Assembly (NCBI GenBank): GCA_947478865.1
Contig: CANJXF010000043.1
Coordinates: forward strand, 1 to 35,461
Reading direction: 5' to 3'
DNA: 35,461 bases
DNA from: Verrucomicrobiales bacterium
GTDB taxonomy: Bacteria; Verrucomicrobiota; Verrucomicrobiia; Limisphaerales; CANJXF01
Below the pieces are notes generated by a model, which saw only the letters and a list, made by a program, of their open reading frames with translations, ran no database searches and was not told where the DNA came from. Below are positions 1-35,461 of the stretch, one piece after another (the first letter of the stretch is position 1; each line of letters begins with the position of its first letter). The position numbers and the translations under genes were made by a program.

Positions 1-62
1 GCCACGCCTGCCATGATCTTCAATCTCTCACGTTCGCTCCCACTCATCTGTAATGTCTCCAT
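1..62 (-). CDS. Transposase N-terminus (partial, runs off the window)
   Basis: Reading leftwards from an ATG at 62, the minus strand encodes 20 uninterrupted codons up to the window edge, beginning METLQMSGSERERLKIMAGV. A start of this type (short leader, then S-ERERLK-M) is what I know from ISNCY-type transposases, which continue into a helix-turn-helix DNA-binding region. That continuation lies outside the window, so the family is inferred from 20 residues only. A second in-frame Met at codon 6 could be the true start. The gene sits just inside two direct repeats (96-142) that look like an IS end, and a perfect hairpin (71-88) lies 8 nt before the ATG. The element therefore extends leftwards, with its end facing mnmA. 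Confidence 0.6.
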   Translation of the reverse strand, partial: METLQMSGSERERLKIMAGV

Positions 63-70
63 GTACGGGC

Positions 71-88
71 GGGTTGCTACCGCAACCC
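71..88 (-). promoter_or_regulatory. Hairpin just upstream of the transposase start
   Basis: GGGTTGC-TACC-GCAACCC forms a perfect 7-bp stem with a 4-nt loop. It ends 8 nt before the minus-strand ATG at 62, where a ribosome would bind. Many IS elements protect themselves from read-through transcription by hiding the transposase start in such a hairpin. That role is inferred; only the structure is seen. Confidence 0.5.
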
Positions 89-95
89 AACCCAC

Positions 96-146
96 GGGGA
101 CATTCTTATCGAGTTACCAAGGGGACATTCTCATGGAGTTCCGACA
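96..146. repeat. IS terminal repeats (two tandem copies) and probable IS end
   Basis: Two 22-bp direct copies start at 96 and 121 (25-bp period), each beginning GGGGACATTCT and followed by AT.GAGTT. They match at 19 of 22 positions. Read on the minus strand, the outer copy starts TGTCGGAACTCC, and a TG dinucleotide is the common outermost end of many IS elements, so the boundary is placed at about 146. Doubled terminal repeats are typical transposase-binding sites. The matching far end and any target-site duplication lie outside the window. Confidence 0.5.
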
Positions 147-161
147 ATTTTCAATCGCCAG

Positions 162-190
162 TTGACTTCGAACTCCTAAACAACTAACCA
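162..190 (+). promoter_or_regulatory. Candidate promoter of mnmA
   Basis: TTGACT (162-167), a 17-nt spacer and TAACCA (185-190) form a fair sigma-70-like pair between the IS end at 146 and mnmA. With the preferred GTG start at 296 the leader would be about 100 nt. The -10 is weak, so this is a candidate only. Confidence 0.35.
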
Positions 191-295
191 AATGACCCAA
201 CTTTTTTGTCCGCCGTTTCAGAGCAAGCCCAGTCTCAATTCCTATTCCGCCAAAACATTCGCGTTTTTGTTCTTCATCCATATATTAACCGGCCT

Positions 296-1375
296 GTGGC
301 GGAAAAAAAAATACGCGTGTTGTGCGGGATGAGCGGAGGAGTCGATTCCTCGGCAACGGCTGCGCTTTTGTTGGAACAGGGGTTCGATGTGGTTGGCGTC
401 ACGCTGAAGCTTTGGCCGCAGGATTGCGTGTCGCGCGCTGAAGACAAGTGCTGCGGTCCGCAAGCCGTCATGGATGCTCGCAGCGTCTGTCACAAGTTGG
501 GCATTCCGTATTACCTGATCGACGAGGCGGCGGAATTTCAAAACAAGGTTATTCAATATTTCGCGGATGAATACAGGGCAGGGCGCACGCCGAATCCATG
601 CGTGATGTGCAACCAGAATTTGAAGTTCGGCACGTTGATCACGCGCGCAAAACAACTGGGCGCGGAGAAGATTGCCACCGGCCATTTTGCACGAGTGGAG
701 ACGACGGCGGAAGGGCGCGTGTTGTTGAAGCGAGGCCGCGATTCACGGAAGGACCAAAGCTATTTTCTTTTCTCGCTGCGCCAGGACCAGCTTGCCTTCT
801 CCATGTTTCCGCTCGGTGAAAAAACCAAGGCTGACACGCGTGAAGTCGCCCGCGAATGCCAGCTCAAGACCGCCGACAAAGAGGAGAGCATGGAAATCTG
901 TTTCGTGCCCGATAACAATTATGGCGGATTTCTGCAGAAGACGAATCTCGTGGCAAAACACGTCGGGGAGATCGTGGACACATCGGGAAAAAAGCTCGGT
1001 GAACATGAGGGGATTGAATTTTACACGGTGGGCCAGCGCAAGGGATTGGGAATCTCATCACCGAAACCGCTTTACGTGCTTGAACTCGATCCGGTGAACA
1101 ACCGCGTGATCGTGGGCGATGATTCGTTGCTGGAACGCGATGAGTTTGTGGTCGAGCGCTGCAATTGGATTCCGTTCGAAACGCCTCCCGAACAAATCGA
1201 AGCGAGCGCAAAAATCCGTTATAACCATCCCGGAACTGCTTCGACGATCACGCCGCTGGAAAATGGTTCGGCTCGGGTGAAGTTGCATATTCCGCAACGA
1301 GCGATCACACCTGGGCAGGTGTGTGTTTTTTACCAGGAAGACCTGGTGGTTGGCGGCGGTTGGATCGCCCGCTGA
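296..1375 (+). CDS. mnmA: tRNA-specific 2-thiouridylase MnmA
   Basis: MnmA activates U34 of tRNAs for Lys, Glu and Gln with ATP and transfers sulfur to make 2-thiouridine in the cytoplasm. The PP-loop GMSGGVDSS lies at residues 11-19. The two catalytic cysteines are present: Cys102 in NPCVMCN and Cys202 in EICFVPD, spaced as in E. coli MnmA (102 and 199). The central GQRKGLG region and C-terminal beta-barrel are complete. The GTG at 296 gives 359 aa, the normal family length, and starts right before the conserved IRVLCGMSGG strand. An in-frame TTG at 206 would add 30 unconserved residues and is less likely. There is no clear Shine-Dalgarno site. The gene stands alone between an IS end and the prs operon, so it probably has its own promoter. 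Function is secure; only the start is uncertain. Confidence 0.95.
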   Translation: MAEKKIRVLCGMSGGVDSSATAALLLEQGFDVVGVTLKLWPQDCVSRAEDKCCGPQAVMDARSVCHKLGIPYYLIDEAAEFQNKVIQYFADEYRAGRTPNPCVMCNQNLKFGTLITRAKQLGAEKIATGHFARVETTAEGRVLLKRGRDSRKDQSYFLFSLRQDQLAFSMFPLGEKTKADTREVARECQLKTADKEESMEICFVPDNNYGGFLQKTNLVAKHVGEIVDTSGKKLGEHEGIEFYTVGQRKGLGISSPKPLYVLELDPVNNRVIVGDDSLLERDEFVVERCNWIPFETPPEQIEASAKIRYNHPGTASTITPLENGSARVKLHIPQRAITPGQVCVFYQEDLVVGGGWIAR

Positions 1376-1615
1376 AAAACTATTTTCAATGTTTCATTCC
1401 CCACGTCTTGGGCCGAAGAGTTAAGTGGCTTCGGTCAATTAGTCGCCTTGGAATACTCGCTGCTTTCTACGTTGTGTGGGAACATGCTGCGGCTTTCTCC
1501 GCATCGCGGTAAATTTTGTTCAAGAGTGGTTGGGCGCCGACCTGATCGAGTTGTGCCTGAATTGATAGGTTTTCCCTGCTCCGCCATTTAAATTCAAGAC
1601 GGCTTTGAATAGGGC

Positions 1616-1643
1616 TTGCATGGTGAAAAGTCATTGCTAGAGT
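1616..1643 (+). promoter_or_regulatory. Candidate prs promoter
   Basis: TTGCAT (1616-1621), a 16-nt spacer and TAGAGT (1638-1643). The predicted transcription start is near 1650, only about 3 nt before the hairpin at 1653-1673, so the prs mRNA would begin with that hairpin. The same TTGC...TAG shape recurs before the genes at 19747 and 33770. Confidence 0.45.
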
Positions 1644-1652
1644 CCTCGCTCC

Positions 1653-1681
1653 AAACCACCTCGGCGGTGGTTTTATTTTTT
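1653..1681 (+). terminator. Perfect hairpin plus T-run directly before prs
   Basis: AAACCACC (1653-1660), loop TCGGC and GGTGGTTT (1666-1673) form a perfect 8-bp stem. It is followed by TATTTTTT (1674-1681) and then, 7 nt later, the prs ATG. By form it is an intrinsic terminator. By position it is either the end of read-through from mnmA or a 5' leader element (attenuator or mRNA-stabilising hairpin) of prs. Structure is seen; role is inferred. Confidence 0.6.
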
Positions 1682-1688
1682 CAAAATA

Positions 1689-2633
1689 ATGAAAATTTTT
1701 GCCGGCACATCTAATCCCAATCTGTCGGAAGCGATCGCTGCTTCTATCGGACTTGATCTCGGTAAATGCACGGTTAGCGCCTTTCCTGACGGGGAGACGT
1801 TCGTGAAGATCGAAGAGAACGTTAGAGGCGAGGATGTGTTTTTGGTTCAGTCCACCAGCCCGCCATCCAATCATTACCTGATGGAAATGTTCATCATGAT
1901 GGATGCTTTGCGACGTGCGAGCGCATCGAGAATCACGGCTGTTTTACCTTTTTACGGTTACGCGCGGCAGGATCGTAAAGATCAACCACGCGTGCCGATC
2001 ACGGCCAAGTTGGTGGCGAATCTCTTGGTGGCTGCCGGGGCGAATCGCGTGCTGACGATGGATTTGCATGCGCAACAGATTCAAGGTTTCTTCGATATTC
2101 CCGTCGATCATCTCTACGCGGCGCCGGTGATGTACGACTACATTAAAAAGAAAAAGCTGGCTGACCTGGTCGTGGTCAGTCCGGACGTCGGTGGTTTAAA
2201 AATGGCTCATGCCTATTCACAGGTTTTGGGCGTTGGATTGGCGATCGTGGCCAAGCGGCGGAAGAGTGCAACGGAAATTGAGGCGATGACGGTCATTGGC
2301 GAAATCCGTGGTAAAAACGTCTTGATGGTCGATGACTTAACCGAGACTGCGGGCACGTTAACGACAGCAGCGGCGCTCTTAAAAAAGAAGGGTGCAAAGA
2401 AGATTATCGCCTGCGTTTCGCATGCGATTTTAAATGATTTGGGCATCGAACGACTCAGAAAATCGCCTATTGACGAATTAATAACTACTGATACCGTCCT
2501 ACGCCCCGCAATTGACGGGGTGAACATCACCACCTTGTCGGTGGCAGGATTGTTAGGCGAAGCGATCAAGCGGATAAATTGTAATTCCTCGATTACTTCG
2601 TTATTTGAATTTAAAGGCGGACGCACCAGTTAG
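1689..2633 (+). CDS. prs: Ribose-phosphate pyrophosphokinase (PRPP synthetase)
   Basis: Prs makes phosphoribosyl pyrophosphate from ribose 5-phosphate and ATP, feeding nucleotide, His and Trp synthesis. The 314 aa match class I bacterial enzymes. Visible signatures are FPDGE with VRGEDVFLVQS near the N-terminus, the YGYARQDRK ATP-binding loop, the DLHAQQIQGFF Mg-binding segment, VVSPDVGG, and the PRPP loop VDDLTETAGTL. That loop normally reads VDD.IDTAGTL; the exchanges here are mild. The ATG at 1689 has no Shine-Dalgarno site but follows a U-rich stretch. The gene opens a run of six co-directional genes (prs to rplI); rplY follows after 24 nt. A candidate promoter and hairpin precede it. Confidence 0.97.
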   Translation: MKIFAGTSNPNLSEAIAASIGLDLGKCTVSAFPDGETFVKIEENVRGEDVFLVQSTSPPSNHYLMEMFIMMDALRRASASRITAVLPFYGYARQDRKDQPRVPITAKLVANLLVAAGANRVLTMDLHAQQIQGFFDIPVDHLYAAPVMYDYIKKKKLADLVVVSPDVGGLKMAHAYSQVLGVGLAIVAKRRKSATEIEAMTVIGEIRGKNVLMVDDLTETAGTLTTAAALLKKKGAKKIIACVSHAILNDLGIERLRKSPIDELITTDTVLRPAIDGVNITTLSVAGLLGEAIKRINCNSSITSLFEFKGGRTS

Positions 2634-2657
2634 GGCGTAAGCCAGCTTTATAGAAAC

Positions 2658-3395
2658 ATGAAATCAGTATCATTGACGGCTTTTCCTAGAACGCAGCTCC
2701 GACGCGGCGAAGTTAAAAAATTGCGCGCGACCGGCCGAGTACCAGCGGTGGTCTACGGTGGCAAAACCCAACCTCAAAATCTGGAAATCGATCTCGAAGA
2801 ACTCGAAGAATTGATTCATCACTCTGCTTCTGAGAACCTTCTCGTCGACCTCGCGGTCACGGGTAATTCCAAGCGCCTCGCGTTGGTGCAAGAAGTCCAG
2901 CATCACCCATTGAGCGGCAAAGTCCTTCACGTGGATCTTCATGAAGTGGCCGAGAATGAAAAAGTTACCATCATGGTTCCGGTTGAAAGCACTGGCATAC
3001 CGGTTGGTGTGAAAACGGGCGGCGGCGTGCTGGAGCATGTTCTTTTCAAAATTAAAGTGCGTGCGCTTCCTCGTGATTTACCTGAGGTAATCACCGTGGA
3101 CGTGACATCGTTGGAAATCGGTAAAGCTGTTCATGTTGGCGATCTCCATGCCGGACCGAATGTTGAAATCCTTGGCGACAAACACATTTCTGTCATGGCG
3201 GTTGCTGCTCCTTTGACCGAAGCTCAAGCGGCGGCCGCAGAGGCAGCGGCGGGACCTGCGGGTCAAGTTGAAATGACCAAGGAGAAGAAGGAAGAAGGCG
3301 CGGAAGCTGCGGCTCCAGCCAAAGGCGCTGCTGCGGCCAAGGGTGCGGCCGCTCCCAAAGCGGATGAGAAAAAGCCGGCGGAAAAGAAGAAGTAA
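2658..3395 (+). CDS. rplY: 50S ribosomal protein bL25 (long Ctc form)
   Basis: bL25 binds 5S rRNA in the large subunit. Residues about 1-95 form the L25 beta-barrel, including the RRGEVKKLRATGRVPAVVYG start. Residues about 100-185 form the second TL5/Ctc beta domain. From about residue 185 the chain is a low-complexity tail rich in Ala, Lys and Glu ending in EKKPAEKKK, probably disordered. At 245 aa it is longer than classical L25 and at the upper end of the Ctc form. It lies between prs and pth, an order common in many bacteria. The nearest Met is at the conserved beginning, so the start is secure. Confidence 0.95.
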   Translation: MKSVSLTAFPRTQLRRGEVKKLRATGRVPAVVYGGKTQPQNLEIDLEELEELIHHSASENLLVDLAVTGNSKRLALVQEVQHHPLSGKVLHVDLHEVAENEKVTIMVPVESTGIPVGVKTGGGVLEHVLFKIKVRALPRDLPEVITVDVTSLEIGKAVHVGDLHAGPNVEILGDKHISVMAVAAPLTEAQAAAAEAAAGPAGQVEMTKEKKEEGAEAAAPAKGAAAAKGAAAPKADEKKPAEKKK

Positions 3396-3478
3396 TTTCG
3401 CTAGGGCTCATCTCAAACAATTTGAAAAGCGCGAGAATTTCTTGCGCGCTACCTTAGAGAAACCTGCGTGTGGAAGAC

Positions 3479-4072
3479 ATGTTTCTCATTGTCGGCTTGG
3501 GAAACCCAGGTCGGGAATATGCGAAAACGCGTCACAACGCTGGGTTTTTGTTCGTGGAAAAATTGGCGCAGGATTGGAAGCTAGGCTGGACGACGGAAAA
3601 AAAATTCAGCTCGCGCGTGGCGAAAACGGAGCGAAGCGGTCGAAAGTTTATTCTTTCGCAGCCGCAGACGTTTATGAACTTGAGCGGGGAGGCGGTTCAA
3701 TCGTTGGCCGGCTATTTTCGGTTGGCGCCGCAGAAGATTTTGTTGGTGGTTGATGATGCCGATTTGCCTTTTGGCGAGATTCGTTTGCGAGCGAACGGAA
3801 GCAGCGGCGGACATCACGGCTTGGAATCGGTCGAGAAACATCTCGGAACCCGGGATTTTCCAAGGCTGCGGATTGGAATTGGACGAAGAGTGGACGGTGT
3901 CCGGCAGATTACCAATCACGTCCTGGGGCAATTTGGAAATGACGAGACGGAGTTGCTGGGAAAAATTTTAACGCGAGCCGCAGAACAGGTTGAATGCTGG
4001 GCCAGCGAAGGAATCGCGAAAGCGATGAGCCGATTTAACGGCGTGGTTAACAAAGAAGAAAAAAGGAACTGA
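3479..4072 (+). CDS. pth: Peptidyl-tRNA hydrolase
   Basis: Pth recycles peptidyl-tRNAs released from stalled ribosomes by cutting the ester bond. The chain begins MFLIVGLGNPG, with Asn9 and catalytic His19 in TRHNAGF. It continues with QTFMNLSGEAV and DDADLPFGEIRLR, which holds the catalytic Asp. The motif usually written GGHNGL reads GGHHGL here, so the Asn that contacts the tRNA end (N114 in E. coli) appears to be His. The length of 197 aa is normal. A GTG at 3470 would add three residues; the ATG is preferred because family members start directly at this strand. The gene ends 3 nt before rpsF, implying joint translation. Confidence 0.95.
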   Translation: MFLIVGLGNPGREYAKTRHNAGFLFVEKLAQDWKLGWTTEKKFSSRVAKTERSGRKFILSQPQTFMNLSGEAVQSLAGYFRLAPQKILLVVDDADLPFGEIRLRANGSSGGHHGLESVEKHLGTRDFPRLRIGIGRRVDGVRQITNHVLGQFGNDETELLGKILTRAAEQVECWASEGIAKAMSRFNGVVNKEEKRN

Positions 4073-4075
4073 ATA

Positions 4076-4390
4076 GTGAAACGATACGAAGGTTTGTTCA
4101 TATTGAACACCGCAGCCAAAGAAGAGGGCATCAAAGATGTCATCGACAAAATTTCGGCAGAGATCACCTCAGCAGGTGGCAAGGTCGAGACCGTGCAGAA
4201 AATGGACAAGAAGACTTTCACGCGTGTAGCTGACCGCAAGCACACCGCTGGTTTTTACGTCAACGTGATTTTCGAGACCAAGCCCGCTGCACTCGCCCAA
4301 TTACGCACTCGCTTCAACAGCAGTGACGATATTTTCCGCGTCATCTTCACGAACTCTCCCGCACCCAAAGAAGAAGCCGCAAAGAAGTAA
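4076..4390 (+). CDS. rpsF: 30S ribosomal protein bS6
   Basis: bS6 sits on the platform of the small subunit, paired with bS18. The 104 aa begin MKRYEGLFIL, the standard first strand of the ferredoxin-like fold, and keep the central KMDKKTFTRVADRKHTAGFYV and the closing FRVIFTN strand. The start is GTG at 4076, supported by AAAGGA about 8 nt upstream inside the end of pth, one of the few good Shine-Dalgarno sites here. There are 3 nt between the pth stop and this start. ssb follows 6 nt downstream. Confidence 0.95.
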   Translation: MKRYEGLFILNTAAKEEGIKDVIDKISAEITSAGGKVETVQKMDKKTFTRVADRKHTAGFYVNVIFETKPAALAQLRTRFNSSDDIFRVIFTNSPAPKEEAAKK

Positions 4391-4396
4391 TTTGGT

Positions 4397-4846
4397 ATGG
4401 CCAGCTTCAACAAAGTTATCCTTGTCGGCAACTTGACGCGCGATCCTGAATTGCGCTACACGCCCAAGGGAACTGCCATTGCGAAAATCGGCCTGGCTGT
4501 TAATCGCACGTGGAAAAATGAAGCGGGTGAAACCAAGGAAGAAGTCACATTCGTTGATGTAGATGTCTTCGGTCGTACGGCGGAAAATGTTGGGCAATAC
4601 ATGCGCAAGGGCAGCCCGATCTTAATTGAAGGTCGACTCCGGCTTGATACCTGGGATGACAAACAAACTAACCAAAAGCGCAGCAAGCTTGGTGTAGTTG
4701 CTGAAACTGTTCAGTTTCTCGGTTCATCTCGCAGTGGCGGAGAAGGCGCACCGGTGGAGCGCGCTGCTCGACCAGTTGCCTCCAAGCCGCCGGAACCTGC
4801 TGATGCGGATGGTCCGCCTCCTGAAGAAGACGACGTCCCATTTTAA
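4397..4846 (+). CDS. ssb: Single-stranded DNA-binding protein
   Basis: SSB coats single-stranded DNA during replication and repair. Residues 1-110 form the OB fold, starting MASFNKVILVGNLTRDPELRYTPKGTAIAKIGLAVNR in register with bacterial SSBs and containing the TFVDVDVFGRTAENV strand. A Pro/Ala/Glu-rich linker leads to the acidic tail EEDDVPF, which recruits replication and repair partners. The 149 aa are a usual length. It lies between rpsF and rplI. The rpsR gene (bS18) often found between ssb and rplI is absent: only 62 nt separate the two. Confidence 0.96.
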   Translation: MASFNKVILVGNLTRDPELRYTPKGTAIAKIGLAVNRTWKNEAGETKEEVTFVDVDVFGRTAENVGQYMRKGSPILIEGRLRLDTWDDKQTNQKRSKLGVVAETVQFLGSSRSGGEGAPVERAARPVASKPPEPADADGPPPEEDDVPF

Positions 4847-4908
4847 ATTTCCGAGAGGCAGTGATTTGTCGCTCGCCCTCATTCCTGAACGCTTAATCCT
4901 TTTTATTT

Positions 4909-5478
4909 ATGGCAAAAACTGAAGTTATTCTGACGCACAACATTGTTGGTCTTGGAAGCGAATCTGACCAGGTCAAAGTCGCCGCTGGCTATGCACGCAA
5001 TTATCTGCTTCCACAACATCTCGCAATCCCAGTGACTGGTGCAAACAAACGTCGCCTAGAATCGCTCAAGCAGCGCCGCGCGGAACGTGAAGCTCATGAG
5101 CTGAACACGATGACCGATTTGGCCAAGGGTATCTCGAAGTTGATTTGCGTCGTTTCCGTTAAGACCGGTGAAGATGGAAAGATTTTCGGCACTGTCACTT
5201 CCGGAATGATCGCTGATCAACTGAAGACGCAATTTGATATCGTGCTCGAGAAACGAAAAATTCATCTCGAACAACCGATCAAAGCATTGGGCGAACACGA
5301 AGTCGAACTTCGCCTTCATGCCGACGTAAAGAGCACTTTGAAAGTTCGCGTTGAAAGCAGCACACCGCTGCCGGATAAAAATGCTGCCGCACCGGTCCTC
5401 GAAGCTCCTAAAACCCAGACTCGCGCCAAACGCGGTGAGCAACAGGTTTATACGAGCGAACGTAAACCGCGCTCCTAA
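4909..5478 (+). CDS. rplI: 50S ribosomal protein bL9
   Basis: bL9 binds 23S rRNA at the base of the L1 stalk and affects reading-frame maintenance. The N-terminal domain (about 1-50) has EVILTHNIVGLG, then the AAGYARNYLLP motif. A long helix and the C-terminal domain (about 80-150) with KTGEDGKIFGTVTSGMIAD follow. The last 40 residues form a basic, probably disordered tail ending SERKPRS, which makes the protein 189 aa against about 150 in E. coli. It is the last gene of the run, followed by a strong terminator. Confidence 0.95.
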   Translation: MAKTEVILTHNIVGLGSESDQVKVAAGYARNYLLPQHLAIPVTGANKRRLESLKQRRAEREAHELNTMTDLAKGISKLICVVSVKTGEDGKIFGTVTSGMIADQLKTQFDIVLEKRKIHLEQPIKALGEHEVELRLHADVKSTLKVRVESSTPLPDKNAAAPVLEAPKTQTRAKRGEQQVYTSERKPRS

Positions 5479-5502
5479 GAATAGCTCACTATAATCTCAA
5501 CC

Positions 5503-5537
5503 AAAAAGGCAGGCTGTTAATTCAGTCTGCCTTTTTT
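5503..5537. terminator. Strong bidirectional intrinsic terminator
   Basis: AAAAAGGCAG and CTGCCTTTTT pair over 10 bp, extended inward by GCTG/CAGT (one G-U pair) around the loop TTAATT. A T-run follows on plus and the leading A-run gives one on minus. It sits between the convergent ends of rplI (5478) and the Bat fusion gene (5562) and probably serves both. Confidence 0.9.
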
Positions 5538-5561
5538 CTTTAAAGAGATTCAGGAGTTTCC

Positions 5562-7520
5562 TTACCAGTCTTTCAGCTTTCGATTGGGTGCTTTCTCCTT
5601 TTTCTCCGGTTTGAAAATCAGCGCCTTATCTTCTTGCTTCTGCATGTCCAAAAATTGACGCGCCTGTTCCTGCGTCATTTTCCCTGCTGCCATGGCCATG
5701 GCTTCTTGCTGCTCCTGCTCCTGTTGTTCCGGTGACTTGTCATCTTTGCCGCTTTCACCCTTTTGCTTCTGCTCCTCCTGTTTTTGCTGATCCTCTTTCG
5801 CTTGCTGCTTAGATTTGTTTTGTTGCTCGTTGTCTTGTTTGGTTTGGTCTTCTTTGGATTTATCATCCGGCTTCTCCGACTTCTGCTTATCCTTTGAATC
5901 CTGATCTTTATCCGGCTGGTTTTTCTGCTCGTCCTTCTTCTGTTGATCCTTGCCGTCCTGCTTTTCTTTGTCCTTATCTTTCTTATCCTGATCTTTGTCG
6001 TTCTTGGATTGTTGCTGCTGTTCCTGCTGCTTGAGTTCTGCCAATCTCTTTTTAACGAGATCGAGGTTGTTTTTTGCGTCCGGATCTTTTGAATTCAATT
6101 TTAGTGCGTTTTGAAAGCTCTTAATTGAATTCTCCCACGCCTCCTTCTTTTTGTCTGATTCCGGCGCTTGCTCGCCTGTTTCGAATAACGTGTTGCCCAA
6201 ATTGTAATATGCCTGTTGCTGCAACTGCAGGTCGGGCGCCGCTGCCGCTGCGTTGAAATATTTTTGGGCATCTTCAAGTTGTTTTGCGCGATACGCCGCA
6301 GTTCCAGCATTGTAACTCAGCCGCAAGTCATTCGTTTTTTGTTGGCTTAATTTCCGAAACTCATCCAGCGCTGAATGATAATTCCCCGCCTCGTACTCGC
6401 GGAGCGCGCTCGATGGCGACGCTTGCGTAGCGCCCGTCGCAAAAATTAGGAGCGATATGGCCAAAGCTTGTGCTGGTTTCATTTTGCTTTGGGACATTCC
6501 GAGCGAAGCGGAGCGCGCAATACGCTTGCGATGAGGTAGGAATTGTTCGAGAAGCAGAAGCAGAATCGCAATGCCGAGTGGCCATTGAAAGCGCTCGCGA
6601 TATTGGCGGACCAATTTCGTCGTCGCATCGGATTTTGGCAGACGCGACAATCCCTGCGCGTAGAGCGCTTCCATTGGTTTTGCGCCGCGCAAGGGTAGGT
6701 AGAAGCCGCCCGCTTGCGTCGCAATTTTTTGCAGCAACGTTTCGTCGAGTCTCGATTTCACCGCGTTTCCAGCATCGTCTTTCAAAAACCCGACCTTTCC
6801 CTGTTCATCGCGGACGTTGATCAATTCTCCTTCCGCCGTTCCCACGCCGATGGTGAAAATCTTCAAGCCTGCTTTCGCAGCCTTCTCCGCTGCGGCCAAA
6901 ACATCGCTGTCGTGATCTTCGCCGTCGGTAAACAAGACGAGAACTTTGTGGTTGTCGTTGCCTTTTTCAAACGCGGTCAGGGCGGATTCGATTGCTTCGG
7001 TCAATGCTGTGCCGCCTTGCGGAATGATCCCGATATCCAACGCCTCGATGCTCTGCCGAAACGCCTCCTCGTCCAGCGTCAATGGACATTGCAGAAAAGC
7101 CGAGCCCGCAAAGGCAACCAAACCGAGTCGATCATTTTTCGACAGCTTCATTAAATCGAGAGCCGCTAACTTGGCGCGGGTCAAACGGTTTGGCGCAAGG
7201 TCTTCGGCGAGCATGCTGCGCGACGTGTCGATCGCGACCACGATGTCCAAGCCTTGTTGCTTGGCTTCCTCCCACGAGAAACCCCATTGCGGCCTGGCCA
7301 TTGCGAGAATCAGAAACACCACTGCGGCTACCATTAACACGAGGCGAAATTTCTGGCGCTTTTGCGAGACGCCCACAGTGAGATTTGAAAGCAGGCGCGA
7401 TTGCACAAATTGGGCAATCAATTTTTGTTTCGTGCGCCACGCGAGAAATAAAAAACCGCACAGCAAGGGAACCACGATGACGAGAAGCCACAGGACTTGT
7501 TCTGATGCGAATAAACTCAT
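5562..7520 (-). CDS. BatB-BatC fusion: VWA domain plus TPR protein
   Basis: This 652-residue protein joins two Bat (aerotolerance) parts that are often separate genes. Residues 1-28 and about 58-75 are membrane segments. Next comes a VWA domain with the metal site DTSRS at 98-102 and FTDGEDHDS. Another membrane segment (about 315-335) closes the BatB part. The second half restarts with an internal MKPAQALAISLLIFATGATQA that looks like a signal sequence (about 348-368). TPR repeats follow (about 375-500), then a Lys/Gln/Asp/Glu low-complexity stretch (about 505-615). The ATG overlaps the BatA stop as ATGA, so translation is coupled. BatB/BatC proteins are thought to form periplasm-facing complexes in envelope stress or aerotolerance; no enzymatic role is known. 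The internal Met could give a separate BatC product. Confidence 0.88.
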   Translation of the reverse strand: MSLFASEQVLWLLVIVVPLLCGFLFLAWRTKQKLIAQFVQSRLLSNLTVGVSQKRQKFRLVLMVAAVVFLILAMARPQWGFSWEEAKQQGLDIVVAIDTSRSMLAEDLAPNRLTRAKLAALDLMKLSKNDRLGLVAFAGSAFLQCPLTLDEEAFRQSIEALDIGIIPQGGTALTEAIESALTAFEKGNDNHKVLVLFTDGEDHDSDVLAAAEKAAKAGLKIFTIGVGTAEGELINVRDEQGKVGFLKDDAGNAVKSRLDETLLQKIATQAGGFYLPLRGAKPMEALYAQGLSRLPKSDATTKLVRQYRERFQWPLGIAILLLLLEQFLPHRKRIARSASLGMSQSKMKPAQALAISLLIFATGATQASPSSALREYEAGNYHSALDEFRKLSQQKTNDLRLSYNAGTAAYRAKQLEDAQKYFNAAAAAPDLQLQQQAYYNLGNTLFETGEQAPESDKKKEAWENSIKSFQNALKLNSKDPDAKNNLDLVKKRLAELKQQEQQQQSKNDKDQDKKDKDKEKQDGKDQQKKDEQKNQPDKDQDSKDKQKSEKPDDKSKEDQTKQDNEQQNKSKQQAKEDQQKQEEQKQKGESGKDDKSPEQQEQEQQEAMAMAAGKMTQEQARQFLDMQKQEDKALIFKPEKKEKAPNRKLKDW

Positions 7521-8512
7521 GGCAATTTTCTCCAGACAGTTTGGCTTAGAATGATCTCCAGCAGCAGCACGACAAGTCCCGCGAGAATCGCCCAGGCAAA
7601 GAGTTCCTCATATTGCCGATATTTTTTCACGTCCATTTCGGTTTTTTCCAACCGATCAATCTCGGCATAAATTTTCCGCAGGTTATCCGAGTTATCGGCG
7701 CGGAAGTATTTTCCGCCGGTGCGATCGGCCATCTTCGTGAGTGTCTCTTCATCGATATCCACCGCGACCTGTTGATATTCCTTTTGGCCAAACACATTGA
7801 CGTAGGGCATTGGCGCGGTTCCACGGGTGCCAACGCCGATCGTGTACACTTTCACTTTCATGGTTTGCGCAACCTCCGCCGCCGTGAGCGGGGGAACTTT
7901 GCCCGCGTTGTTCTGGCCGTCGGTCATCAGAATGACAATTTTACTTTTTGATTTCAGATCCCGCAGACGATTCAGCGCGGAGGTCAGGGCCGAGCCGATG
8001 GCGGTGCGATCCTCGATCATCCCAAGGTAAAGACGATCGAGATTTTGCCGGAGGAAATCGTGATCGAGCGTCAACGGTGAAGCGATGTAGGCGCGCCCGG
8101 CGAAAGCGACAAGGCCAATTCGATCAGCCGGGCGGTGATCAATAAATTTTTGCAACACGTCTTTGGCAATCGTGAGGCGGTTGACCCGTTTGCGCTCTAT
8201 TTCAAAATCTTCCGCTGCCATGCTTCCAGAAAGATCGACCGCCACCACGATATCGATTCCGCTGGCGCGACTGCTCGATTCGCCTTTGATAAATCGTGGT
8301 TGCGCGAGGGCGATGATGAACAGCGTGAGCGCTACCCAACGAAGCATCAGCAAGATTCGTCCGGCTCGTGAACGGGTCAGACCAGAAAGGGGTTTCACCA
8401 ATTGTACCGACGAATAAAGAAACGCCGAATTCTGCCCGCGCTTGCCTTGCAGCCAGGCCAGAATCGGCAGTAGCAAGAGCAGCAGGAGAAGGTATGGATG
8501 GGCGAAGCTCAT
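7517..8512 (-). CDS. batA: BatA-type VWA membrane protein
   Basis: The 331 aa begin MSFAHPYLLLLLLLLPILAW, a first membrane segment, with a second at about 52-70. The VWA domain follows with a complete metal site: DLSGS at 93-97, the Thr of DRTAIGSAL, and MTDGQNN. A C-terminal membrane segment (LFAWAILAGLVVLLLEIIL) anchors it. The VWA domain should face the periplasm. The ATG at 8512 overlaps the upstream stop as ATGA, which decides the start; an upstream in-frame ATG would read through a heptanucleotide repeat and is rejected. Bat operons usually also carry a MoxR ATPase and a DUF58 protein; neither is found here. Confidence 0.9.
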   Translation of the reverse strand: MSFAHPYLLLLLLLLPILAWLQGKRGQNSAFLYSSVQLVKPLSGLTRSRAGRILLMLRWVALTLFIIALAQPRFIKGESSSRASGIDIVVAVDLSGSMAAEDFEIERKRVNRLTIAKDVLQKFIDHRPADRIGLVAFAGRAYIASPLTLDHDFLRQNLDRLYLGMIEDRTAIGSALTSALNRLRDLKSKSKIVILMTDGQNNAGKVPPLTAAEVAQTMKVKVYTIGVGTRGTAPMPYVNVFGQKEYQQVAVDIDEETLTKMADRTGGKYFRADNSDNLRKIYAEIDRLEKTEMDVKKYRQYEELFAWAILAGLVVLLLEIILSQTVWRKLP

Positions 8513-9087
8513 TTGGCGGCGGTGAGGGTCGAGGGTCGAGGGTCGAGGGTTGGAGGTTCGGTTTCGTCGATCAGCCGCAATGCGCAATCATGGAGATCGC
8601 GCAATTCTGCTTCGGTGGGTTCGTAGCGCGCAAATTTCACGAGGTCGCAGCGCGAAAGAAATTCGCCGAGACTTTGTTTCTGGTCGGGCGTCAACAATTC
8701 CGTGCCTTGCAGTTCATGAAGAAATTCCTCGGTCGTCCGATCCGGCGCGTGGAAACTGAATCGCTCCTCGAGATAAACACGGATCGTATCGGCGACCGTG
8801 ACTGTGAACGGCACCGGGTCGGAAATTATGGCAAATGCCTCCTGCAAGCGTTGGCGGGCGCGAACGTGAGGCGGAATCGCGGGAACGATTTTCGCTTCAG
8901 CCTGTTTCTGGTTCCAAAGTCGCCAAAGAAAATAGGCAAGCGCACAACTGAGCAGAACGCCCAGCGTCCACCCAAGCCACAACCAGGGATTCGGAATATC
9001 CACCGGGGCTTTGATGTCATGCAGAGTCAATTCCGCCAGGTTGGTGGCAGATGGGGCAGGGATGACGAGCGCCGAATTTGTGTTCAT
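8509..9087 (-). CDS. DUF4381-like membrane protein of the Bat operon
   Basis: This 192-residue protein has a short N-terminal part with a P-rich stretch, one membrane segment at about 35-58 (WLWLGWTLGVLLSCALAYFL), and a helical cytoplasmic domain with VADTIRVYLEERFSFHAPDRTTEEFL and LGEFLSRCDLVKFARYEPTEAE. This layout matches the DUF4381 family, single-pass proteins found between MoxR/DUF58 and BatA. Its exact role is not known; it probably assembles with the VWA proteins. Its last codons consist of a heptanucleotide repeat and read TLDPRPSTLTAAK. The stop overlaps the BatA start. It heads the recognisable operon. Confidence 0.8.
   Translation of the reverse strand: MNTNSALVIPAPSATNLAELTLHDIKAPVDIPNPWLWLGWTLGVLLSCALAYFLWRLWNQKQAEAKIVPAIPPHVRARQRLQEAFAIISDPVPFTVTVADTIRVYLEERFSFHAPDRTTEEFLHELQGTELLTPDQKQSLGEFLSRCDLVKFARYEPTEAELRDLHDCALRLIDETEPPTLDPRPSTLTAAK
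8524..8551. repeat. Heptanucleotide tandem repeat (GAGGGTC x4)
   Basis: Three exact copies of GAGGGTC (8524-8544) and a fourth with one change (GAGGGTT, 8545-8551) lie inside the last codons of the DUF4381-like gene. Because 7 is not a multiple of 3, gain or loss of a copy shifts the frame and would disturb the ATGA coupling to batA. Confidence 0.85.
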
Positions 9088-9467
9088 GTCACGGCTTGTT
9101 TGACCGGAAACTGTTTTTTGCGTTCACGCGAACCGGTGAAATTTTATTCGCTGCGGCCGCGAGGTAAAACTGTTGTTTGCCGGGATGAAAATTCCCATTT
9201 CCGACGATCGGTTCTTGAACACGTTGAATTGCACAGTTCCAAGAATAGCATTCGTCATGGGCTTTTCGGAAAACAAAAAATCAATGCGATGGTTTGCCAT
9301 GGGTAACTCGGATCGGAATTGAACCGGCGGACTCGCTGGCCTTTGGCGATCAGGAATACGCATCGGCTTTCGACGCAAACGCGGGCAGGGATTACGCTGA
9401 ATTTTAGGAAAACAATTTTTCTTACTGCGCTGGAGTCATTTGGACGTCGACGCCTTTGCTGGAAAAT
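9088..9467. other. Intergenic region without a supported gene
   Basis: 380 bp between the Bat operon and the small unknown gene. A minus-strand open frame of 84 codons (9124-9378) has no recognisable domain, no ribosome-binding site and no conserved look, so it is not called. A T-arm-like stretch near 9316-9327 does not fold into a tRNA. The last 45 bp could be an out-of-frame extension of the next gene (see findings). Confidence 0.4.
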
Positions 9468-9779
9468 TTAGAGGTGGTGCAACTCAGGCGCCGCCTCTCG
9501 CACTTTGCGGACCCAGCGTTGAAAAATCATTCGCGCCGCCTCGTGGCACTCTTCTGGTGCAACTGACTCGGTAATCGTCTGGTCCGACGGCAACCAAGCG
9601 GCGCGAAAATGCCGCTCCTTGACCAGCACGCTGGCCGGGCGCAGGAACGACTCCAGCTTTACGACCAGCCGGCCGGCGACTTCATCAAAGTCCGCATCCG
9701 CCGAGACGCAAACTTCGCAAGTGCCTTCCGGCGTTTCCACCGTGCCCAGCACTTCGCTCGTATCGATTACGCGTTTCAT
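9468..9779 (-). CDS. Hypothetical protein, 103 aa
   Basis: I do not recognise the family. The protein is soluble with no signal peptide or membrane segment. It starts MKRVIDTSEVLGTVETPEG and continues with alternating hydrophobic residues (TCEVCVSADADFDEVAGRLVVKLESFL) that suggest beta-strands followed by helices. The second half has EECHEAARMIFQRWVRKVREAAPE, likely an amphipathic helix. It lies 82 bp downstream of the DUF1501 gene on the same strand and may be co-transcribed, though nothing shows a functional link. A one-base shift just before the stop would extend it by 15 residues ending in VDVQMTPAQ, so the 3' end may be frameshifted. Confidence 0.6.
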   Translation of the reverse strand: MKRVIDTSEVLGTVETPEGTCEVCVSADADFDEVAGRLVVKLESFLRPASVLVKERHFRAAWLPSDQTITESVAPEECHEAARMIFQRWVRKVREAAPELHHL

Positions 9780-9861
9780 TTTTTAAATATGTAACCAGGG
9801 AAGAATGCCTTTTACGACCGCGCCCATTGTCGTTGTTCTCAGCGGCAAACCTCAATCTATT

Positions 9862-11328
9862 TTAGCTTATGATCTGGTGGACAACCTCTCCATATACGTC
9901 AGTGAGGCGGATGTCGCGGCCGCTGAACCGATAGGTCAAACGGGTGTGATCCAGCCCGAGCAAGTGCAGGAGCGTCGCGTGCAGGTCATGCATTTCAAGC
10001 TTATCGACGACCGCCTTGTAGCCCCAGTCGTCGGTCTCGCCAAAACTCGTTCCGCTCTTCACTCCGGCGCCGGCCATCCAGACGGAGAATCCAAATTCGT
10101 TGTGGTCGCGACCATCGGAGCCTTGGGCAAATGGAGTCCGGCCAAATTCGCCTGAAAACACCACCAGCGTATCCTCCAGCAAACCGCGCTGCTTCAAATC
10201 GACCAGCAGCCCCCGGATGGGTTGGTCCACTGCGCGCGCATTTTCTCCATGATTTTTCGTTAAATTGCTATGGGCATCCCAGCGGTCGTAGCCGCCTATT
10301 TTCGGGCAGGTCAATTCGATGAAACGCACGCCCCGCTCCACGAGTCGGCGGGCCGTCAGGCATTGCTTGGCATAAGCGCGGGTGAACTCGAAGTCGGATT
10401 CGAACCCGTAGAGCTTCTTGGTTTCTTTGGTTTCACCGTCGAGGTTCAGGAGATCCGGCACGGTCAATTGCATGCGCGCGGCCAATTCATGATTGGCAAT
10501 GGCTGATTCCAACGCGTCCAGGTGTCCCGCTTGTTGCAACGTTTGTTCATCCAGATCGCGAATGAGCGACGTCTTTAACCGTTGGAGCTGCGGAGATTTT
10601 TCGGTTGCGCGAATGTTGGCCAGCGGCGGGTCTTGAGATCCAAATACCGAAGCCTGATAGGTGGCGGGAAGGAATCCGTTGTTAAAATTGTCCATGCCGC
10701 CGGAGGGAATCAAACCGCCATTGAGCAGGACGAACCCTGGCACGTCCTGATTTTCGCTGCCCAATCCATACGTCGCCCACGCCCCCATGCTCGGGCGACC
10801 TTGCAGCCCGGTGCCGGTGTGCAGGAAATAATTGGCGCTGGTATGCTCCGGGAATTTCGAGGTCATCGACTTGATGACGCAGAGTTGATCTGCTTCCTCG
10901 GCAATTTGCGGAAACAAATCGCTGACCCAAAGCCCGCTCTGGCCGCGCTGAGAGAATTTCCACGGCGACTTCATTACCTTGCCGATGTTCGCGAACTGGG
11001 TTTTCTCAAGTTTACCAATCGCTTGGCGGGGATCTTCGCCGTGATGTTTTTCCAGCAGCGGTTTGTAATCGAAGCTATCGACCTGCGACACGCCGCCATC
11101 CATGTAGAGGAAAATAATGCTGCGCGCGCGAGGTTTGAAATGCGGCGCACGCGGGGCGAGCGGATTGGAACGAGGTGTGCCGCCGTGAAGCAAATTCTCG
11201 CCGAACAACGCCGAAAACGCCAGCGAGGCAAACCCTCCCGCGAAATTCTTCAGCAACGCGCGACGGCTGAGGGTGGTATGAAAGGGTTTAGCGGACATAA
11301 ATAAATTCTTTGACTCCAAAGAGTGCAT
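9862..11328 (-). CDS. DUF1501 exported protein (sulfatase-like fold)
   Basis: DUF1501 proteins have an alkaline-phosphatase/sulfatase-like fold, carry Tat-type signals and are abundant in Planctomycetes and Verrucomicrobiota; substrates are unknown. The N-terminus has SRRALLKNFAGGFASLAFSAL, a twin-arginine-like signal. Family motifs follow: FLYMDGGVSQVDSFDYKP, HTGTGLQGRPSMGAWATYGLG, VVFSGEFGRTPFAQG with GRDHNE, and the C-terminal HDLHATLLHLLGLDHTRLTYRFSGRD. The start at 11328 has GGAGG 6 nt upstream and overlaps the PSD1 gene by 41 nt. A second ATG at 11298 (478 aa) gives a more typical Tat n-region. Overlap with the upstream PSD1 gene implies coupled expression, the usual arrangement for these partners. 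Confidence 0.92.
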   Translation of the reverse strand: MHSLESKNLFMSAKPFHTTLSRRALLKNFAGGFASLAFSALFGENLLHGGTPRSNPLAPRAPHFKPRARSIIFLYMDGGVSQVDSFDYKPLLEKHHGEDPRQAIGKLEKTQFANIGKVMKSPWKFSQRGQSGLWVSDLFPQIAEEADQLCVIKSMTSKFPEHTSANYFLHTGTGLQGRPSMGAWATYGLGSENQDVPGFVLLNGGLIPSGGMDNFNNGFLPATYQASVFGSQDPPLANIRATEKSPQLQRLKTSLIRDLDEQTLQQAGHLDALESAIANHELAARMQLTVPDLLNLDGETKETKKLYGFESDFEFTRAYAKQCLTARRLVERGVRFIELTCPKIGGYDRWDAHSNLTKNHGENARAVDQPIRGLLVDLKQRGLLEDTLVVFSGEFGRTPFAQGSDGRDHNEFGFSVWMAGAGVKSGTSFGETDDWGYKAVVDKLEMHDLHATLLHLLGLDHTRLTYRFSGRDIRLTDVYGEVVHQIIS

Positions 11329-14300
11329 GGCAAACCTCCGTCCAGGAATCCAGCTTTGCCGTTTCCTTCGCGGTAGTCTCGCCCACTTCGCGCAGGGTTG
11401 CGAGGCAGCGGGCCAGTTCCGTCGCCGAAGGTTCCCGGCTGAAGGCGGCCTGGAAAAGGTGGCGGATGCATTCTTCGGATGATGCTCCGGGCGTTTCGGA
11501 TAAAAGGTGTTTGGCCCAGACCTCCGCCTGTTGATGGACGAACGGGTCGTTCATCAGAAACAGCATCTGGCCAGGCACGTTGGAAACATTGCGCCGGCCC
11601 ACTGTGGTGAAAGGAGTAGGGGTGTCGAATGCGGTCATCATCATCGGGAGAAAATTGCGGCGCGCGGCCACGTAGAGACTGCGGCGGCCATCTCCATCGA
11701 GCGGTCCGCGCTCGCTCCGGAGGCCTCGCGCCTCGACAAATTGTGAAGGGTGCAGGGGCACCGACGCGCCGAACATTCGCCGGTCAAGGCGCCCGGAGAC
11801 GCTCAGCATCGCATCGCGGATGGCTTCGCCTTCGAGGCGTTTTAGATTCATGCGATGCAGGAGCAGGTTCTCAGGATCGCGTTCTTCGGCCTTGGCGTCG
11901 GCCGGTTTGCTCGACATGGCGAACGTGCGTGAAAGGACGAGGCGACGAATCAGATGTTTGATCGACCAATGATCTTCTTCGACGAAAGTTGCGGACAAGT
12001 CGTCGAGCAATTCCGGATGAGTCGGACGTTGGCCAAGCCAGCCGAAATTGTCCACGGATGCAACGATGCCCCGGCCGAAGAGGTGATGCCAGATGCGGTT
12101 GACCAGCACGCGGGCTACGAGTGGGTTGGACGGGCTGGTCATGGCGTCAGCCAATTGTTTCCGGCCGCTGCCATAGTCGCAAGCGATTGGCTCGGGACCG
12201 GCGATGGCTTCCAGAAATCGACGCGGGACGAGTCCTTTTGGAGTTTGATGCTTGCCGCGGATTAGAAGGTATTCGTCCACGCCATTGCCTTCCATCATGG
12301 CGGGCGCAGTCCGTGATTTCCACTGGATGCGGCTGATGAGCGGCTCGCGTTCCTTTAGATAATCGAGGATGGAGCCAGCCACGGGGATTGGCCATTCGCC
12401 GTCCTTGCCGGAAAATAATTCAGGACGCTGGGCCAGCCAGTTTTTGAGTTCGAGCGATTGCGAGGAATTCGTGTTTCCGGAAGGGGATTTAAAAATCTCC
12501 TGATACGCAGCCGCAACTTCATCGGGTGAAACTAGTTTTCGCGTGGACAAGATTTCCGCAAAATACTGGCCGAGCGACGGTGGGTCCGTTGGCGGCTGCT
12601 CGGATTCAACGATCAAAGCGACCGCGGTATCGAATTCGCCAGCTGGGGAGAATTCAACGGCAACGCGATGGCCCTGATATTCCGTTAGATCTTGCGACAC
12701 CCAATGCCAGCGGTCTTTATAGCTCCACTCGCGTACCTGCGCCGTATGGACAGGGCCGGTGACCAGGCGTTGCGAATCGACCGAGGCGAGGATTCGTCCG
12801 CTGCCCCGCACCAGATAATGGATTTTGCCACTGGTCAGTTCGAATTTTGGGGATCGCACCATCACCCCGTCGCGCTGCCAGCTTCCGAACATCGCCGGCT
12901 CGCGTTCGACGCCTGGGCTGAGATCGAGGTCGCGCCAGTCCGGGTTCGACTGCGCCGATCCACGGGTGGCGATGCGGAGCGCTGAACCGTTTGTGCCATG
13001 CGGGGCTATAAATTGCAGTTCACCTGGACGAACCGGCGCGAGGCCGAAGCCAACCCCGTCCGCAAACCATTCGTGAGCGCCGAGTTTTCCGAAATCGACC
13101 ACGATGCGCGCGCCATCGGGTAAGCCAACTTCGCTCGACAGGACGGCAACTTTCTCGGGCTTGCTGTCCTTCGAGAAGGCCGCGGACGCGAGCGGTTGAA
13201 GCGCATCGTCGGGATTGTTTACGGAGTTTAAAACTGCGGCCGTCCACTGGCTGAGAATATTCGTTTCCAGAGAATAAGTTGTCGCGAGACGAACGACGGA
13301 TTCCCTGATGGCGGGCGGAAATTGCGCTGGGCGGATACGAGCGCCGGCTTTGGGAGCGACATTGGTATCCGCTTTGGCCGCCTCCGCTGCGGTGGATAAA
13401 TAATCCTTTAGTTTCGAGAGCACCGGAGCTTGAGCTGTCACGATTTTCGCGTTGAGGTTCGTGGACCATCGGCCTTGCAGAGCCTTCAACTGAGGCGCCA
13501 CGGCGCGCTCGTTTTCCAAAGTTTCAAAGCGCGCCAACCGCTGGCCTGAGCTGAGGAAGAATCCAGCCAAGGCGTAATAATCGCGCTGCGGAATCGCGTC
13601 GAATTTATGATCGTGGCAGCGCGCGCACGAAACCGTCAGACCGAGAAATGTCTTCGTCATCACGTCGATGCGATTATCTATCCGGTCGTTTTCATCCTGG
13701 CGCGTGTCCACCGGCGCGTGGATTTCTTCGCCGAGAAAAGCCCAGCCCGTGCCCAGGATGGATTCGTTGAAACCCTTCTCCGGGTTGCGCCTCGGTTGGG
13801 CCTGCAAATCTCCCGCAATGTGTTCACGCACAAATGCGTCATAAGGCACATCGGCATTGAGCGCGCGCACGACGTAGTCGCGGTATTCGTAGGCATTGGG
13901 AATAATGAAATCGCTCTCGTGCCCGCGCGACTCCGCGTAGCGAACGAGGTCCAGCCAATGCCGCGCCCAACGTTCGCCAAACTGCGGCGAGGCGAGGAGC
14001 TGATCGACCACCCATTCGCGCGCTTTGGGAGAGCGGTCTTTAAGAAATCTAGCGAGTTCCTCGGGCGAGGGGGGGAGACCAATCAGCGCGAAATAAACCC
14101 GGCGTAACCAGGTCTCCGGCTCGGCGGACGGCGCGGGTTGCAGCCCTTCCTTTTCGAGATGATTCAGGATGAAATAATCCACCGAAGCGAGGGGCCAGGT
14201 GGCGTTTTTGACTGAAGGCGCGCTCTGGCGATGTGGCGTTTCCCAAATCCAGGCCAGCCGCTGCTTGCGCCCCGCGAGATCAAATCCATCTGATTTTTCT

Positions 14301-14704
14301 ACGACGGCGGAGCTCTCTTCTCCCTGCCAGACTGCTCCGTCCCGAATCCAGCGTTCGAAATCCGCCACAACGGCGGCTGGCAATTTCGGCTTTTTCGGCG
14401 GCATCGCGACGTCCTCGTTGCGATGTGAAATCGCCGCGATGAGCAGGCTTGATTCCGGTTTGCCTGATACAAAGGCCGGTCCGGTTTCGCCGCCCTTTAG
14501 CAGGGCGGCACGGCTATCCAAGCGCAAGCCGCCTTTGATTTTCTTGCTCGTCGCGCTGTGGCATTCATAGCAGTTCTCCGCGAGCACAGGGCGAATTTTT
14601 TTCTCGAAGAATTCCCCATCCGGCGTCGCGGCAGCCACGAATGACGACAGCATCGCGGTCGCTATCGTTACGGTCAGGGCTGCTCTGCATGGTGCCATGT
14701 TCAT
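11288..14704 (-). CDS. PSD1-type protein: PSCyt1-DUF1549-DUF1553
   Basis: A large exported protein of 1138 aa. After a signal peptide (about 1-26) comes the planctomycete cytochrome-c-like domain with the haem motif CYECH at 45-49 and the MPPKKPKL segment. DUF1549 (PSCyt2, about 160-400) contains WLRRVYFALIGLPPS, GERWARHWLDLVRYAESRG and a second CxxCH in SCARCHDHKFDAI near residue 365. A central beta-rich region (about 500-690) precedes DUF1553 (PSD1, about 820-1130) with NPLVARVLVNRIWHHLFGRGIV and the closing KEFIYVR. Such proteins pair with DUF1501 proteins and are thought to act in the periplasm, possibly in polysaccharide or redox chemistry; the reaction is not established. An ATG two codons in (14698) is an alternative start. 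Confidence 0.93.
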   Translation of the reverse strand: MNMAPCRAALTVTIATAMLSSFVAAATPDGEFFEKKIRPVLAENCYECHSATSKKIKGGLRLDSRAALLKGGETGPAFVSGKPESSLLIAAISHRNEDVAMPPKKPKLPAAVVADFERWIRDGAVWQGEESSAVVEKSDGFDLAGRKQRLAWIWETPHRQSAPSVKNATWPLASVDYFILNHLEKEGLQPAPSAEPETWLRRVYFALIGLPPSPEELARFLKDRSPKAREWVVDQLLASPQFGERWARHWLDLVRYAESRGHESDFIIPNAYEYRDYVVRALNADVPYDAFVREHIAGDLQAQPRRNPEKGFNESILGTGWAFLGEEIHAPVDTRQDENDRIDNRIDVMTKTFLGLTVSCARCHDHKFDAIPQRDYYALAGFFLSSGQRLARFETLENERAVAPQLKALQGRWSTNLNAKIVTAQAPVLSKLKDYLSTAAEAAKADTNVAPKAGARIRPAQFPPAIRESVVRLATTYSLETNILSQWTAAVLNSVNNPDDALQPLASAAFSKDSKPEKVAVLSSEVGLPDGARIVVDFGKLGAHEWFADGVGFGLAPVRPGELQFIAPHGTNGSALRIATRGSAQSNPDWRDLDLSPGVEREPAMFGSWQRDGVMVRSPKFELTSGKIHYLVRGSGRILASVDSQRLVTGPVHTAQVREWSYKDRWHWVSQDLTEYQGHRVAVEFSPAGEFDTAVALIVESEQPPTDPPSLGQYFAEILSTRKLVSPDEVAAAYQEIFKSPSGNTNSSQSLELKNWLAQRPELFSGKDGEWPIPVAGSILDYLKEREPLISRIQWKSRTAPAMMEGNGVDEYLLIRGKHQTPKGLVPRRFLEAIAGPEPIACDYGSGRKQLADAMTSPSNPLVARVLVNRIWHHLFGRGIVASVDNFGWLGQRPTHPELLDDLSATFVEEDHWSIKHLIRRLVLSRTFAMSSKPADAKAEERDPENLLLHRMNLKRLEGEAIRDAMLSVSGRLDRRMFGASVPLHPSQFVEARGLRSERGPLDGDGRRSLYVAARRNFLPMMMTAFDTPTPFTTVGRRNVSNVPGQMLFLMNDPFVHQQAEVWAKHLLSETPGASSEECIRHLFQAAFSREPSATELARCLATLREVGETTAKETAKLDSWTEVCHALFGVKEFIYVR

Positions 14705-14814
14705 TGTCTTTGGTTCGCAAGCTTACAAAGGATTACAGACGCCTGTGAATTTAATTCGCTTCATCGGATGCATAAAAACCTTTCACCCACGTTCTTTCTT
14801 GGCATTTTTTAATA

Positions 14815-15747
14815 ATGAATACTCAATTTACGCGCTCCGCTCTCATCCTGCTCGCCTTGATGCTGAATGCGGATCCAATTCAAGCCGCCGACGGGACATC
14901 GACTTCGGCCATCCGCCATTCCTACTTGGTCATGGGTGGCAAGACGGCCATCATCGGAGAAGACGGCAAGGCGGAATGGGAGTATAACGGCGGATCACGC
15001 GATGGTTTTGTCCTGCCCAGCGGCAATGTTTTGATCGCCTGGAGCGATCACGTCGAGGAGGTCACGAAAGAAAAGCAGGTGGTTTTCTCCTATAAACGGA
15101 GCAAGGAAAACGGCGAGATTGGCACCACCCAGCGGCTTTACAACGGCAACACGCTCGTCACCGAATTGGGTGCCCGTCCACGACTGCTCGAGGTGAATCC
15201 GAAAGGAGACATCGTCCTCGACGTTCCGTTGCAGCCGGAAACGGACAACGTGCATATGCAAACCCGAATGGCGAGGCAGTTGAAAAACGGCAATTATCTG
15301 GTCCCGCACCTCCTGGCCTTTGCGGTCAAAGAATATTCCCCTGAAGGAAAAGTCGTGCGCGTCTTCAAAACTGATCTCGAGGAGGTCGGCGGTCGCAAAG
15401 CGGAAAACTGGCCGTTTACCGCGATCCGTTTGGACAACGGCAATACCGTCCTCTCCCTCACGCATGGCAACAAGGTGGTGGAGATAAATCCTCTCGGAGA
15501 AATTGTCTGGAAAGTCACCAACGAGGATGTTCATGGATTGTTTCAAGATCCATGCGGTTCACAGCGACTCGCCAATGGCAATACGGTTGTCGGCAGCCAC
15601 GCGGCGAGCAAGGGGATATCGATGGTCGAGTTGACTCGGGAAAAAAAGATCGTCTGGACCAGCGACCATCCACTCGCGGCAGGGGTTCATCATTTTCAGA
15701 TCCTCACCACGAACGGGAAACAGGAACCCGGCATGCCGATGAAATAA
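14815..15747 (+). CDS. Secreted beta-propeller-like repeat protein
   Basis: The 310 aa begin with a signal peptide (MNTQFTRSALILLALMLNADPIQA). The mature part repeats a blade motif of the form L.NGN.L: LPSGNVLI, LYNGNTLV, LKNGNYLV, LDNGNTVL and LANGNTVV. Each is followed by a strand and an I-V-W or V-Y-S type sequence (LGEIVWKV, KIVWTSD). This pattern matches PQQ/arylsulfotransferase-like beta-propellers with at least five blades. No catalytic residues can be assigned. It is divergent from the PSD1 gene with 110 bp between starts, so the two may share regulation. There is no Shine-Dalgarno site; a T-rich stretch precedes the ATG. Confidence 0.75.
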   Translation: MNTQFTRSALILLALMLNADPIQAADGTSTSAIRHSYLVMGGKTAIIGEDGKAEWEYNGGSRDGFVLPSGNVLIAWSDHVEEVTKEKQVVFSYKRSKENGEIGTTQRLYNGNTLVTELGARPRLLEVNPKGDIVLDVPLQPETDNVHMQTRMARQLKNGNYLVPHLLAFAVKEYSPEGKVVRVFKTDLEEVGGRKAENWPFTAIRLDNGNTVLSLTHGNKVVEINPLGEIVWKVTNEDVHGLFQDPCGSQRLANGNTVVGSHAASKGISMVELTREKKIVWTSDHPLAAGVHHFQILTTNGKQEPGMPMK

Positions 15748-15799
15748 GAAACGGATCGACGGTAGCGGCCGCTCGGATTCCCGGATTCTGAACCGCTTG

Positions 15800-15828
15800 A
15801 AACGACTGCTTAAAAAGCACGTCGTTTT
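15800..15828 (+). terminator. Hairpin after the propeller gene
   Basis: AAACGAC-TGCTT pairs with AAGCA-(C bulge)-GTCGTTT around an AAA loop, 12 bp in all, with a short TTTT on the 3' side. It lies 52 nt after the stop at 15747, in the gap before the convergent DoxX gene, and fits an intrinsic terminator with a weak U-run. Confidence 0.6.
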
Positions 15829-15990
15829 GACGGGCTCTTTGAGCATAAAACGAATCCATGCTCGGCTTTTAGGCGATAGCATTTGACTGCCGAGTTTCGA
15901 AGCATTTCCTCACTCACTCTCTTGCGTTTTTGTCGCTCGGCAACGGCGTCGGCGTCCATGCGATCGTAGGCGGAAGCCATCGCCATCACT

Positions 15991-16362
15991 TCACGGTTTC
16001 ACCAAACCGGCGAAAGCCTGGCGATTAGCCCAGACTAAAAAGAGCGCAAGCGCGGCGATCGCAATGGCGAGCGGGAGTCCCGCCGGTTCGAGGAACGCGT
16101 GGAACAACAGGATGTTGGCGATCACCGGTCCAAGCAAAGTTAGACCCAGCGGGACGAATCTTCCCAGGAGCAGGAGCGCGCCGCCGGCGATTTGCAGAAT
16201 CGCGACCACGTAAAAGTAGTGGCTCATAAAGAGCGCTTTCATGAAATCCGCGGCGAGGCCCTGCGGGGGTGGCATTGGAATGAAATGCAGGAAGGCATTC
16301 AGTCCGAACACGACAAAGATTAGTCCCAGCAAACTGCGGGCGATGATGGTAGCTATTTTCAT
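15991..16362 (-). CDS. DoxX-family membrane protein
   Basis: 123 aa with four predicted membrane helices: IIARSLLGLIFVVFGLNAFL, YFYVVAILQIAGGALLLLG, LGLTLLGPVIANILLFHAFL and LAIAIAALALFLVWANR. The pattern GL.FVVFGLN...HF and the closing helix are typical of DoxX. The family includes the small subunit of a thiosulfate:quinone oxidoreductase and E. coli YqjF; most members are uncharacterised but tied to quinone or redox stress. It is the last gene of a minus-strand set, 28 nt after the nitroreductase. Confidence 0.85.
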   Translation of the reverse strand: MKIATIIARSLLGLIFVVFGLNAFLHFIPMPPPQGLAADFMKALFMSHYFYVVAILQIAGGALLLLGRFVPLGLTLLGPVIANILLFHAFLEPAGLPLAIAIAALALFLVWANRQAFAGLVKP

Positions 16363-16390
16363 ATTTCAAATCGGGTGGTTAAGCCTGTTC

Positions 16391-17041
16391 TCAGATGCGG
16401 GTGAACACTTGTTCCTTGGGAAAACGCGCCTTTCTTGCGTTCGCATATTTATCCGTGGCCAGCCGGTAACCGAGCGCGACCACTGCGGCGGAGGACAATC
16501 CTTTTGCCGGAAGGCCGAGGATGTCGTCGTATTGAGCCCGATCGAATCCCTCCATCGGGCACGCATCGATCCCCAGTAGCGCGGCGCTGGTGAGAAGATT
16601 GCCCAGCGCGATGTAAGCTTGATTGCGCGCCCAGGCGTCGCGGGCCGCCACATCGAGACTCTGGACAATCCCGCCAACCAACATTCCGCGCAAGGGAGCG
16701 AGGTTCTCAACCGAAACACCCTGAACCTCGGCGACGCGATTGATGTGCGAATCAACGTCCGTTTCGCTGAAGCTATTTTTCCCGGCGAAAATCACGAGGT
16801 GTGAGGCATCCGTAATTTGCGCCTGTCCGTAGGAGGCAGGCGAGAGGCGGGCGCGCACATCTGGGTTGGTTACAACAATGAAGTTCCAAGGCTGCAACCC
16901 GCCGCTGGATGGCGTGAGCAAGAGGGCTTCCTCGAGGGCGAGCCAATCCTCCGTGCTAATTTTTCGAGTTGGATCGAATTGTTTGGTGGCATAGCGCCAG
17001 TTCAGTTGGTCCAGGAGCTGTCTGCGATTTATTGATGACAT
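16391..17041 (-). CDS. NfsB-type FMN-dependent nitroreductase
   Basis: Members reduce nitroaromatics, quinones or flavins with NAD(P)H. The 216 aa start MSSINRRQLLDQLNWRYATKQFDP, matching the R-x-S/A-T-K-x-F FMN-phosphate motif at the family N-terminus. TPSSGGLQPWNFIVVTNP (the conserved PSS...QPW segment) follows, then AYIALGNLLTSAALLGIDACPMEGFD, the dimer and FMN helix, and VALGYR near the end. The start at 17041 is chosen because upstream codons to 17113 are unconserved. It lies between pirin and DoxX genes on the same strand, which suggests detoxification of electrophilic aromatic compounds under the divergent LysR regulator. Confidence 0.9.
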   Translation of the reverse strand: MSSINRRQLLDQLNWRYATKQFDPTRKISTEDWLALEEALLLTPSSGGLQPWNFIVVTNPDVRARLSPASYGQAQITDASHLVIFAGKNSFSETDVDSHINRVAEVQGVSVENLAPLRGMLVGGIVQSLDVAARDAWARNQAYIALGNLLTSAALLGIDACPMEGFDRAQYDDILGLPAKGLSSAAVVALGYRLATDKYANARKARFPKEQVFTRI

Positions 17042-17181
17042 AATGAGGATGCTTTCGTTTGGGCTGATTAATTTTGGTTGGGGCCGGGAAACCGAGGGTT
17101 TGAAAATGATCACGTCCAGGTGCCTATTGCGCGTTCATGACCTGTGTAATCTTAATGCAACCTCTCGATCTCCCTTCAGAT

Positions 17182-17874
17182 TTAGTTCAGATCGAATAGA
17201 AGGACCTGCGCCGGTTTGGTTGCGCTTAGTTCGAGCGCGCCTTCCGCATCGACGATCGCCGCGTCGCCCCCGCTTAGGATTTTTCCGTTGAGCGATAGTT
17301 CGCCCTCCGCGACATGGACCCAGGCATGACGACCTGCAGCCAGCTTGTGCGTGACCTTTTGGCCGGCATCAAGTTTTGCGAGCCACAGGTCGGCATCCTG
17401 ATGAATGGCAATAGAGTCATCGCGACCGGTCTTGCTGGTCACGAGATGCAGCGTTCCGGAGGGCTCGTCTTTCAACGACTTCTCCTGGTAACGAGGATTG
17501 ACCCCTGTGGCATCAGGCTGAATCCAGATTTGCAACAGGTGCACCGCCTCCGTTGTGGACGGATTGAATTCGCTGTGCTTCACCCCGGTGCCCGCCGCCA
17601 TGTATTGCACGTCGCCGGGGCGGATCACGCGCCCGTTGCCCATGGAATCCTTGTGCTCCAACGCGCCGCTCAGGATGTAGGTGATGATCTCCATGTCGCG
17701 ATGGGGATGCGTTCCGAAACCCTGCCCCGGCATCACGAGATCGTCGTTGATGACGCGCAGGCTGCGATAGCCCATCCACTTCGGATCGTAATAATCGGCA
17801 AAGCTAAAAGTGTGATAACTGTCCAACCAGCCGTGCTCGGCGTGTCCTCGTTCGTTCGCTTTTCGTATCTTCAT
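17182..17874 (-). CDS. Pirin-family bicupin (YhhW-like)
   Basis: The 230 aa start MKIRKANERGHAEHGWLDSYHTFSFADYYD, the standard opening of the YhhW branch of pirins. The metal ligands expected from YhhW are present: two His in GFGTHPHRDMEIITY, and His and Glu in AGTGVKHSEFNPS. The C-terminal cupin is complete. YhhW has quercetin 2,3-dioxygenase activity in vitro; the natural substrate is unknown. The start at 17874 fits the family length; an upstream in-frame ATG at 17940 would run into the operator region. It is divergent from the LysR gene with 85 bp between starts. Confidence 0.92.
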   Translation of the reverse strand: MKIRKANERGHAEHGWLDSYHTFSFADYYDPKWMGYRSLRVINDDLVMPGQGFGTHPHRDMEIITYILSGALEHKDSMGNGRVIRPGDVQYMAAGTGVKHSEFNPSTTEAVHLLQIWIQPDATGVNPRYQEKSLKDEPSGTLHLVTSKTGRDDSIAIHQDADLWLAKLDAGQKVTHKLAAGRHAWVHVAEGELSLNGKILSGGDAAIVDAEGALELSATKPAQVLLFDLN

Positions 17875-17922
17875 GCCGACACAATGCCACGCCCATCCTG
17901 GGTCTGTGAAAGACCATGTTTC

Positions 17923-17950
17923 TTGCCTCAGCATAACCAAAGGGTATGCT
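17923..17950 (+). promoter_or_regulatory. lysR promoter with overlapping LysR-type operator
   Basis: A near-perfect dyad at 17930-17950 has arms AGCATA and TATGCT separated by 9 nt and contains the classical T-N11-A LysR box (T at 17934, A at 17946). It overlaps a promoter for the plus-strand regulator: TTGCCT (17923-17928), 16-nt spacer, TATGCT (17945-17950), with the ATG 9 nt further on. Binding should block the regulator's own promoter and could activate the divergent pirin gene starting at 17874. Confidence 0.65.
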
Positions 17951-17959
17951 CAACTTCAC

Positions 17960-18850
17960 ATGGAACTACGCCATCTCCGCTACTTTGCCGCTGTTGCCGA
18001 GGAGGAAAATGTTTCCCGCGCCGCGCTGAAGCTGCACGTGTCGCAGCCGGCCTTGAGCCGGCAAATTCGTGATCTTGAAGACGAACTCGGCTTTCAACTC
18101 CTGGAACGCAGCGCGAAATCCGTTCGCCTGACCGATGCCGGCCGCGTGTTTCTGACCGAAGCCCGCGCCGTGTTGCAGCGCGCCGAGGATGCCGTGAAAG
18201 CGGCACGCGCCGTTGCCACCGGCGCCAGCGAACTCCACGTGGGCTATGCGCCGTCGATCACCGCGCGAATTTTGCCGCCAACCTTGCGCGCCTTTCAGGC
18301 CGAGCTGCCCAGCGTGCGGGTGAGATTGCATGATTTGTCCACCGAAGAAATGTTCGCCGGATTGCGCGAAGGCAAATTACAAATCGCCTTCATCCTTCGC
18401 CCGACCACGGCAAGGATGCGCGGATTGCATTTCGAAGAACTCGCCCGCGACACCCTTTGCCTCGCTGTTGCACCGAAACATCCGCTGGCCCGGCGCCGCA
18501 CCGTGACCCTGCGCGAGCTGGCGCATGAGCCGCTCATCGCCTACAGCCGCAAGGATTATCCCGAAGCGCACGAGATGCTTAACACCCTTTTCGCGGGCAC
18601 AAAAAGCAGGCCGAATATCATCGAGGAACACGACAGCGTCAGCAGCCTCATAGCTGCCGTGGAAGCGGGAACCGGTGTGACGGTTGCGCTGCAATCCCTC
18701 ATCTGCACCGCCGGGCCGCGCTTGAAACTGATCCCGTTTACCCCAGCGCCCGAATCTCTTGCCGTCGGCGCGGTCTGGCCGAACGGCGGACTCTCGCTGG
18801 CCGCCGAAGTCTTTCTGAAATGCGCAAAGGAAATTGCCGCGAAGAAATGA
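17960..18850 (+). CDS. LysR-family transcriptional regulator
   Basis: The 296 aa begin MELRHLRYFAAVAEEENVSRAALKLHVSQPALSRQIRDLEDELG, a complete winged helix-turn-helix (about 1-60), followed by the linker helix (RVFLTEARAVLQRAEDAVKAAR). The effector domain is a two-lobed periplasmic-binding-like fold (about 90-290) with LHVGYAPSITARILPP and the lobe 2 segment EEHDSVSSLIAAVEAGTGVTVALQS. The start at 17960 is the conserved one; it is just downstream of a -10 box, so the mRNA would be nearly leaderless. It is divergent from pirin-nitroreductase-DoxX. In E. coli the LysR regulator YhaJ activates the DoxX-family gene yqjF in response to dinitrotoluene-derived compounds and lies near a pirin gene (yhaK), a suggestive parallel. 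Confidence 0.93.
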   Translation: MELRHLRYFAAVAEEENVSRAALKLHVSQPALSRQIRDLEDELGFQLLERSAKSVRLTDAGRVFLTEARAVLQRAEDAVKAARAVATGASELHVGYAPSITARILPPTLRAFQAELPSVRVRLHDLSTEEMFAGLREGKLQIAFILRPTTARMRGLHFEELARDTLCLAVAPKHPLARRRTVTLRELAHEPLIAYSRKDYPEAHEMLNTLFAGTKSRPNIIEEHDSVSSLIAAVEAGTGVTVALQSLICTAGPRLKLIPFTPAPESLAVGAVWPNGGLSLAAEVFLKCAKEIAAKK

Positions 18851-18925
18851 CGGGCAAATCGTGGCGCGAGATGATCAGCGCAACGTAGTTATCATTCCGT
18901 CGAACCTGACCGGAACGAGTCTTTT

Positions 18926-19492
18926 CTAACCCAAGGTCAGGAAATTCTTCAGGATGATGCGGCCGCTGTCGGTCAGGATGCTTTCCGGATGGAATTGCAC
19001 GCCCCAGATCGGAAGGGTTTTGTGGCGCACGCCCATGATTTCGCCTTCCTCGGTTTCGGCGGTGATCTCCAGGCAGTCGGGCAACGTGTCGCGCTTGATG
19101 ACGAGAGAGTGGTATCGCGTCGCGGCAAACGGATTAGGCATGTCGCGGAATAAATCTTTGCCGTTGTGTTTAATCAACGAGGTTTTGCCGTGCATCATTC
19201 GGTAATTGACCACGACCTCCGCGCCGAAGGTGTGGCCGATGCATTGATGGCCTAGGCAAACGCCGAGCAACGGAAGTTCCGGCCCGAACGTGCGGATGAT
19301 TTCATTGGAGATGCCCGACTCACGCGGAGAACAAGGGCCGGGCGAAATCAAAATGCGCTCGGGTTTCAGCTCGCGAATTTTGTCGATGGAAATCTGGTCG
19401 TTGCGATGCACCTGCAAATCGACCTGCATCTCGCCGAGATACTGGACGATGTTGTAAGTGAAAGAATCGTAGTTATCGATGACCAGCAACAT
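18926..19492 (-). CDS. Anthranilate/aminodeoxychorismate synthase glutamine amidotransferase (TrpG/PabA)
   Basis: A class I glutamine amidotransferase of 188 aa that gives ammonia from glutamine to the chorismate-binding partner (TrpE or PabB). The chain opens [19 protein letters not shown], has SPGPCSP, the nucleophile Cys79 in GVCLGHQ, and the His-Glu pair in VQFHPESI near the C-terminus. Sequence alone cannot separate TrpG from PabA. No trpE or pabB lies nearby, so it may serve both. It is divergent from the ALDH-like gene (254 bp apart). TATCTG lies 7 nt before the ATG on the minus strand, a possible leaderless -10. Confidence 0.93.
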
Positions 19493-19746
19493 GGCGTTAC
19501 AGATAATTCACAAAGGCCGTTTAGGAAAGAGAAAGAGTCGGGGAGGGGAGTCGCGCGACGGGCGCGGCGGAGTTGCCGGTTGGGAAAAGGAAAGGAATCG
19601 CAACCGGAACTCCTGGGCGAAAGGAGCTGCCTTTTCCGCTCGGGGTTGTGATTTGTTATTTTCCTTCGCAGCCGCCGTGTCCATCGCGAGACATCCGTTC
19701 GAGTTCTCCGTTGCGAGCGCCTGGGCGAATTGATAGCGTCCAAACA
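19493..19746. other. Divergent intergenic region trpG/pabA - ALDH-like
   Basis: 254 bp with promoter candidates at both ends (minus TATCTG near 19500; plus 19711-19739, listed separately). The G-rich middle (about 19530-19640) shows no supported gene, tRNA or clear hairpin. Confidence 0.4.
19711..19739 (+). promoter_or_regulatory. Candidate leaderless promoter of the ALDH-like gene
   Basis: TTGCGA (19711-19716), a 17-nt spacer and TAGCGT (19734-19739), with the ATG 7 nt after the -10 box. Transcription would start at or next to the A of the ATG. The geometry matches the candidate at 33735-33762. Confidence 0.45.
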
Positions 19747-20616
19747 ATGAACCGGCTCGACGTCCGCAAAACCTACAAGCTCTATATCGGCGGGAATTTC
19801 GTGCGCAGCGAAAGCGGCCGGTCGCTTCCCGCGCTCGCCCCGGACGGCACGCAGCTCGACAATTATCCGAACGCTTCGCGCAAGGATTTTCGCGACGCCG
19901 TGAGTGCCGCGCGCCCGGCGTTCGACGGCTGGGCGAAAAAAACGGCGTATCTGCGCGGACAAATTTTGTATCGCGCCGCGGAGATGTTGCAGAACCGCTC
20001 CGCGGAACTGGCCAACGAGATCGCGCGCTCGACCGGCGTGAAAATGGCCAGGGCCAACGCGGAAGTCGCGGCGTCGATTGATCGGCTGGTGTATTACGCC
20101 GGTTGGACGGATAAATATTCGCAGATCTTCGGCTCGGTCAATCCGGTGGCGACAGCGCACTTCAACTTCACCACACCAGAGCCTGCCGGCGTCGTGGTCG
20201 TCCTCACCCCGGACGACCCCTCGCTGGTGGCGCTTGTTTCACTCATCGCGCCGGTCATTTTATCCGGCAACTCGGTCGTGGTGGTTCCGTCCGAAAAATT
20301 TCCGCTGCCGGCATTGACCTTCGCCGAGATTCTCGCGACGAGCGATTTGCCCGGCGGCGTGGTCAACGTCATCACCGGCCAGCGCGCGGAGCTTGTCCCG
20401 CACATCGCCAGCCACATGGATGTCAACGCGGTCGTGGACGGCACGGGCATTCCTGAAACGGGCGCGGCCTTGCAAGCCGGCGCGGCGATCAATTTAAAAC
20501 GCTATTCATCCCGCGCCCTCGCGCCAGCGGCATGGTTCACGGCGCCAGCGGAGGATCCCTACTGGATTCTCGACACGGTGGAATTCAAAACCGCGTGGCA
20601 TCCGATTGGCGTTTAA
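19747..20616 (+). CDS. Aldehyde dehydrogenase homologue lacking the catalytic domain
   Basis: The 289 aa follow the ALDH N-terminal half: KTYKLYIGGNFVRSESGRS, a helical region (LRGQILYRAAEMLQNRSAELANEI), then the Rossmann part with TPEPAGVVVVLTPDDPSLVAL, SGNSVVVVPSEKFPL and ATSDLPGGVVNVITG. After the segment that normally reads TGS...G..I...A..NLKR..LELGGK (here GTGIPETGAALQAGAAINLKRYSSRA) the catalytic domain with its Cys is absent. About 20 residues later the chain resumes with DTVEFKTAWHPIGV, which corresponds to the C-terminal oligomerisation strand of ALDHs. It is thus not simply cut short, and no catalytic-domain coding follows downstream. It cannot be a normal dehydrogenase; a partner or NAD-binding role is inferred. 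deoC follows after 72 bp. Confidence 0.82.
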   Translation: MNRLDVRKTYKLYIGGNFVRSESGRSLPALAPDGTQLDNYPNASRKDFRDAVSAARPAFDGWAKKTAYLRGQILYRAAEMLQNRSAELANEIARSTGVKMARANAEVAASIDRLVYYAGWTDKYSQIFGSVNPVATAHFNFTTPEPAGVVVVLTPDDPSLVALVSLIAPVILSGNSVVVVPSEKFPLPALTFAEILATSDLPGGVVNVITGQRAELVPHIASHMDVNAVVDGTGIPETGAALQAGAAINLKRYSSRALAPAAWFTAPAEDPYWILDTVEFKTAWHPIGV

Positions 20617-20688
20617 ATCCTGTTAACTCAACGGGCAATCCGCGCTGAATCCTGTCTATCCCGATTATTCCTGTTAAAAAATTGTTGA
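20617..20688. repeat. TCCTGT-rich short repeats between the ALDH-like gene and deoC
   Basis: The 72-bp gap holds three near-copies of (A/T)TCCTGT followed by TAA or CTA: just after the stop (about 20617), near 20649 and near 20668. I associate such strings with intergenic repeats in related genomes, but only these copies are visible. Confidence 0.3.
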
Positions 20689-21321
20689 ATGAATGCCTTG
20701 TCTCCAATCGAAATCGCCGCTCGCACAGAACTCGTCCTCGTCCGCCCCGACGCCACGCGAGCGGAAATTGAAGCGCTCTGTTTGCACGCGCGTGAAAATA
20801 ACTTTCGCGCCATTTGCGTGAACAGTTCGCGGGTCGCCCAGGCGTTCATGCTGCTCGAAGACAGCGACGTAAAAGTGATCAGCACGATTGGTTTTCCCAT
20901 TGGCGCGGCGGATTCGGATGTGAAGCGTTACGAAACCGAAGTGGCGATTGATTTTGGCGCGCAGGAATTCGAAGTCGTGCTCAATCTCGGCCATCTCAAA
21001 GACCGCGAAGAAGCGAACATGCTCCGCGAGCTGCGCGACATCGTGGACGCCGCTGAAGAACGGCCGGTCAGCATTCTTCTGGGAACAAAACTACTCGAAG
21101 AAGAGGAGCAGGTTTTCATTTGCAACCTCGCGCTCGAAGCCGGCGTGAAGCTTCTCAACGCCGGCAACGCCGACATCGAGACGATCAAATTCCTGCGCGA
21201 AACGCTCGGGAAAAAGTGCGGCATCAAAGTGACCGGGGAAATCGCTGATGCGGATGCCGCTCGCGAATTGATCGAAATCGGCGCGACGCATTTTACGATG
21301 CCGTTCATCGCGCAAGGTTAG
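20689..21321 (+). CDS. deoC: Deoxyribose-phosphate aldolase-like protein (divergent DERA)
   Basis: DERA cleaves 2-deoxyribose 5-phosphate to glyceraldehyde 3-phosphate and acetaldehyde through a Schiff base. The 210-aa barrel aligns throughout: VLVRPDATRAEIEALC, FRAICVNSSRVAQA, DVKVISTIGFPIGAADSDVKRYE. The Schiff-base Lys (K154) and the second catalytic Lys (K180 in IKVTGE) are kept. Three positions differ from textbook enzymes. The catalytic Asp of E.DMVIN is Glu95 (EFEVVLNLG). KTSTGF around the Schiff-base Lys reads KLLNAG. The C-terminal Ser pair that binds phosphate is missing in HFTMPFIAQG. The substrate may therefore not be deoxyribose phosphate. It follows the half-ALDH and precedes the polyketide synthase by 35 nt. 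Confidence 0.82.
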   Translation: MNALSPIEIAARTELVLVRPDATRAEIEALCLHARENNFRAICVNSSRVAQAFMLLEDSDVKVISTIGFPIGAADSDVKRYETEVAIDFGAQEFEVVLNLGHLKDREEANMLRELRDIVDAAEERPVSILLGTKLLEEEEQVFICNLALEAGVKLLNAGNADIETIKFLRETLGKKCGIKVTGEIADADAARELIEIGATHFTMPFIAQG

Positions 21322-21356
21322 ATGGCGAAAACGGAAATTAAGCTTACTATCTGATC

Positions 21357-22418
21357 ATGTATCTAAGGGGAATTGGAACCGCCGCGCCGCCGCGTTCCTA
21401 CGAACAAAGCCAATGCTGGAGCGCACTGCAGGAATCACCGCAGTTTAGCGGACTCACCTCCCGCTCCCGCGCCATCCTCCGGAAAGTTTTGCTGGCGAAA
21501 AATGGCATCGCCACGCGGCATCTCGCGCTGGATCCGTTGGCGGAATTCTTTGATTGCAGCCCCGATACGCTCAACGCGCGCTTCGCCCGCCACGCACCCG
21601 CGCTCGCCACCCAGGCCGCCGAACGCGCCCTCGCCGATGCCGGACTCCGCGCCGCAGACATCGACGCGGCATTAATCAGCACTTGCACCGGCTATTTGTG
21701 TCCCGGCCTGACGAGCTACGTGACGGAGAAACTCGGATTGCCGCAAAACGTTTTTGCCCTCGATCTGGTGGGGCAAGGTTGCGGGGCGGCGCTGCCGAAC
21801 CTGCGCGCCGCGGAAAATCTGGTTGCCTCCGGCCAGCATAAAAACGTGCTCAGCATCTGCGTCGAAGTGTGCAGCGCGGCGTTTTATTTGGACAACGACC
21901 CCGGCGTCCTGATCAGCGCCTGTCTTTTCGGCGATGGCGCGGGCGCGGTGATTCTTTCCGGTGAACCGGATGCGCGCCGCCGCCGGGTGCAGTGGAAAGC
22001 GTTTCATTCTGTAATTTCACCAGCCGAGCGCGACCTGCTGCGGTTCGAACAGAAGAACGGAATGCTGCGAAATATTTTGTCGCCGGAAGTCCCGAAGCTC
22101 GCGGGCAAATTTGCCGGAAGAGTGTTGGATGAACTGCTGCAATCAACCGGCGCAGACCGCGAGAAAATCTCCACCTGGATTCTGCATGCGGGCGGCCGCG
22201 ACGTCCTGCTCGCGCTGCAAAAAGATTTAAACCTGTCGCCCGCCGACCTCTGTTGGAGCGCGAACGTCCTGCGTGAATTCGGAAACCTGAGCAGCTCGTT
22301 CGTCCTGTTCGTGCTGGAAAAAGCGCTGCGCGAAAACGCCCCCGGCGGACTCTGGTGGATGGCGTCGTTTGGTGCGGGATTCAGTTCGCATGGCGCGTTG
22401 CTCGAAGTGGAAACCTGA
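21357..22418 (+). CDS. Type III polyketide synthase
   Basis: A chalcone/stilbene-synthase-like homodimeric enzyme that extends acyl-CoA starters with malonyl-CoA to make pyrones or resorcinols. The 353 aa hold the full triad: Cys142 in DLVGQGCGAALPNLR, His277 in WILHAGGRDVL and Asn310 in EFGNLSSSFVLF. The thiolase-fold segments ALISTCTGYLCPGLTSYV, SACLFGDGAGAVILSG and the C-terminal ASFGAGFSSHGALLE are intact. A TACTAT box lies 6 nt before the ATG, suggesting its own start, although no good -35 is visible. In many bacteria such genes sit beside a methyltransferase and an FAD oxidoreductase. Here the fitting methyltransferase is 2.6 kb away at 25016 and no oxidoreductase is present. The product is not predictable. 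Confidence 0.93.
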   Translation: MYLRGIGTAAPPRSYEQSQCWSALQESPQFSGLTSRSRAILRKVLLAKNGIATRHLALDPLAEFFDCSPDTLNARFARHAPALATQAAERALADAGLRAADIDAALISTCTGYLCPGLTSYVTEKLGLPQNVFALDLVGQGCGAALPNLRAAENLVASGQHKNVLSICVEVCSAAFYLDNDPGVLISACLFGDGAGAVILSGEPDARRRRVQWKAFHSVISPAERDLLRFEQKNGMLRNILSPEVPKLAGKFAGRVLDELLQSTGADREKISTWILHAGGRDVLLALQKDLNLSPADLCWSANVLREFGNLSSSFVLFVLEKALRENAPGGLWWMASFGAGFSSHGALLEVET

Positions 22419-22430
22419 GCGGGAGTGGCA

Positions 22431-22461
22431 AAAAAACGGCGATCCCAATAGGACCGCCGTT
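22431..22461 (-). terminator. Intrinsic terminator of the FN3 gene
   Basis: AAACGGCG pairs with CGCCGTTT (8 bp), extended by three pairs after one mismatch around the loop CAATA. Read on the minus strand it ends in a run of seven T. It lies 23 nt after the minus-strand stop at 22484 and just beyond the polyketide synthase stop. Confidence 0.8.
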
Positions 22462-22483
22462 TCAAGGATGACTGATCATTAAG

Positions 22484-23095
22484 TTACAGCGACATGTGGG
22501 AAACCGGATCGCTCCAATCACTGTAGCCGGTGCTGCCGCCGATGGCTCGCGCCTGCAAGGTATAGGTGGTTCCCGGCGTCAGGTCAGGGATGACCACCCG
22601 GGATTGAGTAAAAACCCCGACCGCCTGCCATTGACCGGTTACGTAACTCATGCGGATTTCATACGCCGCCGCCGTGGGCACCGGTTTCAAACGCAGGCCG
22701 AGCTGCGTGCTCATCGGGTTATCCACGCGCTCAACCACCGGTTTCGGCAATTGGATTTGCGTGCGGTTCGTGCTCGCCGCTTCGAATCCCGACGAGAGCA
22801 ACAGCGCCAAATCTTCGCCCGCGATGCTCTGCACGTAAGCCGCTTCCTGACGAAGCAAACCCAGCAACACTTCGCGGGCCGCATTCTTCGCCGCGACCAG
22901 TTGTTTGCCGCCCTGCGCCGCGGCGGTGATCGCCTCGGCAAACGCGTTTTGCGCAGCCGCCAGGACGGGGAGTGCAACGATGGGTGCCGTATATCCCGGA
23001 TTACCCGCCAGCTTAAAGCCGACGTTTGCCGAGAACGAGTTCAGTGGCGCATCCGTTAAACGGGTGAACCCCAGTGATATTCGATATGTACTCAT
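22484..23095 (-). CDS. Fibronectin type III domain protein
   Basis: 203 aa without a signal peptide. The N-terminal half is helical (PVLAAAQNAFAEAITAAAQGGKQLVAAKNAAREVLLGLLRQEAAYV), and LALLLSSGFEAAS follows. The C-terminal 85 residues form one FN3 domain: LRLKPVPTAAAYEIRMSYVTGQWQAVGVFTQSRVVIPDLTPGTTYTLQARAIGG, ending GYSDWSDPVSHMSL. I know this two-part layout as a family of about 200 aa in Bacteroidota and Verrucomicrobiota; its function is unknown. It runs against the flanking polyketide and methyltransferase genes and has its own terminator, so it looks like an independent insertion. A small open frame ends 17 nt upstream. No ribosome-binding site is seen. Confidence 0.8.
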   Translation of the reverse strand: MSTYRISLGFTRLTDAPLNSFSANVGFKLAGNPGYTAPIVALPVLAAAQNAFAEAITAAAQGGKQLVAAKNAAREVLLGLLRQEAAYVQSIAGEDLALLLSSGFEAASTNRTQIQLPKPVVERVDNPMSTQLGLRLKPVPTAAAYEIRMSYVTGQWQAVGVFTQSRVVIPDLTPGTTYTLQARAIGGSTGYSDWSDPVSHMSL

Positions 23096-23112
23096 ATGTT
23101 TTGTTGTGTTTG

Positions 23113-23358
23113 TTATTTGTTGGCGTGTAGGACCATCGACAGGGTGCGCTTCAGTTGCGACACCTGAAAAAGTTGTTCCCGCCGCTGCATCATTTTATTT
23201 CCGATGCAGTTTGTTCTCGGTGAGAAACAACCCCGCTGCACGATCACCCGACACAGGTATCCGCAATGTGCCCCCAGCAACGTGCTGGCGGAATCTATGC
23301 GTTTGAAGAAATCCCGGTAGGCCTTGCCCGCACCTAGCGTCTTTTCCCGAACCCGCAA
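23113..23358 (-). CDS. Possible small protein upstream of the FN3 gene
   Basis: An 81-codon frame ends 17 nt before the FN3 start on the same strand, too close for a separate promoter. The product is basic and has four Cys (GAHCGYLCRVIVQRGCFSPRTNCIG) and a helical, charged end (NKMMQRREQLFQVSQLKRTLSMVLHANK). I do not recognise it. Composition is not decisive and another minus-strand frame overlaps, so this is tentative. Confidence 0.3.
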   Translation of the reverse strand: MRVREKTLGAGKAYRDFFKRIDSASTLLGAHCGYLCRVIVQRGCFSPRTNCIGNKMMQRREQLFQVSQLKRTLSMVLHANK

Positions 23359-23643
23359 CGCCTATCGCATAACCCTTGCCAACCTCCTGGAACCTATCCG
23401 CGCCCACCCGCTCCCGATCGGATTTTTCTCTGGTTCCATTTCCGAGAAGAGGCTTTACATCCAAAAAAGCGAAGCATAAAATTCAGCGCTCATTTTGCGC
23501 TGAAATTAAACGGCTTCAAATGTCAAACCTTCATAGGTAAATCCGTTGGCATCCGCAGCCGAACCGTTCTATCCGATTCGCACCTGAGAAATGGACCAAT
23601 TTTTGGTGAAATTTCAAGAAGCGTTCCACGCTATTTCGAGTGC
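23359..23643. other. Region before the Ig/RCC1 remnant
   Basis: About 285 bp without a supported gene. The plus-strand frame of the downstream repeat protein is open from 23341 but shows no homology-like sequence until about 23650 and has no ATG, GTG or TTG codon there. An 8-bp hairpin TTCAGCGC / GCGCTGAA (23482-23504) with a 7-nt loop is the only structure seen. Confidence 0.4.
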
Positions 23644-23727
23644 TTAACGCCTTGGATTACCAGTCAACCTCAAAACCAATTTGGTCCGGCTGGCGCAACT
23701 GTCACTTTCAGCGTTGAGGCGATTGGT

Positions 23728-25008
23728 TTGGCCGGGATTCACTACGAATGGCAATTCAATGGAACAAATATTGCGGGAGCAACAAACTCCACCCTCGCGC
23801 TGTCGAGCGTTCAAGCAACCAATGAAGGCAGTTACCGGGTAGTTGTTTCCACTGGAGCGGGTTCGGTCACAAGTGCGGTTGCCACCTTCACACTGGTTCG
23901 CACGCCTCAAATCGTTTCTGTAACTCCTTCAGTGCCCGGTTTTATTTGGGTCACGAGCAGCACGAATTTGACGGTCGTCGTGACGGCGGCAGGAACAAAT
24001 CTTTACCCAATTCACTATCAGTGGAAACGGAATGGCACGGTGAATACGAATCAATTGTCTGCGGGTTATCCGTTAAATGCCGGTTTGCAAGCTAGTTCAT
24101 TGGACGGAGACTATTCCGTGATCGTCACCAACGCCGCTGGCTCGACTAATATCGGGACTTGGCAGGTTCAAGCATTTTATTCAGGCATGGTAGCTGCCTG
24201 GGATGCCGAGAGTCACGATCTTCTCAGCCGTCCATCTGAGTTGACCAACACGCTTTCGATTGCAACGGGGCCGATTCACTCTCTCGCAGTGAGTGAGGAA
24301 GGGACGGTGTCTGCGTGGGGTGGGAATTCGTCCGGCCAAACCAATGTGCCATCCGGTTTAACAAACGCCATCTCCGTGGCAGCGGGAACGAATCACAGCC
24401 TGGCTTTGCGCTCTGACGGAACGGTCGTTGCGTGGGGAAGGACTAATGAGAATCAGTGCGCGGTGCCATCGGGATTGAGCAATGTGCTGGCGATTGCGGC
24501 GGGAGGAAACCAGAGCTTGGCTTTGTTCAATAGCGGAACGGTTACAAATTGGGGTGCCACTGTCGGGGTTATTCCCGCCAACATGACGAATGTCACAGCC
24601 ATTGCCGCCGGAACGAATTTCTGCCTGGCCTTGCGCAGCAATGGAACCGTGGTGGGATGGGGTGACAACGGGGTGGGTCAAACCAACGTGCCGTTCTCTG
24701 CGAGCAATGTGGTGGCAATCGCGGCGGGAGATTCGCACGGATTGGCGCTGCGGAGCGATGGCCATGTGATTTCATGGGGCAGCGTGACAAATGTGCCGGT
24801 TGACTTGACCAATGTCATGGCGGTGGCGGCGGGTTCGGGTGTCAGCTTGGCGTTGAAAAATGGCGGGACGGTGATGACTTGGACCAATGCCGGGCAAACC
24901 AACATCCCGACTTTGACCAAGGTCATTTTTGAAATTGCTCACGAGATTCAGATTCGTGAAAATCGAGTTCCTCTCCTATCCAGCTTCATCTCTTTATGCG
25001 TATTCTAA
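23728..25008 (+). CDS. Ig-like/RCC1 repeat protein, truncated at both ends (probable gene remnant)
   Basis: The frame holds an Ig-like domain (up to about residue 65), a second Ig-like domain (about 70-150) and RCC1-type repeats of about 48 residues (about 155-400) such as HSLALRSDGTVVAWG and NVVAIAAGDSHGLALRSDG. The first start codon, TTG at 23728, lies inside the first Ig domain. Its opening strands (PWITSQPQ...GATVTFSVEA) are encoded upstream at 23653-23727 in the same frame, which has no start codon and no signal peptide. At the 3' end the repeats break off after GQTNIP, and unrelated residues follow to the stop. Intact members are long secreted proteins. I read this as an internal fragment, without internal stops, wedged between the polyketide synthase and its methyltransferase. 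Confidence 0.6.
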   Translation: MAGIHYEWQFNGTNIAGATNSTLALSSVQATNEGSYRVVVSTGAGSVTSAVATFTLVRTPQIVSVTPSVPGFIWVTSSTNLTVVVTAAGTNLYPIHYQWKRNGTVNTNQLSAGYPLNAGLQASSLDGDYSVIVTNAAGSTNIGTWQVQAFYSGMVAAWDAESHDLLSRPSELTNTLSIATGPIHSLAVSEEGTVSAWGGNSSGQTNVPSGLTNAISVAAGTNHSLALRSDGTVVAWGRTNENQCAVPSGLSNVLAIAAGGNQSLALFNSGTVTNWGATVGVIPANMTNVTAIAAGTNFCLALRSNGTVVGWGDNGVGQTNVPFSASNVVAIAAGDSHGLALRSDGHVISWGSVTNVPVDLTNVMAVAAGSGVSLALKNGGTVMTWTNAGQTNIPTLTKVIFEIAHEIQIRENRVPLLSSFISLCVF

Positions 25009-25015
25009 ATTTAAG

Positions 25016-25711
25016 ATGAAACGCGTTGTTGAACCCGAACTACTCGACGAACTTTCGCCGGACGATCCGCGCGCGCGGCGGTCGCGGCGGGACTTGCGCC
25101 GGGTCAACTTCTTCATGCGCAACGTCGAAATCGTCGAACGCAGGTTGCTCAAAGCATTTCCCGACGAACCTCCGCGACAGATCATGGAATTGGGCGCGGG
25201 CGATGGAACATTCATGCTCCAACTGGCCAGAAAGCTATCCCGGCAGTGGGGCAACGTGGAGATCGTGCTCGTCGATCGTTTGAAAACGATTTCCCTGGAA
25301 ACCGTGCGGGAACTCAATCAACTCGGTTGGCGCGTTGAGGTGGTTTGTGCGGACATTTTCGAGTGGCTCCCGAAATGCGAACGGGCCGATTGCGTGATGG
25401 CGAATTTGTTCCTGCACCACTTCGAAGTGGACGGACTCGCGCTGCTGCTCCGTCTGGCGGCAGCGAAATCAAACGTGTTTTTGGCCTGCGAACCGCGCCG
25501 GTCCACGCTGGCGCTGGCTGGAGCACGGTTGCTCGGGCTAATCGGTTGCAATGACGTAACCCGTAACGATGCGCTGGTGAGCGTGCGCGCGGGTTTTCGA
25601 GGAAGGGAACTCTCCGAGCTGTGGCCCACGGCAAATGTTCGCCGGTTGGACGAAACAAATGCGGGTTTGTTTGGCCACGGTTTCACGGCGACCTCATTTG
25701 CGGCGCGCTGA
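25016..25711 (+). CDS. Class I SAM-dependent methyltransferase (type III PKS-associated type)
   Basis: 231 aa with a Rossmann methyltransferase core: IMELGAGDGTFMLQLAR (motif I), VEIVLVDRL (motif II), VEVVCADIFEWLP and RADCVMANLFLHHFE (motif IV region). The N-terminus KRVVEPELLDELSPDDPRARRSRRDLRRVNFFMRN is the signature I know from methyltransferases encoded next to bacterial type III polyketide synthases, where they probably methylate the pyrone or resorcinol product. The link to the synthase at 21357-22418 is thus inferred from family and shared strand, although 2.6 kb of unrelated sequence lies between. The start at 25016 fits the family; the upstream extension to 24929 belongs to the repeat-protein remnant. 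Confidence 0.85.
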   Translation: MKRVVEPELLDELSPDDPRARRSRRDLRRVNFFMRNVEIVERRLLKAFPDEPPRQIMELGAGDGTFMLQLARKLSRQWGNVEIVLVDRLKTISLETVRELNQLGWRVEVVCADIFEWLPKCERADCVMANLFLHHFEVDGLALLLRLAAAKSNVFLACEPRRSTLALAGARLLGLIGCNDVTRNDALVSVRAGFRGRELSELWPTANVRRLDETNAGLFGHGFTATSFAAR

Positions 25712-25769
25712 CCCGTTTTCTCGCGACAAACTTCTTGGCGTTCTCTGTTTGTTGAGGGATTACTTTGCC

Positions 25770-26408
25770 ATGCTAGTTACTGATTTTATTCCAGCCGAAG
25801 AAAAGGGAAGTCGCCGCCTGATGGTTTTGCTGCATGGCCTGGGCGACAGCATGGAGGGTTATCGCTGGATGCCGGAGACGCTGCAATTGCCATGGATGAA
25901 TTACCTGCTGGTCAATGCGCCGGATGGTTATTACGGCGGATTTTCCTGGTACGACTTCGCCAGCAATCCTGCGCCCGGAATCAAGCGCAGTCGGGAACTG
26001 CTTTTCCAGATGCTCGACGGGTTGCGCGAGAAAGGCTTTCCCACGAGCGAGACGATTCTGTTCGGCTTTTCGCAAGGTTGCCTGATGACGTTGGAAGTGG
26101 GCCTGCGCTATCCGCATTTGTTCGCGGGATTGATCGGCGTGAGCGGTTACGCGCATGAGCCGGAGAGATTGTTGAAAGAATTGTCGCCGGTCGCAACGCA
26201 GCAGCGTTTTCTGATCACGCACGGCACAAAAGATCCAATGATTCCATTTGAAAAAGTCAAAGAGCAGGTGGAAGCTTTTCATGAGGCGGGATTACAAATT
26301 GATTGGCGCGAGTTTCAAAAGGCCCACACGATTGCGGGCGAGGAAGAGATCAGCGTGATTCGAGATTTCGTGGTGAATCGGTACGCCGGGACGAGCGAAA
26401 CGGATTGA
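25770..26408 (+). CDS. Phospholipase/carboxylesterase-family alpha/beta hydrolase
   Basis: 212 aa of the small esterase family (like YpfH and EstB). It has VLLHGLGDSMEGYRWMPE (oxyanion-hole region), the nucleophile Ser101 in LFGFSQGCLMTLE, Asp155 in HGTKDPMIPFE and His186 in KAHTIAGEE, a complete catalytic triad. No signal peptide is present, so it is cytoplasmic. The start at 25770 is preferred because the preceding in-frame codons overlap the methyltransferase gene. It follows that gene by 58 bp on the same strand; the natural ester substrate is unknown. Confidence 0.92.
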   Translation: MLVTDFIPAEEKGSRRLMVLLHGLGDSMEGYRWMPETLQLPWMNYLLVNAPDGYYGGFSWYDFASNPAPGIKRSRELLFQMLDGLREKGFPTSETILFGFSQGCLMTLEVGLRYPHLFAGLIGVSGYAHEPERLLKELSPVATQQRFLITHGTKDPMIPFEKVKEQVEAFHEAGLQIDWREFQKAHTIAGEEEISVIRDFVVNRYAGTSETD

Positions 26409-26473
26409 GCTGCGAATCAGTTTAATTGGGCATCCACAGTTTGATGGCCAGCCATTTTTCCGGGGAGTGAATT

Positions 26474-28180
26474 ATGAATTGGAAAATTCTGTTCGTTGTG
26501 ATCGGGTGCGGCTTTTCTGGGATCGAAATGGTTTCAGGCCAAACCATCCTAAATATTACTCCGGGGTTTGGCGCGCCTGGGGAACAAATTTTTATTCAAG
26601 GCTTCGGATTTGCCGGTTCGACCAATGTGAGGTTCACGTTGAACAAGAACGTGCCGGTGACGCCGCCTTCGGACCTTGCTTTCAATGTGGTCGTGCCCGC
26701 AGGAGCGACGACGGGTCCGCTCCAGATGGTGAAAAACGGGGTGGTCGGTCCAGCGAGCATGCAGAGTTTTATCGTGATCGGCCAGGAACCTTACATCACC
26801 GGTTTCGCCCCAAACTTTGGAGCGCCGGGCGCAGTGAATATTATCATCAGCGGAACCCACTTCACCGGCATAACCAATGTGAGCTTCAACGGAACACGCG
26901 TAACCGGATTTGGCGTCACTGCGGAGACGCAACTTCATGTGACCAATTTGCCGGCCGGAATCACGACGGGGCCGATCAGCCTCACTCGTTCAAATCTCAC
27001 CGGGACGAGCAGCAGCTATTTTTTTGTTGCGCCGAGTATCGCGAGTTTTTCCCCTTCCAGCGGCCGTGTCGGAAACGTTGTGGTGATAAAAGGCCAGAAT
27101 TTCACGGGCGCAACGGCGGTGACTTTTAACAGTGTGAACGCTCCCGGATTTGTGGTTAACAGCAACACGCAGATTACGGTCTCAGTGCCGACGAACGCCA
27201 CGACCGGCCGGATCGGGGTCACAACGCCAGCCGCGCAGGTGCTCTCCAGCAGCAACTTCGTGGTGTCGCCGACCATTTACAGTTTTTCACCTGCCTTTGG
27301 AAAACCGGGAACCAACGTCACAATTCTTGGAGCAAATCTGCTCGGCAACACGGCGGTCTCCTTCAACGGCGTGAATGCGGTCGTGGGTGGAGGCGGAACG
27401 AGTAATCAAATTACCGCTACGGTTCCCGCTGCTGCGACGAGCGGCCCGATAACCGTCACGACGACCAATGGCTCGTTTACGACGGTGAGCAATTTCTTTT
27501 TGCCGCCAGCGATTAGCTCTTTTACCCCGCTCTTTGGCAACGTCGGGACGTCGGTGAGTCTTCAAGGTTCAAACTTCACCTATGCCTCCGCCGTGAGCTT
27601 TAGTGGAATCGCGGCGAATTTCACGGTGGTGAACAACACGCGGATTACCGCAACAGTTCCGTCTGGGGCGACGACTGGACCTATTTCTGTGACCACGCCC
27701 GGTGGGAGCGCAAGTGCCGTGGCGGCTTTTTATTTGCCGCCGGTGATCAGCGGACTTAACCCTGCAAATGGATTCCCGCTGACCCAGGTTACTGTCTCGG
27801 GAACGAATTTCTTGCAGGCCACGGCTGTGAAATTCAACGGCGTCAGCGCCAGTTATTCCGTTTCCAATAACAACCGAATCGTGGCGACGGTTCCGGCCAC
27901 GGCCACAACCGGTGCCATTTCGGTCACGGCTCCCGGCGGGACAGGAACAAGCGGCACGTTTGTCGTGAATGTGGTGACCCTCACGATTGCGTGGCTCACA
28001 AATCGTGCAGTCCAAATTTCGTGGCCGACCAATGCGGTTGGTTTTGCGTTGCAGGGGAACACCAATCTTTCCACGACGAACTGGGCGGTTCTTACCAACG
28101 TGCCGGCAATCAGCAACGGAACAAACTATGTGACCAACTCGATTGCGAAGAGCCCGCATTTTTTTCGGCTGAGGAAATAA
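26474..28180 (+). CDS. Secreted IPT/TIG repeat protein
   Basis: 568 aa. A signal peptide (MNWKILFVVIGCGFSGIEMVSG) is followed by six IPT/TIG immunoglobulin-like repeats of about 78 residues, each opening I..F.P..G..G..V.I.G.NF and closing with ATTGPISVTT-type strands. The C-terminal 65 residues (ISWPTNAVGFALQGNTNL...SPHFFRLRK) form the terminal domain common in exported Verrucomicrobiota repeat proteins, which may act in sorting or surface attachment. A good Shine-Dalgarno site (GGGGAG) precedes the ATG by about 7 nt. Repeats 4-6 are the most alike, pointing to recent duplication. The binding partner is unknown. It is convergent with the DUF362 gene (25 bp between stops). Confidence 0.9.
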   Translation: MNWKILFVVIGCGFSGIEMVSGQTILNITPGFGAPGEQIFIQGFGFAGSTNVRFTLNKNVPVTPPSDLAFNVVVPAGATTGPLQMVKNGVVGPASMQSFIVIGQEPYITGFAPNFGAPGAVNIIISGTHFTGITNVSFNGTRVTGFGVTAETQLHVTNLPAGITTGPISLTRSNLTGTSSSYFFVAPSIASFSPSSGRVGNVVVIKGQNFTGATAVTFNSVNAPGFVVNSNTQITVSVPTNATTGRIGVTTPAAQVLSSSNFVVSPTIYSFSPAFGKPGTNVTILGANLLGNTAVSFNGVNAVVGGGGTSNQITATVPAAATSGPITVTTTNGSFTTVSNFFLPPAISSFTPLFGNVGTSVSLQGSNFTYASAVSFSGIAANFTVVNNTRITATVPSGATTGPISVTTPGGSASAVAAFYLPPVISGLNPANGFPLTQVTVSGTNFLQATAVKFNGVSASYSVSNNNRIVATVPATATTGAISVTAPGGTGTSGTFVVNVVTLTIAWLTNRAVQISWPTNAVGFALQGNTNLSTTNWAVLTNVPAISNGTNYVTNSIAKSPHFFRLRK

Positions 28181-28205
28181 AAGGGAGCAAGACCGACTGC
28201 GGAGA

Positions 28206-29237
28206 TTAAGGCGTGGTTTCGATCTGGATGCTTTTCAAATTGCTCACGCCGAGTTCGAGCAGGGACGCATTCTGGTAGATTTCCAAATTCGTTTTGCTGG
28301 GTGGAACTTTGGCAAGGAGACGTTGTTTGTTGAGCTCCTGAATCGCCAGGGAATCGAGCGCGATCGGGTCCTTGCTCAGCCAGATTTGATTCAGCGCCGC
28401 AGAGTAATGGAGCAGGCTGCGTTGCTCGCCTTGATATTGGCAAAGCAACGCGTCGGTGATGTTCAACACCACTTTGTCGCCCACGCTGGGCAGGGCGTAA
28501 ATCTCCGGCAGCGCGGTCGCCAGTCGCTCACCTTGTTCAAAACGTTGCGTGTTATCGACGCTGCCAAAACCGACGTTGCCGAGATTTCCGGTTGTGCCAG
28601 CCAGATTGTGATTGAGCAGGGGAACGATGCTGATGATTTTGGTGATCTCCTTTGAAACCAATTTCGTGACGAAGGATTTTCGTCCAAGACCCGGCCCTTT
28701 TTTCCCGAATTCCAGATCGCCCCAAACGAGATTGCCGATCAGCGGATTGTCGTAAAAATTGTTTTCGTCGAAGCCCGCCATCGAGGCCGATGCGATACGC
28801 ACGTGCAATCGTTCGGCCAATTCGCCATAACCGGCCAATCGCAGATGCGTCAATTCTTTGTCCCAGATGATGATTTTGTTGGTGGGAATTCCGGAAGCGA
28901 TCAGCCCCTCGACCACGGCCGCCACGACGCTCGGCCGGGTGCCGCTGTTGGCGCCGGGCTCGGAGTAAACTTTGATGCCGACCACGTCTTTGCTCGAAAC
29001 AAAGGTTCGCCAGGCGAGCGCGATGTTTGTTTTGCCGGTCAGCTGGAGCAATCCGCGGTTGACGAGTGCGCGAACTTTTTCCGGCTGAGGTTGGAACGCG
29101 ATGGTCGCATCGGGATCGGTCGCGACGACGACGCGCGCGGCCGGGCCGGGAGTTTCACGGGAAAAAAGAGTGGGCGCTGCGTGTGTCTGGAGCGACAGCA
29201 GCAAACCGGCAGTTAATAGAAAAAATCGTTTAAACAC
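28206..29237 (-). CDS. DUF362 domain-containing exported protein
   Basis: From the GTG at 29237 the protein has 343 aa and begins with a clean signal peptide (MFKRFFLLTAGLLLSLQTHA). An ATG at 29306 would add 23 residues in front of it and overlap the divergent gene, so the GTG is preferred. The DUF362 domain covers most of the chain: SSKDVVGIKVYSEPGANSGTRPSVVAAVVEGLI, KIIIWDKE, ITKIISIVPLLNHNLAGTTGNLGNVGFGS and the closing WLSKDPIALDSLAIQEL. The family function is unknown, and no ferredoxin-type Cys cluster is seen here. It is convergent with the TIG gene and divergent from the TPR lipoprotein gene. Confidence 0.88.
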   Translation of the reverse strand: MFKRFFLLTAGLLLSLQTHAAPTLFSRETPGPAARVVVATDPDATIAFQPQPEKVRALVNRGLLQLTGKTNIALAWRTFVSSKDVVGIKVYSEPGANSGTRPSVVAAVVEGLIASGIPTNKIIIWDKELTHLRLAGYGELAERLHVRIASASMAGFDENNFYDNPLIGNLVWGDLEFGKKGPGLGRKSFVTKLVSKEITKIISIVPLLNHNLAGTTGNLGNVGFGSVDNTQRFEQGERLATALPEIYALPSVGDKVVLNITDALLCQYQGEQRSLLHYSAALNQIWLSKDPIALDSLAIQELNKQRLLAKVPPSKTNLEIYQNASLLELGVSNLKSIQIETTP

Positions 29238-29256
29238 TGCGAAAACCGGGCGTTTC

Positions 29257-29285
29257 TTGACACTTCGGGCGGCGGATGTTACCAC
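29257..29285 (+). promoter_or_regulatory. Candidate promoter of the TPR lipoprotein gene
   Basis: A perfect TTGACA (29257-29262), a 17-nt spacer and a weak TACCAC (29280-29285); the ATG at 29294 is 8 nt further on, again a leaderless geometry. The -35 overlaps the 5' end of the divergent DUF362 leader. Confidence 0.45.
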
Positions 29286-29293
29286 CCTTTCCA

Positions 29294-31207
29294 ATGCTGA
29301 CCACAAAAAAGCGGACGCAAATTTTCGTCATTTTCCTTCTCAGTTTGCTGATGATTGGAGGGTGGACCGGATGTGCTCCGGCCGGCGCGCGCGCGTTGCT
29401 GAAGGGCGAGCGATTAATCAAGGAAGGCAAGTATGCTGAAGCGGTCAAAAGCTTTGAAGAAGTCACGGCAGCCCTGCCCGATAACGCCAAGGCGTGGAAC
29501 CATCTCGGGCTGGGTTATCAATATGCGGGCGATCCCAAAAAAGCCGCGCAGGCCTACCAGACGGCGCTCAAGCTGGACCGAAATTTTGCGGAAGCGCGGT
29601 ATAATTTGGGCTCGTTGTATCTGGATCAGAATAATTTGGCCGCTGCGATCACCGATTTGACCACTTACACTCAATTCAACCCGAAGAATCCCGACGGTTG
29701 GCTTAAACTTGGCCTTGCGCAAAAACGGCTCGGCATGGCGAGCGCCGGCGCGGAGAAAATCCGCCAACTGGATTTCGCGAAAAAGAATCTTGAGGCTGCG
29801 CAAAAAATTCAGCCATCGGCGGAGGCGTTGAATGCAATCGGGGTAATTCAAATCCAGCGTGGCCATGCGCGCGATGCGATTCCCTACTTTACGACCGCGT
29901 TGCAGTTGCAACCGAATTTTTCCGACGCGCTGCTCAATCTGGCCGTGGTCTATCATCAATATGTCAATGATCGCAGGCTGGCATTGCTAAATTACCGGCA
30001 ATTTCTCGCCGTCGCAAAACAAGCTCCGGAAGCGGCTCAGGTCCAATTGATCGTGCGCCAATTGGAAAGCGAATTGAATCCCCCGGCGGCTCGCCCTCCC
30101 GTGACTCCAACTCCCGTGCCGGTTGTCTCCAAGCCCGCAACGGCGGTCGCGTCGAATGTTCCTGCGGTGGTGGCGTCAGTGCCCCCGCCGAAAACGGAGA
30201 CGAATCTCCCCAAGCCGGCGGTTGTCGCGAAACCGCCGGTCGCGGTCGTTGCTTCGCCGAAAGCGCAGACCCAGCTTGCTCCGCAGCATGTGCCCCAGGT
30301 CCAGCCGCTGCCGCCGCCGGTTGCGCTTCCAAAAAAAGAGGTTCCGGTGGAAGTAACACGGTTGCCTGATCCTGTGCCGATCAAATCAGCCCAGGAAATT
30401 CAGGGATTGAATATCGTTAAACCGGTGATCGCAATTTCCTCCAATAACACCGCGGCAGCCGCTCCAGCCAATTCCGTGCGCCAAACCACCGCACCCCAAA
30501 AAAATCCTAGTGTGGTTGCGCGGCTGAATCCGGTTACCTGGTTCAAACGCAAACCAAAAGCCATTACGCCGATGACGGAATCGCCGGTCAAAACCGCGTC
30601 CAAGAATGTTGCCGAAATTTCCGATCCCCTGCCCAGGACTGAAGTTCAGACGCAGCCCGATCCTCCCGAAGCGGCACCGAGCAAACCCGTGGTTTTACGC
30701 TACAAATATCGTTCGCCGGGTCGGCCTGCGGAAGGGAAGCGTGCGGATGCCGAACCGTTGTTTGCGCGGGGATTACAGTCCCAACGCGATCGCCGGTTGT
30801 CCGATGCTCTGGAAGCCTATCGCCAGGCGATCAAGGCGGACCCGACTTATTTCGAAGCGAGCTACAATCTGGCCGTAGTGTCGCGCGATTCGGGCGACCT
30901 GGGTGCGGCTCTGGTCGCTTACGAACATGCCTTGGCGGTCATGCCGGAATCGCTGAACGCACGGTTCAATTTCGCCTTCACCTTGCAGGAATCCGGCTAT
31001 TTTCAGGATGCGGCCAATGAACTGCAAACGTGTCTCGCGAAGAATCCAAATGAGACACGAGCACACCTGTTATTGGGCAATCTCTACTCCCAACGGCTCT
31101 CTCAAGTCGCCAAAGCGCGAGAACATTACCAGAAAGTGCTGGATGCGGAACCCCGCCACCCACAAGCGACGCAGATCCGATATTGGCTGGCCGCTCATGG
31201 TCCTTAA
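29294..31207 (+). CDS. TPR-repeat lipoprotein
   Basis: The 637 aa start MLTTKKRTQIFVIFLLSLLMIGGWTGCAPAG, a signal with a lipobox-like WTGC. Cys lipidation would anchor it in a membrane outside the cytoplasm. Residues about 35-230 hold at least five TPR units (AKAWNHLGLGYQYAGDPKKAAQAYQTALKLD and others). A long Pro/Ala/Val/Lys-rich linker (about 250-480) is probably disordered. Three further TPRs (about 495-630) follow, for example DALEAYRQAIKADPTYFEASYNLAVVSRDSGD. TPRs mediate protein-protein contacts; a partner cannot be named. An in-frame ATG at 29276 would add six residues before the signal. It is followed after 62 bp by cvpA and dnaG on the same strand. Confidence 0.88.
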   Translation: MLTTKKRTQIFVIFLLSLLMIGGWTGCAPAGARALLKGERLIKEGKYAEAVKSFEEVTAALPDNAKAWNHLGLGYQYAGDPKKAAQAYQTALKLDRNFAEARYNLGSLYLDQNNLAAAITDLTTYTQFNPKNPDGWLKLGLAQKRLGMASAGAEKIRQLDFAKKNLEAAQKIQPSAEALNAIGVIQIQRGHARDAIPYFTTALQLQPNFSDALLNLAVVYHQYVNDRRLALLNYRQFLAVAKQAPEAAQVQLIVRQLESELNPPAARPPVTPTPVPVVSKPATAVASNVPAVVASVPPPKTETNLPKPAVVAKPPVAVVASPKAQTQLAPQHVPQVQPLPPPVALPKKEVPVEVTRLPDPVPIKSAQEIQGLNIVKPVIAISSNNTAAAAPANSVRQTTAPQKNPSVVARLNPVTWFKRKPKAITPMTESPVKTASKNVAEISDPLPRTEVQTQPDPPEAAPSKPVVLRYKYRSPGRPAEGKRADAEPLFARGLQSQRDRRLSDALEAYRQAIKADPTYFEASYNLAVVSRDSGDLGAALVAYEHALAVMPESLNARFNFAFTLQESGYFQDAANELQTCLAKNPNETRAHLLLGNLYSQRLSQVAKAREHYQKVLDAEPRHPQATQIRYWLAAHGP

Positions 31208-31269
31208 GATTCGTCGGGCAACCTGTTGGTAGCATTCTTGCTAATGAATTGGGCTGAAATGACGATTTT

Positions 31270-31902
31270 ATGAAGAATTTACCGTTTAATTGGGTTGATG
31301 GACTGATTCTCGTTTTGCTGGTGGTTGGCGTTTTCCGTGGACGCAAACGCGGAATGTCCGAGGAGCTGCTGACGTTTATACAGTGGCTGGTGATCGTTTT
31401 TGCGGGATGCCGAGTTTATCAATATGCGGGCAAACTTTTGTCCGAAAACGCCCCGATGAGTTTGCTGACCTGTTATCTGGCGGTGTATCTGGCGTTCGCG
31501 ATTTTCACGAAGCTGATCTTTTCGCAAATTCAGCATATTGTTGGCGAAAAGCTCGTCGGAAGTAATTTTTTTGGCGACTCCGAATATTATCTTGGCATGT
31601 TTGCAGGAATGATTCGCTTTGCCTGCGTGATTCTGATGTTGATGGCGTTGATCAATGCGCGATTAATAACCGATAAAGAACGCGCCGAAACCGCACGCAT
31701 GCAGACCAAGAATTTTGAAGGCATCTCGTTCCCAACCTTTGGCTCGATCCAGCAGGATGTATTATTTAAATCGTTCGCCGGCCAACAAGTGAAGGCATAC
31801 CTCAGTTTTGTTTTGATTCAATCGACGGTTTCCAAAGACGTCCCGCTGCGCCGTGATGACGGAAAAGCGCTGGCCGAACTTATTGGGAAGACGTCAAAGT
31901 AA
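31270..31902 (+). CDS. CvpA-family membrane protein
   Basis: 210 aa with four hydrophobic segments (DGLILVLLVVGVFRG, LLTFIQWLVIVFAGCRVY, LTCYLAVYLAFAIFTKLIF, YLGMFAGMIRFACVILMLMALI). The opening NWVDGLILVLLVVGVFRGRKRGMSEEL and G.FAGMIRFACVI match CvpA, which is linked to colicin V production and envelope homeostasis. The C-terminal 60 residues are soluble. The stop lies 3 nt before the dnaG ATG, so translation is probably coupled. Function is known only in outline. Confidence 0.85.
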   Translation: MKNLPFNWVDGLILVLLVVGVFRGRKRGMSEELLTFIQWLVIVFAGCRVYQYAGKLLSENAPMSLLTCYLAVYLAFAIFTKLIFSQIQHIVGEKLVGSNFFGDSEYYLGMFAGMIRFACVILMLMALINARLITDKERAETARMQTKNFEGISFPTFGSIQQDVLFKSFAGQQVKAYLSFVLIQSTVSKDVPLRRDDGKALAELIGKTSK

Positions 31903-31905
31903 TTC

Positions 31906-33723
31906 ATGGCCGGGTTTATTTCTCCAACCACACTCGAACAAGTCCGCGCGGCCAGCGACATTGTTGAGGTGATTGGCGGCTACATCCCGCTAAAACGTAA
32001 CGGCGCGAACTTCACCGCGCTTTGCCCCTTTCACAAAGAGAAAAGCCCCAGTTTCAACGTCAACGCCCACAAGCAGATTTTCTACTGCTTCGGTTGCCAT
32101 AAGGGCGGCGATGTTTTCAGCTTCGTCAAGGATTACGAAAACATCGGGTTCGCCGATGCCGTCCGCCGCCTCGCCGATCGCGCACATATCGTGCTCGAAA
32201 CGGAGAATAATCCCGTCGAACAACAGGTTCGTCACATCAAGGATTCTCTCCTGCAAATCCACGAGCAGATCACGCAACGCTGGCAGGCTGCGCTCGCCAA
32301 CGATGCCGCCGGGCAGATCGCGCGCGATTATCTCGCCAAGCGAGGCGTTTCAGAGGAAGCGATTAAACTGTTTCGCCTTGGCTACGCCCCCGATGCGTGG
32401 GACGACACCGTCAACTGGGCCAAGAGCAAAGGCCACGAGTTTTCCACGGTGGAGCAGGGGGGATTGATCATTCGCAAAGAAGGAGCGGATCGTTACTACG
32501 ACCGGTTTCGCGGGCGACTTATTTTTCCGATTTGTGATGAGCAAGGGCGGGTCATCGGCTTCAGCGGACGCATTTTGAGCGGCGACGAAAAGACCGCAAA
32601 ATACGTCAACTCGCCCGAGACGCCGATCTTCACCAAGGGTAAAGTTTTCTTCGGACTCGATAAATCCAAGCGCCCGCTGCTCGACGCGCATTCCGCCATC
32701 GTTTGCGAGGGACAACTCGATCTCATTGCCTGTTACATGGCGGGCGTTCAAAATGTCGTTGCGCCGCAAGGAACCGCTTTGACCAACGATCATGCGCGGA
32801 TTCTTAAACGCTACGTCGATGAAGTGGTACTCTGCTTCGATTCCGATAACGCGGGTCAGAATGCCGCCGTCCGTTCGCTCGACAGCCTGCTCGCATCCGG
32901 TTTGGCCGTGCGCGTTGCCACCGTTCCCGCGCCACACGATCCCGATAGTTACATCAAGGAGTTTGGCGGCGCGGCGTTCCGCGATCTCACCGACAAAGCG
33001 GAAGGTTTTTTCGATTATTACCTCAACCGTTTGTGCGCCACCAACGAAGTTGCCACTGACAAAGGACGCGTCGCCATCCTGCAAAGCATGGCGGAAGCAG
33101 TTCGCAAAACCGGCAACGCCGTTCTGCTCGATAAATACGCGCAGAAAACCGCGATGCGCCTCGGCGTCGCGGCGGATTCAGTTCGCAGCGAATTCAAAAA
33201 ACAGCCGCGCGCCTCTTTGCAAAACGCCGCGGATGATGATTTCCAGCCCGAGGAAGAACCGCCCTCCACGCCGGCATCCATCCAGGAGCTCACGCTTGTC
33301 ACGTTGCTGCTGCAAAACGAAGAAAATGTTCTCTGGGCGCAGACGGTTTTGGACATCGAATGGATTGTTCATCCCTGCGTTCGCGAAATCATTTCGCGCC
33401 GCTTCGAGCTGCAGAGTTCCGGTGAATGGTTGGGCCCCGCCGCATTCCTGAGCCAATTGGAAAATCCTCTCGCGAGAAATTTGGTCACGCAGGCGCTCGC
33501 CGAGGAGCGCCCGATTGTCGATCCGGAAAAGGTTTTGAAAGGCCATTTGGCCAGGCAGGGTGTCGTCGAGTTTCTCCGCGACAAATTCATCGACCGTCAA
33601 ATGGCTGGGTTGAACCAGCAGATGACCAATCCCGACCTTCAGGAAGCCGAGCAAATCGCACTCTGGAAAAACAAGCAGCAGTTCATGGAATTGAAAAAGC
33701 AGCAGCTCGGACGTTTGCAATAA
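31906..33723 (+). CDS. dnaG: DNA primase
   Basis: DnaG makes RNA primers for replication. The 605 aa include the CHC2 zinc ribbon (Cys40, His43, Cys61, Cys64 in CPFH...CFGC), the primase core with GYAPDAWDD and RFRGRLIFPICDEQGRVIGFSGR, and the Toprim domain with AIVCEGQLDLIACYMAG and the metal-binding VVLCFDSDNAGQNAA. A C-terminal helical DnaB-binding region runs to the end. Length and order are standard. It follows cvpA by 3 nt rather than the familiar rpsU-dnaG-rpoD arrangement. Confidence 0.97.
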   Translation: MAGFISPTTLEQVRAASDIVEVIGGYIPLKRNGANFTALCPFHKEKSPSFNVNAHKQIFYCFGCHKGGDVFSFVKDYENIGFADAVRRLADRAHIVLETENNPVEQQVRHIKDSLLQIHEQITQRWQAALANDAAGQIARDYLAKRGVSEEAIKLFRLGYAPDAWDDTVNWAKSKGHEFSTVEQGGLIIRKEGADRYYDRFRGRLIFPICDEQGRVIGFSGRILSGDEKTAKYVNSPETPIFTKGKVFFGLDKSKRPLLDAHSAIVCEGQLDLIACYMAGVQNVVAPQGTALTNDHARILKRYVDEVVLCFDSDNAGQNAAVRSLDSLLASGLAVRVATVPAPHDPDSYIKEFGGAAFRDLTDKAEGFFDYYLNRLCATNEVATDKGRVAILQSMAEAVRKTGNAVLLDKYAQKTAMRLGVAADSVRSEFKKQPRASLQNAADDDFQPEEEPPSTPASIQELTLVTLLLQNEENVLWAQTVLDIEWIVHPCVREIISRRFELQSSGEWLGPAAFLSQLENPLARNLVTQALAEERPIVDPEKVLKGHLARQGVVEFLRDKFIDRQMAGLNQQMTNPDLQEAEQIALWKNKQQFMELKKQQLGRLQ

Positions 33724-33734
33724 TTGGATTGCGC

Positions 33735-33762
33735 TTGCAGCCAACCCCGCAGCTTTTAGTAT
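33735..33762 (+). promoter_or_regulatory. Candidate leaderless promoter of the nfeD-floA pair
   Basis: TTGCAG (33735-33740), a 16-nt spacer and TAGTAT (33757-33762). The ATG at 33770 follows 7 nt after the -10 box, so the transcript should start at the ATG. There is no Shine-Dalgarno site in the gap. Confidence 0.55.
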
Positions 33763-33769
33763 CGGCCCC

Positions 33770-34225
33770 ATGGAACTCGTCATCACGCTGATTGTTGTCG
33801 GCGCGATTCTTATCATTCTTGAAACCATTCTTCCGGGGCTCGTGGCCGGGATCATTGGTTTTTGCTGTTTGATTGCGGGCGTTTATTTCGCCTACGATCG
33901 ATTGGGTTCTACCACTGGAAATTGGGTGCTGATGGGGGTGACGGTCGGGTTGATCGTCGGCGCGATTTTCTGGTTGAAATATTTTCCCAAAAGCCGGCTC
34001 GCCCGCCCGCTCGTTTCGCAAGGCGCCATCGGCGATATTGGAGCGGAACAACCGAACCTGCTCCACCAGACCGGAACGGCTTACACGAATTTGCGGCCTT
34101 CGGGAACGGCGTTGATCAACGGCAAACGGATCGATGTTGTCACGGAAGGAGCCTTGATTGAGAAAGGGACGGCGATTAAGGTCGTCGCCATCGAAGGCAT
34201 GCGGGTGGTGGTGCGCGCGGTTTAA
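33770..34225 (+). CDS. NfeD-like membrane protein
   Basis: 151 aa: two N-terminal hydrophobic stretches (LIVVGAILIILETILPGLVAGIIGFCCLIAGVYFAY and WVLMGVTVGLIVGAIFWL) form the NfeD membrane part. A soluble OB-fold of about 60 residues follows, with GTAYTNLRPSGTALINGKRIDVVTEGALIEKGTAIKVVAIEGMRVVVR, the NfeD C-terminal motif. This is the short NfeD1b type without a protease domain. It lies 27 nt upstream of floA, its usual partner; together they act in membrane microdomains. Confidence 0.92.
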   Translation: MELVITLIVVGAILIILETILPGLVAGIIGFCCLIAGVYFAYDRLGSTTGNWVLMGVTVGLIVGAIFWLKYFPKSRLARPLVSQGAIGDIGAEQPNLLHQTGTAYTNLRPSGTALINGKRIDVVTEGALIEKGTAIKVVAIEGMRVVVRAV

Positions 34226-34252
34226 TTCAAAAAAACTCAGGACAAAAAAATT

Positions 34253-35299
34253 ATGGATACAAAATCGTTTATGCTCGGCCAGGCGAACTTCTCCGGCGGA
34301 CTAATTCTCTGGGGCATCATCGCAGTTTTTGGTTTGGTGCTGTTGATCTGGGCCTTCAACTTTCTCAGCATCTTCATCCGCGCCGCTTTTTCCGGAGCGC
34401 CGGTCGGCTTCTTTGAATTAATCGCGCTCAAGTTGCGCAAAGTCCCCGTCGGCATGGTCGTGGACACGCGCATCACCGCCGTCAAATCCGGCTTGCCCCT
34501 GTCGATCGACGACCTCTCCACTCACTATCTCGCCGGTGGAAATGTCGAAATGGTCGTGCTCGCTTTGATCGCCGCCAAGAAAGCCGGCATCCATCTCGAT
34601 TACGACCGCGCTTGCGCCATCGACCTCGCCACCAAAGGCACCGGCCGCACTGTTTTGGAAGCCGTCAAAACTTCCGTGAATCCAAAGGTCATCGATTGCC
34701 CCGCGCCGACTTCCGGCCGATTGACCATCGATGGTGTCGCGCAAGACGGAATCGTGGTGAAGGCCAAGGCGCGCGTGACCGTGCGCACAAACCTCGACCG
34801 CTTCGTCGGCGGCGCGACGGAAGAAACGATCATCGCCCGCGTCGGCGAAGGCATTGTGACGACGATTGGTTCCGCCAAGAGTTACAAAGATGTTTTGGAA
34901 AATCCCGATCGCATTTCAAAAACCGTTTTGGACAAAGCGCTCGACAGCAACACCGCGTTTGAAATTCTATCCATCGACATCGCGGACGTAGATGTCGGCG
35001 AAAACGTCGGCGCGAAACTGCAAGCTGAACAAGCCGAAGCGAACAAATTGATCGCGCAAGCGCACGCCGAAGTTCGTCGTGCTGCCGCTGTGGCCGTTGA
35101 ACAGGAAATGATCGCGCGCGTCCAGGAAATGCGCGCGCGCGTCGTCGAAGCCGAAGCGCAGGTTCCCTTGGCGATGGCCGAGGCGTTTCGTTCCGGCAAC
35201 CTCGGCATCATGGATTATTACAAGATGAAGAACGTCCAGGCCGACACCGGAATGCGCGACAGCATCGCCGGCGGCGGAACCGCTGGCGGGACAAAATAA
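34253..35299 (+). CDS. floA: Flotillin-like protein FloA
   Basis: 348 aa of the FloA/YqfA family, which builds functional membrane microdomains. An N-terminal hydrophobic segment ([27 protein letters not shown], about 15-41) inserts in the membrane. A SPFH-like domain follows with [48 protein letters not shown] and [35 protein letters not shown]. The C-terminal Ala/Glu-rich coiled-coil ([54 protein letters not shown]) ends in [12 protein letters not shown], the family signature. It forms a two-gene set with nfeD. Confidence 0.97.
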
Positions 35300-35461
35300 T
35301 TTTCGTATCGAGCTACCCTCGCACGCCACCGTCCAGTCTCCTTGCACCACTCGTTCTGTCTCCCAACTCAATACGGCTTGCAACTGCTGTGTGTTTTTCC
35401 GATGCGCGTCCAGCGGTTGGGCTGCTTCTCGCGCAAACTTCCGGTTGAACCCTCGCAAATA
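35300..35461. other. Right-hand end of the window
   Basis: 162 bp after floA. No gene, terminator hairpin or RNA is recognised; the minus-strand open frame reaching back into floA is a shadow. Confidence 0.4.

Follow-up and report, generated by a model that had tools for sequence, protein, structure and literature searches.

A type III polyketide operon of a Verrucomicrobiota genome, likely broken up by a reciprocal exchange and a separate insertion

In the SrsA and FtpA alkylresorcinol-to-quinone pathways, the core made by a type III polyketide synthase (PKS) is reportedly oxidised to a quinone in a subsequent step. The cyanobacterial hidABC hierridin cluster is described as a methyltransferase, an oxidoreductase, and a type III PKS (PMC8086630), and the synthases of planctomycete triads that were tested made pentadecyl- and heptadecylresorcinols (PMC10896814). 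Here we analyse a locus from a Verrucomicrobiota genome (Verrucomicrobiales bacterium, order Limisphaerales, GCA_947478865.1) that encodes a type III PKS and a SAM methyltransferase (MT), which in relatives are followed by a gene for an FAD oxidoreductase (FAD). The window, 35,461 nucleotides long, is the whole of contig CANJXF010000043.1 (C43) of a 4.4 Mb draft genome in 114 contigs, estimated to be 97.3% complete with 2.1% contamination. We consider it likely that a three-gene operon, PKS-MT-FAD, was broken by a reciprocal exchange and, separately, by an insertion of FN3 and RCC1 sequence. All three genes have survived and probably still serve one product. The features of the window are collected in Table 1.

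Table 1. Features of the window around the polyketide genes, in order of position.
Feature	Position	Strand	Basis
Half-length aldehyde dehydrogenase (ALDH)-like gene, 290 aa	19744-20616	+	Pfam Aldedh, profile positions 2-233 of 461 only
deoC, deoxyribose-phosphate aldolase	20689-21321	+	TIGR00126, 146 bits vs cut-off 117
Type III PKS, triad gene 1	21357-22418	+	353 aa; Pfam PF08392, PF00195, PF02797
Terminator-like end of FN3 unit, hairpin then T run on minus strand	22434-22462		Inverted repeat I11
FN3-domain gene, putatively inserted	22484-23095	-	ORF, 203 aa; weak FN3 domain, E 2.7e-4
Ig/RCC1 gene fragment, putatively inserted, truncated at both ends	23656-24927	+	Extent of similarity to the genome's own paralogs
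SAM methyltransferase, PRK06202-like, triad gene 2	25016-25711	+	ATG at 25016 within ORF ending 25711
Putative rearrangement junction, MT|hydrolase	25712-25769		Relatives have FAD after MT; ppk before hydrolase in 9/55
Alpha/beta hydrolase	25770-26408	+	PF02230; directly downstream of ppk, not MT, in several relatives
TIG-domain protein, hydrolase block	26474-28180	+	PF20144; TIG-like ORF after hydrolase in G099 (L179)
DUF362 protein, hydrolase block	28206-29306	-	PF04015; near hydrolase in L179, L185, L186, L227
dnaG primase, end of conserved hydrolase block	31906-33723	+	TIGR01391, 445 bits; block also in L185, L186, L227

The synthase has the chalcone/stilbene synthase fold with N and C domains, all three Pfam models scoring above their cut-offs, and among solved structures it comes closest to two alkylpyrone-type synthases, Pks18 and Pks11 (E about 1e-32). 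Residues C142, H277, and N310, which we take to be the catalytic Cys-His-Asn residues, align with C, H, and N residues of Pks18 and are each conserved in 97% or more of an alignment of 51 sequences. We rejected an assignment to DpgA (3,5-dihydroxyphenylacetyl-CoA synthase), for which the nearest NCBIfam model, NF042429, gave 173.9 bits against a cut-off of 425. The left flank of the PKS is old, with ALDH and/or deoC near the synthase in seven relative loci: an ALDH-like gene in L003, L122, and L123, and deoC upstream in L003, L112, L239, L242, and L247. Since the homologs beside the PKS in L122 and L123 are also 290 aa long, the half-length ALDH gene is conserved and not broken. The MT had been credited by the initial annotation with the N-terminal signature of PKS-associated enzymes, and this signature is real; a block around PELLDxLPPDDPRAxxSRRDLRRxN is common to eight aligned members, and residues G60, G62, and D63 are conserved.

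The normal arrangement of these genes was established by scanning 293 genomes of the order for PKS, MT, and FAD, with the window's genome as the sole member of its family and closer relatives absent from the comparison. The named relatives matched via the PKS are mostly Limisphaerales or Verrucomicrobia subdivision 3 metagenome genomes. PKS matches were kept down to E 1.4e-41, and all weaker ones were excluded from the carrier counts, as were three extra fragment matches, G016:C189 and two of G030:C268 (one just below 1.4e-41). With these limits, 116 genomes carry the PKS, 114 the MT, 111 the FAD, and 106 all three, which are otherwise nearly always jointly absent. Gene order at the loci was counted from tblastn matches. 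PKS and MT lie on one contig and strand in 110 of the 112 genomes that have both. Of these 110, the window has a gap of 2600 bp between them, and in the remaining 109 the gap runs from -1 to 401 bp; gaps were measured between match ends and are therefore overstated for the partial MT matches of G234, G264, and G268, which start at residues 71-82. MT and FAD are on one contig and strand, at most 408 bp apart, in 105 of 107 genomes with both, the two exceptions being the window's genome and G110, where a contig starts 422 bp from the FAD. A further exception is G138, whose two genes are near the ends of short contigs. Among loci of named genomes, the MT is directly behind the PKS in 29 of 30 (the exception is L027). 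All three orthologs are present in the window's genome, where the triad is not contiguous on one strand: 2600 bp separate PKS and MT, and the FAD is on another contig. Co-occurrence and adjacency across the order thus show that MT and FAD belong with the PKS.

The initial annotation had proposed an insertion or rearrangement into a small polyketide operon, and had suggested comparing PKS-MT adjacency in related genomes. This comparison upholds the proposal: the PKS-MT pair is conserved, and only this genome has the 2.6 kb between the two genes. Because the window is the only same-contig outlier among genomes with both genes, the insertion reading is supported. Two observations that would have spoken against it were looked for; the spacing and the intervening genes are not conserved across the order, and the MT, far from grouping with families unlinked to type III PKSs, is a conserved neighbour of the synthase in the order.

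The scan also turned up other departures from the triad. G032 has a second real split, at PKS|MT and not at MT|FAD, the PKS being internal to C10 and MT-FAD internal to C45 (loci L114 and L115); there is one in-frame TGA in its MT match. In G099 and G069 the MT is followed by a divergent FAD-like gene (27%), and in L100, L102, and L124 (L012 and L018 with another query) the FAD-like gene in this position has diverged strongly, to 26-33% identity, suggesting that the oxidoreductase may have been replaced in some lineages. G169 has PKS and FAD with no MT between them (L123), and in G176 all that precedes MT-FAD of the synthase gene is a short remnant (L120).

The ORFs between PKS and MT were confirmed as first described, a minus-strand FN3 gene and an Ig/RCC1 fragment lying between two polyketide genes on one strand. 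No more than about 15 bp lie between the PKS stop and the start of the FN3 unit. Its family is patchy, multi-copy, and partly decayed: it is present in 10 of 58 genomes, and the window's genome has two full-length copies (in the window and on C34) and three partial ones (on C50, C71, and C29), of which the C71 relic retains the terminator-like hairpin. At the DNA level the nearest copy of the unit shares 143 bp only, at 94% identity. Isolated relics comprising no more than the final ~48 codons of the FN3 gene (window 22486-22628; L095 7251-7393; L161) occur on C50 (94% DNA identity) and in genome G024 (77%). The two end at nearly the same base, and an end point shared by two genomes hints at a discrete unit. 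The second piece, an ORF at 23728-25008 on the plus strand with Ig and RCC1 repeats by Pfam, is one of 52 related stretches that the genome contains. It is indeed a fragment, as had been claimed; similarity to its paralogs covers only about 23656-24927, starts 72 bp upstream of the ORF's only start codon (TTG) and stops within an RCC1 repeat, 89 bp before the MT start.

A mobile element was sought at the ends of the insert and rejected. Flanking direct or inverted repeats did not go beyond chance-like short matches, Rfam had no match in 19000-28200, no FN3 relatives were confirmed in viral contigs, and a comparison of FN3 with PHROGs gave only weak tail-fibre FN3 matches, so that no mechanism is shown for the spread of FN3. 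Pfam found nothing on the small minus-strand ORFs of the 23.1-23.5 kb spacer. We propose that an FN3 unit of this dispersed kind and a fragment of an Ig/RCC1 gene were inserted between PKS and MT, at approximate breakpoints, in an event distinct from the exchange described below.

The initial annotation had also called the FAD oxidoreductase missing, which holds for the locus in the window but not for the genome. Searching the genome with an operon FAD gave one strong match, C9:39961-40971, which is also the only match at E <= 1e-25. Used as a query over the order, this gene has up to 63% identity to operon FADs. In trees it clusters with those from six triad loci (FastTree support 0.96; SH-aLRT 91), and its GGGLAGL motif is conserved. 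The order on C9 is ppk-FAD-nusB-PHP-ftsY, all on one strand. The ppk stop and the FAD start overlap by one base (TAATG; L094 8981), suggesting translational coupling in the new context. We give little credence to the further idea that the FAD was captured, with translational coupling, into a ppk-FAD-nusB housekeeping operon as adaptive rewiring and not by drift; were it true, the last polyketide-quinone step would be tied to polyphosphate or growth-state control, with the PKS running with ALDH-deoC.

A dispersal over two contigs of a draft assembly raises the question of an assembly or binning artefact, in which C43 and C9 would be misjoined and the real genome would have an intact triad. The 114 contigs, the contamination estimate, and the position of some FN3 relics near contig ends (C71:141 and C29:192) are compatible with such an error. 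We nevertheless hold it to be highly improbable: PKS and MT share a contig and have kept the order and orientation that are ancestral, the junction on C9 is gene-precise and inside a 98.6 kb contig, the stretch shared by the closest FN3 copies is too short to supply a long repeat for a misjoin, and two independent misjoins would need to be reciprocal by chance.

The gene neighbours expected before the break-up occur in some relatives. A DNA query spanning MT and hydrolase matched 243 of 320 genomes, counting the window's own; the matches listed fell mainly in the hydrolase part, and we examined the hydrolase neighbourhood in 55 of those genomes. In nine of them, from four families, ppk ends directly before a hydrolase of like orientation (G005, G044, G099, G069, G139, G014, G106, and G127 by script, and G120 by reading); in 44 it is not, and in two the flank was too short. 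The run hydrolase-TIG-DUF362-TPR-dnaG of the window has counterparts in G099, G103, G007, and G074. On the other side, the FAD end of the triad lies upstream of nusB-PHP-ftsY in two relatives, G127 and G032, out of 85 FAD loci; nusB was not seen in the other 83, of which 71 have at least 1500 bp downstream. In G032 the order is MT-FAD-nusB, with a 600 bp gap between FAD and nusB. G127 carries nearly the arrangement expected before an exchange, having both old junctions, PKS-MT-FAD-histidine kinase-nusB-PHP-ftsY at one locus (L156) and ppk-hydrolase at another (L225), with the histidine kinase between FAD and nusB. G005, whose PKS is sister to that of the window, has ppk-hydrolase and an intact triad, with no nusB nearby in the stretch examined.

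If MT|FAD and ppk|hydrolase were the ancestral junctions, then MT-hydrolase and ppk-FAD follow, and one exchange would explain both new junctions. In its simplest form this reciprocal exchange would be a single chromosomal inversion, broken at MT|FAD and ppk|hydrolase, and would have left MT-hydrolase-TIG-DUF362-dnaG on C43 and ppk-FAD-nusB-PHP-ftsY on C9. All four broken ends (MT, FAD, ppk, and hydrolase) are accounted for in the right orientation. Against this reading, ppk-hydrolase adjacency is the minority state among the neighbourhoods examined, FAD upstream of nusB is seen in few loci, with a histidine kinase or a gap in between, and the triad of G005 has no nusB near it in the stretch examined. 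Gene presence, order, orientation, and conservation are observed directly; that the exchange was a single step, and in what order the events came, we infer.

The same junctions could also have arisen piecemeal, the FAD alone having moved, or been acquired, into a pre-existing ppk-nusB gap and the MT alone having moved to the hydrolase. The slot upstream of nusB is variable among relatives, and the window's FAD nests with FADs of families f7, f34, and f37 whereas its PKS pairs with that of G005; we still regard such separate moves as unlikely. Among 29 relatives, none had ppk in front of nusB in the flank of up to 1.5 kb that was covered, whereas ppk-hydrolase and triad-nusB junctions both exist and coexist in G127, and PKS and MT are still linked. 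As for the trees, holding the window's FAD with the G005 FAD was not rejected (p-AU 0.118). Horizontal replacement of the FAD, a candidate we tried, is unsupported on the same test, and the MT tree is too weak to use (FastTree supports of 0.32 and 0.67 around the window). We favour the reciprocal exchange.

With linkage lost and a terminator-like hairpin and an opposing gene between PKS and MT, the locus might instead be decaying, the two genes no longer forming a pathway and the MT having been co-opted. A promoter for the separated MT was a candidate that we dropped, as the one sigma-70-like site found in 6 kb is fewer than the 2.5 expected by chance. Decay nonetheless seems very unlikely to us, given that PKS, MT, and FAD are full length with conserved residues, that the three genes are present or absent together in nearly all genomes scanned, and that their median identities are not lowered (64.1 for PKS, 50.2 for MT, and 56.9 for FAD versus 63.5, 48.2, and 55.1). 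Because key residues are conserved and identities are normal, the pathway probably still works, and under the exchange-plus-insertion reading the three enzymes would still make one product from separate transcription units. By analogy with the hierridin-type and planctomycete triads, this product would have an alkylresorcinol or alkylpyrone-type core that is then methylated and oxidised by the flavin-dependent enzyme.

A naturally scattered triad is a good case for asking whether a pathway depends on the linkage of its genes. A cluster-based search here would report the PKS on its own and overlook two genes of the pathway, of which one is on a different contig. In a literature search on type III PKSs in Verrucomicrobia, no title among the matches listed was on this operon.

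Compared with described systems, the enzymes are of a known kind with ordinary chemistry, and the arrangement is a rare variant, a well-resolved operon break-up. A type III PKS core followed by oxidation to a quinone would be common to the SrsA and FtpA pathways and to this one. The hidABC cluster is alike in its three gene classes, one hierridin variant having them in the same order (PMC8086630); in the window's genome the genes are dispersed. Planctomycetota triads, alike in gene class, have the order MT-oxidoreductase-PKS (PMC10896814), versus PKS-MT-FAD in the window's order. Split operons, the trp operons for example (PMC2395257), reportedly also have an operon's pathway genes apart, as in the window's genome; here, in contrast, distant relatives suffice to name both partners of the proposed rearrangement that split the operon.
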